Below, piece by piece: positions 1 through 64,000 of a DNA stretch of 64,000 nt. Origin of the DNA: Desulfobaculum xiamenense (GTDB lineage Bacteria > Desulfobacterota > Desulfovibrionia > Desulfovibrionales > Desulfovibrionaceae). The notes beneath the pieces are model-generated. The model was not told the origin of the DNA, did not search any database, and saw nothing but the letters and a program-made list of their open reading frames with translations. The translations under genes and the position numbers were made by a program. Location: the NCBI RefSeq assembly GCF_011927665.1, contig NZ_JAATJA010000001.1:1531019-1595018 (forward strand), in the 5' to 3' direction. Each line of letters starts with the position of its first letter. Position 1 is the stretch's first letter.

Positions 1-117
1 CAGCGGCTGGCGGGGGGCGAAGAGTCCGAACGTCAACGCGAGGAAGAGCACCTGCCACGGCACAAGCCCCGGCACGGTCGGCGCTGCGCCTCGCGCGTCC
101 TGCCCGTATGCGTCCAT
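1..117 (-). CDS. N-terminus of an unidentified membrane protein (cut by window edge)
   Basis: An ATG at 117-115 on the minus strand opens a frame that runs off the window after 39 codons. A strong GGGAGGGGGG-type ribosome binding site lies just upstream. After about 17 polar residues the peptide becomes hydrophobic (WQVLFLALTFGLFAP), as in a first transmembrane segment. It begins 29 bp after the lpxB stop and has the same orientation, so it is probably the next gene of the lpxB transcript. Too little is visible to name a family. Confidence 0.55.
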   Translation of the reverse strand, partial: MDAYGQDARGAAPTVPGLVPWQVLFLALTFGLFAPRQPL

Positions 118-146
118 GCCCCCTCCCGTGGGCGGTCCGGAACGGT

Positions 147-1316
147 TTACGCGCCCGAGGCCGCCCCGCGCAGGCGTTCAAGAATGATGGACGCGGCCCG
201 CTCCGGCGCGCCCGGTTCTCCCACCAGCTCACGCAACCGCGCCAGACTGCCGCGAACGGCCCGGCCCCGCTCTGGTTCGAGCATGGCGAGGGTCCGCTCG
301 GCCACCACGCGCGCGCAAGCGTCCTCCTGCAACAGTTCAGGGAAGACCTCTTCGCCAAGGATGAGATTGGGCAGGCTGATGAACGGCACATCGACGATCA
401 TCCGCCCCACGGCGAAGGTCATGGGCGACAGGCGATAGGCCACCACCGTGGGCGTGCCCACCAGCGCGGTTTCAAGGGTCACCGTGCCCGATGCGGCAAT
501 GATCGCCTCGGCGCGGCGCATCTCGCGGTAGCGCGCTTCCGGTTCGAGAAGTTCCACGGGGAAATCGTCAGGCAGGTGCGCCGCGAGCGTCTCGCGCGCA
601 ACGCCGGGCGCGCGCACCACCGCAAAGGTCAGCTCCGGCCGGGCCTCGCGCATGAGCCGTGCGGCGGCGATAAATTCGTCGTACAGAGAGCCGATCTCCT
701 TGCGGCGGCTGCCAGGCAGGATGAGCACACGGCCCGGCTCCGGCGACATGGCGTCAAGCTCCGCAAGGGGAATCTGATCCGTGAGCGGATGGCCAACATA
801 GTCGGCCTCCAAGCCGTGCCGGGCGAGGAATGGCTTTTCGAAGGGCAGAATGCACAGCACGCGCTCGACCTTCTCGCGCAGGAAGTTCACCCGCCCCGTG
901 CGCCACGCCCACACCTGCGGACAGATGTAGTAGAAGACCGGGATTCCCAGCCGCCGCGCCATGCGCACCACGAAGAAATTGAAATCCGGCGAATCGATGC
1001 AGACCACCGCCGCCGGGCGCTCGACGCGCATGCGGCGATACATGCGGCGCATGAGGCCGAGGATGCGCGGCAGATGCGCCAGCACCTCGGTCAGCCCCAT
1101 GAGGGACAGCTCGCCGATGTCGAAGGCCTTGTCGAAGCCTGCGGCCTCCATGGCCGGGCCACCCATGCCGGTGAAGCGCATGCCCCCAAGGCCCGAGGCC
1201 ACGCCGCGTTCCCGCAGGGCCGCAAGCAGAAGCGCACCGTGCATGTCGCCCGATGCCTCGCCAGCGCTGATCCAGATCGTCTTTCCAATACCGCGTTTTT
1301 CCATCATCTTTTCCAT
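147..1316 (-). CDS. lpxB: Lipid-A-disaccharide synthase
   Basis: LpxB transfers a UDP-activated diacylglucosamine onto lipid X to form the beta-1,6-linked lipid A disaccharide at the inner face of the cytoplasmic membrane. The 389-residue length is normal for the family. Visible family motifs are SAGEASGD (17-24), IDSPDFN (107-113), CPQVWAW (132-138), GHPL (175-178) and LPGSRRKEI (200-208). The N-terminus holds several ATG codons (MEKMMEK), so the exact start could be a few residues further in. It shows that the cell makes lipopolysaccharide. The neighbouring oxidoreductase at 1499 is divergent, not co-transcribed. Confidence 0.96.
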   Translation of the reverse strand: MEKMMEKRGIGKTIWISAGEASGDMHGALLLAALRERGVASGLGGMRFTGMGGPAMEAAGFDKAFDIGELSLMGLTEVLAHLPRILGLMRRMYRRMRVERPAAVVCIDSPDFNFFVVRMARRLGIPVFYYICPQVWAWRTGRVNFLREKVERVLCILPFEKPFLARHGLEADYVGHPLTDQIPLAELDAMSPEPGRVLILPGSRRKEIGSLYDEFIAAARLMREARPELTFAVVRAPGVARETLAAHLPDDFPVELLEPEARYREMRRAEAIIAASGTVTLETALVGTPTVVAYRLSPMTFAVGRMIVDVPFISLPNLILGEEVFPELLQEDACARVVAERTLAMLEPERGRAVRGSLARLRELVGEPGAPERAASIILERLRGAASGA

Positions 1317-1498
1317 ACGAATTCAATCTTTGGCAGGGCGCGGAAAATTTGTTACACGCCACCGCACCAATAAGCGAAATGTTTCGCGATGACAATGACG
1401 ACGCCCGCCCACCGCCGCTGCCCGGAAACGGACCCCCGGAGACGGACGATCATCCTATTCGAACGCCCGACAGGGCATCATTCAAGCGAGCAGGACAA

Positions 1499-2440
1499 AT
1501 GAGCAAGAAGACCATGCGTGTCGGCGTTATCGGTCTCGGATGGATGGGCAAGATCCATCTCCGGGTCTACTCCGAGATGGCCGACGTCGAAGTGGTCGGT
1601 GTCATGGACACCGACGAGAAGACACTGGCCGAGGTGCGCGAGCGCTTCGGCGTGAAGACCTATTCCGACCTCGACGAGCTTCTCGCCCAGCCGCTGGACG
1701 CGGTGAGCGTGTGCGTGCCCACCGTGTACCATCTCCCCGTGGGCCTCAAGGTCATGGAGAAGGACATCCCGCTGCTCATCGAGAAGCCGCTGGCCGCCTC
1801 CGCCGCCGAGGGTCGCCAGCTCATCGAGAAGGCGCAGGAAAAAGGCCTGCCGCTCATGGTCGGCCACATCGAGCGCTTCAATCAGGCCGTGCGCCGCGTG
1901 AAGGAACTGGTGGAGGGCGAGGACGTCATCTCCATCAACATCGAGCGCGTCGGTCCCTATCCGCCCCGCATTCAGGACGTGGGCGTCATCAAGGACCTCG
2001 GCTCCCACGACATCGACCTCATCCGCTTCATCACCGGCTCCGAGTACGAGAAGGTCTTCGCCGTCACGTCCTCGACCATGGGCAAGCATGAGGACTCCGC
2101 GCTCATCACCGCCCAGATGACCAATGGCGTGCTCGCCCAGATCAACACCAACTGGGTCACGCCCTACAAGTCGCGCTGCATCAGCGTGGCCACCAAGACC
2201 AAGTACATCCGCGCCAATCTGGTCACCCAGGAGGTCAAGGAGTACAGCAAATTCGAGGGCTACGACGCCCACTACATGGTCCGCGAGTGGCCGGTCATGT
2301 TCCGCGAGCCGGTACCGCTGGAACTGCGCGCCTTCCTCGACGCGCTGCGCGAGGGCCACGAACTGCCCATCACCGGCCGCGACGGCCTGTACGTGCTCGA
2401 AACCATCGAGCGCGTTCTCGACGCGCCCGCCGCGAAGTAG
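1499..2440 (+). CDS. Gfo/Idh/MocA-family oxidoreductase, possibly UDP-GlcNAc 3-dehydrogenase (GnnA-like)
   Basis: A 313-residue NAD(P)-dependent oxidoreductase. The Rossmann fingerprint GLGWMG (12-17), the family motif EKP (95-97) and the C-terminal-domain motif DLGSHDID (166-173) are all present. The stretch GHIERFN (122-128), followed by VGPYPPRIQDVGV, resembles the UDP-N-acetylglucosamine 3-dehydrogenase subgroup, which prepares 3-amino-glucosamine for amide-linked lipid A. This sub-assignment is from memory of the family and is tentative. Its place back-to-back with lpxB fits a lipid A role. The ATG at 1499 is preferred over an in-frame upstream ATG at 1349 because homology begins there; its ribosome binding site is weak. 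No GnnB aminotransferase is visible here. Confidence 0.85.
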   Translation: MSKKTMRVGVIGLGWMGKIHLRVYSEMADVEVVGVMDTDEKTLAEVRERFGVKTYSDLDELLAQPLDAVSVCVPTVYHLPVGLKVMEKDIPLLIEKPLAASAAEGRQLIEKAQEKGLPLMVGHIERFNQAVRRVKELVEGEDVISINIERVGPYPPRIQDVGVIKDLGSHDIDLIRFITGSEYEKVFAVTSSTMGKHEDSALITAQMTNGVLAQINTNWVTPYKSRCISVATKTKYIRANLVTQEVKEYSKFEGYDAHYMVREWPVMFREPVPLELRAFLDALREGHELPITGRDGLYVLETIERVLDAPAAK

Positions 2441-2477
2441 GGCCAGCGCCCGCCGCCACGGCATTTCCAAGACGATA

Positions 2478-2513
2478 AAGGCCCCCCGCCGCACACGCGA
2501 CGGGGGGCCTTTT
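2478..2513. terminator. Bidirectional terminator between the oxidoreductase and murA
   Basis: Stem GGCCCCCCG (2480-2488) pairs with CGGGGGGCC (2501-2509) around a 12-base loop. It is followed by TTTT on the plus strand and by TTTA on the minus strand. It lies between two converging genes and can serve both. Confidence 0.85.
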
Positions 2514-2575
2514 CCTATCCGCATGACGACGGCGCGGGGCAAGGCGGCGTGGCCGCCCCACCCCGCCCGCGTCGG

Positions 2576-3829
2576 CTATTCCTGTTCGCGACGGATGCGT
2601 GCGCCCACGGCTTCGAGCTTCTGCTCGATGTTCTCGTAGCCACGGTCGAGGTGATAGATGCGCTGGACCTCGGTGGTGCCCTCGGCGGCCAGACCGGCCA
2701 GCACCAGCGAGGCGCTAGCACGCAGGTCCGACGCCATGACCGGAGCGCCGATCAGCCCGGCCACGCCGCGCACCATGGCCGAACGTCCGTCCAGAGTGAT
2801 GCTCGCGCCCATGCGCTTGAGTTCCTGCACGTGCATGAATCGGTTCTCGAAGATGGTTTCCTTGATCATGCCAGATCCCTTGGCGAGGCACATGAGGGCC
2901 ATCAGCTGGGCCTGCATGTCCGTGGGGAAGCCGGGGAACGGCAGGGTCACCACGTCCACGCCATGGATGCCGCCGCCGTTGCGCCGGGCCAGCACGCCGC
3001 CCTCGCGCTCCTCGATGTACACGCCCATCTCGCGCAGCTTGGCGATGACGGCCTCCAGCTCGAACACGGGGCAGTCCTCAAGGAATATCTCGCCGTCGGT
3101 GATGGCGGCGGCGCAGAGGTAGGTTCCGGCCTCGATGCGGTCGGGCATGATGCGGTACTCGCAGCCCGACAGACGCTTCACGCCCTCGATGGTGATGATG
3201 CTGGTGCCGTGGCCGGAGATCTTCGCACCGCAGGCGATAAGGAAGTTGGCCAGATCGACCACTTCCGGCTCGCGCGCGGCGTTGATGAGCACGGTCTCGC
3301 CCTCGGCCAGCGCAGCGGCCATGAGCAGGTTCTCGGTGCCGCCCACGGTGGGGAAGTCGAACTGGATATGCGCGCCGTGCAGGCCGTCGCACTTTCCATA
3401 GATGTATCCGGCGTCGAGGTCGAAGGTCGCGCCCATCTTCTCCAGCGCCTTGATGTGCAGGTCCACGGGGCGCGAGCCGATGGCGCAGCCGCCGGGCAGG
3501 GACACCCGCGCCTCGCACAGCCGGGCCAGAAGCGGACCGAGGCAGAGCACGGAGGCGCGCATGGTCTTGACCAGCTCGTACGGAGCCTCGGGCACGAGCG
3601 TGCCGGGGGTGACCGTCACCACGCCATTTTCGAAGGTCGTCGCACAACCGAGAAGTTCGAGAAGCCGCAGGGTGGTATTGATATCCCGCAGATTGGGAAC
3701 ATTGGTATAGGTCACGGGGCCGTCAACGGCCAGACTGGCCATGAGGATCGGCAGCGCCGCATTCTTGGAACCGCTGACCCGAATCCGCCCTTCCAGGGGA
3801 CGACCGCCCTCGATGATGAGTTTTTCCAT
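2576..3829 (-). CDS. murA: UDP-N-acetylglucosamine 1-carboxyvinyltransferase
   Basis: MurA adds enolpyruvate from PEP to UDP-GlcNAc, the first committed step of peptidoglycan synthesis in the cytosol. The 417-residue protein has the substrate-binding Lys22-Asn23 pair (SGSKNAALP), Arg91, the catalytic Cys115 within [13 protein letters not shown], and Arg120. The cysteine is the residue alkylated by fosfomycin, so the enzyme should be of the sensitive type. The start at 3829 has a GGCGAAG ribosome binding site in an A/T-rich stretch; an upstream in-frame start would add 28 residues unlike MurA. It lies about 14 kb from the dcw cluster that performs the later steps and is transcribed alone. Confidence 0.97.
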
Positions 3830-3913
3830 AAAAAAATCTTCGCCTTTTTTTGATCCAATCGCTAAAATTGCTTGACCGCGAGGCCGTCCTTGTCTATCAG
3901 TGCCTCCACACAC

Positions 3914-3990
3914 GGTGGGTGTAGCTCAGTTGGCAGAGCACTTGGTTGTGGCCCAAGTGGCCGTGGGTTCAAGTCCCATCACCCACCCCA
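3914..3990 (+). tRNA. tRNA-His (GTG anticodon)
   Basis: A complete cloverleaf with encoded CCA. The acceptor stem is GTGGGTG/CACCCAC, the anticodon stem CTTGG/CCAAG frames the loop TTGTGGC, and the T arm carries GGTTCAAGTCC. An extra G at 3914 opposite discriminator C at 3987 gives the G(-1):C73 pair specific to tRNA-His. It starts 84 bp upstream of the divergent murA start. Confidence 0.97.
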
Positions 3991-4319
3991 GCCGACATTA
4001 AGGCCCCGTCTTTCGACGGGGCTTTTTTGTTGCCCTTCGCCGGTTGTCACCGCTGCGAAGGACCACCTGCCGCGCATGAAGCCCGGCGCCCGTCGGCCAA
4101 ACGGACTTTTATTGCACGGGCCGATTTTGTCAACTACGGGATGCATGCCTCCCCACGCCGCCAAGGGACGCCGCCGCAAAGCGCACCGGACGGACAGCAT
4201 CCCGCGCCACGGCAGCCACCGTGCAACTTGCCCGAATCGTTCATCTCATGTATTGATCCCGCATCCGGTTGCATCTCTTCATCCGTTTCCACCACTCGAC
4301 ACACGTTCAGGACATGCCC
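3991..4319. other. Intergenic stretch after tRNA-His
   Basis: Apart from the terminator at 4003-4028 I see no gene, convincing promoter or repeat here. Open frames crossing it lack ribosome binding sites and start inside the tRNA or run antisense to the gene at 4320. Confidence 0.5.
4003..4028 (+). terminator. Rho-independent terminator of tRNA-His
   Basis: Stem GCCCCGTC (4003-4010) and GACGGGGC (4015-4022) with a TTTC loop, followed directly by six T residues. It lies 12 bp after the tRNA. Confidence 0.93.
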
Positions 4320-4808
4320 ATGCGTCTCGCCGCGATTCTCGCAGCGGCCATCCTGCTGACCGTTGTAGGACTCATCCTCCTCATGCCCAACCGCCTCGAC
4401 CTGCGCTTCGCATCGGGCGGACCGACAAGCTTCGTGCCTGTCGCGCGCGTGGCGCACGAAATTCACTGCGCCCCGGCTACCGACGGCCTGCGCGAGGCAC
4501 TCGACACCACAGCCCTCACCCGCGCGCTCAACAGCCACGAGGCCATCCTCGCGCACGCGGACATCTTCCTCGCCGACGCAAGCGCCCTTTCGGCCGGACT
4601 CGACGCCACGCCAACCGTACGCATGGCCGCCTACACCATCGCCATGCGCACCCACTCCGGCGACAACATCGAAATCCGCAGCCGCCAGACCAAAACGCCC
4701 GACCTCACCTCCGGCATCGTCCGCGACATCGACCGCGGCGTGGCCGCCTACCAACGCGCCATGGAGAAATCCTCCACAAACCGCATGCGCTCCATCATCA
4801 TCTCCTGA
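4320..4808 (+). CDS. Hypothetical membrane-anchored protein, paralogue of the gene at 5369
   Basis: A 162-residue protein of unknown function. Residues 1-23 form one hydrophobic segment (MRLAAILAAAILLTVVGLIL), an uncleaved anchor or signal sequence; the rest is soluble and probably periplasmic. The C-terminal half matches the gene at 5369 in pattern: an Ala-Asp/Ala-Gln plus Ile strand, a GD(N/A)-x-(I/T)-x-(I/L)-R core, a helix with I-x-R-x-(I/V) and a Y-x-R, and the same Ile-Ser ending. The ATG at 4320 is chosen over one at 4314 because CAGGA lies about 7 bases upstream. It has no recognised domain, no cysteines in a metal-binding pattern and no lipobox. Confidence 0.7.
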   Translation: MRLAAILAAAILLTVVGLILLMPNRLDLRFASGGPTSFVPVARVAHEIHCAPATDGLREALDTTALTRALNSHEAILAHADIFLADASALSAGLDATPTVRMAAYTIAMRTHSGDNIEIRSRQTKTPDLTSGIVRDIDRGVAAYQRAMEKSSTNRMRSIIIS

Positions 4809-4831
4809 CCGACCACCGCGAGGCGAGGGGC

Positions 4832-4857
4832 AAAAAAAAGCCGGTCCATAGACCGGC
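4832..4857 (-). terminator. Rho-independent terminator of the minus-strand gene at 4882
   Basis: Stem GCCGGTC (4840-4846) and GACCGGC (4851-4857) with a 4-base loop. Read on the minus strand, it is followed by eight T residues (4839-4832). This placement supports a real minus-strand transcript ending here. Confidence 0.88.
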
Positions 4858-4881
4858 CGACACATCACGCATCATGCGGGG

Positions 4882-5388
4882 CTAGAGGTAGCCCACTTCC
4901 TTCAAGGCCTGCGAAAAGATGCTCCACGCCTCGTGGGAATCCTGCAGGACGACGAAATTCTCGCGCAGGTCCCGGTCCTCGAATGCACCTTCCCGCCAGA
5001 ACCCGTTTTCCTGAATGAACGTTTCATACATCTCCGGAGACGCCACCATCATGCGGTGTCTGACTCCATCCCGGTAAACCCTCGGATTGGTTGTAAATCG
5101 GGCCGAAACGCGGCCAACTCTCATCACGGTCAAGGCGGCAGAACCATCGTGTTGCAGGTGATCGAAAATATTAAACAACCCTTTAGGCCCATCTACCCCG
5201 CCAAGAACGAAAAGACAAGCATCACCGCACGTTCTGCACAAGGTGCCATGCCGTACGTCATCAGAGATGCTGTCGCAACCGTTGCTAGCACCAGCAACGT
5301 GTATCGCCCAAATGTGGCGACACAGCGCGCATTCCCGGCTATAGTGATTGCTCAACCAACAACACGCAATGAGAACACTGGCAATCAT
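4882..5388 (-). CDS. Hypothetical protein with two Cys pairs and an N-terminal hydrophobic segment
   Basis: Function not recognised. Taking the ATG at 5388 gives about 168 residues: a short hydrophobic N-terminus (IASVLIACCWL), then CALC and CRTC pairs about 30 residues apart that could bind a metal or form disulfides, then a charged, plausible C-terminal domain rich in Phe, Trp and Glu. The start is uncertain. No clear ribosome binding site is seen, and this start overlaps the divergent gene at 5369 by 20 bp; a TTG at 5355 or a later ATG is possible. An excellent terminator directly downstream favours expression. The DNA at about 5085-5345 is visibly less GC-rich than its surroundings, which hints at a different origin. 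Confidence 0.5.
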   Translation of the reverse strand: MIASVLIACCWLSNHYSRECALCRHIWAIHVAGASNGCDSISDDVRHGTLCRTCGDACLFVLGGVDGPKGLFNIFDHLQHDGSAALTVMRVGRVSARFTTNPRVYRDGVRHRMMVASPEMYETFIQENGFWREGAFEDRDLRENFVVLQDSHEAWSIFSQALKEVGYL

Positions 5389-5857
5389 ACTCGGCGCGGT
5401 GTGCACCCTGCTCATCCCGCTTTTTCTCCAGTATTTCGGCCTGATCCACATCGGCGAAAAACTGGTGCGAGCCACTGTGCCGCTTTCCGTGACCTATCCC
5501 GAACCCGGATGCCCGTTTCTGCTTGCCCCCGAGGACATGAATGCAGTTGAAGAGGCGCTGGCCGCCCATGGCGACCTCATCAGGGACGCGCAGATATCCA
5601 TCGCCGCCACGCACGAGTCGGCCGGTCCCGGCCGAGAGGGGCTGCTGCCCATCTTCACGCTCTCCCTCGACATGAAGGACGGCGACGCCGTGACCCTGCG
5701 CCCCCGGACCGTCCGCCGCGCCAGTCTCCCGGACTCCATTACCCGTGCCGTACGGGACTGCGTGGAGCGCTATCATCGCCTCGAACGACTCGACTCCGGC
5801 TCTGGCCCGCGCATCATCACCATTTCCGCCCTGCACGGCTTCCCGGCTCCACGCTGA
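5369..5857 (+). CDS. Hypothetical membrane-anchored protein, paralogue of the gene at 4320
   Basis: A protein of 162 residues, the same length as the gene at 4320. Residues 1-22 are hydrophobic (MRTLAIILGAVCTLLIPLF), predicting a signal anchor. The body shares a spaced pattern with the 4320 protein: H-x-x-L, then A-x-I-x-(L/I)-A, DGDAVTLRPR, SITRAV, ERYHR, and a final II-x-IS, with a short extra tail. No family is recognised. A TTG at 5348 in the same frame would add seven residues; neither start has a good ribosome binding site. The two copies flank the minus-strand gene at 4882. Confidence 0.68.
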   Translation: MRTLAIILGAVCTLLIPLFLQYFGLIHIGEKLVRATVPLSVTYPEPGCPFLLAPEDMNAVEEALAAHGDLIRDAQISIAATHESAGPGREGLLPIFTLSLDMKDGDAVTLRPRTVRRASLPDSITRAVRDCVERYHRLERLDSGSGPRIITISALHGFPAPR

Positions 5858-5874
5858 CGCGACAGCCAACCACG

Positions 5875-5908
5875 AAAAAGGCGGCTCCCGCCATGAACGG
5901 AAGCCGCC
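5875..5908 (-). terminator. Terminator of selB
   Basis: Stem of ten positions with one mismatch (5880-5889 with 5899-5908). On the minus strand it is followed by five T residues at 5879-5875. It begins 25 bp after the selB stop codon. Confidence 0.85.
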
Positions 5909-5932
5909 GCCAAAAAGCCAAACTCGCAAGCC

Positions 5933-7840
<1,908 letters not shown>

Positions 7841-8038
7841 GTTCCAGAACTCCTTCACGGGGCGCGCCCCGATGCTCTCGTTAGTCGCAAGTCCTTCCTT
7901 CTATGGTAAAAACGCGCCCCGCTCAAGCCATGGCATGCGCCCTCGACGAAACCGACCGCCCATCCCGGCGCAGCACTCTGGACTGGCGCACCACCAACGG
8001 ATAGTCTACCGTATTTGCATGATAAAAGGAGGAACGCC

Positions 8039-8524
8039 ATGACACCCAGCTTCGAGGGACCAGCCGTCTTCGTCAGTGACCTTGCGGCATCGCGCCGCTT
8101 CTACGGCGACATTCTCGGCCAGAGCCTGCTTTTCGCCGTGGGGGACGCCTACGCGGCATACAGGGGATTCTCGCTGTGGCAGGCATCCGCCGCGCGGGAG
8201 ACGATCTTCGGCGAGACGCCTGTAAAAACGACCGAGGCGCAGGGACGCAAAAATTTCGAAATGTATTTCGAGACAGAAGAACTGGATGCGACGTGGGAGC
8301 GCCTCACCGCCGAGGCCATCGAGGCGGTGCACCCCATCCGCGAGGAACCGTGGGGACAGCGCAACTTCCGCGTGCTGGACCCGGACGGCCATGTCGTGGA
8401 GTTCGGCGAGCCGATGCCCTTCGTGGCGCGGCGCTTCCTCGCGCAGGGACTTTCGGCGCAGGAGACGGCAGCACGGACCATGCTGCCCATCGAGATGATT
8501 CAGGCGCTCGACGCTCCGCGCTGA
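8039..8524 (+). CDS. VOC/glyoxalase-fold protein
   Basis: A 161-residue vicinal-oxygen-chelate protein. The opening beta-alpha unit (AVFVSDLAASRRFYGDILG) and a second half ending in FRVLDPDGHVVEFGEP are the usual paired beta-alpha-beta-beta-beta modules. The Glu in VVEFGEP is in the place of a metal ligand. Residues 135-161 form an extra helical tail. Substrate unknown: the fold covers glyoxalases, extradiol dioxygenases and resistance proteins. The start has a strong AAAGGAGG six bases upstream. It is transcribed alone. Confidence 0.85.
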   Translation: MTPSFEGPAVFVSDLAASRRFYGDILGQSLLFAVGDAYAAYRGFSLWQASAARETIFGETPVKTTEAQGRKNFEMYFETEELDATWERLTAEAIEAVHPIREEPWGQRNFRVLDPDGHVVEFGEPMPFVARRFLAQGLSAQETAARTMLPIEMIQALDAPR

Positions 8525-8553
8525 GGCGAAGCGTCGAGCCATTCGCGCGAGGA

Positions 8554-9297
8554 TCAGGACTCCTCGCGAATCTTGTCCATTTCGCGGTAGCAGCGCTGCT
8601 CGTCCGCGAAGAAGTTGCAGCCGGTGAGCGCGCCGTGCTTCACGCTGCCCGGATAGTCGCGGCAGACGTCAGGCTTCACGTCCTGAATACCGCAGGAATA
8701 CCCGCCGTCCGGACGCTGAACCATCCACGGGCAGTATTCGACGGGCAGATGCGTGCCGGGGCGCACCCACAAACGGTTGCGCAACCACTGGCCGTCAACG
8801 AACACGTCGCCCACCCACTCCATGATGTCCTCGCGCCCGTTGGCCTTCCAGCGGGCGAGGTCATCCTGCGTGCATTCGCAGCGAAAATCGAGGGTGAAGC
8901 AGCAGGTTCCGCACCGGCGACACCGGAAGCGTTCCACCCCGGTCTCAAGCCAGATACCCCGCTCGCCTCCCGGGCACTCTGGCCCAACCTCCGTCGGTCC
9001 CCAGAACACCTTTCCACACACCCGCGCAAGCTCGGCAAGGTCGAGCTTCGCGCGGCACAGCGCATCCCAGATGCGTTGCCCTGCCTCGTCGCCGGGGATG
9101 AAATCCCGGCCTCCGTTGGTGCGGGTGATGCTGATTCCCTTGACGCCGTCTCTTTGTCCCACGCTCGCGGCACCGTCCGCGACCAAGGGATACAGCGAGG
9201 CAAACAAACCAAGCTGGGGGGCATACTGTTCGAAATCGATACGGATGGCCTCCACGGCCTCCTCACGAGTCAGGAACAGTCTTGCCTTACCGTCCAT
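8554..9297 (-). CDS. YkgJ-type cysteine-cluster (Zn/Fe-binding) protein
   Basis: A 247-residue cytosolic protein with the YkgJ-family cysteine pattern: CRRCGTCC, then RCEC, CPWM and CGIQDVKPDVCRDYP, followed by a last Cys pair near the C-terminus. The family is thought to bind zinc or an iron-sulfur centre; its role is unknown. The N-terminal 100 residues are not part of the core. The ATG at 9297 is preceded by GGAGGA; an upstream in-frame start would add a basic, low-complexity 28 residues. It converges on the VOC gene, with 29 bp between them. Confidence 0.85.
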   Translation of the reverse strand: MDGKARLFLTREEAVEAIRIDFEQYAPQLGLFASLYPLVADGAASVGQRDGVKGISITRTNGGRDFIPGDEAGQRIWDALCRAKLDLAELARVCGKVFWGPTEVGPECPGGERGIWLETGVERFRCRRCGTCCFTLDFRCECTQDDLARWKANGREDIMEWVGDVFVDGQWLRNRLWVRPGTHLPVEYCPWMVQRPDGGYSCGIQDVKPDVCRDYPGSVKHGALTGCNFFADEQRCYREMDKIREES

Positions 9298-9747
9298 GAT
9301 TCCTCCGGGGCTTTCCCCGACCCGGCTACGCTCCCGCGTCCCGTGCCCGAAACGCACACGGCGGGAATGCCGGATCGGCACATGATTTTAGGCCCACCAT
9401 AGGACGCCCCGCAATTTTTGTGAAGCCTGACAACAACTTAGTATCCGAAAACGTATATCCTGCCGAAACTGTTGCCCGGCATGCGCTCGCAGCGTTTGCG
9501 CATATCCCTTCGGCGTACGCCGCGCTTTTTTTCTTTCAGCGCAATTTCCGACATCCGGCGCAATGCGCCCCCCGTCTACATCGACAGCCGAGCGTTCCCG
9601 CATCCCCGCCCCCGCCCGCCTTTCCCCTGTGGTCCTCAACGCCGCCGATGTGCTATCCTTGACGTCCAGCCACGCCGCGACGGCCCCGGACGTCATGCCC
9701 GGCAGGCTCTGCACTCTCCGCACGGCGAAAACGGAATCGGAGCGAAC
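9298..9747. other. 450-bp intergenic stretch between divergent genes
   Basis: It should hold the promoters of the YkgJ-type gene and the TolC-like gene. A less GC-rich patch lies at about 9410-9475. I see no convincing promoter hexamers, repeat or small gene; short open frames here lack ribosome binding sites. Confidence 0.5.
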
Positions 9748-11301
9748 ATGACCACGCGCAGCATCGACACCAGACTTGCCGTATTGTCGCTCATGCGTCG
9801 TACCGCCCTCGTCTTTGCAGCCGCACTGCCGCTCATGCTGCCGCCCATATTTCCAATGACAGCCGAGGGGAACAACGCCTCGCCGCCCAACCCCACACTC
9901 CCTGCGGAAGTGGGCGCACCGTCCAACGCCACAATTCCCGTCAAGCTGGATCATCTGCAACTCGGGCTGGAGGACGTCATCAGCCTCGCCCTCGAACGCA
10001 ACCGGGACATCCGCACCTTCCGCGAGAACCTGCGGTCGTCCGAACTGTCCCTCGAATCCGAGGAATCCGACTTCAAGTACGAAATCACGCCCACCGCCAA
10101 CATCGGCCTGCTGGGCGGCGACGAGATTACGGACAGCCGCAACTACCGGGCCGGTGTGGTGCTGCGTCAGCGATTCAAGGAAGGCACGCGGGTGGAGGTC
10201 GGCCCCTTCGCAGAGCGTACCGACGAAAGCGGCGAGGACCGGGAATACGTGTCAGGGATGGGCATCTCGCTCACGCAGCCGCTGTTGCGCGGGCTGGGGC
10301 GGGACTACAATCTCAACGCGGTGAAGGAAGCGCGCTTCGGCGTACGCAAGGCGCGGCGGGCACTCTATCTCAAGCGGGTGGATGTGATACTGGAGGCGAC
10401 AGGCGCAGCCTATGCCGTCATGCGTCGCAAGCTACTACTCGACACGGCGCGGGCCTCGGCGGAGCGGCTGGAGGAATTCGCACGGCTGGCCAAGGAACAC
10501 GCTGCCGCAGGCAAGGCCGATCCCGTGGACGTTCTGCGCGCGCAAACGCAACTGCGCAAGGCGCAAAACGACATCATTACCAATACTGAAGCCCTCGAAC
10601 TGGCACTGGACGACCTGAAGCTGGCGCTCGACCTGCCGCTTTCCGCAACCGTCGCGGTGGACGCGCCAATGATCGTCTCGCCCTTCGACGTGTCCGTGGA
10701 CGCCGCCGTGGACGCCGCCGGCGAGAACCGTGTGGAAATCGAGGAGTCGGAGGACTTCCTACGCGAGCGCTACCGGCTGTCCGGCATCCGCAAGCACGAA
10801 CTGCTGCCCAAGCTCGACGTGAACCTGCGCTATTCGCGCACGGGAACGGACAAGGAGCTTCAGGACAGCATGACCTTCGACAGCGACGCATGGTCCCTCG
10901 GGGCCAACGTCTCGGCGGACATCTTCCGACGCAGGGACAAGTCAGCCTACCGCCAGAGCCTCGTGGACGTGGATTCGGCGCGCATTGCCCTCGAACTGGC
11001 GCGCGACAGCGTTGCGTCCGAAGTCCGCCGCGAATTCCGTAAGCTCCAGCGCTCACTCAGCCAGATCACGCTCCAGACCGAACGAACCCGCGAGGCGCAA
11101 AGCCAGCGCTCACTGGCGCGGTCAAACTTCCTTGAAGGCCGCACCGGCAACTTCGACCTCATCGACGCGGAACTCTCGGCCACCGAGGCCCAAAGCGACC
11201 TCATCGACGCACGCGTCGAATACATCCTCGCCCAATACCGCTTCCGCGCCGCCGTCGGCACCCTCCTCGAACGGCAGACGGAGCAGGGGAAGAGGAAGTG
11301 A
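9748..11301 (+). CDS. TolC-family outer-membrane efflux protein
   Basis: A 517-residue outer-membrane factor. An N-terminal signal sequence (about residues 10-35, RRTALVFAAALPLMLPP) is followed by two structural repeats of long amphipathic helices. The phrases LEDVISLALERNRDI in the first and FDLIDAELSATEAQSDL in the second are typical of TolC/OEP repeats. Such trimers form the exit duct of type I secretion or RND/ABC efflux pumps. No membrane-fusion or pump gene is adjacent, so the partner is elsewhere. The ATG at 9748 has a modest CGGAGCG site; an ATG at 9793 directly before the signal sequence is a possible alternative. Confidence 0.88.
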   Translation: MTTRSIDTRLAVLSLMRRTALVFAAALPLMLPPIFPMTAEGNNASPPNPTLPAEVGAPSNATIPVKLDHLQLGLEDVISLALERNRDIRTFRENLRSSELSLESEESDFKYEITPTANIGLLGGDEITDSRNYRAGVVLRQRFKEGTRVEVGPFAERTDESGEDREYVSGMGISLTQPLLRGLGRDYNLNAVKEARFGVRKARRALYLKRVDVILEATGAAYAVMRRKLLLDTARASAERLEEFARLAKEHAAAGKADPVDVLRAQTQLRKAQNDIITNTEALELALDDLKLALDLPLSATVAVDAPMIVSPFDVSVDAAVDAAGENRVEIEESEDFLRERYRLSGIRKHELLPKLDVNLRYSRTGTDKELQDSMTFDSDAWSLGANVSADIFRRRDKSAYRQSLVDVDSARIALELARDSVASEVRREFRKLQRSLSQITLQTERTREAQSQRSLARSNFLEGRTGNFDLIDAELSATEAQSDLIDARVEYILAQYRFRAAVGTLLERQTEQGKRK

Positions 11302-11424
11302 ATAAAACGGAGTAGACTGTCGATCCCCGAATAGCCAACCGCCCATCATGTCGCCCCGAACTCCACCAACCCGGGCACATGGCCGCCTCTCGGGAGTATT
11401 AAAGCGCAATCAGGAGCACAACAA

Positions 11425-11458
11425 AAACGGCCTGAGTTACAAAAAACTCAGGCCGTTT
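11425..11458. terminator. Perfect 14-bp inverted repeat downstream of the TolC-like gene
   Basis: Arms AAACGGCCTGAGTT (11425-11438) and AACTCAGGCCGTTT (11445-11458) with a six-base loop. It lies 124 bp after the TolC stop. The T tract is better on the minus strand (five T) than on the plus strand (three T), so it could also back up termination of tRNA-Arg. Confidence 0.75.
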
Positions 11459-11554
11459 ACCATATTATTTCCACGCGACGAAAAGGGACCACTCTCCACG
11501 GTAGGATACAGCACCCGCAATTGCACGTCGGTTACCATTCCGTTACCACTACGC

Positions 11555-11587
11555 AAAAGGGGCCATGCCTTACGGCATGGCCCCTTT
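11555..11587. terminator. Bidirectional terminator next to tRNA-Arg
   Basis: Perfect 11-bp stem GGGGCCATGCC (11559-11569) and GGCATGGCCCC (11574-11584) with a TTAC loop. Four A residues precede it and three T residues follow. On the minus strand it lies 13 bp beyond the tRNA-Arg 3' end and ends in TTTT. Confidence 0.88.
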
Positions 11588-11596
11588 GAAATTGCG

Positions 11597-11673
11597 TGGT
11601 GCGCCAGGAAGGAATCGAACCCTCGGCCAGCGGCTTAGAAGGCCGCTGCTCTATCCGACTGAGCTACTGGCGC
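11597..11673 (-). tRNA. tRNA-Arg (TCT anticodon)
   Basis: A complete 77-base cloverleaf with encoded CCA on the minus strand. The acceptor arm is GCGCCAG/CTGGCGC with discriminator A, the D arm contains AGCTCAGTCGGATAGAGC, the anticodon loop is CTTCTAA and the T arm has GGTTCGATTCC. It reads AGA codons, which are rare in this GC-rich DNA. Confidence 0.97.
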
Positions 11674-11855
11674 GCGTTGGGATGCGTCTTATACGCCACG
11701 GCGGGGCAAGGGGTCAAGCCCTTGGAGCGCAAAGGGCAAAACGGTTGCGAGGCATGGGGCGAGAGCGTACCATCCGCGCGCATCGGACCTAGGAGTGGCG
11801 CACCCCGCGCGCTCCGTCCGGCCAGACAATACGCGGCATATGCCGCTTCGAAGAG

Positions 11856-13160
11856 GTGATCGTCCTGACTTCCCGTTTCAATGATTTCAACGACGTGCTC
11901 GCCCATCTCGACGGGCTCGGCATGTTTCATATGGATTTCGGCCTTTCGCGGGTCGAGGCCGCCATTGCCGCACTGGGGCTGACCTCGCCCTCCTTTGCCG
12001 TGTTCCACGTCGTGGGCACCAACGGCAAGGGGTCGACATCGCGCACAATCGCCGAACTCGCCGCCGCGCACGGCCTGCGTGCAGGTCTCTACACCTCGCC
12101 CCATTTCCTCGACCCGCGCGAACGCATCCGCATCGACGGACGCATGCTCTCCGGCGACGCATGGGCGAGGCTCGGCAACGAGGTCATGGACGCTTCACGC
12201 GACAATCCGCTGACCTATTTCGAATTCATCACCGTGCTCGCCGTGCTGGCCTTCGCCCGCGCCGGGGTGGACGTGGCCGTCATGGAAGCCGGACTAGGCG
12301 GGACCTACGACGCCGCCAACGCCCTGCGCACCGACGTCACCGTGTTCACCGGCATCGGCATGGACCACGAAGCCATCCTCGGCGACACCCTCGAAGCCAT
12401 CGCCTCGGACAAGGCCGGAGCCATGCGTCCGGGCGTGCCCGCAGTGACCGCCGCGCAGGCCGAACCCGCCGCCCGCGTGCTGGCCGAGCGCGCCCGCGCC
12501 ATCGGAACCACCCTGTCCACGGTATCGGACGTTCTTCATTATGAGTATGCAATCGGCGCGGCGCGTCCGGTCGACCCGACCCTTCCGGAGCTTTGCGATC
12601 TGATTCCGGCCATGCCCGGCCCGCACCAGTTCGCCAACGCCCACCTCGCGCTGGCGGCGTGGCTCACCCTCGCCCCTTCGCGCGGATTCGGCGTGGATTC
12701 GGATGCCTGTTCCCGCGCCCTCTCACGGGCCACGGTCTCGGGCCGCTTCCAGCGCATCCCCGGCTCGCCGGAGATCATCCTCGACGGCGCGCACAACCCG
12801 CACGCCCTTGCCGCGCTCACAAGTACGCTTCGCGATTGCAACATCCGCCCGTCGTCCATCGTCTTCGCCTGCCTTGCGGACAAGGACCTTGCGACCATCG
12901 CGCCCCTCGTGGCGGGACTGGCGGACTGCCCCGTGCTCGTCCCCGAGCTGCCCGGCAACACCCGCGCCCGCGCAGCGGCGGACATCGCCCGCGCCATCGG
13001 TCCCAAGGCGCGGCCCGTGGCCGACATTGCCGACGCCCTCGCACAGACGGCGCAAGACGACGGCCCGGTGCTGGTATGCGGCTCCTTGTATTTGCTGGCT
13101 GCATTCTTTACCCTGCATCCCGAGCATCTGTGCGAATCCGCAACGGATTTCCCACTCTGA
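11856..13160 (+). CDS. folC: Dihydrofolate synthase / folylpolyglutamate synthase
   Basis: A 434-residue Mur-ligase-family enzyme that joins glutamate to dihydropteroate and then extends the polyglutamate tail of folates. The N-terminal pattern HLDGLGMFHMDFGL is typical of FolC. The P-loop is GTNGKGST (54-61), followed by TSPHFLDPRERIRI. The C-terminal ligase domain contains DGAHNPHAL. The start is a GTG without an obvious ribosome binding site; no in-frame ATG precedes the conserved FHMDFGL motif, so the true start may differ by a few residues. selA follows after 14 bp, suggesting one transcript. Confidence 0.93.
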   Translation: MIVLTSRFNDFNDVLAHLDGLGMFHMDFGLSRVEAAIAALGLTSPSFAVFHVVGTNGKGSTSRTIAELAAAHGLRAGLYTSPHFLDPRERIRIDGRMLSGDAWARLGNEVMDASRDNPLTYFEFITVLAVLAFARAGVDVAVMEAGLGGTYDAANALRTDVTVFTGIGMDHEAILGDTLEAIASDKAGAMRPGVPAVTAAQAEPAARVLAERARAIGTTLSTVSDVLHYEYAIGAARPVDPTLPELCDLIPAMPGPHQFANAHLALAAWLTLAPSRGFGVDSDACSRALSRATVSGRFQRIPGSPEIILDGAHNPHALAALTSTLRDCNIRPSSIVFACLADKDLATIAPLVAGLADCPVLVPELPGNTRARAAADIARAIGPKARPVADIADALAQTAQDDGPVLVCGSLYLLAAFFTLHPEHLCESATDFPL

Positions 13161-13174
13161 CCCCGGAAGGAACA

Positions 13175-14590
13175 ATGCAGAATCTCTACCGACAGCTCCC
13201 GTCCGTGGACGCCGTCCTCCAGCGGCTCGACGACGCGACGGACATCTCCGCCCTGCCGCGCACCCTCGTGCGCGGGCTGGTCAACGACTTCCTCGACTCC
13301 TGCCGCGACGACATCCGAAACGGCAGAGTCACCGAACCGGCCAGCCTCACCCTCGACGCGCTGGCCCCTGCGCTGACCGCCTTCGTGCGGGCTGGCGCGC
13401 GGCCGCACTTCCGCCGCGTACTCAACGCCACGGGCGTGGTCATCCACACCAATCTCGGCCGCTCCATCCTCGCGCCGGAAGCCTCCGTCGCCGTGGCCGA
13501 GGCCTGCGCCCATTACTCGAATCTCGAATTCGATCTCGCCACCGGCGAACGCGGCAGCCGCTACAGCCACGTGGAGGACCTGCTGTGCCGCCTCACCGGC
13601 GCTGAAGCCGCGCTGGTGGTCAACAACAACGCCGCCGCCGTGCTCATCGTGCTGGAAACCCTTGCCAAGGGCGGCGAGGTTCCCGTCTCGCGCGGGCAGC
13701 TCGTGGAAATCGGCGGCTCGTTCCGCATTCCAGAAATCATGGCCAAGAGCGGCGCGACGCTCGTGGAAGTCGGCGCGACCAACCGCACCCACCTGCGCGA
13801 CTACGAGCGGGTCATCAACGAAAGCACGTCGGCTCTTTTGCGCGTGCACACGTCGAACTTCCGCATCGTGGGCTTCACCAGCGACGTTCCCACCTCCGAA
13901 CTGGCGGAGCTTGGTCATCGCCACGGCCTGCCGGTCATCGAGGATCTCGGTAGCGGCAGCCTGTACCGCTTCCCGTCCGGCGAGCTGGACGAACCGACAG
14001 TGCAGAGCGTCGTAGCCGCAGGCGTGGACGTGGTGACCTTTTCGGGCGACAAGGTCCTCGGCGGACCGCAGGCGGGCATCATCGTCGGCCGCAAGGAGCA
14101 CATCGCGCGCATCAAGGCCAATCCCATGAACCGCGCCATGCGCATCGACAAGATGACGCTGGCCGCGCTGGAAGCCACCCTGCGCCTGTACCTCGACATG
14201 GACGACGCCCCGCGCCGGGTGCCCACCCTGCGCATGATCTCCGCCAGCGCACAGGAACTGAAGCCCCGTGCCGCTCGCCTGCGCAGACGGCTCCAGCGCG
14301 AGCTTGGCGACGCGGCGGACTTCGCGCTCATCCCCGGCCAGTCGCGCGTGGGCGGCGGCTCCTTCCCGGAGCGTGACCTGCCCACCACGCTGGTGCGCAT
14401 CGTCCCCACGACGGACATCGCCCCCGAGGCGCTGCGTCACGCCCTGCTGGACACCAACCCGCCCCTCGTGGCCCGCACGCAGGACGACGCACTGTGCCTC
14501 GACCCGCGCACCATCGACGACGCGGAATTTTCCATGGTCGCCTCGGCGCTGGCGCAGGCTTTCGCCCGCCTCGCCCACGGCGGAAACTGA
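13175..14590 (+). CDS. selA: L-seryl-tRNA(Sec) selenium transferase
   Basis: SelA is a pyridoxal-phosphate enzyme that converts seryl-tRNA(Sec) to selenocysteinyl-tRNA(Sec) with selenophosphate. The 471-residue length is usual. Visible are the helical N-terminal domain, NATGVVIHTNLGRS (85-98), NNNAAAV (150-156), EDLGSGSLY (256-264) and the PLP lysine Lys293 in TFSGDKVLGGPQAG. The ATG at 13175 follows GGAAGG and comes 14 bp after folC; long upstream in-frame extensions are FolC antisense-like noise. Together with selB it implies that the organism makes selenoproteins, such as formate dehydrogenases or hydrogenases. tRNA-Sec and selD are not in the window. Confidence 0.96.
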   Translation: MQNLYRQLPSVDAVLQRLDDATDISALPRTLVRGLVNDFLDSCRDDIRNGRVTEPASLTLDALAPALTAFVRAGARPHFRRVLNATGVVIHTNLGRSILAPEASVAVAEACAHYSNLEFDLATGERGSRYSHVEDLLCRLTGAEAALVVNNNAAAVLIVLETLAKGGEVPVSRGQLVEIGGSFRIPEIMAKSGATLVEVGATNRTHLRDYERVINESTSALLRVHTSNFRIVGFTSDVPTSELAELGHRHGLPVIEDLGSGSLYRFPSGELDEPTVQSVVAAGVDVVTFSGDKVLGGPQAGIIVGRKEHIARIKANPMNRAMRIDKMTLAALEATLRLYLDMDDAPRRVPTLRMISASAQELKPRAARLRRRLQRELGDAADFALIPGQSRVGGGSFPERDLPTTLVRIVPTTDIAPEALRHALLDTNPPLVARTQDDALCLDPRTIDDAEFSMVASALAQAFARLAHGGN

Positions 14591-14659
14591 TTTCACATCG
14601 GCGCACGACGGAACCCGCCATGCGCCAGACGGCATCCATACGACAAGAGAGGATATGCA

Positions 14660-16036
14660 ATGGCTGACAACACGCTGACTTTCGAATCCCGGAACTGCTG
14701 GGAGGTCTTCGACGGCCCCGAGCACGCCACGGCCATGAACGACCTCGCCGTGCGCTACGTCGATTTCCTCACCCGCTGCAAGACCGAACGCGAAACCGTG
14801 GACTACGTGACGGACATCGTCCGCAACGCCGGTTACGGCGAGGACTTCGCGGGCGACAAGGTCTTCCGCATCATGCGCGGCAAGACCATGTTCCTCGCCC
14901 GGCGCGGCAAGCGCCCGCTGTCCGAGGGCTTCCGCCTGCTCGGCGCGCACGCCGACGCCCCGCGCCTCGACTTCAAGCAGCATCCCCTCTACGAGGACTG
15001 CAACATCGGCCTCGCCAAGACCCACTACTACGGCGGCATTCGCAAGTATCAGTGGCTGTCCCGCCCCCTCGCCCTGCACGGCGTCATCGTCCGGCAGGAC
15101 GGCGAGGTGGTGAAGGTCAACATCGGCGAGGACGCGAACGATCCGGTCTTCACCGTGCTCGACCTGCTGCCCCACCTCGCCTACGACCAGGTGGAGAAGC
15201 CCCTGTCCAAGGCCTTCGAAGCCGAGAAGCTCAACGTGGTGCTCGGCCACGCCCCTGCCGCCAAGGACGAGGACGACAAGGACGACAAGCGCATCAAGAA
15301 GCAGGTGCTCACCCTGCTCAACGCCAAATACGGCATCGTCGAGGAAGACCTCTTCAGCGCCGAGTTGCAGGTGGTGCCCGCCGGTCCCGCCCGCTTCGTT
15401 GGTCTGGACGGCTCCCTCATCGGCTCCTACGCCCATGACGACCGCATCTGCGTGTTCACCGGCCTTGAGGCCCTGCTGACCTCCGAGCAGCCCGAGCACA
15501 CCCAGATCGTGCTGTTCTGGGACAAGGAGGAGATCGGTTCCGAAGGTTCCACCGGTGCCAAGAGCCTGTTCTTCGAGTACTGCCTCGAAGACCTCATTGA
15601 TGCGTGGGAACCCGGCACTCGCCTGTCCCACGTGCTCATGAAAGCCAAGGCCGTCTCCGCCGACGTGCACGGCGGGCTGGACCCCGACTATCAGGAAGTC
15701 CACGAGAAGCTCAATTCCTCGCTGCTCGGCCATGGTCCCGTGTTCTGCAAGTTCACCGGCCACCGCGGCAAGGTGGGTGCAAACGACGCCCACGCCGAAT
15801 ACGTGGGCTGGATTCGCGGCGTGCTGAACGCGGCAGGCATCCCGTGGCAGATGGCTGAACTCGGCAAGGTGGACCTCGGCGGCGGCGGAACCGTTGCCAA
15901 GTACCTCGCCGTCTACGGCATGGACATCATCGACTTCGGTCCTTCCGTGCTGGCCATGCACTCGCCCTTCGAGATCGCCTCTAAGGTCGACGTGTACGCC
16001 ACCATGCTCGCCTACCGCGCGTTCCTCCAGAGCTAG
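14660..16036 (+). CDS. M18-family aminopeptidase
   Basis: A 458-residue cytosolic dinuclear-zinc aminopeptidase. Metal-site motifs are GAHADAP (His97, Asp99), WDKEEIGSEGSTGA near residue 288 with the catalytic and bridging acids, SADVHGG near 334, and MHSPFEIAS near 435. The length and the KQHPLYED segment place it with the bacterial M18 (aspartyl-aminopeptidase-like) enzymes that trim N-terminal residues from peptides. The start has AGAGAGGA upstream. It lies 69 bp after selA and could share its transcript, but nothing links the functions. A terminator follows. Confidence 0.92.
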   Translation: MADNTLTFESRNCWEVFDGPEHATAMNDLAVRYVDFLTRCKTERETVDYVTDIVRNAGYGEDFAGDKVFRIMRGKTMFLARRGKRPLSEGFRLLGAHADAPRLDFKQHPLYEDCNIGLAKTHYYGGIRKYQWLSRPLALHGVIVRQDGEVVKVNIGEDANDPVFTVLDLLPHLAYDQVEKPLSKAFEAEKLNVVLGHAPAAKDEDDKDDKRIKKQVLTLLNAKYGIVEEDLFSAELQVVPAGPARFVGLDGSLIGSYAHDDRICVFTGLEALLTSEQPEHTQIVLFWDKEEIGSEGSTGAKSLFFEYCLEDLIDAWEPGTRLSHVLMKAKAVSADVHGGLDPDYQEVHEKLNSSLLGHGPVFCKFTGHRGKVGANDAHAEYVGWIRGVLNAAGIPWQMAELGKVDLGGGGTVAKYLAVYGMDIIDFGPSVLAMHSPFEIASKVDVYATMLAYRAFLQS

Positions 16037-16060
16037 GAAACGCGGCCATACGACGCACGA

Positions 16061-16096
16061 AGGGCGGCCCGGTCACAGGACCGGCCGCCCTTTTTT
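16061..16096 (+). terminator. Rho-independent terminator after the M18 aminopeptidase
   Basis: AGGGCGG-CCGGTC pairs with GACCGGCCGCCCT with one bulged C, an ACAG loop and six T residues at 16091-16096. Confidence 0.9.
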
Positions 16097-16141
16097 CATA
16101 GACATACGCCTCGCGGCTTGTCGGAAACGCCCGCCCCGCCG

Positions 16142-17134
16142 TTACCAGTCGTTGAGGAACACGGCCTTGTGCAGGAAGTTCACATACTTGGGTTCGTATT
16201 TGTCGGCACGATTCTTGAGTTCGGTCACGGCCACCTTCGGCTCCATGGCCTCTGCGTAGGGGCGCTTGGAAATCATGGCGCAATAGGAATCCGCAACGGC
16301 GCAGATACGCCCAAGGGGACTCAGCTCACGCAGCTTGGAGGGATAGCCCGATCCGTCGAGGCGCTCGTGATGCTCCATGACGCACTGCTGCATCTCGTCG
16401 TACTTGAGGCCCAGCTTGAGGGCGAGCTTGGACCCGACGAGGGGATGCAGGTTCACCTTGGAACGCTCGTCCTGCGTCAGGGGCTTCTGCTTCTCGCGAA
16501 TGAAGGGCGGAATCTTGGACATGCCCATATCGTGCAGGAACAGGGCCACGGTCACCTTGTCGTACACGCGGCGGTTGAAGCCGCCGGGAAAGACCTTGGT
16601 AAACAGCCACAGCCCCATGCACCCGCTGTTGAAGCTGTGGTTAGGCAGGGTGTGCTCCGCATGCATGCGGCGGGTAAATGCCTTGATACGGTTCAAGTCC
16701 GTCCACAGATACTCGGTGAGGACCATGAAGTCGGTGTAGAGCTTGTCGAAGACGGGCTTGACCGGCTGCTCCAGAAATTCGGCGATGCGATCCGTCAGCG
16801 CGTGGCTGAATATCTCGGCTATCTCGCCTTCCTTGAGGTGCTCGTCCTGAAGCACGAGGTCCAGCTGCTTGCTGATGTGCTTCGAGTAGATGCCATGGTC
16901 GCTTCGCGCCAGAAAAATGTTGCCCTGCGCGCAGAGTTCGGCGAGCGTCTCCTGCTCGTCCTTGTCCACACGCTCCCCCGCCTTCTTGTGGATGAGGATC
17001 TGGGCGGTATCCTCCTTGAGGCGGTAGATATTGAGCGGCGGACGGAACTTCGGAAAGCTGGCGAGGATCTCGGGCGTGATCTGATAGTATTCCTCGTCCA
17101 GATTATCCAGAATGGTCGATTTGAGCGCAACCAT
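16142..17134 (-). CDS. HD-GYP-domain protein (putative cyclic-di-GMP phosphodiesterase)
   Basis: A 330-residue cytosolic protein. The C-terminal half is an HD-GYP domain: His166, HD at 201-202, His230 in LHPLVGSKLA, HHE at 255-257, GSGYP at 261-265 and RICAVADSYCAM. These are the metal-binding and signature residues of HD-GYP phosphodiesterases that hydrolyse cyclic-di-GMP. The N-terminal 130 residues match no domain I recognise and lack receiver-type aspartates; they may sense a signal. The ATG at 17134 has GAGGTG nine bases upstream, and the GTG at 17146 lies within that site. It is divergent from the dcw cluster. Confidence 0.88.
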   Translation of the reverse strand: MVALKSTILDNLDEEYYQITPEILASFPKFRPPLNIYRLKEDTAQILIHKKAGERVDKDEQETLAELCAQGNIFLARSDHGIYSKHISKQLDLVLQDEHLKEGEIAEIFSHALTDRIAEFLEQPVKPVFDKLYTDFMVLTEYLWTDLNRIKAFTRRMHAEHTLPNHSFNSGCMGLWLFTKVFPGGFNRRVYDKVTVALFLHDMGMSKIPPFIREKQKPLTQDERSKVNLHPLVGSKLALKLGLKYDEMQQCVMEHHERLDGSGYPSKLRELSPLGRICAVADSYCAMISKRPYAEAMEPKVAVTELKNRADKYEPKYVNFLHKAVFLNDW

Positions 17135-17597
17135 GGGCGTTGGCACCTCGTGGGCATGATGATGGATTTCGTCCTGCGGCGAGCAGGTTCGCAGTCGGCT
17201 TCAATTCGGCTCCATACCATACTTTTCCCGCATGTGAAAGTGCGGTTGTGCCGCGATTGTTGCTGGCGCATCATCCCCGCCAGTGCCCGAAAAACTCTGC
17301 TCCACCAGTCATACCCTGACATTCGCGGCAAAACGTCGAAACATGCCGCGACACATTCCATTCAACACGCCGTCCAATATCGCCACAAAATATGTCACTG
17401 CCATTTCTCTACCGAAGGATGCGGCAGTCATCCGTGATGCTCACTGCACAATCCACCGGCTGCCGTCTGCAATGAATCGCCTTTCACAGTGGATATGCGT
17501 CATCTCGAAACTCTGGTGCATACGCGTTGCGATTGTTGACTTGGCGCACTTTTCCTGAAAATTTGCCGGAAGCGTCCAGAGCGCCCATGTTTTTCCC

Positions 17598-17626
17598 TTG
17601 ACATGCTCACGGTGTTTGGTGGTAAT
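17598..17626 (+). promoter_or_regulatory. Predicted sigma-70-type promoter of the dcw cluster
   Basis: A perfect -35 TTGACA at 17598-17603 is followed after 17 bp by GGTAAT (17621-17626), which matches the -10 consensus at four of six positions. Transcription would start near 17633, just ahead of mraZ. Confidence 0.7.
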
Positions 17627-17643
17627 TTGTGGTAAAAAGTGGG
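17619..17643 (+). promoter_or_regulatory. MraZ operator: three GTGG boxes at 10-bp spacing
   Basis: GTGGT, GTGGT and GTGGG start at 17619, 17629 and 17639, exactly 10 bp apart on one face of the helix. They overlap the predicted -10 element and the start of transcription. MraZ from other bacteria binds direct repeats of this kind ahead of its own gene, so this is very likely the autoregulatory operator of the cluster. Confidence 0.8.
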
Positions 17644-17656
17644 TATGGGTGCGCGA

Positions 17657-18118
17657 ATGAGCATGTTTAGGGGACATTTCTACCGGAGCCTCGACCCGAA
17701 GGGCAGGCTCATGCTTTCCCCGGAATTCCGCACGGCTGCGGCCGATATGGGTTCCGAGGAGTCCCTCATGCTGACCAATTTCGATGGCTGCGTGGTCGGC
17801 TATCCCCTTCCCGAGTGGGAGCGCATCGAAGACAGCTTCAACAGGATAAACATGCTCGACTCCCGGCTTCGCAACTTCCAGCGCTTCTTCATCTCCGGCG
17901 CGATGGAAGTGAAGCTGGACAAGCAGGGCCGCGTGCTCGTTCCGCCGCATCTGCGCCAGTACGCAGGGCTGGAGAGGGACGTGGTCGTCGCGGGAGTCGG
18001 CAGGAAAATAGAAATCTGGAACCAGAACACCTTCGAGGCCAAGCGCAAGGAGATGGAGGCGACATTCGACGAAGATATGTCCGCCCTTGCCGAGAAGGGG
18101 TTTGAACTGCGGCTGTAG
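17657..18118 (+). CDS. mraZ: Transcriptional regulator MraZ
   Basis: A 153-residue DNA-binding protein made of two MraZ/AbrB-like beta folds with the paired motifs DPKGRLMLSPEFR and DKQGRVLVPPHLR. MraZ forms ring oligomers and represses its own dcw promoter. The start is taken at the ATG 17657 (MSMFRGHF), because family members begin at or near MFRG. A GTG at 17639 lies inside the operator and almost at the predicted transcript start, and an ATG at 17663 is also possible. It is the first gene of the cluster; rsmH starts 21 bp later. Confidence 0.95.
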   Translation: MSMFRGHFYRSLDPKGRLMLSPEFRTAAADMGSEESLMLTNFDGCVVGYPLPEWERIEDSFNRINMLDSRLRNFQRFFISGAMEVKLDKQGRVLVPPHLRQYAGLERDVVVAGVGRKIEIWNQNTFEAKRKEMEATFDEDMSALAEKGFELRL

Positions 18119-18139
18119 AGGCGCGCGGGGGGAAGAATT

Positions 18140-19123
18140 ATGGGTGTCGATTACGGCGACCCCGCAAAGGTGCACATCCCCGTCCTGAAGGACGAGGTGA
18201 TCGCGCATCTCGCGCCGCGTCCAGGCGGCAGATATCTGGACGGCACGCTCGGCATGGGCGGCCATACCGAAGCCATTCTCGAAGCGGCGGGCGGCAGGGC
18301 CGAAGTGCTCGGCTGCGACCGCGACGAGCAGGCGCTCGAACTCGCACAGAAGCGGCTTGAACGCTTTTCGGGGCAGGTGCATTTCGCACACTGCCGTTTC
18401 AGTCATTTCGAGGACGCGCTGGCCGAGGTGGGCTGGGACTCCCTTGATGGCGCGCTGGTGGACATCGGTGTGTCCTCGCTCCAGATCGACGATCCCGAGC
18501 GCGGATTCAGCTTCATCGACGACGGCCCGCTCGACATGCGCATGGGCACGCTGGGCGACGGCACCACGGCATATTCGCTGGTCAACAAGGCCAGCCTCGA
18601 ACGCCTGAAGCAGATCATCGGCCGCTACGGCGAGGAGCCGATGGGCGGGCGCATCGCGCGCGCCATCATCGAAGCCCGCGAGAAGAAGCCCATCGAAACC
18701 ACGCTGGAGCTGGCAAGCATCGTCGAGAACGCCTACCCGGCCAAGATGCGTGCCACGGCACGCCTGCACCCCGCCACGCGGACCTTTCAGGCCCTGCGCA
18801 TGGAGGTCAATCAGGAGCTTCAGGAGCTTGAGGACTTCCTCGAACGCGTGGTGGGCTACCTGAAGCCCGGCGCGCGGCTGGCGGTCATCTCGTTCCACTC
18901 CCTTGAGGACCGCATCGTGAAGCGCTTCTTCCAGCGCGAGTCCAAGGGCTGTCTGTGCCCGCGCCAGCAGATGATCTGCGTGTGCGGCCATGTGCAGCAG
19001 TTGGAAGTGCTGACGAAGAAACCCGTCACGGCGGGCGAGGCGGAACTGGCGGTCAACACACGCTCCCGCAGCGCCAAGCTGCGGGTGGCCGAGAAACTGG
19101 CCGCCGAGGATCCGGACAGATGA
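18140..19123 (+). CDS. rsmH: 16S rRNA (cytosine-1402-N4)-methyltransferase
   Basis: RsmH (MraW) uses S-adenosylmethionine to methylate N4 of C1402 in the ribosomal decoding site. The 327-residue protein opens with HIPVLKDEV and has the SAM loop YLDGTLGMGGHTEAI near residue 33, DGALVDIGVSS and the C-terminal ISFHSLEDRIVKRFF and NTRSRSAKLRVAEK motifs. A GGGGGGAAG ribosome binding site precedes the ATG. Its TGA overlaps the ATG of ftsL, so the two are translationally coupled. Confidence 0.97.
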   Translation: MGVDYGDPAKVHIPVLKDEVIAHLAPRPGGRYLDGTLGMGGHTEAILEAAGGRAEVLGCDRDEQALELAQKRLERFSGQVHFAHCRFSHFEDALAEVGWDSLDGALVDIGVSSLQIDDPERGFSFIDDGPLDMRMGTLGDGTTAYSLVNKASLERLKQIIGRYGEEPMGGRIARAIIEAREKKPIETTLELASIVENAYPAKMRATARLHPATRTFQALRMEVNQELQELEDFLERVVGYLKPGARLAVISFHSLEDRIVKRFFQRESKGCLCPRQQMICVCGHVQQLEVLTKKPVTAGEAELAVNTRSRSAKLRVAEKLAAEDPDR

Positions 19124-19437
19124 AACTGCTCAGGGACTGGCGCAACGGCGTGGTCGCCCTCCTGTTGCTGCTGTCCCTGCTTCTCGGTCTGGTCATGGTC
19201 TGGTGCAACATCGAACGCATGGACCTCGCCTACAACCTCAAGGAGCAGCAGGACACGCTGGAAGAGCGGGAAGCTCTGGTGGCCAAGCTGGAGGTCGAGC
19301 GGGACAACCTTCTTTCGCCGCATGGATTGCGGCAGCTCGCCGAGGAACTCGGTCTCGGCCCCGCGTCTCCCGGACGCATCCGGAGGCTTGACGACAGGGC
19401 CGCCACCGCGGAACCGCAACAACAGGAGCGCCCATGA
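19120..19437 (+). CDS. ftsL: Cell-division protein FtsL
   Basis: A 105-residue bitopic membrane protein. A short basic N-terminus is followed by one transmembrane segment (residues 11-29, VVALLLLLSLLLGLVMVW) and a periplasmic leucine-zipper-like coiled coil (about 35-75). FtsL sequences vary widely; the call rests on size, topology and position between rsmH and ftsI. Its ATG overlaps the rsmH stop, and the ATG of ftsI overlaps its own stop. FtsL bridges FtsQ/FtsB to the FtsWI synthase at the septum. Confidence 0.88.
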   Translation: MKLLRDWRNGVVALLLLLSLLLGLVMVWCNIERMDLAYNLKEQQDTLEEREALVAKLEVERDNLLSPHGLRQLAEELGLGPASPGRIRRLDDRAATAEPQQQERP

Positions 19438-21398
19438 TGGCCACCTATTCGCCGCGTCATGCCAAAACGCGCGACTGGAGCCGAGTCCGGCTCGCGGTGG
19501 TTGCCGTCGTGTTCGGCCTGTGCTGGCTGGCCCTGTGGGCGCGCGCCTTTCAGGTGCAGGTGCTCGAAGGCGGCATGCTGGCCGAACGGGCGAGCCGCCA
19601 GCATCTGGTGAGCGAATTCATAAGCGGCGAACGCGGAAGGATCTTTGACAGCCGTGGCCGCGTGCTGGCGCAGAGCGTCCAGTGCAGTTCCGTATACGCG
19701 CGCCCGCTCGAAGTGGACCAGCCCGTGCACGCCGCCCGCGACCTCGCGAGGATTCTCGGCGTCTCCGCGCCCCGCCTCGTCAAGGACCTCACGGACGCAC
19801 GCCCCTTCATCTGGATCGCCCGGCAGGTGAGCGACCGCGAGGCCGCCAAGGTCGCGGCGCTCAACTACTCCGGCATCCATCTGGTCACCGAGTACAAGCG
19901 TCTCTACCCCAACGGACACCTCGCGGGGCAGCTCCTCGGCTTCTGCGGGCTGGACGGCGAAGGCCTCGAAGGTCTCGAAAAGTCCCTCAACGGCGAACTC
20001 GCCGGCACCACCGACCGCAACGTGGTCCAGCGCGACGCCCGTGGCCGCAGGCTGTACCTCAACGGCGGCCGTGATGAGGAATCTGCCCGAGGCACCGACA
20101 TCCGCCTGACCATCGATGCCGACATTCAGGCCGTGGCCGAACTGGCCGTGGAGCAGGCCGTCACGCGCTACAGCGGGAGTTCCGGCACGGCGCTGGTGGT
20201 CGAAACGGGCACCGGCTCCATCCTCGCATGGGCGCAGTATCCCTTCTTCAATCCGAACATCTACAGGGAATACGGCCCCGGCATCTGGCGCAACCGCATC
20301 GCGCTGGACGCCCTCGAACCGGGATCGACCTTCAAGCCGTTCATCGTGGCCACCGCGCTTCAGGAGCGCATTGTCCGCCCCAATTCGGTCTTCGACTGCG
20401 AGAACGGACGCTTCACCCTCGACGGCATCACCATCCGCGACACCCACGACTACGACACGCTGACCGTCTCGGACATCGTGCGCCTGTCGTCCAACATCGG
20501 CATGGCGAAGATCGGGCTGACCCTCGGCGCGCAGCGCGTGCATTCCTATCTGGAAAAGCTCGGCTTCGGCGACAGGCTGGAGCTGGGCCTTCCCGGCGAA
20601 AGCCGGGGCATCCTGCGCGACCCCGGACGCTGGCAGCGCGTGGACCTCGCCTCGGCCGCATTCGGGCAGGGCGTGGCCGTAACGGCGCTACAGATGGCAC
20701 GCGGCTACCTGTGCCTCGCCAATGGCGGCGTGCTGCGCCCCCTGCGCCTTCAGACCAACGTGGAACCGGACGAACCGGCCCTCAAGGTCTTCGATTCCAA
20801 GGTCACCGCGCAGGTGCTGACCATGCTGCAGGACGTGGTGGAAGGCGAAGGCACCGGCACACGGGCGCGCATCAAGGGCATGCATGTCGGCGGCAAGACC
20901 GGCACCGCGCAGAAGGCGTCAGCCACCGGCGGCTACGGCGGCAAGTATCTCGCATCCTTCGTCGGCCTGTTTCCGGCCGAACGCCCGCGCTATCTCGTGA
21001 TGGTTATGGTTGACGAACCGCATCCGCAGCATTACGGCGGCGTGGTTGCGGCACCGGCGGTGCGGGATATCGCGCTAAAGGCACTGGCCTATCTGGGCGA
21101 ACTGCCCGAGGTCGCCGCCGATACGCCATTCGCCGACGCAGGTGATGCACAGCCGGCGCGCGAAGCGCTTCGAGCATCCATCGCGGCCGGTCGCAACGCA
21201 CGGACTGCATCGGCAGTCCCAGACGTTGTCGGTCTGCCCCTGCGACGGGCCATTGAAATTTTCGCGACCGCGGGAATCATGCCGGATCTCCGCGGCGACG
21301 GGTACATCATCGGCAAGCAAAGCCCAGCTCCCGGCACGCCATGGAACAAGACAGGCAAGGCCGTCTTTTGGCTGTCGGACACACAGGGGCGAGGTTGA
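19434..21398 (+). CDS. ftsI: Septal peptidoglycan transpeptidase FtsI (PBP3) with C-terminal PASTA domain
   Basis: A 654-residue class B penicillin-binding protein. A transmembrane anchor (about 18-37) is followed by a pedestal domain with GERGRIFDSRGRVLA and by the transpeptidase domain. Ser298 in SxxK (EPGSTFKPF, with Lys301), the SSN motif (352-354) and KTG (488-490) form the penicillin-binding site. Residues about 592-650 (VPDVVGLPLRRAI...) form one PASTA domain, which the Escherichia coli enzyme lacks. The start is one of two adjacent ATG codons (19434, 19437) behind CAGGAG, overlapping the ftsL stop. It cross-links septal peptidoglycan made by FtsW. Confidence 0.96.
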   Translation: MMATYSPRHAKTRDWSRVRLAVVAVVFGLCWLALWARAFQVQVLEGGMLAERASRQHLVSEFISGERGRIFDSRGRVLAQSVQCSSVYARPLEVDQPVHAARDLARILGVSAPRLVKDLTDARPFIWIARQVSDREAAKVAALNYSGIHLVTEYKRLYPNGHLAGQLLGFCGLDGEGLEGLEKSLNGELAGTTDRNVVQRDARGRRLYLNGGRDEESARGTDIRLTIDADIQAVAELAVEQAVTRYSGSSGTALVVETGTGSILAWAQYPFFNPNIYREYGPGIWRNRIALDALEPGSTFKPFIVATALQERIVRPNSVFDCENGRFTLDGITIRDTHDYDTLTVSDIVRLSSNIGMAKIGLTLGAQRVHSYLEKLGFGDRLELGLPGESRGILRDPGRWQRVDLASAAFGQGVAVTALQMARGYLCLANGGVLRPLRLQTNVEPDEPALKVFDSKVTAQVLTMLQDVVEGEGTGTRARIKGMHVGGKTGTAQKASATGGYGGKYLASFVGLFPAERPRYLVMVMVDEPHPQHYGGVVAAPAVRDIALKALAYLGELPEVAADTPFADAGDAQPAREALRASIAAGRNARTASAVPDVVGLPLRRAIEIFATAGIMPDLRGDGYIIGKQSPAPGTPWNKTGKAVFWLSDTQGRG

Positions 21399-21405
21399 TA
21401 GACAT

Positions 21406-22845
21406 ATGAACTCGACATTCAACGAGCTTGTTTCGGCCGTGGCCGCAGGACTCATGGTCCGGTCCGACTCCAGACGCGTTCGCTCCGGCGAGGTCTTCGT
21501 GGCCGTGCCGGGTGTCGGCGTGGACGGAGCCGCCTTCATCTCAGACGCCCTTGAGCGTGGCGCTGCATGGGTCGTGGGACTGCCGGGCACGCGCCTGCCC
21601 GAGGGCGCGAACGCGCGCCTCGTGGAGCACGAGAACCCACGTGTCGCCCTCGGCGAGCTTGCCGCCGCATACTTCAAGACCGCGGAGCACGGCCAGAAGC
21701 TGGTCGGCGTGACGGGCACCAACGGCAAGACCACCATCACCTATCTGATGGAGCACGTGCTCACCGCCGCAGGCCGCAAGGTCGGCGTCATCGGCACCGT
21801 GAACTACCGCTGGCCAGGATTCGTGCTCGACGCGTCCATGACCACCCCGGACTGCTGGCAGCTGCACGAGATCATGGCCAACATGGCCGCCGCAGGCGTG
21901 GACACCGTGGTCATGGAGGTCTCCTCCCACGCGCTGGATCAGGACCGCGTGGCCGGGCTGGCCTTCGACGTGGCCGTGCTGACCAACGTCACGCAGGACC
22001 ATCTGGACTACCACAAGACCATGGACGCCTACTTCAACGCCAAGGCGCGCCTGTTCTGCGACCTGCCGCGCCGCAACAAGGCCGGCATCGTCAACGTGGA
22101 TGACGCCTACGGACGCATCCTGCTGGAGCGCTGCCCGCAGTGCACCGGCTACGGCCTCTACTACCCCGCCACCGGCGGCAACGGCGGCCTGTGGGGCGAC
22201 ATTGTGTCCTCGTCCTCGCGCGGACTGCATCTGGCCATGAAATACGGCGACCAGCGCTGGGAGCTGCGCTCCTCCCTCATTGGCAAGCACAACGCATCGA
22301 ATCTGCTTGCCGCGCAGGGGGCGGCCCTCGCCCTTGGCGTGAAGCCCAAGGAACTGAAATCCCTCGAAGATTTCCATGGTGTTCCGGGCCGTCTGGAGCG
22401 GATTCCCAACGCAGGGGGGCTTGACGTTTTCGTGGACTACGCTCATACGCCGGATGCGCTCGAGAATGTTCTTTCGTGCGTTGGAGAGTTGGATTTCCGG
22501 CGGCTGTTCGTGGTATTCGGCTGCGGCGGCAACCGCGACCGGACCAAGCGCCCACTCATGGGTGAAGCCGTGGCCCGTTATGCCGACGTGGCCATCCTGA
22601 CCTCCGACAACCCCCGCAACGAGGAGCCTCTCGCGATCATGGCCGATGTCCGGCCCGGTCTGGCGCGTTGCGCTCACGTCATCGAGGACTCCGACCGCCG
22701 CACGGCCATCGCCGCCGCGCTTGCCGAAATGCGCAAGGGCGACGTGCTGGTCATCGCGGGCAAGGGCCACGAGACATATCAGGAAATCCGCGGCGAACGC
22801 CATCCGTTCAGCGACGCGGAGGTCGTCAGGGAGATACTGGGGTGA
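21406..22845 (+). CDS. murE: UDP-MurNAc-L-Ala-D-Glu:meso-diaminopimelate ligase
   Basis: A 479-residue ATP-dependent Mur ligase that adds the third residue of the stem peptide. The P-loop is GTNGKTT (104-110). The substrate motif is DNPR (401-404), which selects meso-diaminopimelate rather than lysine. SDSRRVRSGEVFVAVPG near the N-terminus is the usual UDP-binding region. The ATG at 21406 follows the ftsI stop by 7 bp, with GAGG about nine bases upstream. Its TGA overlaps the GTG start of murF. Confidence 0.97.
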   Translation: MNSTFNELVSAVAAGLMVRSDSRRVRSGEVFVAVPGVGVDGAAFISDALERGAAWVVGLPGTRLPEGANARLVEHENPRVALGELAAAYFKTAEHGQKLVGVTGTNGKTTITYLMEHVLTAAGRKVGVIGTVNYRWPGFVLDASMTTPDCWQLHEIMANMAAAGVDTVVMEVSSHALDQDRVAGLAFDVAVLTNVTQDHLDYHKTMDAYFNAKARLFCDLPRRNKAGIVNVDDAYGRILLERCPQCTGYGLYYPATGGNGGLWGDIVSSSSRGLHLAMKYGDQRWELRSSLIGKHNASNLLAAQGAALALGVKPKELKSLEDFHGVPGRLERIPNAGGLDVFVDYAHTPDALENVLSCVGELDFRRLFVVFGCGGNRDRTKRPLMGEAVARYADVAILTSDNPRNEEPLAIMADVRPGLARCAHVIEDSDRRTAIAAALAEMRKGDVLVIAGKGHETYQEIRGERHPFSDAEVVREILG

Positions 22846-24242
22846 ATCTGACCCTCGTCCAGGCCGCCACCGCCATGGGCGCGTGCGGCGACATCGAACC
22901 GTCCGCGCAGGGACGCGAAATCACCGGAGTGAAGACGGACAGTCGTGCCGTCGGTCCCGGTGATCTCTTCGTGTGCCTGCCCGGCGAGAACTTCGATGGG
23001 CACAATTTCGCGTCGCAGGCCGTGGACAACGGCGCCATCGCCGTGCTGGCCGACCGCCCGCTGCCGGAGCTTCATGACCGCGCGAGCGTCCTGCTCGTCA
23101 CGGACACGCTGACAGCGCTGGGCCGCCTCGGCGCGTTCTGGCGCTCGCGCACCTCGGCCATCGTCGTGGCCGTAACCGGTTCTGCAGGCAAGACCACGAC
23201 CAAGGAAATGCTGGCCTCCATCCTCTCCGAGGTCGGCGAGACCGCGAAGAACTACAAGAATTTCAACAATCAGCTCGGCGTGCCCATGTGCATGCTCGGC
23301 TTCAGCGGCACGGAAAAATTCTGGGTGCTGGAGCTTGGCATCAGCCACCCGCACGACATGCACGAACTGGGCGACATCGTACGCCCGGACTGCGCCGTCA
23401 TCGGCAACATCGGCCCCGTGCATCTGGAGGGGCTGGGCAATCTCGACGGCGTTGCGCGCTGCAAGACCGACCTGCTCGACTACACCCGCCGCAGCGGGCG
23501 CGCCTACGTAAGCATGGACTACCCCGAACTGTGGGCCCATGCCACCACGCGCTTCCCGTTCACCGTGGGCCTCTCCGTGCAGGGCCGCTCGGAGCGCTTC
23601 CACGCCAGCTACCTCGGCGCGGACCGAAGCGGCGGCCGCTACGCCCTGCGCCTCGACGACGTGGAGATTGAACTGCACCTGCCCTACTTCGGCGAGTACT
23701 TCGCCGAAAACATGCTGGCCGCGGCGGCCACGGCACACGACCTCGGCGCGGGACCGGAAGCCATCCGGCGCGGTCTCGAAAAGGCCCGTCTGCCCGAGCA
23801 CCGCAGCGCGTGCAGCGTAGTCGGCGGATGGGCCGTCATCGACGACACCTACAACGCCAACCCGCTGTCCATGGAACGCGCGGTGAAATGCGCGGCAGAC
23901 ATCGCGGGCGAGACGCCGCTGGCGCTCGTGCTCGGCGAGATGCGCGAGCTCGGTCCCGACGCGGCAGAACTGCATCGCGAACTTGGACGCACCATCGCCG
24001 CCACTGGCGCGAAGGCCGTGTTCTTCAATGGCGACCACGCCGACGCGCTGGCCGCAGGCCTCGCCGACGGCAACTGGCAGGGCGCGTTCGCAACCGCACC
24101 CTCGCCGGAAAACTTCCCCGACGCCTTCGCCGAACTCGGGCTGTCCGGCGGCGTCGTCCTCTTCAAGGGGTCGCGCTCCACGAAGATGGAGCGCTACGTC
24201 CAGTCCCTCACCGACTGGCTCAACGGAGAAACAAGGGCATGA
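22842..24242 (+). CDS. murF: UDP-MurNAc-tripeptide:D-alanyl-D-alanine ligase
   Basis: MurF adds D-Ala-D-Ala to complete the UDP-MurNAc-pentapeptide. The 466-residue protein starts at a GTG that overlaps the murE stop. It has [17 protein letters not shown] in the N-terminal domain, a P-loop [22 protein letters not shown] and [11 protein letters not shown]. No ddl (D-Ala-D-Ala ligase) gene is in the cluster, so the dipeptide is made elsewhere. Its TGA overlaps the ATG of mraY. Confidence 0.97.
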
Positions 24243-25315
24243 TCTACAATCTGCTGTACCCGCTTTCGAGCGACATAAGCCTCTTCAACGTCTTCCGCTA
24301 CATCACCTTCCGTGGCGTATGGGCACTTCTGACCGCGCTGCTGCTGACCATCGTCATCGGCCCGGCCTTCATCGACTGGCTGCGGCGCATCAAGTGCGGC
24401 CAGCACATCCATGAAGACGTGGCCAAGCACATGTGCAAGGAAGGCACCCCCACCATGGGCGGCCTGCTCATGGGCTTCTCGCTACTGGCGGGAGTTTTCC
24501 TGTGGGCCGACCTGACCAACCCCTACGTGTGGCTGGCCGTGCTGGTGTTTACCGGTTTCGGCGCGGTGGGCTTCATCGACGACTACCTGAAGGTAGTGCG
24601 CAAGCGGAACAAGGGCCTCTCGCCGCTCGGCAAGCTGAGCCTGCAGTTGCTCGTTGCCAGTGTGGCCATGTTCTTCCTCATCCAGCAGCCCGCGTACGAC
24701 ACGCACCTCGCGCTGCCCTTCTTCAAGGGCCTGCGCCCCGATCTGGGCTGGTTCTACCTGCCCTTCGCCGTGCTGGTCATCGTCGGCTCGTCCAACGCAG
24801 TGAACCTCACTGACGGCCTCGACGGCCTCGCCATCGGCCCGAGCATCGTGGCTGGCGGCTGCTTCGCGCTGTTCGTGTACGTCACCGGGCACTCCGAAAT
24901 CGCCAAGTACCTCCAGATTCCCTATTTGGCGGGCATGGGCGAGGTCACCGTGTTCTGCGGCGCGCTGGTCGGCGCGGGCCTCGGCTTCCTGTGGTACAAC
25001 GCCTACCCCGCGCAGGTCTTCATGGGCGACGTGGGGTCGCTGTCCATCGGCGCGACACTCGGCTTCATCGCCGTGCTGTGCAAACACGAGCTGGTGCTGG
25101 TGATCGTGGGCGGCCTGTTCGTCATCGAGACGCTCTCCGTCATTCTTCAGGTGGGCTACTTCAAGTTCACCGGCGGCAAGCGCATCTTCCGCATGGCTCC
25201 CCTGCACCACCATTTCGAACTCCAGGGCATTCCGGAATCCAAGATCATCACGCGCTTCTGGATTCTGTCGATCCTGCTCGGACTCATGGCCCTTTCAACC
25301 CTGAAGCTGAGGTAG
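24239..25315 (+). CDS. mraY: Phospho-N-acetylmuramoyl-pentapeptide transferase
   Basis: MraY moves phospho-MurNAc-pentapeptide to undecaprenyl phosphate in the cytoplasmic membrane, making lipid I. The 358-residue protein has about ten transmembrane segments and the catalytic loops [25 protein letters not shown] and the HHHFEL motif near the C-terminus. Its ATG overlaps the murF stop. Confidence 0.97.
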
Positions 25316-25321
25316 CCGGAC

Positions 25322-26614
25322 ATGCGCGAGGAACTCAAGGGACGACTTGCCGGTACCGCCGCCGCAGTGGTCGGCGCAGGACGCTCCGGTCAGGGTGCTG
25401 CGCTTCTGCTGCGCGCCCTCGGCGCGAACGTGCGGCTGCTGGAGGCCAAGGCCGAGAACGTGAGCGCCGACTTCGCCGCGCGCGCCACGGCCGAAGGCAT
25501 CGAAATCATGACCGGCCCGCATCTGCCGGAATACTTCGAGGGTATGGACATGGTCGTCCTCTCGCCGGGCGTTCAGGCTGGGAAGATCCGTGCTCTGTTC
25601 CCCATCGACGCGGCCCCCGAGGTCATCTCCGAACTGGAGCTGTCCGGGCGCTACGCCAAGGGTCGCGTGCTGGCCATCACCGGCACCAACGGCAAGACGA
25701 CCACCACGGCCCTGTGCGCCCACGTGCTGCGCCACATGGGCCTTCGAGTCTTCGAGGGCGGCAACATCGGCACCCCGCTGGCGGACCATGTGCTCTCCGG
25801 AGACGAAGCCGACGCGCTGGTGCTGGAGGTTTCAAGCTTCCAGGCCCAGAACTGCACAACCTTCCGGCCCGAGGTGGCGGTGCTCCTCAACCTGAGCGTG
25901 GACCATCAGGATTTCCACGCCGACATGGAGGAGTACCTGCAGGCCAAGCTGAATCTCTTCGCCCGCATGGAGGACGAGGACCTCGCCGTCCTGCCCGCCG
26001 AGATGCGCGATGACCTCGAATCCCGCCACTTCACCCGCGCCCGCCTGCACTTCTTCGAAGCGACGGACCGCTTCGAGTGCGACCGCCTGCCCGGCGCGCA
26101 CAATCAGGCGAACATGGAGGCGGCGTTTCAGGCACTGACACGCTTCGGCGTCACCGAGCGCGACATGCGCGAGGCGCTGGACACCTTCGTGCAGCATCCC
26201 CACCGCCTCGAACGCGTGGGCGAGACGCGCGGCGTCCTGTTCATCAACGACTCCAAGGCCACCACCGTGGCCTCGCTCAAGGCCGCGCTGGAAGCCTTCG
26301 ACCGTCCCATCCTGCTGCTGGCTGGCGGCAAGTACAAGGGCGGCGACCTCGAAGCCCTGGCACCGCTCCTCAAACGTCGGGTCCGGGCCGTGTGCCTCTT
26401 CGGCGACAGCCGCGAGGTGTTCGAGAAGGCCTGGACAGGCATCGTGCCCCTTGGCTGGGAGCCGAACATGCAGCGCGCAGTTGAATGGCTCATGGAGCGC
26501 GCGGAACAGGGCGACGTGATGCTGCTCTCGCCCGCGACGGCCAGCTACGACCTCTACAACAACTACAAGGAACGCGGCGAAGACCTGCGCCGCATCTTCA
26601 GGGAGCTTTCGTGA
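25322..26614 (+). CDS. murD: UDP-MurNAc-L-alanine:D-glutamate ligase
   Basis: MurD adds D-glutamate as the second stem residue. The 430-residue protein has a Rossmann-like N-terminal domain (AVVGAGRSGQGAA), the P-loop GTNGKTTTTA, LEVSSFQ, VDHQDFH, HRLERVG and FINDSKATT. These are the standard nucleotide and substrate contacts of Mur ligases. It starts 6 bp after mraY, and its TGA overlaps the GTG start of ftsW. Confidence 0.97.
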   Translation: MREELKGRLAGTAAAVVGAGRSGQGAALLLRALGANVRLLEAKAENVSADFAARATAEGIEIMTGPHLPEYFEGMDMVVLSPGVQAGKIRALFPIDAAPEVISELELSGRYAKGRVLAITGTNGKTTTTALCAHVLRHMGLRVFEGGNIGTPLADHVLSGDEADALVLEVSSFQAQNCTTFRPEVAVLLNLSVDHQDFHADMEEYLQAKLNLFARMEDEDLAVLPAEMRDDLESRHFTRARLHFFEATDRFECDRLPGAHNQANMEAAFQALTRFGVTERDMREALDTFVQHPHRLERVGETRGVLFINDSKATTVASLKAALEAFDRPILLLAGGKYKGGDLEALAPLLKRRVRAVCLFGDSREVFEKAWTGIVPLGWEPNMQRAVEWLMERAEQGDVMLLSPATASYDLYNNYKERGEDLRRIFRELS

Positions 26615-27750
26615 ACGCGACCCCCACGACGGACAGGCCCGATCAGACGCATGAACGCTCGGCCGGACAGCGCTTCGACTATGTGCTGCTGTGCGCCGCG
26701 CTCATGCTCCTGTGCACGGGCATGGTCATGGTCATGAGCGCCTCAGGCGTCATGGCCAGCCGCCAGTGGGGGGATCCGTACATGTTCTTCCGCAGACAGG
26801 CGCTGTTCACCGTGGCGGGCCTCGGCATCATGACGCTGTGCTACTTCGTCTCGCGCCGGGCCTTCTACGCGCTGACCTACCTGTGGCTGGTCGGGGCAGC
26901 GCTACTCATCGTGCTAACCCTCACGCCGCTTGGCGTGGAGGCGGGCGGTGCGCGGCGCTGGCTGCGCCTTGGCGGCTTTTCCCTGCAACCGCTGGAATTC
27001 GCCAAGATTGGGCTGGTCTTCTACCTCGCCTACTTCTTCAGCCACAAGCAGGAACAGGTGAAGACCTTCAGCGTGGGCTTCCTGCCGCCGGTGATGATCA
27101 CCGGAATGCTGTGCGGACTGCTGCTGCTCCAGCCGGATTTCGGCGGCGCGGTGTTCCTGTGCGGAATTCTTTTTCTCATGAGTCTTGTGGGCGGGACGAG
27201 CCTCGTGTACCTCGGTTCTTCCGTGATTCTCGGCGGTGGGTGCGCGTGGCTGCTCATCTCGCAGGAGCCGTACCGCATCAAGCGCTGGACGGCGTTTCTG
27301 CACCCCTTCGAGAACGCGCAGGACTCGGGCTACCAGCTCGTTCAGTCGCTCTATGCCTTCGGCTCCGGCGGCTGGACCGGCGCGGGCCTTGGCGCGGGCA
27401 AGCAGAAGCTGCTGTTTTTGCCCGAGGCGCATAACGATTTCATCATGGCCGTGGTGGGTGAGGAATTGGGTTTCATCGGCGTTTCTCTCGTCTTTCTCGT
27501 CATGGGAACGCTCCTGTGGCGCGGTTTCGTCGTGGCGCTCTCGCAGGAGAACATCCAGGACCGCTACACGGCCCTCGGCATGGTCCTCGTCATCGCCATG
27601 GGCGCGGTGATGAACATGGCCGTCGTGCTCGGCGCGGCACCGCCCAAGGGCGTGCCCATGCCGTTTCTGAGCTACGGCGGATCGAGCCTTTTCGTGTCCT
27701 GCTTCTGCGTGGGCATGCTGCTCAACCTCTCCCGTAGGAGGGCCGGATGA
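26611..27750 (+). CDS. ftsW: Septal peptidoglycan polymerase FtsW
   Basis: A 379-residue SEDS-family glycosyltransferase with about ten transmembrane segments. It polymerises lipid II at the septum together with FtsI. Family signatures are GARRWLRLGGFSLQPLEF, the central catalytic-loop region KRWTAFLHPFENAQDSGYQ, EEL in VVGEELGFIG, and PMPFLSYGGSS near the C-terminus. The GTG start overlaps the murD stop, and the stop overlaps the ATG of murG. Confidence 0.96.
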   Translation: MNATPTTDRPDQTHERSAGQRFDYVLLCAALMLLCTGMVMVMSASGVMASRQWGDPYMFFRRQALFTVAGLGIMTLCYFVSRRAFYALTYLWLVGAALLIVLTLTPLGVEAGGARRWLRLGGFSLQPLEFAKIGLVFYLAYFFSHKQEQVKTFSVGFLPPVMITGMLCGLLLLQPDFGGAVFLCGILFLMSLVGGTSLVYLGSSVILGGGCAWLLISQEPYRIKRWTAFLHPFENAQDSGYQLVQSLYAFGSGGWTGAGLGAGKQKLLFLPEAHNDFIMAVVGEELGFIGVSLVFLVMGTLLWRGFVVALSQENIQDRYTALGMVLVIAMGAVMNMAVVLGAAPPKGVPMPFLSYGGSSLFVSCFCVGMLLNLSRRRAG

Positions 27751-28829
27751 TGAAGCGCGTCATCCTGACCACCGGCGGCACGGGCGGACACATCTTTCCG
27801 GCGCTGGCCGTCGCCGAGGAGCTCAAGCGGCGGCATCCCGACATCCGCATCCTGTTCGTGGGCGGACGCTACGGACGCGAAGCCGATTTCGCGGCCGAGG
27901 CGGGGCTCGAATTCGTCGGCCTGCCGGTGCGCGGCGTGCTGGGGCGCGGCCTCAAGGCCGTCTCCGCCCTGTTCGGCATGGCGCGGGCCGTGGTTCAGGC
28001 AATTGGCATCATTGGCTCCTTCGCTCCGGACGCGGTGGTCGGCTTCGGCGGCTACGCCAGCTTCGCCCCGGTTCTCGCCGCGCGGCTACGTGGAGTTCCC
28101 TGCGCCGTGCATGAGCAGAACAGCGTACCCGGCGCGTCCAACCGCCTGCTGGCCAAACTCGCCAAGCGCGTATTTTTGAGTTTTCCGGACACGCACAAGG
28201 CCTTTAGCGCCGCGAAATGCATCCTGACCGGCAACCCCGTGCGCGACCTCATCCGCAAGATGGCGGACGAGCCTTTCGTCCAGCGCACCACGCGCCACCT
28301 GCTGGTGGTGGGGGGCAGCCTCGGCGCACGCGCCCTGAACGACGCGGTCATCGCCAATATTTCCGGCCTGCGCGATGCGGGCTTTGAACTGCGCCACCAG
28401 ACCGGCGAGGCGGACCTCGCCCGCGTGAAGACGGCCTACACCAACGCTGGCGTGGACACCGAGACCAGCGTGGCCCCCTTCATCCGCGACATGAAGGACG
28501 CCTACCGCTGGGCGGACATCGTTTTGTGCCGCTCCGGCGCGACCACGGTGGCCGAGCTGGCCGTGGCGGGCAAGCCCTCGGTGCTGGTGCCCTTCCCCTA
28601 CGCCACGCACGACCACCAGACCGTGAACGCGCGCTTCCTCGCCGACAGCGGCGCGGCGATCATTGTGCCGCAGGCGGAATTGGCGGGAAAGGACCTCACG
28701 CAGCTCATCACGGACATTCTTTCGGAGCCGGGACGACTGGCGCGCATGGCCGACGCCGCGCGCGCACTCGGCGCACCGAATGCCGCCGCCAAACTGGCGG
28801 AAGGCATCGAGAACATGACGAACGCATAA
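27747..28829 (+). CDS. murG: UDP-GlcNAc:undecaprenyl-pyrophosphoryl-MurNAc-pentapeptide GlcNAc transferase
   Basis: MurG turns lipid I into lipid II at the inner membrane face. The 360-residue GT28 enzyme starts with the glycine-rich loop [12 protein letters not shown]. It contains [26 protein letters not shown] and the UDP-GlcNAc site [17 protein letters not shown] followed by HQTVNA. Two adjacent ATG codons (27747, 27750) overlap the ftsW stop. Confidence 0.97.
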
Positions 28830-28860
28830 CGGGAACCTCCCGCACGAGATAGCGAAACAG

Positions 28861-30231
28861 ATGAAGAACAAGATCAAGAAGATACACATGGTAGGCATCG
28901 GCGGCTCCGGCATGAACGGCATCGCCGAAGTGCTCATCAACATGGGCTACGAAGTCAGCGGTTCCGACCTCGGCGAAAGCTCCGTGACCCGCCGCCTCAC
29001 CCGTCTGGGTGCGACGGTGTTCAAGGGCCACGCCACCGAGAACCTCGGCGACGCCGACGTGCTGGTGAAGTCCACCGCCGTGGGCGAGGACAACCCCGAG
29101 GTCATCGAGGCCCGCCGCCGCGGCATCGCCGTTATCCCCCGCGCTGAGATGCTGGCCGAACTGATGCGCCTGCGTCAGGGCATCGCCGTGGCGGGAACCC
29201 ACGGCAAGACGACCACCACCTCGCTTTTGGCCACCATCTTCACCGAGGCAAAGCTCGACCCCACCGTCATCATCGGCGGCCGCCTGAACACCTTCGGTTC
29301 CAACGCGCTTCTTGGCGAGGGCGAATACCTCATCGCCGAGGCCGACGAGTCCGACGGCTCGTTCTTGTGCCTCGCGCCCATCGTCACCGTGGTCACCAAC
29401 GTGGACATGGACCATCTGGACTTCTACCCGAACATGGACGCCATCCGCGACACCTTCGTGGCCTTCATGAACAACGTGCCGTTCTACGGCCTGAACGTCG
29501 TCTGCGGCGACCACCCCGTCATCCGCGAGATTCTTCCCCGCGTGAAGCGCCCGGTGATGACCTACGGCCTCGGCGAGGACTGCCAGCTTCGCGCGGTCAT
29601 CCGCGAGTGCGACGCCGAAAGCTGCTTCGACGTGTACTTCAACGACGAATTCTGGGGCGCGGTGATCCTCGGCCAGCCCGGCCGCCACAACGTGCTCAAC
29701 GCCCTCGGCGCCATCGGCGTGTCCATCGAGGCTGGCCTGCCCAAGGAGGCCATCATCAGCGGACTAGCCAACTTCGGCGGCGTGGGACGGCGCTTCGAGC
29801 GCAAGGGCGAGCGCGACGGCGTGCTGGTCATCGACGACTACGGCCACCATCCCACCGAGATCATGGCCACCCTCGAAACCGCCCGCCAGTGCTACCCGGA
29901 CCGCAGGCTCGTGGTGGCCTTCCAGCCCCACCGCTTCACCCGCACGCAGGCGCTTTTCGGCGACTTCTGCAAGGCCTTCGGCGCGGTGGACACCCTGCTG
30001 CTGACGGAAATCTACCCGGCCAGCGAGAAGCCCATCCCCGGCGTGAGCGGACAGAGCCTCGCACAGGGCATCCGGCAGGTCACGGATACGGAAGTGAACT
30101 TCTATGACGATTTCGAGGCCATGACCGCCGCGCTGCCCGACGTGCTGCATCCCGGCGACGTGTTCATGACCCTCGGCGCAGGCAACATCTGGCAGGTCGG
30201 CATGAGCTGGCTCGGCGAAAGCGAAGCCTAA
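28861..30231 (+). CDS. murC: UDP-N-acetylmuramate:L-alanine ligase
   Basis: MurC attaches the first stem residue, L-alanine. The 456-residue ligase has the N-terminal signature [19 protein letters not shown], the P-loop [30 protein letters not shown] and [10 protein letters not shown], the last typical of MurC. A gap of 31 bp after murG breaks the run of overlaps but no terminator is visible in it. Confidence 0.97.
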
Positions 30232-30250
30232 AGACGAACGGAGACAGGCA

Positions 30251-31135
30251 GTGGGACTCACGGTACGCCAGAATCCTTCCATGAGCGAGCTGACCACGCT
30301 GCGGCTCGGCGGCACGGCAATCGCCGAAGTGCACGTCGAGGACGTGCGTGATCTCGACGCGCTGCCGGGGATGCTTTCCACCCTCGGCGGTACGCCCCTC
30401 ATGCTCGGCCGTGGGTCCAACCTGCTGGCCCGCGATGGCGAACTCCCGCTGACGCTGGTGCGCGTCCCCGAACCCGCAAAGCCCGAGATCGTCAGCGTAT
30501 CCGGCGAGCGGACCACCGTGCGCGCGGATGCGGGCATGGGCCTGCCCGCCCTGCTCTCGTGGCTGGCTGGCAAGGGCCTTTCCGGCATGGAAGGCCTGAC
30601 GGGCATCCCCGGTTGCGTCGGCGGAGCCGTGGCCATGAACGCCGGTTCCTACGGCACGGACATGCGCGCCGTCATGCGCCGGGTGCTGCTGTTCTCGCCG
30701 CAGTGCGGGCTTCGCTGGGCGGACCTCGAAGACGTCATCACCGGCTACCGGCATTTTGCCCCGCGCACCGAGGACCATTGGTTCCTCGTGTTGGCCGTGG
30801 AGGTTGACGTCGTCGAGGCAACGCGCGAAGCCATCAAGGCGCGCATGACTGAAATCATGAACACAAAGCGCTCCACCCAGCCCCTCGACGCATGGAGCGC
30901 AGGATGCGTGTTCAAGAATCCGGCGGGCGAATCAGCAGGGCGGCTGCTTGACCGCTCCGGTTTTCGCGGCAGACATCTCGGCGGCATGGCGTTCTCCGAG
31001 GTGCACGCCAACTTTCTGATCAATACCGGCGGTGGCACCAGCGCACAGGCGCTGGAACTCATCGCCGAGGCTCAGGCGACCGTCGCCGCCGATCACGGCG
31101 TGAACCTTGAGCTGGAAGTGAAGGTCATCCCATGA
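30251..31135 (+). CDS. murB: UDP-N-acetylenolpyruvoylglucosamine reductase, with Cys at the usual catalytic Ser
   Basis: MurB is the FAD enzyme that reduces the MurA product to UDP-MurNAc. The 294-residue length is that of the short type. FAD-binding motifs GRGSNLL (53-59) and GIPGCVGGAVAMNAGSYG (118-135) are clear, as are FKNPAGESAG and AFSEVHANFLIN. The proton-donor Ser of well-studied enzymes lies in a motif like SAGSxFKNP; here it reads SAGCVFKNP, giving Cys219. Starts at GTG with GGAGACAGG upstream. Its TGA overlaps the ATG of ftsQ. Confidence 0.95.
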   Translation: MGLTVRQNPSMSELTTLRLGGTAIAEVHVEDVRDLDALPGMLSTLGGTPLMLGRGSNLLARDGELPLTLVRVPEPAKPEIVSVSGERTTVRADAGMGLPALLSWLAGKGLSGMEGLTGIPGCVGGAVAMNAGSYGTDMRAVMRRVLLFSPQCGLRWADLEDVITGYRHFAPRTEDHWFLVLAVEVDVVEATREAIKARMTEIMNTKRSTQPLDAWSAGCVFKNPAGESAGRLLDRSGFRGRHLGGMAFSEVHANFLINTGGGTSAQALELIAEAQATVAADHGVNLELEVKVIP

Positions 31136-31938
31136 CCCTGCTGCGCCCCGGCGGCAAGGGGCGCGTGGCCGCACGAAGCGGCAACCGCTTCAAGGCGCGG
31201 CGGGAAACGGTGATCAGGCCCGGACGGGCGCTGGTCTGGCTCCTTGTCATGGTCGTCGTCGCGGTGCTCCTGGCCACGGTGAGCCTCGGTCTGCTGGTGG
31301 GTTTCCGCTGGCTGACCGTCAGCCCCCACTTCGCCCTGCGAGACATCGTGGTCACCGGCTGTCAGCGGCTCACGCCCGACGAGGTCATCGAAATCTCCGG
31401 CGCGCGGCTGGGGCAGAACGTCCTCGAACTGAAGATTTCGGACATCGAGGAACGGCTGACCGCGAACCCGTGGACGGAGATTGTCATGGTGCGCCGCGTA
31501 CCGCCAAGCGAGCTCCAGATCACCATCCGCGAGCGACGCCCGGCCTACTGGATGCGCACCGCCGAAGGGCTGGCCTATGTGGACGAGGCAGGAATGGTCA
31601 TCGACCGGGTCGGACCGGACAGGCTGATTTCGCTGCCGCTTCTGGACACGGATGACGGCGGCGAACCCATGGGACCGGAACTGACCGCGCTCATCGCGGG
31701 CATCGCCGAAAGCGGCATGCCCGTCGATCCGGCGAAGGCCAGCCTGATACGGCTCGGCGGACGATCGGTGAAACTTGTTTTCGATGAGCCTGCGCTCACG
31801 CTCGTCGTGGAGCGCGACGGCTGGGAGAGGAATATTCACAGGCTGGGCCTGGTCTGGAACGACCTTGTCCGGCGCGGCGAAGCGGACCGCGTACGCGGAA
31901 TACGGATCGTCGGCGGCAAGGTCTTCGTAAAGGCCTAA
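31132..31938 (+). CDS. ftsQ: Cell-division protein FtsQ
   Basis: A 268-residue bitopic protein. A basic cytoplasmic tail of about 33 residues leads to one transmembrane segment (about 35-60). A POTRA domain follows (FALRDIVVTGCQRLTPDEVIE...), then the FtsQ beta domain with RRVPPSELQITIRERRPAYW and YVDEAGMVI. FtsQ recruits FtsL/FtsB to the divisome. Its ATG overlaps the murB stop, and ftsA follows after 43 bp. Confidence 0.94.
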   Translation: MTLLRPGGKGRVAARSGNRFKARRETVIRPGRALVWLLVMVVVAVLLATVSLGLLVGFRWLTVSPHFALRDIVVTGCQRLTPDEVIEISGARLGQNVLELKISDIEERLTANPWTEIVMVRRVPPSELQITIRERRPAYWMRTAEGLAYVDEAGMVIDRVGPDRLISLPLLDTDDGGEPMGPELTALIAGIAESGMPVDPAKASLIRLGGRSVKLVFDEPALTLVVERDGWERNIHRLGLVWNDLVRRGEADRVRGIRIVGGKVFVKA

Positions 31939-31981
31939 GCGCCTGCCCCGCCCCGGCGGGAAAATTCGCAAGGAGAACGAC

Positions 31982-33208
31982 ATGGCCAAGTCTGAACTCA
32001 TAGTCGGTCTGGATATCGGTACCACGAAGATATGCGCGGTGGTCGGCGAGCTGACCGCCGACGGCGTGGATGTCGTCGGTATCGGCACCAGCCCGTCCAC
32101 GGGGCTGCGCAAGGGCGTGGTCGTCAACATCGAGCAGACCGTGCAGTCCATCAAGAAGGCCCTCGAAGAGGCCGAACTGATGGCTGGCTGCGACATCCGC
32201 TCGGTCTACGCGGGCATTGCCGGTAGCCACATCAAGGGCTTCAACAGCCATGGCGTCATCGCCGTCAAGGGCGGCGAGGTGGCTCAGCGCGACGTGGAAC
32301 GCGTCATCGACGCGGCCAAGGCCGTCGCCATCCCGCTCGACCGCGAGGTCATCCACATCCTGCCGCAGCAGTTCATCGTGGACGACCAGCACGGCATCCA
32401 CGATCCGCTGGGCATGGCTGGCGTTCGCCTCGAAGTGAAGGTGCACATCGTCACCGGCGCGGTGACTTCCGCCCAGAACATCGTGCGCTCGTGCCACCGC
32501 TCCGGGCTTGACGTGGCAGACATCGTGCTTGAGGCGCTGGCCTCGGCCAAGGCCGTGCTCACCCCCGAGGAGCGCGAAATCGGCGTGGCCCTCGTGGACC
32601 TCGGCGGCGGAACCACCGATCTGGCCATCTTCTCCGAGGATTCCATCAAGCACACCTCGGTGCTGCCCATCGGCGGACAGAACCTGACCAACGACATCGC
32701 CTTCGGCCTGCGCACGCCCATGGCCGCCGCCGAGCAGATCAAAACCCGCTACGGCTGCGCGCTGGCGGAGCTTGTCGCCGGCGACGAGTTCATCGAGGTG
32801 CCGAGCGTGGGCGACCGCGATCCCCGCCGCCTGAACCGCCGCGTGCTGGCGGACATCTGCGAGCCGCGCATCGAGGAGATGCTCATGCTCGTGGATCAGG
32901 AACTCACCCGCTCCGGCTTCAAGGGCAAGCTCGGCGCGGGCGTGGTGCTCACCGGCGGCACGGCCCTCATCGAGGGCATGCAGGACCTCGGCGAACAGAT
33001 TTTCAACATGCCCACCCGCATCGGCTATCCGCGAGAGATAGGCGGGTTGCATGACGTGGTGAACAGCCCCATGTACGCCACGGCTACAGGTCTTCTGCTC
33101 TTCGGCGCTGAAAAGGAGGGTGCGGAACAGAGCTTCCGCATTCGCGACGAAGGCATGTTCAACCGCATCCTCGGAAAGATGCGCAAGTGGTTCATCGACG
33201 TGAAGTAG
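31982..33208 (+). CDS. ftsA: Cell-division protein FtsA
   Basis: A 408-residue actin-family ATPase that tethers FtsZ to the membrane. Visible are the phosphate-1 loop [15 protein letters not shown] at the N-terminus, [13 protein letters not shown] (phosphate 2) and [14 protein letters not shown] (adenosine loop). The C-terminal [11 protein letters not shown] is an amphipathic membrane-targeting helix. AAGGAG is seven bases before the ATG. ftsZ begins 59 bp after its stop. Confidence 0.97.
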
Positions 33209-33267
33209 AGGGGGACCGGGGGATTCGCTCCCGCCGGACGACATACAACAGGGGAAGGAGGATACGA

Positions 33268-34569
33268 ATGGATTACCTCGAACTCGAAAACGAAAAGTCG
33301 GCCAAAATCAAGGTCGTCGGCGCTGGTGGCGGTGGCGGTAACGCCATCAACAACATGATCAACTCCGCGCTCAAGGGCGTCACCTTCATCGCCGCGAACA
33401 CGGACGTGCAGGCCCTCAACAAGTCGCGCGCCGAGCTCAAGATCCAGCTCGGCGAGAAGCTGACCAAGGGCCTCGGTGCCGGCGCGGACCCCGAGGTGGG
33501 CCGTGAGGCCGCCGTGGAAAGCATCGACGTCATCCGCGAGCACCTCAACGGCGCGGACATGGTCTTCGTGACCGCCGGAATGGGCGGCGGAACCGGAACC
33601 GGTGCCGCTCCCATCATCGCGCAGGTCGCCAAGGAAATGGGCGCGCTCACCGTGGGCGTGGTCACCAAGCCCTTCTATTTCGAAGGCAAGCGCCGGCTCG
33701 AAAGCGCCGAGCGCGGCATCAAGAACCTCTCGGACAACGTGGACAGCCTCATCACCATCCCGAATGACAAGCTGCTCTCGCTGGCGTCCAAGAAGGCCAC
33801 CTTCCTCGACATGCTCAAGAAGGCGGATGAGGTTCTCTACTACGCGGTCAAGGGTATTTCCGACCTCATCATGATCCCCGGCCTCATCAACCTCGACTTC
33901 GCGGACGTGAAGGCCGTGATGAGCGAATCCGGACTGGCCATGATGGGCACCGGCATCGCGCGCGGCGAATCCCGCGCCCGCGAGGCCGCCATGAAGGCCA
34001 TCACCAGCCCGCTTCTGGAAGACGTCTCCATCGACGGCGCGCGCGGCGTGCTCATGAACATCACCTGCGGACCGGACCTCGCCATCGACGAGGTGGCCGA
34101 GGCGGCAAGCACCATCTCCGAAGCTGCCCACGAGGACGCACGCATCTACTTCGGCACCGTCTTCGAGCAGGAAGGCACCGACGAGATGCGCATCACCGTC
34201 ATCGCCACCGGCATCGAGACCCCGCAGCAGATGCCCATCGTCGGCGGCAAGGACGCGCTGGCCATGCTCAAGAACATGCAGGGCGGCTCCGCCAAGGACA
34301 TGCGCGGCAAGACCGGCACCGTCTCTGCCCCGCCCAAGACGTCCACCATGCATCACGAGACGCAGCTCCCCCTCAACGACGAGCGTCTCTCCCGCGTCGC
34401 GGACTTCGTCGGAAGCGACTCCGACATCCAGACCCCCGCCTACCTGCGCCGCGGCAAACGCGGACAGGGCGGCACCAACCCGCAGATTGGCTCCCACGGA
34501 CAGGAGGATTTCGTCTTCGACGAAGATGACTTCGAAACCCCCGCATTCCTGAGAGCTCAGGCCGACTAG
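33268..34569 (+). CDS. ftsZ: Cell-division GTPase FtsZ
   Basis: A 433-residue tubulin homologue that forms the Z ring. The tubulin signature [10 protein letters not shown] occupies residues 106-115, and [12 protein letters not shown] (20-31) starts the nucleotide site. After the globular core (to about 320) comes a variable linker and the conserved C-terminal peptide [11 protein letters not shown], which binds FtsA. The ATG at 33268 has AGGAGG upstream; a longer in-frame reading would overlap ftsA. It is the last canonical gene of the dcw cluster. Confidence 0.98.
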
Positions 34570-34592
34570 GCCTTCTTCGTATCCTCCCCCGG

Positions 34593-34665
34593 GGAGACCC
34601 GGGCCGGGGGCGGTCATACGCCGCCCCCGGCCGGTCTCCGGACTTGTCCCCTTGCACAGCAAGGG
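34593..34665 (+). promoter_or_regulatory. Strong hairpins between ftsZ and the M23 peptidase gene
   Basis: A 19-bp hairpin pairs 34593-34599 with 34633-34639 and 34602-34613 with 34621-34632, leaving two bulged bases and the loop TCATACG. It is followed by a second perfect stem CCCTTGC (34649-34655) / GCAAGGG (34659-34665). Neither has a T tract, so these look more like transcript-stabilising or attenuating elements than a classic terminator. Confidence 0.6.
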
Positions 34666-34698
34666 ATTCGGGACGCCTGCGCGCCTGAAGGAGACACC

Positions 34699-36057
34699 TT
34701 GAACCAGAATCGGACCCCTCGCAGCAACACGTTCACCGGAACCGGCCCCCTCAACCGCAAGCGCATCCTCGCTGCCGCCCTCCTCGGCTGCGCGGCCTGC
34801 ATCGTCATCGCCTCTGTCGTCCTGCGCGGCGGCTCCCCCTCCGGCGACGACGCCTCCGCCCCTGCCGATTCCGCCCCCGGCTGCGTTGCGCAGACCGATT
34901 CCTCAAGCGCTCCTGAAGCGCCTGCCGCCCCCCTCCACGTCCGCGAAACCATCGACGGTGTCGTGGACAGCGGTCAGACCGCCTCGGAACTCCTTGAACA
35001 GTGGCTCTCCCCGCAGGAAATCCACGACCTCGCCGCAGCGTGCCGCAAGCCCTACGCCCTCTCCCAGATGCGCGTCGGCCAGCCCTACGCCATCCACACG
35101 CTCGACGGCGCATTCGAGCGCTTCGAATACGAAATCGACGCCGAGGACAAGCTCATCGTCACCCGCGACGACAACGGCTTCAACGCCGCCTGCGAGGCCA
35201 TCCCCTACGAGATTCGCACCGCCGTCGTCGGCGGAGAGATCGAGTCCTCCCTCTTCGAGGCCGTGGACAAATCAGGCGAAAGTGCCGCTCTCGCCGTGCG
35301 TCTCGCCGACATCTTCGCGTGGGACGTGGACTTCATCCGCGACATCCGCTCCGGTGACTCCTTCCGCGCCCTCGTCGAAAAACGCTACCGCGATGGCGAA
35401 TTCTCCGGCTACGGACGCGTGACCGCCGCCGAGTTCGTCAATCAGGGCGAGCGCTACCGGGGCTACCTCTTCGCAGACAACGAAGGCGTCGAAACCTACT
35501 ACGACGAGAAAGGCAATTCCCTGCGCAAGGCCTTCCTCAAGGCCCCCCTCGCCTTCCGGCGCATCTCCTCCGGCTTCTCCATGAGCCGACTGCACCCCAT
35601 CCTCAAGATCCGTCGCCCCCACCCCGGCATCGACTACGCCGCGCCCAAGGGAACCCCCATCAAGGCCGTGGGCGACGGCGTCATCATCGGCAAGGGCTGG
35701 GACAAGGGCGGCGGCAACTACATCAAGATTCGCCACAACAGCGTCTACGAGACCACCTACATGCACATGTGCCGCTTCGCCAAAGGCATGCAGAAGAACA
35801 TCCGCGTCCGACAGGGACAGGTCATCGGCTACGTGGGCGCCACGGGCTACGCCACCGGCCCGCACCTCGACTTCCGCATGAAGCGCAACGGCAGCTTCGT
35901 GAACCCCCGTACCCTCAAGTTCCCGTCCGCCGCGCCAGTGCCCACGGACAGGATGCAATTCTTCCGCGAAACCATCGCGCCCCTCGCGGCACAGCTCGAC
36001 GGTGTCGAACCCATGCAGGCCGCCGCACCCGGCACCCAGACGAGCGCCGTCAACTAG
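34699..36057 (+). CDS. M23-family (LytM/MepM-like) peptidoglycan endopeptidase
   Basis: A 452-residue periplasmic peptidase. One transmembrane/signal segment (about 22-43) is followed by a Ser/Ala-rich linker and by an OapA/LysM-like N-terminal domain (about 75-135) and a middle domain. The C-terminal LytM domain has HPGIDYAAPKGTP (His-x3-Asp), a YMHM motif and GPHLDFRM, the zinc and catalytic residues, all intact. It should cleave stem-peptide cross-links during growth or septation. The start is a TTG preceded by GAAGGAG; no ATG fits. Its position after ftsZ suggests a role coordinated with division, though strong hairpins separate the two. Confidence 0.92.
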   Translation: MNQNRTPRSNTFTGTGPLNRKRILAAALLGCAACIVIASVVLRGGSPSGDDASAPADSAPGCVAQTDSSSAPEAPAAPLHVRETIDGVVDSGQTASELLEQWLSPQEIHDLAAACRKPYALSQMRVGQPYAIHTLDGAFERFEYEIDAEDKLIVTRDDNGFNAACEAIPYEIRTAVVGGEIESSLFEAVDKSGESAALAVRLADIFAWDVDFIRDIRSGDSFRALVEKRYRDGEFSGYGRVTAAEFVNQGERYRGYLFADNEGVETYYDEKGNSLRKAFLKAPLAFRRISSGFSMSRLHPILKIRRPHPGIDYAAPKGTPIKAVGDGVIIGKGWDKGGGNYIKIRHNSVYETTYMHMCRFAKGMQKNIRVRQGQVIGYVGATGYATGPHLDFRMKRNGSFVNPRTLKFPSAAPVPTDRMQFFRETIAPLAAQLDGVEPMQAAAPGTQTSAVN

Positions 36058-36081
36058 CGCGTGGCGCAACGCAAACGCCAA

Positions 36082-36548
36082 CATGCCCCGTGCCGCTGCG
36101 CGGGGCATGGCCTCCGGCGGCCGGGCGCTGCCCGGACCCGGTCAAGGGGCTGACCCCCTTGACAATCCTCACTAGGGCTTCGTCACTAAAAGCCGAACGT
36201 CCCGCCAAGGGAACCCCGTCCATCACAGATCGGGGTTCCAAGGGGCCAGCGGCCCCTTGGCCGGCGGAGCCTACGTCTTGAACCCGTCAACGAACGATAC
36301 GGTCGGCCACAGCGCCTATCCGCTGCGCGGGGCATGGCCTTCGGCGACCGGGGCGCTACCCCGGACCCGCTCAAAGACCGTGGGCCCTTGAGAATCCCAA
36401 CGAGGGTGTCGTCGCGCAAAGCCGAACGTCCCGCCAAGGGAACCCCGTCCATCGCAGATCGGGGTTCCAAGGGGCCAGCGGCCCCTTGGCCGGCGGAGCC
36501 TACGGCTTGCACCCGTCAATGAACGATACGGCCAACCACTGCGCCTCC
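36082..36548. repeat. Two tandem copies of a palindrome-rich intergenic repeat of about 228 bp
   Basis: Copy 1 runs from about 36095 to 36321 and copy 2 from about 36322 to 36548. The left landmark GCTGCGCGGGGCATGGCC recurs after 227 bp, and the right half (from AGCCGAACGTCCCGCC at 36191 and 36420) after 229 bp. The right halves are nearly identical for about 80 bp; the left halves have diverged. Each copy holds several inverted repeats, including CCAAGGGGCC/GGCCCCTTGG and GAACCCCG/CGGGGTTC. There is no coding capacity that I trust. It resembles a dispersed genomic repeat family placed between genes rather than an insertion sequence: no transposase is present. Confidence 0.85.
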
Positions 36549-36575
36549 ACGCCATGATTCCCCGCGCTAGTCGGC

Positions 36576-37763
36576 TCATGAGCGGTCTGCGTTGTCCACC
36601 CCGCTTTCCCCCATCCGTTTCAAGGCTATCCGCGTAAGCATAGGCCCGACTATCTCGAAGACCACTGTCGCCGCGACCACGACGGGAAGCATGAAATGCT
36701 CCATGGAAAAGGCCATTGCGCCGACCAGCGCCATTCCGAGTGCCACCCCGGCCTGCGGCATGAGCGCCATGCTCATCAATAGGGAAAAATGCCGCTGTGC
36801 GCGGCAGAGCCATCCCCCGACCAACGCTCCGACCAAACGCCCCAGCACACGCAATGCGCAATAGGCAGCGGTGACGCCGATGATGCCGCCGTTCCCCTCC
36901 ATGCGGACCGAAGCCCCCGCAAAGATGAAGAAGAGGACCAAAAGCGGCCACTGGATATTCTCGATGGCATGGAACGGGCGCTTGTGATGCCGGGCCACGT
37001 TCGACACGACAGCCCCCATGGTCATGGCGGCAAGCAGATAGGAAACATGCAGATACAAGGCGATGCCCTGACAGAGGAACAGTAGCCCCAACACCTCCAC
37101 GAGGGTTGGCTCGCCGGGCTGAATGCGCCCCGTCAGGTAACTCATGGGCACGCCGATCAACACGCCGATGAGCAAGGCCCCACCGATCTCCCAAAGCCCA
37201 TGAAGACAGACGGCCAGCGGTCCTCCGGCCCCCACCACGACTTGCGCGGCGGCAAGCATCAGGCTGAAGATGATGAGCCCCCATGCGTCGTCGACGGCGA
37301 CAATGCCGAGCAGCGTCTGCGAGAACGGTCCACCAGCGTGGGACTCGCGAACCACGTCCGCCGTGGCCGCCGGGTCCGTTGCACTGGCGATGCCCCCAAG
37401 CAGCAGGGCAAGATGCAGAGGCACCCCTATCAGATACAGCCCGAGGCAGACGATAAGGGACGAGGCGATGGCGACGGACAGAGAGAAGCTCAGAACGCGA
37501 CGCCCGCAGAGAATCAGCGCATCGCGATTCATGGAACTGCCAAGCATGAAACCAACCATGACCAGCGCCATGTCCGCCACGCGGGGGAACCAGCTTTCGC
37601 CAAGGTTCGGCATGATGTCGAAGCCGAACGGTCCGAGGGTAAAGCCGAAAAGCAGCAGCGCGGAAACACGGGGCACGAAGGTGTGCTGCCCGATGTAATG
37701 GGTCACGAGTCCGATGAGGAACAGCACGCCAAGCGTGATCAGAAAAATGGCCTCGGACGGCAT
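36576..37763 (-). CDS. CPA2-type cation:proton antiporter
   Basis: A 395-residue inner-membrane protein with about 11-13 hydrophobic segments. The pattern GGIASATDPAATADVV (about 136-151) followed by VDDAWGLIIFSLM is the Na+/H+ exchanger core with two membrane-embedded acidic residues. It lacks the RCK/TrkA-N domains of Kef potassium channels, so a simple Na+ or K+/H+ antiporter is likely; the ion is not predictable. The ATG at 37763 is preceded by CCGGAG; longer in-frame starts add a non-hydrophobic 48 residues. Confidence 0.88.
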   Translation of the reverse strand: MPSEAIFLITLGVLFLIGLVTHYIGQHTFVPRVSALLLFGFTLGPFGFDIMPNLGESWFPRVADMALVMVGFMLGSSMNRDALILCGRRVLSFSLSVAIASSLIVCLGLYLIGVPLHLALLLGGIASATDPAATADVVRESHAGGPFSQTLLGIVAVDDAWGLIIFSLMLAAAQVVVGAGGPLAVCLHGLWEIGGALLIGVLIGVPMSYLTGRIQPGEPTLVEVLGLLFLCQGIALYLHVSYLLAAMTMGAVVSNVARHHKRPFHAIENIQWPLLVLFFIFAGASVRMEGNGGIIGVTAAYCALRVLGRLVGALVGGWLCRAQRHFSLLMSMALMPQAGVALGMALVGAMAFSMEHFMLPVVVAATVVFEIVGPMLTRIALKRMGESGVDNADRS

Positions 37764-37905
37764 GGACGGCTCCGGAATTGCTTCGAACAAAAGACACTGC
37801 GCGCAAGCATACCCCGCTTTAGGACTCCGGGGAAGCCCGGCCCGCCAATACGCCCCGTCCTCGGCGAAGGTTTGCGTTTCGGCGCGATGCGTATATAACC
37901 GCCGC

Positions 37906-39603
37906 ATGAGCGCTACGACGAACTATCCGCCGGAATCCGGCGTCTACTATGGCCTTGCGCGTCCGAGTGCGCAGGAGTGGGGCGGCAGGTTGCCGATTGC
38001 CCTCGTCTTTCCCGGTCCGGCCCGTCTGGGGCTGTCCACGCTGGGCTGGCAGGTGGTCTGGAAACTGCTGAACGAACATCCGGCCCTCATCGTGGAGCGG
38101 TTCTTCTGGGAAGGTGGCGACGAGGAACCTCGCGCGTACGACTCCAACCGCCCGCTGTCGTCCTTCCCCGTCATCGCCTTCAGTCTGAATTTCGAAGAGG
38201 AATACCGAGACATGGTCGAGGTGCTCGACCGGGCAGGCATCGCCGTGCGCTCAAGCGAACGCGGGGGCTGGCCGCTGGTGCTGGCGGGCGGCCCGCTGGC
38301 CTTCCTTAATCCCGCCCCGGTCGCCCCGGCGGTGGACCTGTTCTGGGCGGGAGAAGCCGAAGTCGGTTTCGCGAACCTCGCGGCCGAGGCGGCGCAGTAC
38401 GCCTTTGAGGGACGGGACCTACGGGAGTATCTGGAGGCCGTGGCCCAGCGCGACGGCATATACGTCCCCGGCCTCTCGAAACTCCCGGTACGCCGGGTGC
38501 TGGCCGGAACGGAACGCGATCTGCCGAATCCGGGGCATTCGTGCTTCGTGACGCAGGAATCGGAATTCCGCGACATGTTCCTTCTGGAGGTCAACCGCGG
38601 ATGCCCGTACGGCTGCCGATTCTGCGCGGCGGGCTTCATCTATCGTCCGCCAAGACATGCGCGCGTCGAGGTGCTCAGGGACATCGTGGAGCGGGTGAAT
38701 CCCGGCAAGGTCGGTCTGGTGGGCACGGCGCTCACGGACTGGCCGGACCTGTTCCCCTTCCTGCAATGGCTGAACGAACGCGGGACCAAGTTCTCGCTGG
38801 CCTCGCTGCGCTATGACGGCCTGACCGAAGAATTCCTGACCTTTTTGCGCCGCACGGGAACGCGTAGCGTGACCCTCGCGCTGGAGGGCGCAAGCCACCG
38901 CATTCGCAAGGCCATCAACAAGCGGCTGGACGAAACGAAATTTCTCGAAGCCGTGGAACGCATCAGCCGCCTGCAGTTCAACCACCTGAAGCTGTACATT
39001 ATCGCGGGCTGGCCCGACGAGACCGAGGACGACTACAGGGAGCTCGGGCAATTCCTGCACGAGATCAACGCGGCCATAGAAGCCGGACGCGGCGGAAAGA
39101 AGGCGGGCGTGGGCCATGTGACCCTCGGCGTGAGTAGCCTGGTGCCCAAGCCGTGGACGCCCTTCCAGTGGGCCCCCATGGCCTCGGAGGCGCATCTGGA
39201 TCAGGCCATGAAGTGGCTGAAGAAGGCGGTAAAGCCGGTGAAGGGCGTGCAGGTGCGCGTGGACAAGCCCGGACCGTCACGCTTGCAGGGACTGCTTGCG
39301 CGCGGTGACGAAAAGGTCTTCGACCTCATCGAGTTGGCCGCACTGGAAGGCAAGGGCTGGAAGCATGCCCTGCGCGAGTGGGACGGCGACCCCGCCGACT
39401 ATCTGGACCGGGAGCGCGGCGCGGACGAGAAATTCCCGTGGGAATGCATCGACACGGGCGTGGACCGCGACTTTCTGCGCAAGGAATGGGAGCGCTACAA
39501 AAACGTGCAGGCATCGCCTCTGTGCGGTCGAGTGGACTGCACGAGATGCAATGCCTGCGGAATGGGAACGTGGCTGTACGGCGAGGGCGAAGAGGGACGC
39601 TAG
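37906..39603 (+). CDS. Radical SAM protein with N-terminal B12-binding-like region
   Basis: A 565-residue Fe-S enzyme. Residues 1-190 resemble the cobalamin-binding-like domain found before many radical SAM domains. The radical SAM cluster motif is CPYGCRFC in LEVNRGCPYGCRFCAAGF (about residue 229). The C-terminal region has LCGRVDCTRCNACG, four further cysteines that could hold a second cluster. This layout is that of the uncharacterised TIGR03960-like group; the substrate is unknown. The ATG at 37906 lacks a good ribosome binding site but sits just after a TATATAA box, which fits a nearly leaderless transcript. Its stop overlaps the FmdB-type gene by four bases. Confidence 0.85.
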   Translation: MSATTNYPPESGVYYGLARPSAQEWGGRLPIALVFPGPARLGLSTLGWQVVWKLLNEHPALIVERFFWEGGDEEPRAYDSNRPLSSFPVIAFSLNFEEEYRDMVEVLDRAGIAVRSSERGGWPLVLAGGPLAFLNPAPVAPAVDLFWAGEAEVGFANLAAEAAQYAFEGRDLREYLEAVAQRDGIYVPGLSKLPVRRVLAGTERDLPNPGHSCFVTQESEFRDMFLLEVNRGCPYGCRFCAAGFIYRPPRHARVEVLRDIVERVNPGKVGLVGTALTDWPDLFPFLQWLNERGTKFSLASLRYDGLTEEFLTFLRRTGTRSVTLALEGASHRIRKAINKRLDETKFLEAVERISRLQFNHLKLYIIAGWPDETEDDYRELGQFLHEINAAIEAGRGGKKAGVGHVTLGVSSLVPKPWTPFQWAPMASEAHLDQAMKWLKKAVKPVKGVQVRVDKPGPSRLQGLLARGDEKVFDLIELAALEGKGWKHALREWDGDPADYLDRERGADEKFPWECIDTGVDRDFLRKEWERYKNVQASPLCGRVDCTRCNACGMGTWLYGEGEEGR

Positions 39604-39884
39604 CGCGCGCCTCCGCAGCCGCTGCAACCGCCACCGGCCTTGCCGGGACAGGCTGCCGCCGCGACGGCCTTGCGTTTCATGGCCTTCTGCACGTTCTGCT
39701 GAACCTTGGCATCAGGCTTGCGATCGAGGGGGCTTGCCGCCTCGAAATGAATGGTGGTGGCAGAGATCAGCTTCCGGGTAGCGCTGCTGGAACATTCAGG
39801 ACAGACGGGCGCGGGCGCTTCGAGCGCCACCAGTTCCTCGAACTGCGCTCCGCATTTCTCGCATTCGTATTCGAAAAGAGGCAT
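39600..39884 (-). CDS. FmdB-type zinc-ribbon protein
   Basis: A 94-residue protein that starts with the FmdB/CxxC signature MPLFEYECEKCG and has the matching CPEC pair (residues 28-31), so one zinc ribbon is complete. The C-terminus ends in a Gly/Cys-rich tail CPGKAGGGCSGCG, an additional possible metal site. The family is thought to be regulatory, but its targets are unknown. It converges on the radical SAM gene with a four-base overlap. Confidence 0.88.
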   Translation of the reverse strand: MPLFEYECEKCGAQFEELVALEAPAPVCPECSSSATRKLISATTIHFEAASPLDRKPDAKVQQNVQKAMKRKAVAAAACPGKAGGGCSGCGGAR

Positions 39885-40007
39885 CGTTCAACTCCTGTTC
39901 AGCTGGGGATTACATACTTCACGACAGCGTGAAGTCAAGGATGTATTCTACGGGAATGTCGCCCAGCGGCAGACATTCGCGACGCAACACGATAAGGGGA
40001 CCGTTTC

Positions 40008-41177
40008 ATGATTCTGCTTGAGAAACCATATGTTTCCGAATTCCTCAAGGACTCCATCCGTCAGCATGGGCACTGCGTGTGCGATACGCCCCGCGCCCAG
40101 CAGATGCTTGCCGGAAGCGGCATCGAAACCGTGGACGCACAGGAATGCATCCGCCGTATCCGCGATGGGGAACTGCCCCGCGTGTACTGCAATTCCGAAA
40201 ACGCCATCGACTGGGTCGCCGAGCATCTCGCCTTCACGGGTCTGCCCGAAAAAATCGCCATGTTCAAGAACAAGGCGCGCTGCCGCGACCTGCTGCGCGG
40301 CGAGAACCCCGACTTCTTCTACCGCGCGGTGCCCTTCGATGAACTCGGCGCGGTGAACCCTACTGAACTTCCGCTACCGGTGATCGTCAAACCCGCCGTG
40401 GGATTCTACAGCCTCGGCGTGCACAAGGCCGAAACGCCCGAGGAATGGCACGAGGCCGTGGCCGCCATCCGCGCCGAGGTGGACGACATCCGCAGCATGT
40501 ACCCCCTGCAGGTGCTCGACCTCTCGGAATTCATCATCGAGGAAGTCATCGAGGGCGAGGAATACGCCGTGGACGTCTACTTCGACGACGCTGGCGACCC
40601 CGTCATCCTCGACATCCTGCATCACGTCTTCTCGTCCGGGAAGGACGTCAGCGATCGGTTGTACGTGACCTCCGCGGACATCATGCGCCAGTGGCTGCCC
40701 ATCCTCGAAAAATGGTTTGGCCGCATCGGCAGTCTGGCCGGGCTGCGCAACTTCCCCATGCACGCCGAACTGCGCGTGCGCGAAGACGGCGAGATCGTGC
40801 CCATCGAGATCAATCCCATGCGCTTCGCGGGCTGGTGCGTCACGGACATCGCCAGCCACGCGTGGGGCATCGACACCTACGACTTCTACCTGTCCGGAAA
40901 ACGCCCGGACTGGAAATCCATCCTCGCAGAGCGCGAGGGCTACGTGTGGGCCAACATCATCGGCGACCTGCCCGCCGGAGTGAAGGGCGAGGACGTCCTC
41001 GACGTGGACTACGAGGCATTTGCCGGTCGCTTCGAGGAGCCACTGGAGCTGCGCCCCATCAACTGGCTGGAGTACCCGCTCTTCGCGTTCATCCACGTGC
41101 GCACCCGCGCGGACAACGTCGCCGAGTTGGACGCCATCCTCCACGCCGACATGGGCGAGTTCCTCACCCTGCGCTAG
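40008..41177 (+). CDS. ATP-grasp-domain protein of unknown substrate
   Basis: A 389-residue protein. The central region has the ATP-grasp features PVIVKPAVGFYSLGVH, a FIIEEVIEGEEYAVDVYF nucleotide/metal segment and AELRVREDGEIVPIEINPMR, with the Mg-binding Glu and Asn of EINPMR. Such enzymes usually join a carboxylate to an amine through an acyl-phosphate. The N-terminal domain (1-100) and a C-terminal extension after about 310 match nothing I recognise. No partner biosynthetic genes are adjacent; it is transcribed alone and followed by a terminator. Confidence 0.8.
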   Translation: MILLEKPYVSEFLKDSIRQHGHCVCDTPRAQQMLAGSGIETVDAQECIRRIRDGELPRVYCNSENAIDWVAEHLAFTGLPEKIAMFKNKARCRDLLRGENPDFFYRAVPFDELGAVNPTELPLPVIVKPAVGFYSLGVHKAETPEEWHEAVAAIRAEVDDIRSMYPLQVLDLSEFIIEEVIEGEEYAVDVYFDDAGDPVILDILHHVFSSGKDVSDRLYVTSADIMRQWLPILEKWFGRIGSLAGLRNFPMHAELRVREDGEIVPIEINPMRFAGWCVTDIASHAWGIDTYDFYLSGKRPDWKSILAEREGYVWANIIGDLPAGVKGEDVLDVDYEAFAGRFEEPLELRPINWLEYPLFAFIHVRTRADNVAELDAILHADMGEFLTLR

Positions 41178-41218
41178 CGCGGGCGAAGTGACCGCCCCAC
41201 ACATCACGAAAACGAAAC

Positions 41219-41252
41219 GACCCCGGCCGCGCCATGCGCAGCCGGGGTCTTC
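41219..41252 (+). terminator. Terminator between the ATP-grasp gene and clpB
   Basis: Stem GACCCCGGC (41219-41227) and GCCGGGGTC (41241-41249) with a 13-base loop and a short T-rich tail (TTCC). It is weak as a Rho-independent terminator but well placed between converging genes. Confidence 0.65.
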
Positions 41253-41282
41253 CATTCATGCCAACCCCGGCGATGCGGGGAA

Positions 41283-43874
<2,592 letters not shown>

Positions 43875-43958
43875 AGCAGCTTGTCCTCCGATCATTCCAA
43901 ATCGCGCCGCAACGGTTCGGCGCGTGAAAAAGACTCTCCGGCCCGAGACGTCGCGAAC

Positions 43959-44273
43959 CTAGACCAGTCGTTCGAGTTCGCGAACCTTGTGTTCCAGATT
44001 CTCGATGCGGGCCAAGAGGTCGACGATGATCATCCCGCCCGTGACGCCGACCTCGAGGTCGGCGCACAGGCGCACGAGCTTGCGCACGCGGTAAACGTCG
44101 CGCTGATGGAAGAGGACTCCGCGCGCGGACGTCTCCAGCGGTTCCACCCACCCGATGTCGATAAGCTCCGTCAACCGGGACGGATGCACCGCCGTGAGTT
44201 CGATGAACGACACCCATGTAACGAGATTCGATGGTTCGGGCACTGCGCCCGTTTCCAGCTTGGTCAGGTCCAT
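43959..44273 (-). CDS. cbpM: Chaperone modulator CbpM
   Basis: A 104-residue MerR-like protein. The N-terminal winged-helix-like part (TWVSFIELTAVHPSRLTELI...) and the C-terminal helix (GGMIIVDLLARIENLEHKVRELERL) match CbpM, which binds and inhibits the co-chaperone CbpA. Its position between cbpA and clpB supports the name strongly. It starts 45 bp after the cbpA stop, and clpB begins 84 bp after its stop. Confidence 0.88.
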   Translation of the reverse strand: MDLTKLETGAVPEPSNLVTWVSFIELTAVHPSRLTELIDIGWVEPLETSARGVLFHQRDVYRVRKLVRLCADLEVGVTGGMIIVDLLARIENLEHKVRELERLV

Positions 44274-44318
44274 GCGTCATGCTCCCGTTGTGCGTCGTTC
44301 CGCGGCCATGCCGCAGGG

Positions 44319-45296
44319 TCAGAAATCCCTTGGCGAAAAATCCGACTCCCGCGCGAGTTCTTCCCATAGCTTGCGCTCGCGCTCACCGATCTTGCCCGGT
44401 GTGCGGATGACCACGCGCACGAACTGGTCGCCACGTCCGGCTCCGGTGCCAAGACCGCGACCGCGAATGCGCATCTTCTGCCCGCTGGACATTCCGGCGG
44501 GAACCGTCATTTCAACCGCACCGTTCAGCGTGGGCACTGTGACCGTCGCGCCGAGGGCGGCCTCCCACGGGGCCAGCGGCAGGTCGAGCACCACGTTCAC
44601 GCCGTCGAGCTTGAACCGCTCGTGCGGCAGGATGGATACGCGAAGGTATAAATCGCCAGCGGGGCCGCCCTGCCGTCCCGGACCGCCCTGTCCGGACAGG
44701 CGGATGCGTGCGCCCTCGCGCACGCCAGCGGGCACGGTGACTTCGAGCCTGCGGGTCCGCCCACCCATCGCGCCGGGTCCGGGCGCATTCTCGCGCAGTG
44801 AAATGCTCTTGGCCCCGCCTTGGTAGGCCTCCTCCAGCGTGAGTTCGAGGGTGCTCTCGATGTCCTGCCCCTTGGCCGGACCGGGTCGGAAGCCCGCTCC
44901 GCCGAACCCGCCGAAGGGGTCCTGACGGAAACCCGCCCCGCGCCCACCGAAACCGCCACCGAAGATGGTCTCGAAAAAGTCGCTGAAGCCCGCGCCATCG
45001 AACCCCGCCCCGCCGGAGGTGAAGCGGAAGTTCTCGAATCCCGGCGGCGGCTCAAAGTTCTGACCATGCTGCCAGTTGGGGCCAAGCTGATCGTAGAGCC
45101 TGCGCTTCTCGGGGTCCTTCAATACCTCGTAGGCTTCGTTGATCTCCTTAAATTTCGCCTCGGCCTCGGGGTTGTCGGGATTGAGATCGGGGTGGTACTT
45201 CCGGGCGAGGCGCTTGAACCCCTTGGAGATGTCCTCCTTGGAGGCCCCTCTGGCCACGCCCAGAATATCGTAGTAATCCTTGAATTCGACGCTCAT
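44319..45296 (-). CDS. cbpA: DnaJ-family co-chaperone CbpA
   Basis: A 325-residue Hsp40 of the type lacking the zinc finger. The J domain (5-70) carries the HPD motif at 35-37, which stimulates DnaK. A Gly/Phe-rich linker (about 75-130) is followed by the two C-terminal substrate-binding barrels, with no CxxCxGxG repeats. The ATG at 45296 lies after AAGGAG. The operon with cbpM and clpB points to heat-shock control; a CIRCE half-site overlaps the ribosome binding site. Confidence 0.94.
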
Positions 45297-45301
45297 CTCG
45301 A

Positions 45302-45310
45302 TTAGCACTC
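45302..45310 (-). promoter_or_regulatory. Perfect half of a CIRCE (HrcA) operator before cbpA
   Basis: TTAGCACTC at 45302-45310 equals one arm of CIRCE (TTAGCACTC-N9-GAGTGCTAA). The expected second arm at 45320-45328 matches at only four of nine bases. It overlaps the cbpA ribosome binding site. It may be a degenerate HrcA site or chance. Confidence 0.35.
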
Positions 45311-45408
45311 CTTGCTACCGCATGATGTCCTTGTGCGGCCTATCGTGAGAGATAAGCCGCTTCAGGCGACAGTCAAGTATCCAAGCTCGTTAGGGGAATC
45401 CGAATACA

Positions 45409-46515
45409 ATGCTGAAAAGCCTGCCAGTCCTGATGTACCACTATATCAGCTCCTGGCCCGACGCTATCTCCGTGGCCCCGGAACTTTTCGAGGACCACCT
45501 CAAGGCCATGACCAGGGCTGGCTACCGGGGCATCGGCCTCGACGAGGCCGCCGCCTTCCTGCGCGAAGGCCGCTCGCTGCCCAAGAAATCCGTACTTATC
45601 ACCTTCGACGACGGCTTCCTCGACAACTACGTCTACGCATGGCCCCTACTGCGCGAGCACGGCCACAAGGGCGTCATCTTCGCGGTCACCAACAAGATCG
45701 TGCACGAGGAGCGCCCCCGCCCCACCCTGTCCGACGTGTGGGACGGCTACGTGGGCCTCGACGACCTGCCGCAGGTCAACAATCCCTTCCGCACCGGCAA
45801 GGAAGGCCTGCGCGTGCGCACGGACCTCTTCTTCTCGTGGAAGGAGGCCCGCGCCATGGAGACCGACGGCACCGTCCGCGTGGCCGGTCATACCCACTAC
45901 CACCGCTCCGTCTTCACCAGCCCGCGTTTCTCCGGACTGTTCATGCCCGGCGGCAGAAAGCGCACCTTCGACAGGTTCGACGCCCCGGTGCTCTTCGGTC
46001 TGCCCAAGTTCGAGGAAGGCCCGGCCATGAAGCACCGCGCCTTCAAGCCTTCCGAAGAACTCTACGCCCTCGTGCGCGAAAGCGTTCCGCAGGACTTCGC
46101 CACCGCCTTCGACCACTTCAAGGAACCGGGCCGTGCGCAGGACCTCCTGCGTCGCATCCGCGAGATTCCGGAAAGCCGTCTGGGCAGCTACGAATCGCAC
46201 GCCGAATTCGAGGAGCGCATCTACGAGGAACTCCGCGCGAGCCGCGACATGCTGCGCACCGAACTCGGCCGCGAGGCCGACGTGCTGGCGTGGCCGTGGG
46301 GCGCATACAGCGACGAAAGCCTGCGCATCGCCAAGGAACTTGGCTTCACCGTGCTCTTCACCACCAATATCGGCCCCAATCCTCCGGGCATGGTCTCCGA
46401 CGCGGTGAACCGCTTCAAGGCCCGCGCGCGGCGTCCCGCATGGCTGCTCTCGCGGCTGGCCATCTACTCGCGCCCGCTGGTGGCCCGCACCTACGGGCTT
46501 TTCCACAAGAGATAG
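45409..46515 (+). CDS. Polysaccharide deacetylase (NodB-homology) family protein
   Basis: A 368-residue carbohydrate esterase family 4 protein. Motif 1 TFDDGF carries the catalytic base and metal Asp, motif 2 GHTHYH gives the two metal His residues, and WPWGAYSD is the later active-site motif. An insert of about 60 residues lies between them, as in poly-GlcNAc deacetylase-like proteins. No signal peptide is evident: the N-terminus reads MLKSLPVLMYHYIS. The likely substrate is an N-acetylated cell-surface polymer, unknown here. AGGGGAA precedes the start, and the gene is divergent from cbpA. Confidence 0.88.
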   Translation: MLKSLPVLMYHYISSWPDAISVAPELFEDHLKAMTRAGYRGIGLDEAAAFLREGRSLPKKSVLITFDDGFLDNYVYAWPLLREHGHKGVIFAVTNKIVHEERPRPTLSDVWDGYVGLDDLPQVNNPFRTGKEGLRVRTDLFFSWKEARAMETDGTVRVAGHTHYHRSVFTSPRFSGLFMPGGRKRTFDRFDAPVLFGLPKFEEGPAMKHRAFKPSEELYALVRESVPQDFATAFDHFKEPGRAQDLLRRIREIPESRLGSYESHAEFEERIYEELRASRDMLRTELGREADVLAWPWGAYSDESLRIAKELGFTVLFTTNIGPNPPGMVSDAVNRFKARARRPAWLLSRLAIYSRPLVARTYGLFHKR

Positions 46516-46541
46516 CATACGCCCAGCCAGACCGGCGACAT

Positions 46542-46582
46542 GAACAAGGCCCCCCACGTCAACGACGCGGGGGGCCTTGTTC
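46542..46582. terminator. Bidirectional terminator between the deacetylase and shikimate kinase genes
   Basis: Arms GAACAAGGCCCCCC (46542-46555) and GGGGGGCCTTGTTC (46569-46582) pair perfectly around a 13-base loop. It lies between two converging genes. Confidence 0.85.
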
Positions 46583-46627
46583 ACTTGAAAATCCGATCAT
46601 CCGGCAGCAGACGCCGACGGGAAAGCG

Positions 46628-47263
46628 CTAGCCGCGTCGCAGCAGGCGCAACTTGTCCAGCACGTCCTCGACCAACTCGTCCAGCGGGTCCTGCGCGCGT
46701 AGCACGAAGGTCGCCGCGTCGAGGTACAGCGGCTCGCGCTCAGCAAGGGTCGCACGCATCTCGTCCTCGGGCGAAAGGTCCGTCAGGGCGGGGCGCTGGC
46801 CCTCGGCGGGGTCGACCGCCAGACGGGACATCAGGAGCGCCACGTCCGCCATGAGGTAGAACACCGGACCGCCCGCGCGCATGAAGGCGCGGTTCTCGGC
46901 GTCGAGCACGATGCCCCCGCCCGTGGCCACCACGGCCCCGGCGTCGGCGGCTATGCCGCGCAGTGCCTCGCGCTCCATGCGCCGGAAGCTCTCCCAGCCG
47001 CCCTCGGCGACGATGTCGGCCACGTCGCGCCCGGCCGCCTGCCGCACCAGTTCGTCCGTGTCGAGAAACTCCCTCCCCAGACGCTTCGCCAACGCCCGAC
47101 CGAGGCTCGTCTTGCCGCTGGCTCGAAGGCCCACGAGGTAGACGTTGGTCCGCTCGCCGAAGTCCACCGGACGCGGCACATTCCCGAAGGTCATAACCCG
47201 TCCCTCGTCGGCGACGTCGTTTTTCCTGCACATCGCCCCTTCGGGCGTGATGAATCTCGCCAT
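46628..47263 (-). CDS. Shikimate kinase with N-terminal extension
   Basis: A 211-residue P-loop kinase that should phosphorylate shikimate in chorismate synthesis. Walker A GLRASGKT occupies 45-52. The shikimate-binding pattern follows: DTDELV, an F-R in GWESFRRME, and the Gly triplet in VVATGGGIVL. The family is usually 165-175 residues; the first 40 or so here (MARFITPEGAMCRKNDV...) are extra. The ATG at 47263 has AGGGAGA upstream, supporting the longer form, but a start at MTFGN about 24 residues in cannot be excluded. The final loop is somewhat diverged, so a related small-molecule kinase remains possible. Confidence 0.85.
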   Translation of the reverse strand: MARFITPEGAMCRKNDVADEGRVMTFGNVPRPVDFGERTNVYLVGLRASGKTSLGRALAKRLGREFLDTDELVRQAAGRDVADIVAEGGWESFRRMEREALRGIAADAGAVVATGGGIVLDAENRAFMRAGGPVFYLMADVALLMSRLAVDPAEGQRPALTDLSPEDEMRATLAEREPLYLDAATFVLRAQDPLDELVEDVLDKLRLLRRG

Positions 47264-47583
47264 GTCGTCTCCCTGCGCAAAGGACCGCCAACGGACCGCA
47301 CCCGCGAAGCACCGCGAAACGACGACCCATGGCGGCATCGTGTATGGTGCGGGGGCGCATGTCGCACCCTCCCGCCACGTGTCGCGAAAACGCGGCCGAC
47401 ACTTCCGGCCGCGCCATTGTCTTACCCGCAGGCCCCGATCGAGGCAAGCCATGCGCAGAGCAATCAAAAAAAGTGCTTCGAATTGCTGACACTTTTCTCA
47501 AAACAGGGTATTGCAGGCGGTAGGGTTGGAACAGGCTTTTTCCGACTCCACGCGCATCACCCCGATGAACAGGGGGAGTCCAC
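47264..47583. other. 320-bp intergenic stretch between divergent genes
   Basis: It should hold promoters for the shikimate kinase and PAS genes. A lower-GC patch lies at about 47460-47515. I see no convincing promoter pair, repeat or small gene. Confidence 0.5.
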
Positions 47584-48696
47584 ATGCAGAACACAACGTT
47601 GCGCATCCTGCTCGCAAATCCGAACCCGAACGACACGGCGCTCATTTCGCAGGCACTCGCCGAAGCTGGATTTCGCTTCCATATCGAAACGGCTGCGAAT
47701 GACGACGCGCTGCGTCGCATGCTAGGCGACGGCCCGGATCTGATCATCCGCCGGGACGCAGACGCGCCGCTACGAAACCTCATCCCGGCCACGATTCCCG
47801 TCATCGTCATATCGAACACGATGACCCACGAACGGGGCCGCGAGCTCGTCGAGTCCGGTGCCCACGACTACATGCACACGAGCGACATCGGGCGCCTTCC
47901 CGCCTCGGCGAGCCGCGCCCTGCGCGACGCAGCCCTGCGCCGCGCCAGCACCCAATCGCCGCTCGCCGACCACTTCGCGCAGGCGTACCGCCACAGCCTC
48001 GACGCCGTGGCCATGCTCGACATTGAGGAGCACGTGGTGGACATCAACGCCGCCTTCACGCGGCTGTTCGGATTCTCCATCGACGAGATGCGGGGCAGGC
48101 GGCTTTCGGACTGCATCATGCCGCAGGACAGGCGGGAGGAATTCATGTCCCTCACCGCACGGGTGCAGAACGGCGAAATGATTCGCCGCCGCACCACCCG
48201 CCTGCGCAAGGACGCAAGCCCGGTAGAGGTCATCGCCATCGGCGTCCCCGTGACGCTCGCCGACGGCAACCACGGCATCTGCGCCATCTACAGCGACATC
48301 TCGCCTCGGGAAAAGGCCATCCGCGCCCTGCGGCAGGCGGAATCGCGCTATCGAAGCTTCTTCATGGAGGCGGTGGAAGGGATGTTCATCTCCACACCGA
48401 CGGGGCGATTCATGCTGGCCAATCCGGCGCTGGCGGAACTTCTGGGCTACGAATCAGTCAGCGCGGTCACGGACGGCATCCGCAACATCAGCCGCGAGGT
48501 CTATGCGGATGCGTCCCAGCGGGACCGGCTGCTGGAACTGCTTGGCAGGCACGGCGCGGTACGGGATTTCCGCACGCGGGTGGTCAGGCGGGACGGCACG
48601 GTGATCACCGTGCGCCAGAATGTACGCGAGGTTCGCGACGAGGACGGCGAACTGCTCTACTATCAGGGCACCATGGCCCTGACGCAGGGAGGATGA
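47584..48696 (+). CDS. PAS-domain protein with a degenerate receiver-like domain
   Basis: A 370-residue cytosolic protein. Residues 1-115 have the alternating strands and helices of a response-regulator receiver, including VIVISNT and GAHDYM. However, the N-terminal acidic pair is replaced (LANPNPND), the phospho-acceptor position after PDLII is Arg, and the late Lys is absent. Two PAS domains follow (about 130-245 and 255-368), the first with a PAC-like end (GICAIYSDISPREKAI). There is no kinase, GGDEF, EAL or DNA-binding output domain. It may be a sensor or adaptor acting on a partner. GGGGGAG precedes the ATG. Confidence 0.82.
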   Translation: MQNTTLRILLANPNPNDTALISQALAEAGFRFHIETAANDDALRRMLGDGPDLIIRRDADAPLRNLIPATIPVIVISNTMTHERGRELVESGAHDYMHTSDIGRLPASASRALRDAALRRASTQSPLADHFAQAYRHSLDAVAMLDIEEHVVDINAAFTRLFGFSIDEMRGRRLSDCIMPQDRREEFMSLTARVQNGEMIRRRTTRLRKDASPVEVIAIGVPVTLADGNHGICAIYSDISPREKAIRALRQAESRYRSFFMEAVEGMFISTPTGRFMLANPALAELLGYESVSAVTDGIRNISREVYADASQRDRLLELLGRHGAVRDFRTRVVRRDGTVITVRQNVREVRDEDGELLYYQGTMALTQGG

Positions 48697-48734
48697 TCCT
48701 CCAGTCCGCCGCCCCCGAACGCCCGCTCGTTTGG

Positions 48735-49214
48735 CTAGCTTTCACCCCGGTACTTGGTGTGGCAGTCCACGCACGCGCGCTTGACGCGATTGAGGTGCTG
48801 GTCCGCCTTCTTGGCGTCCTTGTCCGAGGCGATGCGCAGAAGCTTCTGCGCCTGCGCATTGAGGTACTCGGCCGCGGCCTGGAAGGACTGCGTGTCGGCC
48901 CCCTTGAAATACTTGTTTGACCCCTCGAAGGGGTAGGCGCTCTCGTGGCGATCGACGAAGACCAGCGGAATGAGCTGCGCCTTGGCCGAGACGGACAGGG
49001 CGGGGCTGACCACGCCGATCACGTCGCCCGATTCGATCTTGAGGCGGATGTCGCGCAAATCCGCGTTGAAGGAGCGCATGGCAAACTTGCGCGCCGCCAC
49101 GATATCCTGCGGAGAACTCTTGCCCGGCATGAGCGCCGTCTGCGCAAAGAGCGCCGAGGCCGCAAGAGTCATCGACATGCAAAGGACAAGAATTGCTCCG
49201 GTTCTGCTACGCAT
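48735..49214 (-). CDS. Cytochrome c'-like c-type cytochrome
   Basis: A 159-residue exported protein. A Sec signal peptide (about 1-25, ending ALFAQ) is followed by a helical body and the C-terminal haem motif CVDCH (148-152), the arrangement of four-helix cytochromes c'. The SAKAQLIPLVF and FEGSNKYF segments fit the family's helices B and C. Such proteins bind NO or CO or shuttle electrons in the periplasm. The start has GGGGGGAGG upstream. It converges on the PAS gene, with 38 bp between. Confidence 0.85.
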   Translation of the reverse strand: MRSRTGAILVLCMSMTLAASALFAQTALMPGKSSPQDIVAARKFAMRSFNADLRDIRLKIESGDVIGVVSPALSVSAKAQLIPLVFVDRHESAYPFEGSNKYFKGADTQSFQAAAEYLNAQAQKLLRIASDKDAKKADQHLNRVKRACVDCHTKYRGES

Positions 49215-49349
49215 GACCTCCCCCCGAGAACGACGGTTATGCCCACTCCCTCCGTCCCGAGGGACGCTCCGACGAAGCGGGCATGGTTTGGGACAATGCG
49301 GCAAGTGTAGCAGACCAGCGCTTTCATGCGCAACACGATTTGCGGACGT

Positions 49350-49634
49350 CTACTCGTCGTCCGCCCCGAGTAGCCTGTCCACCACCGCGCTCACGCTTTT
49401 GCGGTTGCGCTCCTGCATGTCGTCAACCTTCGAATACTGACGGCGATTGCGCGCGATGAGGTTCTCGGCTATGGACGCCACCAGATCGGGTTCGTCAGCC
49501 TCCACGGTGTCTGCCGCTGAAACGCGCAACGCCGCATCATCGGTCCCATGTGCAACGACATCCTGCGGACGACGCAAGGTGCCATTCGAGGCCGCCCCCA
49601 CCGAGGGCAACAAGTCTTCGCAACGCCTCTTCAT
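49350..49634 (-). CDS. Small hypothetical protein
   Basis: A 94-residue soluble protein with no recognised domain. The first half is low in structure. The second half (about 45-94) is acidic and helical, with LVASIAENLIARNRRQY and RNRKSVSAVVDRLLG, and could form a short coiled coil. The ATG has a strong AAGGAG five bases upstream, which is the best evidence that it is real. It is divergent from the large gene at 49847. Confidence 0.6.
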   Translation of the reverse strand: MKRRCEDLLPSVGAASNGTLRRPQDVVAHGTDDAALRVSAADTVEADEPDLVASIAENLIARNRRQYSKVDDMQERNRKSVSAVVDRLLGADDE

Positions 49635-49846
49635 TCCAGCTCCTTCAGCGTCGCCCAAAAGCCCCGCCAGCCGGGAATGCGCGACGCTTGACGGCTTTAC
49701 GCCATCGGCTTAAGTCTTAAGATTGGTAAGGTCTCGCCCTTTTCGGCAGTTCCGACTCCAAGAGGGGCCTGCCTCTCGCGGTTCCGCCCGCATGACGCAC
49801 CCGGCGGTAATCCACCCATTCGCCCAAAAGAGAAGCATCCGAACGC

Positions 49847-52800
49847 ATGAGCACCCAGAAGAAGTCCGCGGATAACACCTTCATCGACCGCATAAGCGCC
49901 CTGTACCTGAAACTTCTCGAAGAGAAGCAGGACGAGGGAGAAGCCCTGCGCAGCATCACCGCCTTCATCAACAAGGCACTCAAGAAGGTCGGCCTGAGCC
50001 TCGCCGCGGACAAGCTGGAGGAGCGCACGCAGAAGATCGCGAAGTTGGCCGTGGCCCGCGCCCAGAAGGCGCAGGCCGAAATGGAGCGGCGCTTCTGGCT
50101 CATGGACGTGAAGGTAGGCAAGGCCGGAAGCGGCTACACCATTTCCTTCCTGCCCGAGGTGCGCATCCGCAACACGCCGGAAAACAGGGACAAGTGGGAG
50201 AACTTCCTCGAAACCCTCGCCCCCAAGACGCGCATGGGCGCGGACCCGAAGACCGGCACCATCGCCATCCTCTACCGCGAAGGCGAATGGCTCGGCAACC
50301 TCATGCTCGCCGACGACGTTCGCTCTCTCCACATCCAGGACGACATCCACACCGTCAACGGCGACCTCATCGCGCGCGGCGCGCGCGTGGTCAACGCCGC
50401 GTTCACAGCCTCGCTCACCGTGAAGGGCGATCTGCACATCCACCACGAGCTGCTGAGACAGGACCCGCCGCCGCTGGTCATCGAGGGCGGGCTGAGCCTC
50501 TACGGCGTGAAGTCTCCGCTGGGGACTCCCTTCACGCCTGAACAGCTCATCAAGTGGGGACTTCGCGCTGGGCACCGCCTGAGCATCCGCAACGACATCT
50601 TTGTGCTCACCCCGCACGAGGGGGCCACCCAAAGCTGGGAACTGGCCGGCGAAAACGTGCTCAGCACATACATCTGGCAGACGGGCCAATGGCGGCTGGT
50701 GCGGCGCGAACGCATCGACGCCGCAGCCTTCGACCAGATTCACGCCCGCCTGAGCCGCATCTGTCTGATGCTCGGCCTCGGGGCGGACTTCGTGGCCAAG
50801 AGCGTCTCCCGCACGCAGGAGAACATCGACAAGATCGCCTTCTATCTCGACCTGGCGCGCACCCAAATGGTCAAGCCCCCCGCGCCGGACGACCCCGCGC
50901 TGGCTGCCGCGGCGAGCCTCATCGACAAGCTCGCCCGTGTGCGCGCGCCGTTCTCCGCCCCGATGATCAACGCGGACACCGTGTCCGCCGCCATCTCCGA
51001 GATCACGGACGAGGAAGTCACCGCTGCAGGGGAACTTGCCTCGCGCCCGCGCCACAAGATCAACGAAAAACTCATCCAGAACGACCTCAAGTACATCACA
51101 CATCTTATCGACGAGGATACCGACGCCAACGACCTGCTCGCCGACGGCCTAACCACGGCGCGCTTTCTCCACGTGACCTTCCGCTCGGACGACTCGCGCG
51201 CCAACCTCGCCTCCGTGGCGGGCAACATTCCCGACCTTTTCAATGGCCTCGCCGAACAGCTCTCCGCTTGCCAGCGCATCTCCTTCGAGCGCTTCCTCGA
51301 AGCGCCGGGAGCAGCTCTCACCCACCTGCGCAAGCTTCTCGCGAAGGATGCCGACGCCATCGCAAACCTCGACCGCATCGAAAACGAGGTGCGCATCCTC
51401 AAGCAGACGCGCCCCAAGGAACTCATCCGCAAGGTCGTGAGCGTCCCCTTCACCGTCGAAGACAAGGACTTCGCGGACGACAAGGCCCTTCTCAACGAAC
51501 TCTTCGCCATGCAGAAGGCCGAGCTCAAGGACCTGCCCTTCGACGCAGAACGCATGGTTGACCTACTCATCCCGCGCCTGTCGAGCTACGCCCGCGAACG
51601 GCTCGACATTATCCGCGCTGCATGGAAGGGCCGCCCGGACCCGAAGCGCCCCATGAGCTCCGCCATCGCCGAACAACTGCGCGAGCTTGCCCCCGGCGAA
51701 CTCATGCCCGCGCTGCGCCGCCTCATGTTGCTCGTGCTCGAAACCGTCCGCCGCTACAACGCGCTAAGCGTCAGCCCCGCCTCCGACGCCGAACACGGCG
51801 GCAAGCAGGTGCGCGCCGCGCTGCCAGCCGACGTGGTCATGAACATCCGCGGACGTCTCGGGCGCGCCTGTCTGGCTCTCGGCGTCGGCCGCTCGTTCAT
51901 CGACGACTACGCCGACGCGCTTGTCGGCAACCTGCTGAAGCTCGAATACTTCCTGCGCATCGTCCTTGGAGAGGCCGACGCGAAGAACGAATGCCTGCTC
52001 GACGACTCGGGACGCGAACTGACGCGCGAGGTCCTCAAGCGCTTCGAGACCATCCGCAACGCCGCCGAGAGCGGCACCGTGGGCGACGACCTGCACGAGG
52101 CCCTGAAGTTCCTGAAGGACGAACGCCTCGCCGAACTCGGGATGGTGCTCACCCGCCCCCGGCATCTCGTGGACGTCGAGACCCTGCGCAACGACGTCGC
52201 CACACTGCGCCAGCTTTCGGAGTCGTGTCTGACCATCGACAAGGTCTTCGCCTCGCCGGGGCGCTTCCTGCTGTTCATGAATTCCTGCGTGGAATCGAAG
52301 GAAATGAAGCGCACCGTGTCCACGTTCCTCAAACCGGTCTATTTCGCCATTGCGGAGCTTGCCAAGAGCAGCGAATCCCTCGCCAATCTCTCGCTCAACG
52401 ACGTCTTGCGCACGAGCTGCACGGTGGAGGAAGCCATGTCCCGCTTCGGCGACGAGGGCGATCCTGAAGCGCGCAAGAAGCTCGCCGCTGGCCTCAAGCA
52501 GATATGCAGCAAGGGCATTGCGGACATCATCTCCCACATGCGAAAGACCCGCGTGGAGAATCCACCAGCGGAACTGGAGCGCGATCAGGAATTCGTGGCC
52601 TCGCTCATGGCCTTCGAAAACGCCCCGCTGGATGCCCTCGGCCTCGACACGCGCCGCACGGCCATCCTGCTGCTTTTAAGCCTCGACTCCTTCATCGCCG
52701 CCGAGCTCAAGCGCCGCTTCGAGAGCGGAGCGTTGGAAGGCAAGGACGCCAAGTCCATCATCAAGGCCCTGCGCGCGGACCTCGAATGGCGCTACGCCAT

Positions 52801-52852
52801 CATCCGCGCCTACAACAAGCTCTCGACCCCCGCCCCCAAAAAACGCGTCTGA
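49847..52852 (+). CDS. Large protein of unknown function with internal duplication
   Basis: A 1001-residue protein, not recognised. No signal peptide or membrane segment, so cytosolic. Residues 1-85 are helical and charged. Residues about 140-225 are beta-rich, with repeated Gly-Asp-Leu steps (VNGDLIARG, VKGDLHIHH, IEGGLSLYG) like a short beta-solenoid. From residue 300 two units repeat: RLSRICLMLGLG (301) against RLGRACLALGVG (670), RPRHKINEKLIQND (400) against RPRHLVDVETLRND (770), a L-x6-A-x-L-x2-L-x2-D-x2-R block (about 548 against 916), and YNALS (637) against YNKLS (989). The offset is 368-370 residues over three blocks. The second unit ends at the C-terminus. No catalytic motif is visible. 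Start 49847 lacks a strong ribosome binding site. Confidence 0.8.
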   Translation: MSTQKKSADNTFIDRISALYLKLLEEKQDEGEALRSITAFINKALKKVGLSLAADKLEERTQKIAKLAVARAQKAQAEMERRFWLMDVKVGKAGSGYTISFLPEVRIRNTPENRDKWENFLETLAPKTRMGADPKTGTIAILYREGEWLGNLMLADDVRSLHIQDDIHTVNGDLIARGARVVNAAFTASLTVKGDLHIHHELLRQDPPPLVIEGGLSLYGVKSPLGTPFTPEQLIKWGLRAGHRLSIRNDIFVLTPHEGATQSWELAGENVLSTYIWQTGQWRLVRRERIDAAAFDQIHARLSRICLMLGLGADFVAKSVSRTQENIDKIAFYLDLARTQMVKPPAPDDPALAAAASLIDKLARVRAPFSAPMINADTVSAAISEITDEEVTAAGELASRPRHKINEKLIQNDLKYITHLIDEDTDANDLLADGLTTARFLHVTFRSDDSRANLASVAGNIPDLFNGLAEQLSACQRISFERFLEAPGAALTHLRKLLAKDADAIANLDRIENEVRILKQTRPKELIRKVVSVPFTVEDKDFADDKALLNELFAMQKAELKDLPFDAERMVDLLIPRLSSYARERLDIIRAAWKGRPDPKRPMSSAIAEQLRELAPGELMPALRRLMLLVLETVRRYNALSVSPASDAEHGGKQVRAALPADVVMNIRGRLGRACLALGVGRSFIDDYADALVGNLLKLEYFLRIVLGEADAKNECLLDDSGRELTREVLKRFETIRNAAESGTVGDDLHEALKFLKDERLAELGMVLTRPRHLVDVETLRNDVATLRQLSESCLTIDKVFASPGRFLLFMNSCVESKEMKRTVSTFLKPVYFAIAELAKSSESLANLSLNDVLRTSCTVEEAMSRFGDEGDPEARKKLAAGLKQICSKGIADIISHMRKTRVENPPAELERDQEFVASLMAFENAPLDALGLDTRRTAILLLLSLDSFIAAELKRRFESGALEGKDAKSIIKALRADLEWRYAIIRAYNKLSTPAPKKRV

Positions 52853-52994
52853 ACACAAAGCCCCCGCCCGCCGCACATTTCCGAAGAACTCCCGCCCATT
52901 CGCCGGGCTGATCATTTATCTATTGTCTTTTTCCGGCATGTTATGCACATTATTCACAAACAAGGGATACCGGCCGCTCTCCGGAGGTGGACGC

Positions 52995-53354
52995 ATGACC
53001 CCGATCCCGGACATTGCCGCACTCATCAACTCGATGACCATCGCCCTGCGCAGGATCATCCACGACGGACCGCCGGAAGACCAGCCCGAGGAGGGCTGGT
53101 GGGTGCTCGTCTGCGGGCGTGCCCTCAATCCGGACGACTTCGAACAGCGCGAACTCGCCCGCCGCGAACTGCGTGAAATGCTCGACGCGCACGGCCTCAC
53201 CATGCGCGAATACATCTGGGTATGGGATAATACGGACACCGCGCAGGTCGTGGCCGGACGCCACGTGGAACGCCCCGCCGCCGATGACCACGCACGGGCG
53301 CTGGAACGCATGGGACTCAGAACACGCGTGGTTCCCCGCTTCAGGGACGTGTAG
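52995..53354 (+). CDS. Small hypothetical protein
   Basis: A 119-residue soluble protein without recognised family. The ATG at 52995 has GGAGGTG seven bases upstream, which favours it over an in-frame ATG at 52923. The sequence is acidic with several helices and a WVWDNTDTAQVV strand region; no cysteine motif or membrane segment. It lies 142 bp after the duplicated protein gene and 44 bp before the CLC gene, so it may be co-transcribed with the latter. Confidence 0.65.
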   Translation: MTPIPDIAALINSMTIALRRIIHDGPPEDQPEEGWWVLVCGRALNPDDFEQRELARRELREMLDAHGLTMREYIWVWDNTDTAQVVAGRHVERPAADDHARALERMGLRTRVVPRFRDV

Positions 53355-53398
53355 CGCACACGCCGCAACCGATCGCGCAACAGGAGGGCCTGCGAGCG

Positions 53399-55162
53399 TT
53401 GCGAATTCCCCACGCCTGCCTCGACATATCCGCCGGCATTCGCCGCCTCGTCTTCGACACGCGGGTCTTCGGCCTGCTCCTCGCCATCTGCATCGGCGTT
53501 CTTTCCGGCTACGGGGCCATTCTGTTCCATCACGTCCTGCAATGGGCGCAATACGTCTTCTACCAGCAACGGGGTGACATCCTCGGCTTCGCCGCCGCCA
53601 TTCCGGGATGGCGTCTCGCGCTGACGCCCGCCCTCGGCGGGCTCATCGTCGGACTCGTCGTGCATTTCGGAGCCAGCGAGGCACGCGGGCACGGCGTTCC
53701 CGAGGTCATGACCGCCCTCGCCCTCAAGGGCGGACGCATCCGCAAGCGCGTGGCCCTCATCAAGATTCTGGCCTCGGCGGTGTGCATCGGCTCGGGCGGC
53801 TCGTCGGGGCGCGAAGGTCCCATGGTCCAGATCGGATCGAGCATCGGCTCCACCATCGGACAGTACTTCCGCGTTCCGGTCATGGAGCAGCGAACCATGG
53901 TCGGCTGCGGCGCGGCGGCGGGCATAGCCGCCACGTTCAACGCCCCCATCGCGGGCGTTCTGTTCGCGCTGGAGGTGCTGGTGGGCGACTTCGGGCTGGC
54001 CTCGTTCTCGCCGGTGGTGCTCTCCTCGGTGACGGCCACGGCCATCTCCCGCCACTACTGGGGCGACCTGCCCACCTTCCAACTCCCGCTCTACGAAATC
54101 CGCTCGCTGTGGGAATTCGGCATCTACCCGCTTCTGGGCATCTTCGCCGCGCTGTGCGCCGTGGCCTTCATCTCCACGCTCTACAAGGCCGAGGACCTGT
54201 TCGCGAAGCTCCCTCTGCCCAACTGGCTCAAGCCCGCCATCGGCGGTCTACTCCTCGGCGGCATCATCCTCCAGTGGCCCCACGCCTTCGGCGTCGGCTA
54301 CGGCGGCATGAACATGGCCCTCACCGGCCAGCTTTCGGGACTCATGCTCCTCACGCTCATCGCGGTAAAAATCATGGCCACGTCATGCACCCTCGGCTCC
54401 GGCGGCTCGGGCGGCATCTTCGCGCCGTCGCTGTTCATCGGAGCCATGTGCGGCGGCTTCTTCGGCTGGGCCGCAGGCCAGCTCTTCCCCGCCGTGGCTG
54501 CACCGTCCGGCGCGTACGCGCTGGTGGGCATGGGGGCGGTGGTGGCGGGCACCACCCACGCGCCCATCACCGCCATCCTCATCATTTTCGAGATGACCGG
54601 CGACTACAAGATCATCCTGCCCATGATGATCACCTGCATCATCGCCACCCTCGTGGCCTCGTCGCTACGCGAAGGCTCCATCTACACCATCAAGCTACGC
54701 ATGCGCGGCATCGACATCTCCGGCGGCATGGAACAGAACATCCTGCGCAACCTGCGGGTGGGGCGGTTCATGACCCCCAACCCGGCCATCATCCCGCAAT
54801 CCATGCCGCTCATCGACATCATCGCCACATTCAGAAACGCCGACGTCTCCTACCTGCACGTCACCGATGCTGACGAAAACCTCACCGGCATCATCTCCTT
54901 CCGCGACATCCGCCCCATCATGCACGAGGAGGCCCTGCACCGCCTCGTCATCGCACAGGACGTCGCCACGCGCGACGTAGTCACCGTCCGCCCGGACGAC
55001 AGCATTCAGTCTGCCCTGCGCGTCATGAGCACACACGGCATCTCGCAGTTGCCGGTGGTCCGCCACGGCGCGGACCGGCGCGTCATCGGCACCCTACGCC
55101 AGAAGGACGTCCTCGCCGCCTACGACAAGGCCGTCATCCGCCGCGAAATCGAAGATTCCTGA
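53399..55162 (+). CDS. CLC-family chloride channel/transporter with CBS domains
   Basis: A 587-residue inner-membrane protein. The CLC core (about 20-430) has the anion-selectivity motifs GSGGSSGREGP, with the gating glutamate present, and GSGGSGGIFAPSLFIG, plus the GTTHAPITAILIIFEMTGD segment. The C-terminal 130 residues are two CBS domains (from about VGRFMTPNPAI), which usually bind adenosine nucleotides and regulate transport. The start is a TTG behind CAGGAGGG. Whether it is a channel or a Cl-/H+ exchanger cannot be read with certainty; the anion is not proven either. Confidence 0.92.
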   Translation: MRIPHACLDISAGIRRLVFDTRVFGLLLAICIGVLSGYGAILFHHVLQWAQYVFYQQRGDILGFAAAIPGWRLALTPALGGLIVGLVVHFGASEARGHGVPEVMTALALKGGRIRKRVALIKILASAVCIGSGGSSGREGPMVQIGSSIGSTIGQYFRVPVMEQRTMVGCGAAAGIAATFNAPIAGVLFALEVLVGDFGLASFSPVVLSSVTATAISRHYWGDLPTFQLPLYEIRSLWEFGIYPLLGIFAALCAVAFISTLYKAEDLFAKLPLPNWLKPAIGGLLLGGIILQWPHAFGVGYGGMNMALTGQLSGLMLLTLIAVKIMATSCTLGSGGSGGIFAPSLFIGAMCGGFFGWAAGQLFPAVAAPSGAYALVGMGAVVAGTTHAPITAILIIFEMTGDYKIILPMMITCIIATLVASSLREGSIYTIKLRMRGIDISGGMEQNILRNLRVGRFMTPNPAIIPQSMPLIDIIATFRNADVSYLHVTDADENLTGIISFRDIRPIMHEEALHRLVIAQDVATRDVVTVRPDDSIQSALRVMSTHGISQLPVVRHGADRRVIGTLRQKDVLAAYDKAVIRREIEDS

Positions 55163-55556
55163 CCGCTGCGCTCACGCTCCCGGCGCGGCCGCTACGCCCG
55201 GCCATGGCGGCCGCCTTCGGCGCATCGCGATACCATCCGGTCCCGCACGCCCGGTGCGTTTCGCGCGGCCCCCGCAGCCGCTCCAACCTCCGTCAACGAC
55301 CACGGGCCGGGGCATTTCCCGCCCCGTGATGTCCGTGTAGACATTTTTGTTAAAACTCAAATTGATCAACTGACCAAACCCCCACTTTTTCCACCATGCT
55401 TGACAAAACAGTCAATTTGACCAATGAATATCCGTCCCGAAACGTTTTTTCATTTTCACAGTCGCGTCAAATCACGCACGAAAAAGCGCAGGGAAGCCGC
55501 GTCGCGCAAGGCCCGCCGCGCGTTGTCAGTCGATAAACCCCGAGCCGGAAGGTCCA
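55163..55556. other. Intergenic region upstream of the amino-acid ABC transporter
   Basis: The left part is GC-rich and featureless. An AT-rich patch at about 55340-55455 holds a TTGACA hexamer at 55400-55405 with no clear -10 at 17 bp, and an inverted repeat GTCAA-T-TTGAC at 55411-55421. These are candidates for the transporter promoter and an operator. Confidence 0.5.
55400..55421 (+). promoter_or_regulatory. Candidate -35 element and inverted repeat upstream of the ABC transporter
   Basis: TTGACA at 55400-55405 lies just before the perfect inverted repeat GTCAA-T-TTGAC (55411-55421). A protein bound there would cover the promoter. No good -10 hexamer is seen, so this is tentative. Confidence 0.35.
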
Positions 55557-56285
<729 letters not shown>

Positions 56286-56371
56286 CCGGACGCCCCACGC
56301 GCCGGCTGCCGTCCCTGTCGCATATTTTCCGCGGATCACCGCGGCAAACACCTACGCATGGAGGAAGAGAG

Positions 56372-57199
56372 ATGCAGAAGAGGATTCTGGTTTCCGTACT
56401 GAGCCTGTGCCTGATACTTCTCGCCACCGCGGCCTTCGCCGGAAAGATCGAGGACATCCAGGCCCGAGGCAAGCTCATCTGCGGCGTGAAGGACGCCGTG
56501 GTGCCCTTCGGATTCGTGGACCCCGATAGCAAGCAGCTCGTGGGCATGGACGTGGACATCTGCCGCTACATCGCCAACAAGCTCGGCGTGGAGCTGGAAC
56601 TGGCCCCCGTGACCTCCGCCACCCGGATTCCCATGCTGACGCAGGGTTCCATCGACATCGCCGCCGCTACCATGACCCACAAGTATTCCCGCGACGACGT
56701 CATCGACTTCTCCATCACCTACTTCATGGACGGCCAGAAGATCCTCGTGAAAAAGGGTTCCGGCATCGCCTCCGTGGCCGATCTGGCAGGAAAGAAGGTC
56801 GGCACCGCCAAGGGCTCCACCTCCGAGAAGAACATCAAGGCCGCCCAGCCCGACTGCACCGTCATCTCCTTCGAGGGCTACCCGCAGGCCTTCCTCGCCC
56901 TGAAGCAGGGCAAGGTCGCCGCCGTGACCACGGACTCCACCATCCTCCTCGGCCTCAAGGGTTCCGACCCGAACCCCGAGATGTGGGAGATCGCTGGCGA
57001 CTACATCGCCGACGAGCCCTACGGTCTCGGCCTGCCCGAGAACGACTCCGACTTCCGCGACTTCGTGAACAAGTCCCTGGCCCAGATGTGGCTGTCCGGC
57101 GAGTACATGACCGTCTACAACAAGTGGTTCGGCCCCGACACCAACTACTACCTGCCCACCTCCTGGAAGATGGAAATCTGGCCCGGAGCCATGGAGTAG
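56372..57199 (+). CDS. Amino-acid ABC transporter, periplasmic binding protein
   Basis: A 275-residue family-3 solute-binding protein. The signal peptide (1-23) ends at AAFA-GKIEDI. The mature part starts with IQARGKLICGVK and contains the usual FGFVDPDSKQLVGMDVDICR and DVIDFSITYFMDGQKILVKK segments. The type is that of glutamate/glutamine/aspartate binding proteins, but specificity cannot be read safely. It lies second in the operon, 86 bp after the ATPase, and is followed by an intercistronic hairpin. Confidence 0.93.
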   Translation: MQKRILVSVLSLCLILLATAAFAGKIEDIQARGKLICGVKDAVVPFGFVDPDSKQLVGMDVDICRYIANKLGVELELAPVTSATRIPMLTQGSIDIAAATMTHKYSRDDVIDFSITYFMDGQKILVKKGSGIASVADLAGKKVGTAKGSTSEKNIKAAQPDCTVISFEGYPQAFLALKQGKVAAVTTDSTILLGLKGSDPNPEMWEIAGDYIADEPYGLGLPENDSDFRDFVNKSLAQMWLSGEYMTVYNKWFGPDTNYYLPTSWKMEIWPGAME

Positions 57200-57222
57200 T
57201 CCTCCCCCAATCCGTGCCCAAT

Positions 57223-57251
57223 GGGCCGGGACGCCCCACGCGCCCCGGCCC
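57223..57251 (+). promoter_or_regulatory. Intercistronic hairpin after the binding-protein gene
   Basis: GGGCCGGG (57223-57230) pairs with CCCGGCCC (57244-57251) over a 13-base loop, without a T tract. Such stems between a binding-protein gene and its permease genes often protect the upstream mRNA and raise binding-protein yield. Confidence 0.55.
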
Positions 57252-57279
57252 GCAATGAAAACCCTGCGGAAGGCCCACA

Positions 57280-57981
57280 TTGAATTACGTATTCGACTGG
57301 AAGCTCGTCCTCACCGGCCAGTATGCGGACTGGATCATCGACGGGCTGATTCTCACCCTCAAGATTTCCTCCGTGTCCCTCATCCTGTCGCTCATCATGG
57401 GCACGGTGATCGCGGTGCTCCGGATGTCCGGCGTGCGCCCCCTCGTGTGGCTGAGCCTCGCCTACACCGAATTTTTCCGGAACACGCCGCTTCTGGTGCA
57501 GATCTACTTCTGGTATTTCGGCTCGGACCCGCTGTTCCCCCAGCCGGTCAAGGAATGGCTCTACGCGGGCGATTTCGAGTTTGCCTCCGGCGTCATCGCG
57601 CTCACGGTGTACACCTCGGCCTTCATCGCCGAGGAACTGCGCTCCGGCGTGTTCTCCATCCCCAGAACACAGCTTGAGGCGTCGCGCGCAACGGGGCTGT
57701 CCTTCATTCAGGCCCAGCTCTACGTCGTTCTGCCGCAGGCGTTTCGGATCATCGTTCCGCCGCTGATCTCCCAGTCGCTGAACCTCATCAAGAACTCGTC
57801 GCTGTGCATGACCATCGGCATCATGGAGCTGACCTACATGGCGCGGCAGATCGAGTCCTACACCTTCCGCGGCTTCGAAGCCTTCACGGTGTCCACGCTC
57901 ATCTACCTGTGCATCTCCCTTGTGGTCTCGTTCGGCATCACGCAGTACAACCGCCACTTCCTGCGAACCATCAAGTACTAG
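57280..57981 (+). CDS. Amino-acid ABC transporter, permease
   Basis: A 233-residue HisM/GlnP-type permease with about five transmembrane segments. The N-terminal TEFFRNTPLLVQIYF and the EAA loop (EASRATGLSFIQAQLYVVLPQAF) are the family motifs that contact the ATPase. The start is a TTG behind GCGGAAGG. It should pair with the next gene as a heterodimer. Confidence 0.93.
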   Translation: MNYVFDWKLVLTGQYADWIIDGLILTLKISSVSLILSLIMGTVIAVLRMSGVRPLVWLSLAYTEFFRNTPLLVQIYFWYFGSDPLFPQPVKEWLYAGDFEFASGVIALTVYTSAFIAEELRSGVFSIPRTQLEASRATGLSFIQAQLYVVLPQAFRIIVPPLISQSLNLIKNSSLCMTIGIMELTYMARQIESYTFRGFEAFTVSTLIYLCISLVVSFGITQYNRHFLRTIKY

Positions 57982-57993
57982 AGAGCGAGACAC

Positions 57994-58689
57994 ATGAACT
58001 GGAACATCGTCTGGGACAATTTCGACTACTTCCTCATCGGGGCCTATCCCGAGGGTCCGCTGGGCGGGCTGGCCATGAGCATCCTCCTCGCCCTCGGCGG
58101 CATCTTCGGCGCGTTCTGGCTGGGGCTGGGCGCAGGACTGATGCGCATGTCGCGAAACGCGTGGGTGCGCATCCCGGCGCTCATCTACATCGAGATCATC
58201 CGCGGCATCCCACTGCTCATGCTCATCTTCTGGTTCTACTTCCTCGCGCCGGTCATCCTCGGGCACCCCGTGCCCTCGCTGCAAAGCTCGCTGGTGGCGT
58301 TCATCGTCTTCACCGGGGCCTACGTGGCGGAGATCGTGCGCGCGGGCGTCATGGCCCTGCCACGCGGCCAGATGGAAGCCGCACGCGGCACCGGGCTTTC
58401 CCATGCGCAGGCGCTGCGCCACGTCATTCTGCCGCAGGCGCTGCGCAACATGATTCCGTCCTTCGTCAACCAGTTCGTCAGCCTGACCAAGGACACATCC
58501 CTCGCCTCCATCATCGGCGTGCCGGAACTCATGCTCGCGGCCGATCAGGTCAACAACCGCGTGCTCGTCGCACCGATGGAGATATTCGTGACCATCCTCG
58601 TCATGTACTTCATCGTCTGCTACGTACTCACATCATTGAGCCGCAGGCTGGAGCGCAAGCTCGCGCGCTATCAGGCACGCGGCCGCTGA
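57994..58689 (+). CDS. Amino-acid ABC transporter, permease
   Basis: A 231-residue second permease of the same type, 12 bp after the first. It contains IYIEIIRGIPLLMLIFWFYF and the EAA loop MEAARGTGLSHAQALRHVILPQAL. It ends the ATPase-binding protein-permease-permease operon; a terminator follows. Confidence 0.93.
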   Translation: MNWNIVWDNFDYFLIGAYPEGPLGGLAMSILLALGGIFGAFWLGLGAGLMRMSRNAWVRIPALIYIEIIRGIPLLMLIFWFYFLAPVILGHPVPSLQSSLVAFIVFTGAYVAEIVRAGVMALPRGQMEAARGTGLSHAQALRHVILPQALRNMIPSFVNQFVSLTKDTSLASIIGVPELMLAADQVNNRVLVAPMEIFVTILVMYFIVCYVLTSLSRRLERKLARYQARGR

Positions 58690-58716
58690 GCGCGACGCCC
58701 CACTACACGAACGCGA

Positions 58717-58752
58717 AAGCGCCGATGCGGAGACATCCGCACCGGCGCTTCA
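58717..58752 (+). terminator. Terminator of the amino-acid ABC operon
   Basis: A stem of about 14 bp with one mismatch (AGCGCCGATGCGGA with TCCGCACCGGCGCT), a short GACA-type loop and a poor T tail (TTCAT). Well placed, but not a strong intrinsic terminator. Confidence 0.6.
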
Positions 58753-58845
58753 TCGTTCACCCACCAGACGGGACACGCAGCAAGACGCACCATTTTCCGA
58801 CCGATGCGAAGGATTTATCGCTCAAAGCCCGCGCAACAGGAACGT

Positions 58846-58856
58846 ATGTGTCACAT
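58846..58856. promoter_or_regulatory. Inverted repeat ATGTG-T-CACAT upstream of the 2-oxoacid oxidoreductase operon
   Basis: A perfect 5-bp-arm inverted repeat about 50 bp upstream of a TTGACA hexamer. The half-sites recall CRP/FNR-family sites (TGTGA/TCACA), but the spacing differs from the usual six bases. Tentative. Confidence 0.3.
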
Positions 58857-59064
58857 CTCCATACCGCACGACACACAGCCTCGACCATATGCATGATTTG
58901 ACACATCCACATCGTCGCCATGCATTTTTCTAAAATGATGTTGCGGATACTGTGCACATGCGCTACAGGTAGCATTCATCGGCTGTTTCGAAGGTGCTAC
59001 AACCACAGACACATGGCGGACGGCTTTCGTGCAACAGGCCAGCCCATTCTGAATACGGCGTAAA

Positions 59065-59095
59065 GGGTAATCCTCAGTTGAGGATTGCCCTTTTT
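59065..59095 (+). terminator. Intrinsic terminator just before the 2-oxoacid oxidoreductase operon
   Basis: GGGTAATCCTCA (59065-59076) pairs with TGAGGATTGCCC (59079-59090) with one G-U pair and a minimal loop, followed by five T residues. Only 32 bp separate it from the ferredoxin start codon, so it either ends a small upstream transcript or attenuates the operon. Confidence 0.85.
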
Positions 59096-59127
59096 GTTTG
59101 CCTACCGTCCAGCCTGCGGGAAGAACC

Positions 59128-59373
59128 ATGGCCAAGACCAAAAAAGGACAGACGAAGATCACCGTGTACCCCGACTGGTGCAAGGCCTGCGGGCTGTGCG
59201 TCGCCTTCTGTCCCGGCAAGGTGCTGGAGCTGGACCCCGTGGCGGGGTGCGCGAAGGCCGTTCGGGAGGAGGACTGCATCAACTGCGGCTTCTGCGAACT
59301 CCACTGCCCGGACTTCGCCATCGTCGTCACCCCGAAGAAGGGTGCAACCGCGACCGAAGGAGGGGAAGAATGA
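59128..59373 (+). CDS. 2[4Fe-4S] ferredoxin subunit of 2-oxoacid:ferredoxin oxidoreductase
   Basis: An 81-residue ferredoxin-like (delta) subunit. Two complete cluster motifs are visible: CKACGLCVAFCP and CINCGFCELHCP. It carries electrons from the thiamine-diphosphate centre to free ferredoxin. The ATG at 59128 lies after GGGAAGAA; its TGA overlaps the ATG of the alpha gene. The operon order is delta-alpha-beta-gamma. Confidence 0.93.
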   Translation: MAKTKKGQTKITVYPDWCKACGLCVAFCPGKVLELDPVAGCAKAVREEDCINCGFCELHCPDFAIVVTPKKGATATEGGEE

Positions 59374-60524
59374 GTTCGAAACGCAAGAACGGCAAGGGCC
59401 GGGAAATCTTTGCCCTCGGCGCGGAAGCGGTGGTCGAGGGAGCGCTTCTGGCGGGATGCAGCTACTACGGCGGCTACCCCATCACCCCGTCCTCGGAGAT
59501 CATGGAAGGCATGGCCGCGCGGCTGCCGCTCACCGAAAGCGGCGTATTCATGCAGATGGAGGATGAGATAGCGAGCCTCGGCTCCGTCATCGGGGCCTCA
59601 CTGGCCGGGCGCAAGGCCATGACCGCCACCTCCGGTCCGGGCTTCTCGCTGATGCAGGAACTCATCGGCTACGCGTGCATGGCCGAGGTGCCGCTGGTGC
59701 TGGTCAACGTGATGCGCGGCGGGCCGAGCACCGGCCTACCCACCAGCCCCGCGCAGGGCGACGTGCAGCAGGCGCGCTGGGGCACCCACGGTGACCACTC
59801 CATCATCGTGCTCTCGGCCTCGGACGTGCAGGAGTGCCTGCACATGACCGTACGGGCCTTCAACTTCGCGGAACGCTACCGCGTGCCGGTCATCCTGCTT
59901 CTCGACGAAGTCACGGCCCACACGCGCGAGAAGATCGTCATCCCCACCCCAGGCACGCTGGAGGTCATCGAGCGCCTGCAACCGTCCATGCCGCCGGAAT
60001 GGTACAAGCCCTTCGAGGAAACCGTGCGCGGCGTGCCGCCCATGCCGCCCGTCGGCTCCGGCTACCGCTTCCACGTCACCGGTCTCACCCACGACGACAA
60101 GGGCTTCCCCACCGGCAAGCCTGACGAGATCGTGCAGGCCATCGAACGCCAGTTCCGCAAGATCGATCAGTTCTTCTTCGATATCCAGATCACGGACGAC
60201 TACCACTGCGACGACGTGGAAACGCTGGTGGTGGCCTACGGCAGCGTGGCGCGCTCGGCGCAGTTGGCCGTGACGCAAGCGCGGCAGGAGGGCATCCGGG
60301 CCGGACTGCTCAAGCTCTCCACCCTGTTCCCCTTCCCCCGCGCGGCCCTCGAACGCCACCTGCGCACCTGCCACACCGTCATCGTCCCCGAGATGAACAT
60401 GGGCCAGATGTCGCGCGAGGTGAAGCGCGTGAACAACGGCCGCGCCAAGGTCGTGACCATCAACCGCGTGGACGGCAGCATCATCACGCCATCCCAAATC
60501 CACGACAAACTGAGGAAGGGGTAG
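59370..60524 (+). CDS. 2-oxoacid:ferredoxin oxidoreductase, alpha subunit
   Basis: A 384-residue subunit of the KorA/VorB type. The N-terminal domain has GYPITPSSEIME, QMEDEIASLGSVIGAS and the substrate-side motif RGGPSTGLPTSPAQGD, found in 2-oxoglutarate and related oxidoreductases. The C-terminal transketolase-like domain (about 250-384) includes VVAYGSVARSAQLAV. The enzyme decarboxylates a 2-oxoacid with CoA to an acyl-CoA and reduced ferredoxin, or runs in reverse. Whether 2-oxoglutarate or a branched-chain acid is used cannot be read here. AGGAGGGG precedes the start. Confidence 0.92.
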   Translation: MSSKRKNGKGREIFALGAEAVVEGALLAGCSYYGGYPITPSSEIMEGMAARLPLTESGVFMQMEDEIASLGSVIGASLAGRKAMTATSGPGFSLMQELIGYACMAEVPLVLVNVMRGGPSTGLPTSPAQGDVQQARWGTHGDHSIIVLSASDVQECLHMTVRAFNFAERYRVPVILLLDEVTAHTREKIVIPTPGTLEVIERLQPSMPPEWYKPFEETVRGVPPMPPVGSGYRFHVTGLTHDDKGFPTGKPDEIVQAIERQFRKIDQFFFDIQITDDYHCDDVETLVVAYGSVARSAQLAVTQARQEGIRAGLLKLSTLFPFPRAALERHLRTCHTVIVPEMNMGQMSREVKRVNNGRAKVVTINRVDGSIITPSQIHDKLRKG

Positions 60525-60527
60525 ACC

Positions 60528-61361
60528 ATGGCCGAAGTGACACAGCTCATCCACCACTACCTGCGCCACGACAAGAAGTTCCCCCATGTCTTCTGTCCCG
60601 GCTGCGGGCATGGCATCGTGCTCGGCTCCCTCATCCGCAGCGTCCACGCCCTATCCATCGCCAAGGACGACGTGGCCCTCGTGGCGGGCATCGGCTGCTC
60701 GGGCCGCATGGCCGTCTATGTGGACTTCAACACCGTCCACGCCGTGCACGGCCGCGCACTGACCATCGCCACGGGCATCAAAATGGCCCGGCCGGGCATG
60801 CACGTCATCGTCGTCATGGGTGACGGCGACGCCTTGTCCATCGGCGGCAACCACTTCATCCACGCCGCGCGGCGCAACATCGGGCTGACCGTGCTCGTGC
60901 TCAACAACTTCATCTACGGGATGACCGGCGGGCAGTGCTCGTCCACCACGCCAACCGAAAGTTGGACCACCACCTCGCCCTACGGCGCGCTGGAAAAGCC
61001 CTTCGACATCGTGAACATGGCCACGGCGGCGGGCGCGAACTTCGTGGCCCGCGGCACGGTGTTCCACGTCAAGACGCTTGACCGGCTTGTCCAGCAGGCC
61101 CTCACCCGCCGGGGCTTCAACGTGGTGGAAATCCTCACCCCCTGCCACACCCAGTTCGGACGCAAGAACGCCTTCAAGACCCCGGTGGACATGTACATGT
61201 GGCTCAAGAAGAACGCCGTCCCCCTCGAATCCTACGAAAAGCTCTCGCCGGAGACGGCCGCGAAGCGCATCCCCATCGGCATCTTCGCCGAACGCGACGA
61301 GCTCCCGCTGGAGGACCGCCACGCCGAAATGCGCCGCAAACTCGCCGGGGGGAAGGCATGA
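60528..61361 (+). CDS. 2-oxoacid:ferredoxin oxidoreductase, beta subunit
   Basis: A 277-residue thiamine-diphosphate-binding subunit. CPGCGHG near the N-terminus and GIGCSGRM supply cluster or cofactor contacts. The ThDP/Mg motif is GDGDALSIGGNHFIHAARRN, ending in LVLNN. NFIYGMTGGQCS is typical of 2-oxoacid oxidoreductases. It lies 3 bp after the alpha gene, and its TGA overlaps the ATG of gamma. Confidence 0.94.
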   Translation: MAEVTQLIHHYLRHDKKFPHVFCPGCGHGIVLGSLIRSVHALSIAKDDVALVAGIGCSGRMAVYVDFNTVHAVHGRALTIATGIKMARPGMHVIVVMGDGDALSIGGNHFIHAARRNIGLTVLVLNNFIYGMTGGQCSSTTPTESWTTTSPYGALEKPFDIVNMATAAGANFVARGTVFHVKTLDRLVQQALTRRGFNVVEILTPCHTQFGRKNAFKTPVDMYMWLKKNAVPLESYEKLSPETAAKRIPIGIFAERDELPLEDRHAEMRRKLAGGKA

Positions 61362-61978
61362 AGATGCAGTATCAGATCGACCGCTTCGAAATCTGCCTGT
61401 CCGGCCTCGGCGGGCAGGGCGTCATCACCCTCGGCAAGGTCATGGGGCAGGCGCTGGCCCTTGGGCACGGCTTTCACGTCACCCAGACCCAAAGCTACGG
61501 TCCCGAGGCGCGCGGCGGAGCCAGCCGCACAGACCTCGTGGTGAGTACCCATCCCATCAGCTACCCAAAGACCGAAAAGCTCGACCTGCTCGTGGCCCTC
61601 TCGCAGGAGGCGTGCAACAAGTACTTCCACCTGCTCAAGCCGCAGGCCGCACTTCTGGTCAACACCTCGCTGGTCAAGCAGGTGCCCACCAACCAGTACC
61701 TCGGCCTGCCGTTCACGGAGATGGCGCAGGACAAGCTGGGCCTCGTGCAGGCCATGAACACCATCGTACTCGGCGCGTGCACCTTCCTCTTGCCCTTCGC
61801 GCGGCGCAACATCATGAAGAAGACGCTTGCCGAGTCCCTGCCCGCAAAAATCGTGGACGTGAACATCAAGGCCTTCACCATGGGCTACCGCGCCGCCAAT
61901 GCAACCTTCGGCGAACCGCCCGCAGTATGGACCCAGCCCGGCGGTGGCGAGTCCATGCGCGACACGGACCGCGACTAG
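61358..61978 (+). CDS. 2-oxoacid:ferredoxin oxidoreductase, gamma subunit
   Basis: A 206-residue gamma subunit with the opening motif CLSGLGGQGVITLGKVM and the TQTQSYGPEARGGASRTDLVVS segment that contacts CoA in the family. It completes a four-subunit enzyme. Its ATG overlaps the beta stop. A weak hairpin follows at 62000. Confidence 0.93.
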   Translation: MKMQYQIDRFEICLSGLGGQGVITLGKVMGQALALGHGFHVTQTQSYGPEARGGASRTDLVVSTHPISYPKTEKLDLLVALSQEACNKYFHLLKPQAALLVNTSLVKQVPTNQYLGLPFTEMAQDKLGLVQAMNTIVLGACTFLLPFARRNIMKKTLAESLPAKIVDVNIKAFTMGYRAANATFGEPPAVWTQPGGGESMRDTDRD

Positions 61979-61999
61979 CCCAACCGCATCGAACCACCC

Positions 62000-62032
62000 G
62001 AGGCCGGACGCCGCAGCGCGACGTTCGGCCTC
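62000..62032 (+). terminator. Possible terminator after the 2-oxoacid oxidoreductase operon
   Basis: GAGGCCGGACG (62000-62010) pairs with CGTTCGGCCTC (62022-62032), 11 bp with one G-U pair, but no T tract follows. Weak. Confidence 0.45.
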
Positions 62033-62185
62033 GTCGCGTCGTCATCCCGGCCAAGGCGCTGCGCGCCCCGGCCTGCCACCTGTGTGCCGCCGCGTTTCCC
62101 TCGCGACCGAAAATCGCTGCGCATATCCATCGCCGCACCCGCAGCGTCTTGCATTTCGCATGCAATGGGTACACACTTCCCCGTC

Positions 62186-62968
62186 ATGTTCTACGATATC
62201 CACACCCACGCATTCCATCCCAAGATAGCCGATAAGGTGCTGGCGCAGCTCGAAGGGCACTACGGCCTTCCGCCCGTGGGAACGGGCGTCGTCAGCGACC
62301 TGCTGACGCGCATCCGCCGGGCGGGCATCGACCGCGCAGTGGTCCACACCGCCGCGACAACGCCCGATCAGGTCATCCCAGCCAACAACTGGGCCATCGA
62401 CCTCGCCACGCGCTACGAGGAAATCATCGCCTTCGGCAGCGTTCACCCGGGCTTCGACCGCTGGGAATGGGCGCTCGATCAGCTGGAGGCCGCAGGCATC
62501 CACGGCATCAAGCTCCACCCGGACTTTCAGGGCTACTGGCTGGACGACGCGGCCATGAAGCCCATCTTCGAGGCCATGGCGGGCCGGTTCACGGTCATGA
62601 TCCATGTGGGCGACCGTCAGCCCCCGGGCCGCAATCCCTCGGACCCCTACAAGGTGCTGAACCTGCACCGCGAATTCCCGAAGCTGGACATCATCGCCGC
62701 GCACATGGGCGGATTCATGCACTGGCAGTGGGTGCTCGACGGGCTTGCCGGTTCCGACGTGTACATCGACACCTCCAGCACCCTGTGCCTCATCGACGAC
62801 GCCACGCTCCACGAGATCGTGCGCCGCCACCCGCGCGAGCGCATCCTCTTCGGCAGCGACTACCCGCTCTTCGATCCCGGCGACGAAATGGAGCACCTGA
62901 AGACGCGCCTGTCGCTCACCTCGGGCGAGATGGACGAACTGCTCACCAACGCCCACGCCCTGCTCTGA
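62186..62968 (+). CDS. Amidohydrolase-family metal-dependent hydrolase
   Basis: A 260-residue TIM-barrel hydrolase of the amidohydrolase-2 (ACMSD-like) type. The first strand has the metal motif HTH (His6, His8 in DIHTHAFHP). Later His residues are in KLHPDF, MIHVGD and IAAHMGG, and the last-strand Asp in FGSDYPLFD. Substrate unknown. The ATG at 62186 has no clear ribosome binding site; an ATG at 62165 would add seven residues. It is not obviously linked to the oxidoreductase operon. Confidence 0.85.
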   Translation: MFYDIHTHAFHPKIADKVLAQLEGHYGLPPVGTGVVSDLLTRIRRAGIDRAVVHTAATTPDQVIPANNWAIDLATRYEEIIAFGSVHPGFDRWEWALDQLEAAGIHGIKLHPDFQGYWLDDAAMKPIFEAMAGRFTVMIHVGDRQPPGRNPSDPYKVLNLHREFPKLDIIAAHMGGFMHWQWVLDGLAGSDVYIDTSSTLCLIDDATLHEIVRRHPRERILFGSDYPLFDPGDEMEHLKTRLSLTSGEMDELLTNAHALL

Positions 62969-63003
62969 TCCCCGGCCGCCATCCGGCCAGTCCTTTCCGC
63001 CAC

Positions 63004-63040
63004 AAAAAAACGGGCGCGACGGTTTCCCGCCGCGCCCGTT
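63004..63040 (-). terminator. Terminator of the AEC transporter gene
   Basis: ACGGGCGCG (63010-63018) pairs with CGCGCCCGT (63031-63039), with further partial pairing inside. On the minus strand it ends in a run of T residues (63009-63004). It also lies after the amidohydrolase on the plus strand. Confidence 0.85.
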
Positions 63041-63062
63041 AAGGCTTCGCGTTACGCCCGAG

Positions 63063-64000
63063 CTAGCCGACGGCCAGCCCGAATCCGTCGGCCACGAACA
63101 CCGTGGCCGCGAAGATCGGCGCGTAGAGCAGCATGGATATGAAGACCGTGGCCGAGGTCTCGGTCTCGCACGTCCTGTAGACCTGCGACAGGATGCACGC
63201 CGTGGCGGCGGTGGGCATGCCAGCCAGCAGAATGCCCATGAGCAGCATCTTTCCGCTCACCTCGAACAGGATGAGGAACGCAGCGGCAAGGATGGGCTGG
63301 ATGATGATCTTCACGATGTTCACGGACAACACGTGACGCACCTTGAGTTCCATCTCCATACGGGCCACCAGCATGCCCACGGCGAACAGCGCGCAGGGAA
63401 TGGAGGCCATGCCGAAGTTACGCATGGCGCTGGCCAAAAATTCCGGAATGGTCCACCCCGTCAGCGAAAAGCCGACACCCGCGAAGGCGGACAGGATGAC
63501 TGGCGTACGAACCATGGACATGAACACGCGACCGGCCATGGCCTTGAGCGAGGCGCTGCCATGAGAGCGGTCGTACTCGAACTCCGCCACCACGAGCATG
63601 ATGATCAGCGTGGGCACCAGCACGGCCAGCGTGGAAGCCACGTAGGCCTGCTTGCTGCCGTGGAACAGGGACAGCATGATCGGAAAGCCGAGATAGCCGC
63701 AGTTCGGATAGCTGGCCGAGGTGGACCGCAGGCAACTCTCGGTGTGATGCGCCTTGAACAGCATGCTCGAAATGACGAACATGATCACGTACGAGGCAAT
63801 CATGGCCAGCGTGAAGCCAGCGATGAACCTACCCTGAAAGATTTCCGCGATGGGCGTGGTGGCCAGCGAGACGAAGATCAGCGCGGGGAAGCTGAAGTAA
63901 TACACAAAATCGTTAAGGGCCGAAGCGGCACCGGCGGCGAGGATGTTCCGTCTCCGGGCGAACCAGCCCGCAAGGACCATGAGAAACAACGGCACCAGAG
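63063..64000 (-). CDS. AEC-family (auxin efflux carrier-like) transporter, 5' end beyond window
   Basis: At least 312 residues with about ten hydrophobic segments: the AEC/membrane-transport family. PLFLMVLAGWFARRRNIL at the visible start, the NCGYLGFPI motif and the closing LAGMPTAATACILSQVY are typical. These carriers export or import malate, other organic acids or amino-acid derivatives; the substrate is not predictable. The frame is open to the window edge. The first GTG at 63995 falls in the middle of the expected first helix, so the true start probably lies about 10 codons outside. Confidence 0.88.
   Translation of the reverse strand, partial: LVPLFLMVLAGWFARRRNILAAGAASALNDFVYYFSFPALIFVSLATTPIAEIFQGRFIAGFTLAMIASYVIMFVISSMLFKAHHTESCLRSTSASYPNCGYLGFPIMLSLFHGSKQAYVASTLAVLVPTLIIMLVVAEFEYDRSHGSASLKAMAGRVFMSMVRTPVILSAFAGVGFSLTGWTIPEFLASAMRNFGMASIPCALFAVGMLVARMEMELKVRHVLSVNIVKIIIQPILAAAFLILFEVSGKMLLMGILLAGMPTAATACILSQVYRTCETETSATVFISMLLYAPIFAATVFVADGFGLAVG

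Follow-up and report, generated by a model that had tools for sequence, protein, structure and literature searches.

The window analyzed here is a 64,000-nucleotide stretch of the genome of Desulfobaculum xiamenense (RefSeq contig NZ_JAATJA010000001.1, positions 1,531,019 to 1,595,018). On its forward strand, an open reading frame at positions 49847 to 52852 encodes a protein of 1,001 amino acids with two helical units, referred to here as the long form. Homologs aligning across almost the whole profile are encoded in five other genomes (designated G001, G003, G189, G105, and G338; the genome of D. xiamenense is G000). The first 84 residues (positions 49847 to 50098) form an N-terminal helical region, delimited by the family alignment and by helices at residues 2 to 27, 30 to 47, and 54 to 83 in a low-confidence full-length AlphaFold2 model. 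This is followed by a beta-rich region at residues 85 to 289 (positions 50099 to 50713) that has Gly-Asp-Leu steps and in which Trp residues are invariant; F, W, D, R, and G are among the residues that do not vary there in the family alignment, and the same low-confidence model places one helix in the region, at residues 111 to 124. The remainder of the protein consists of helical unit A (residues 290 to 642, positions 50714 to 51772) and helical unit B (residues 658 to 1001, positions 51818 to 52849). No signal peptide, transmembrane segment, or membrane anchor was seen by eye.

Upstream of the long form are a short reverse-strand open reading frame of doubtful status, a cytochrome c' gene on the reverse strand (positions 48735 to 49304; PF01322, E value of 7.4e-10), and a forward-strand gene at positions 47584 to 48696 which, in a Pfam search of the window copy, encodes a protein with two PAS domains, a degenerate receiver-like start, and no recognized output domain. 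Downstream, also on the forward strand, is a small gene at positions 52995 to 53354 (119 amino acids from the start chosen), whose product resembles DUF6894 at a subthreshold level (E value of 0.0034; 17.9 bits against a Pfam cutoff of 24.1). The first-pass annotation had placed the long form between two unknown genes, a description that holds only in part, given the subthreshold likeness of the small downstream gene to DUF6894 and the cytochrome c' and PAS-PAS genes on the upstream side. The small downstream gene was dropped as a partner specific to the long form, as it was found in 87 of the 348 genomes of the order.

The two helical units are related by an internal tandem duplication. Sequence blocks recur in the same order in both halves of the protein, with RLSRICLMLGLG at residue 301 matched by RLGRACLALGVG at residue 670 (an offset of 369), RPRHKINEKLIQND at residue 400 by RPRHLVDVETLRND at residue 770 (an offset of 370, with the inner Leu displaced by one residue), AELKDLPFDAER at residue 558 by APLDALGLDTRR at residue 926 (an offset of 368), and YNALS at residue 637 by YNKLS at residue 989 (an offset of 352). 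When the two halves were compared by BLASTP without the aid of relatives, the match scored 50.1 bits (E value of 2.3e-11), while the highest score in 200 shuffles was 28.9 bits. Profile-profile comparison of unit A with unit B gave a single colinear alignment of 330 columns with a probability of 99.9 and an E value of 2.2e-36; a control comparison of the beta-rich region with unit B gave a probability of 0.15. The helix list of the full-length model (pLDDT of 62.5) likewise has mostly the same order and spacing of helices in both halves, with some helices split or fused. An internal duplication of a helical unit, motif blocks at a constant offset, and a small beta region with Gly-Asp-Leu steps ahead of the units had all been proposed from the sequence at first sight, together with a profile-profile alignment of the halves as a check. 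Support for the duplication comes from the halves alone, from the profiles, and from the single-unit relatives and unit tree described below; the motif blocks were found at the offsets given above, and the beta-rich stretch is present in both the alignment and the model.

Relatives containing only one unit occur in the same lineage. A paralog of 654 amino acids is encoded on another contig of the D. xiamenense genome (L002:1216-3177; about G000:C5:8799-10763), and it can be aligned with the long form along its whole length, from the N-terminal helices through the beta region to the helical unit, at 23% identity, the difference being that it has one helical unit where the long form has two. A search of 348 genomes of the order identified 12 carriers in 8 of 59 genera, all belonging to one bacterial family. 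A class-level search, also of 348 genomes, returned the same 12 carriers, and in a phylum-wide sample of 395 genomes the only match was the D. xiamenense genome itself. The carriers yielded a set of 16 proteins, comprising nine long forms (G000, G001, G003, G189, G105, G338, G087, G088, and G089) and seven short forms of about 650 amino acids (G000, G003, G189, G338, G085, G240, and G337); in the alignment, the end of the short form coincides with the end of unit A of the long form. The long forms of G087 (L012:1516-4245), G088 (L011:1513-4236), and G089 (L013:1495-4233) are without the N-terminal helical region. When the 12 carriers were searched with the unit profile, just 25 units were recovered, plus one weak match (G000 C1:1170438; E value of 0.00385) that was taken as chance, as was a fragment in G317 that contains a stop and matched the beta-region profile at an E value of 6.9e-4.

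A scan of contigs with two strict peptide patterns gave 40 candidate stretches, of which 3 loci were confirmed, in two genomes: two in the metagenome-assembled genome Proteobacteria bacterium MM_PC_MetaG.mb.39 and one in Desulfovibrio sp. UBA6079, whose protein is the same as that of G337. This small yield says little, because the patterns missed most of the known carriers. The long form had no tblastn match in 50,697 phage records at an E value of 0.01, no copies of it were found on plasmids, and a scan of viral contigs by six peptide patterns gave six fitting stretches, none of which was confirmed. Within the genomes searched, the protein family is restricted to one bacterial family, to which Desulfovibrio also belongs.

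A tree of the 25 units (nine A, nine B, and seven single-copy units; midpoint root) placed the A units (support of 99/97), the B units (98/95), and the single units (92/89, which is under the starred level) in separate groups, with one change needed for each. This grouping indicates a single duplication of the unit, older than the divergence among the long forms in the sample. The midpoint-rooted tree and the profile matches only hint that the single units are nearer to B than to A; the profile of the single units matched B with an E value of 7.4e-37 and A with an E value of 2.4e-29. The beta regions (residues 85 to 289) of the long-form and short-form copies are also separated in their tree, with support of 100/100.

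Each unit is itself likely to be composed of two modules of about 130 residues and seven helices that arose by an older duplication, so that the long form would hold four modules. The bounds of the modules are approximate and were drawn from the nested-duplication comparisons and from model helices, those of the full-length model for A1 (positions 50894 to 51283) and A2 (positions 51284 to 51760, containing an insertion relative to B2) and those of the unit model for B1 (positions 52004 to 52393; helices within residues 63 to 184 of the unit) and B2 (positions 52394 to 52819; residues 193 to 334). When the first 172 columns of the pooled unit profile were compared with the last 164, the score was 33.5 over 95 columns (E value of 6.4e-5; probability of 64). 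Controls scored lower, reaching at most 18.3 in 150 column shuffles, 14.6 with reversed halves, and 27.8 in 300 shuffles of 10- and 20-column blocks, in which the local helix pattern was kept. The whole unit profile compared with itself recovered the same off-diagonal, with a probability of only 15.6 and an E value of 0.0017, and nine comparisons among subsets of A, B, and single units were each weak (scores of 15.1 to 27.7), all in roughly one register. In all 25 units an Asp is present at both module-equivalent places; a Ser lies 34 columns after it in 24 of the units at the first place and 35 columns after it in 19 at the second. When the helix list of the unit model was read by eye, most helices of one module had a counterpart in the other about 130 residues further on, with some helices split. 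The protein is a clean example of how a large protein can grow through duplication, here probably in two rounds, one nested in the other, from 130 to 340 and then to about 690 helical residues, and the later step is directly readable because the single-unit state persists as a paralog in the same genome.

The full-length AlphaFold2 model, built from four sequences, is of low confidence (pLDDT of 62.5; pTM of 0.32) and shows helices at the N terminus, beta-rich structure from about residue 140 to 290, and two helical halves. Unit B was modeled separately from an input of six rows, made up of both units of the long form, used as mutual relatives, and four units from other loci; this model is confident and all helical (pLDDT of 89.8; pTM of 0.82). 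A Foldseek search of the PDB with unit B returned nothing at an E value of 0.001 (the best match was at 0.17), a search of a viral structure library gave no significant match (best E value of 0.032), and the best VIA Z score, 7.2 over 107 residues, was to a designed homotetramer. Structure searches with the full-length model gave matches at the background level only. The match scores of the predicted unit are background for helical models, and a new fold is not thereby proven. Because its predicted fold is confident and no solved structure was found to be alike in the searches made, the unit is a sensible target for structure determination.

It had been suggested from the sequence alone that the protein belongs to no recognized family and carries no enzyme motif, and neither suggestion was overturned: there was no significant match in Pfam, NCBIfam, PHROGs, or PADLOC, no enzyme model scored above chance, and no active-site pattern was recognized among the best-conserved positions of the unit (Asp, Asn, and Leu, followed by Gly and Ser). 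With Pfam, searched with all 16 members at E values up to 0.5, 17 families were listed, each as a chance-level match to one member. NCBIfam gave no match above chance. PHROGs, at E values up to 1, gave no match to the long form and one chance-level match to the short form (E value of 0.33), and PADLOC, also at E values up to 1, matched none of three proteins (the long form, the short form of the same genome, and the small downstream neighbor). Sequence searches of the PDB returned nothing or chance-level matches, and a narrow literature search found no publications on the long-form protein. The repeats of TPR, HEAT, and ARM proteins are 34 to 50 residues long with two or three helices. These solenoids share with the long form the use of all-helical modules multiplied through duplication, but the repeats of the long form are about 340 residues long and, at the nested level, about 130 residues with about seven helices, and none of the 16 members matched the TPR, HEAT, or ARM models of Pfam at E values up to 0.5. 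The long and short forms make up a protein family that is new and narrow, whose duplication history is probably nested and whose predicted fold was unmatched in the searches made.

One chromosomal locus is common to six of the nine long forms. In D. xiamenense the long form is surrounded by genes for ClpB, a MerR-type regulator, a J-domain protein (identified by eye), a polysaccharide deacetylase-like protein, a CLC channel, and pyruvate/2-oxoacid:ferredoxin oxidoreductase. Most of these neighbors are also near the long form in G001, G003, G189, G105, and G338, within the reach of the stretches available; the G105 stretch does not contain CLC, and the G338 stretch, which stops at a contig end, does not contain ClpB. 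The gene calls used for these comparisons came from a simple codon-score script, so that starts are approximate and short genes may be missed. In G087 to G089 the long form has a different neighborhood, ahead of a gene with NMT1-like domains.

The long form is the fastest diverging of the block genes compared, with 36 to 39% identity. The corresponding values are 39 to 46% for the DUF6894-like gene, 43 to 53% for the PAS gene, 47 to 50% for the gene at positions 46628 to 47233, 67 to 76% for CLC, and 78 to 82% for ClpB. In simple NG86 estimates, in which some dS values are near saturation, dN was below dS in all four pairs of relatives, namely, the long forms of G003 and G189 (dN of 0.171; dS of 1.08), of G088 and G087 (0.107; 0.593), and of G088 and G089 (0.317; 0.498, a modest constraint), and the short forms of G003 and G189 (0.229; 1.386).

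The PAS-PAS gene is perhaps a partner of the long form, a candidate suggested by gene order. In four of the nine long-form carriers (G000, G001, G105, and G338) it lies upstream of the long form in the same orientation, and in the other five (G003, G189, and G087 to G089) it is not adjacent. By approximate gene calls the gap between the two genes is about 120 bases in G105; in the window they are separated by the two reverse-strand open reading frames, of which the cytochrome gene has a counterpart in the equivalent place in G338 (L043:7760-8236). A search with a model of the PAS protein at a cutoff of 1e-60 matched 10 of 348 genomes. The strong matches, at 426 to 631 bits, were in G000, G001, G105, and G338, all of them long-form carriers, and these scores are high partly by construction, because the same four sequences were rows of the model; the other six, at 209 to 229 bits, all belong to one other genus. 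The four loci amount to approximately one evolutionary observation, since they share one common ancestral neighborhood. The presence of the gene upstream in four genomes makes it a concrete first candidate for interaction studies.

We hypothesize that the long form is a cytoplasmic, nonenzymatic scaffold or adaptor and, in some genomes, a partner of the upstream PAS-PAS sensor, a tentative reading to which we assign a rough probability of 0.4. It draws on the lack of enzyme signatures, the multiplication of helical modules, and the chromosomal, apparently nonmobile setting. The helical modules would provide an extended binding surface, with its valency doubled in the long form, and the beta-rich region may provide a cap or a face for docking. 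For some genomes at least, we picture the long form as working downstream of a stand-alone PAS-PAS sensor, whose ligand or redox state might alter the docking of the sensor on the scaffold. A bolder version, which we consider quite doubtful, is that a new fold built by two tandem duplications within one family of Desulfovibrio relatives forms, with the PAS-PAS protein, a two-gene sensory module without a kinase, cyclase, or DNA-binding output, in which the sensor docks on a multivalent helical scaffold.

The tandem helical modules could instead serve as a rod in a purely structural or assembly protein, such as a cytoskeletal or envelope-linked strut. Vinculin, alpha-catenin, and talin, which likewise consist of consecutive helical bundles, occupy some of the first rows in the structure lists, and vinculin and catenin, helical-bundle proteins of adhesion, rank high there, although not significantly. 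These matches are at the background level (best Foldseek E values of 0.17 with the unit as query and 0.029 with the full model, and query TM-scores of at most 0.18; VIA Z scores of about 5 to 6 over 77 to 92 residues in the low-rmsd rows), and the three proteins are absent from the sequence-search matches. The vinculin and catenin rows, like those of GPCRs and TRP channels, were set aside as generic helical arrangements, and no membrane anchor was seen by eye. We regard a purely structural role as unlikely.

The conserved Asp speaks against a scaffold, as a residue present in each module might be catalytic, and all-helical enzymes exist. It may be that the protein is an enzyme with a new all-helical fold, whose active sites are made up of the module Asp and Ser or of the aromatic residues of the beta region; the invariance of the Asp at both module-equivalent places in every unit and the invariant F, W, D, R, and G of the beta region would fit. 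We regard this as distinctly unlikely, as no enzyme model scored above chance, the Ser is found at the second place in just 19 of the 25 units, and an Asp and Ser that recur from module to module would suit helix capping or packing better than a single active site.

Among secreted effectors are proteins built with an LRR-like beta region ahead of helical modules. The beta region shares short Gly-Asp-Leu beta steps with LRR proteins, and its profile matched the LRR chain 8z5u of the PDB over 48 columns at an E value of 0.051, which is not significant; it differs in having few steps and no Pfam LRR match. Together with this weak similarity, the divergence of the long form to 36 to 39% identity, against 67 to 82% for the syntenic ClpB, CLC, and oxidoreductase genes, might point to an exported or injected effector. 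However, rapid divergence is common to the neighboring PAS and DUF6894-like genes, no signal peptide or transmembrane segment was seen by eye, the chromosomal neighborhood is common to six genomes, and no phage or plasmid copies were found, all of which make an effector improbable. Least probable of all is a lineage-specific antiphage or mobile-element protein, for which the patchy distribution (12 of 348 genomes) and the size of this orphan multidomain protein could be cited, given that PADLOC gave no match and PHROGs none above chance, that no match was found in phages, plasmids, or viral contigs (the last scanned by six peptide patterns), and that the neighbors are ClpB, a MerR-type regulator, a CLC channel, and a 2-oxoacid oxidoreductase, which are not defense genes.

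In G003, G189, and G338 the gene next to the short form encodes malic enzyme, and in D. xiamenense a malic enzyme gene is nearby. Malic enzyme was set aside as a short-form partner because the short forms of G085, G337, and G240 have other neighbors. In the window, the CLC channel gene (positions 53399 to 55162) encodes a protein with CBS domains that is 72 to 73% identical to its counterparts in G001 and G003. In a search of 19 relatives in addition to the D. xiamenense genome, these two were the only ones with such a close ortholog and also the only carriers of the long form; the other CLC matches listed in the relatives were at 43% identity or less, and the CLC channel of the window looks like a distinct subfamily.
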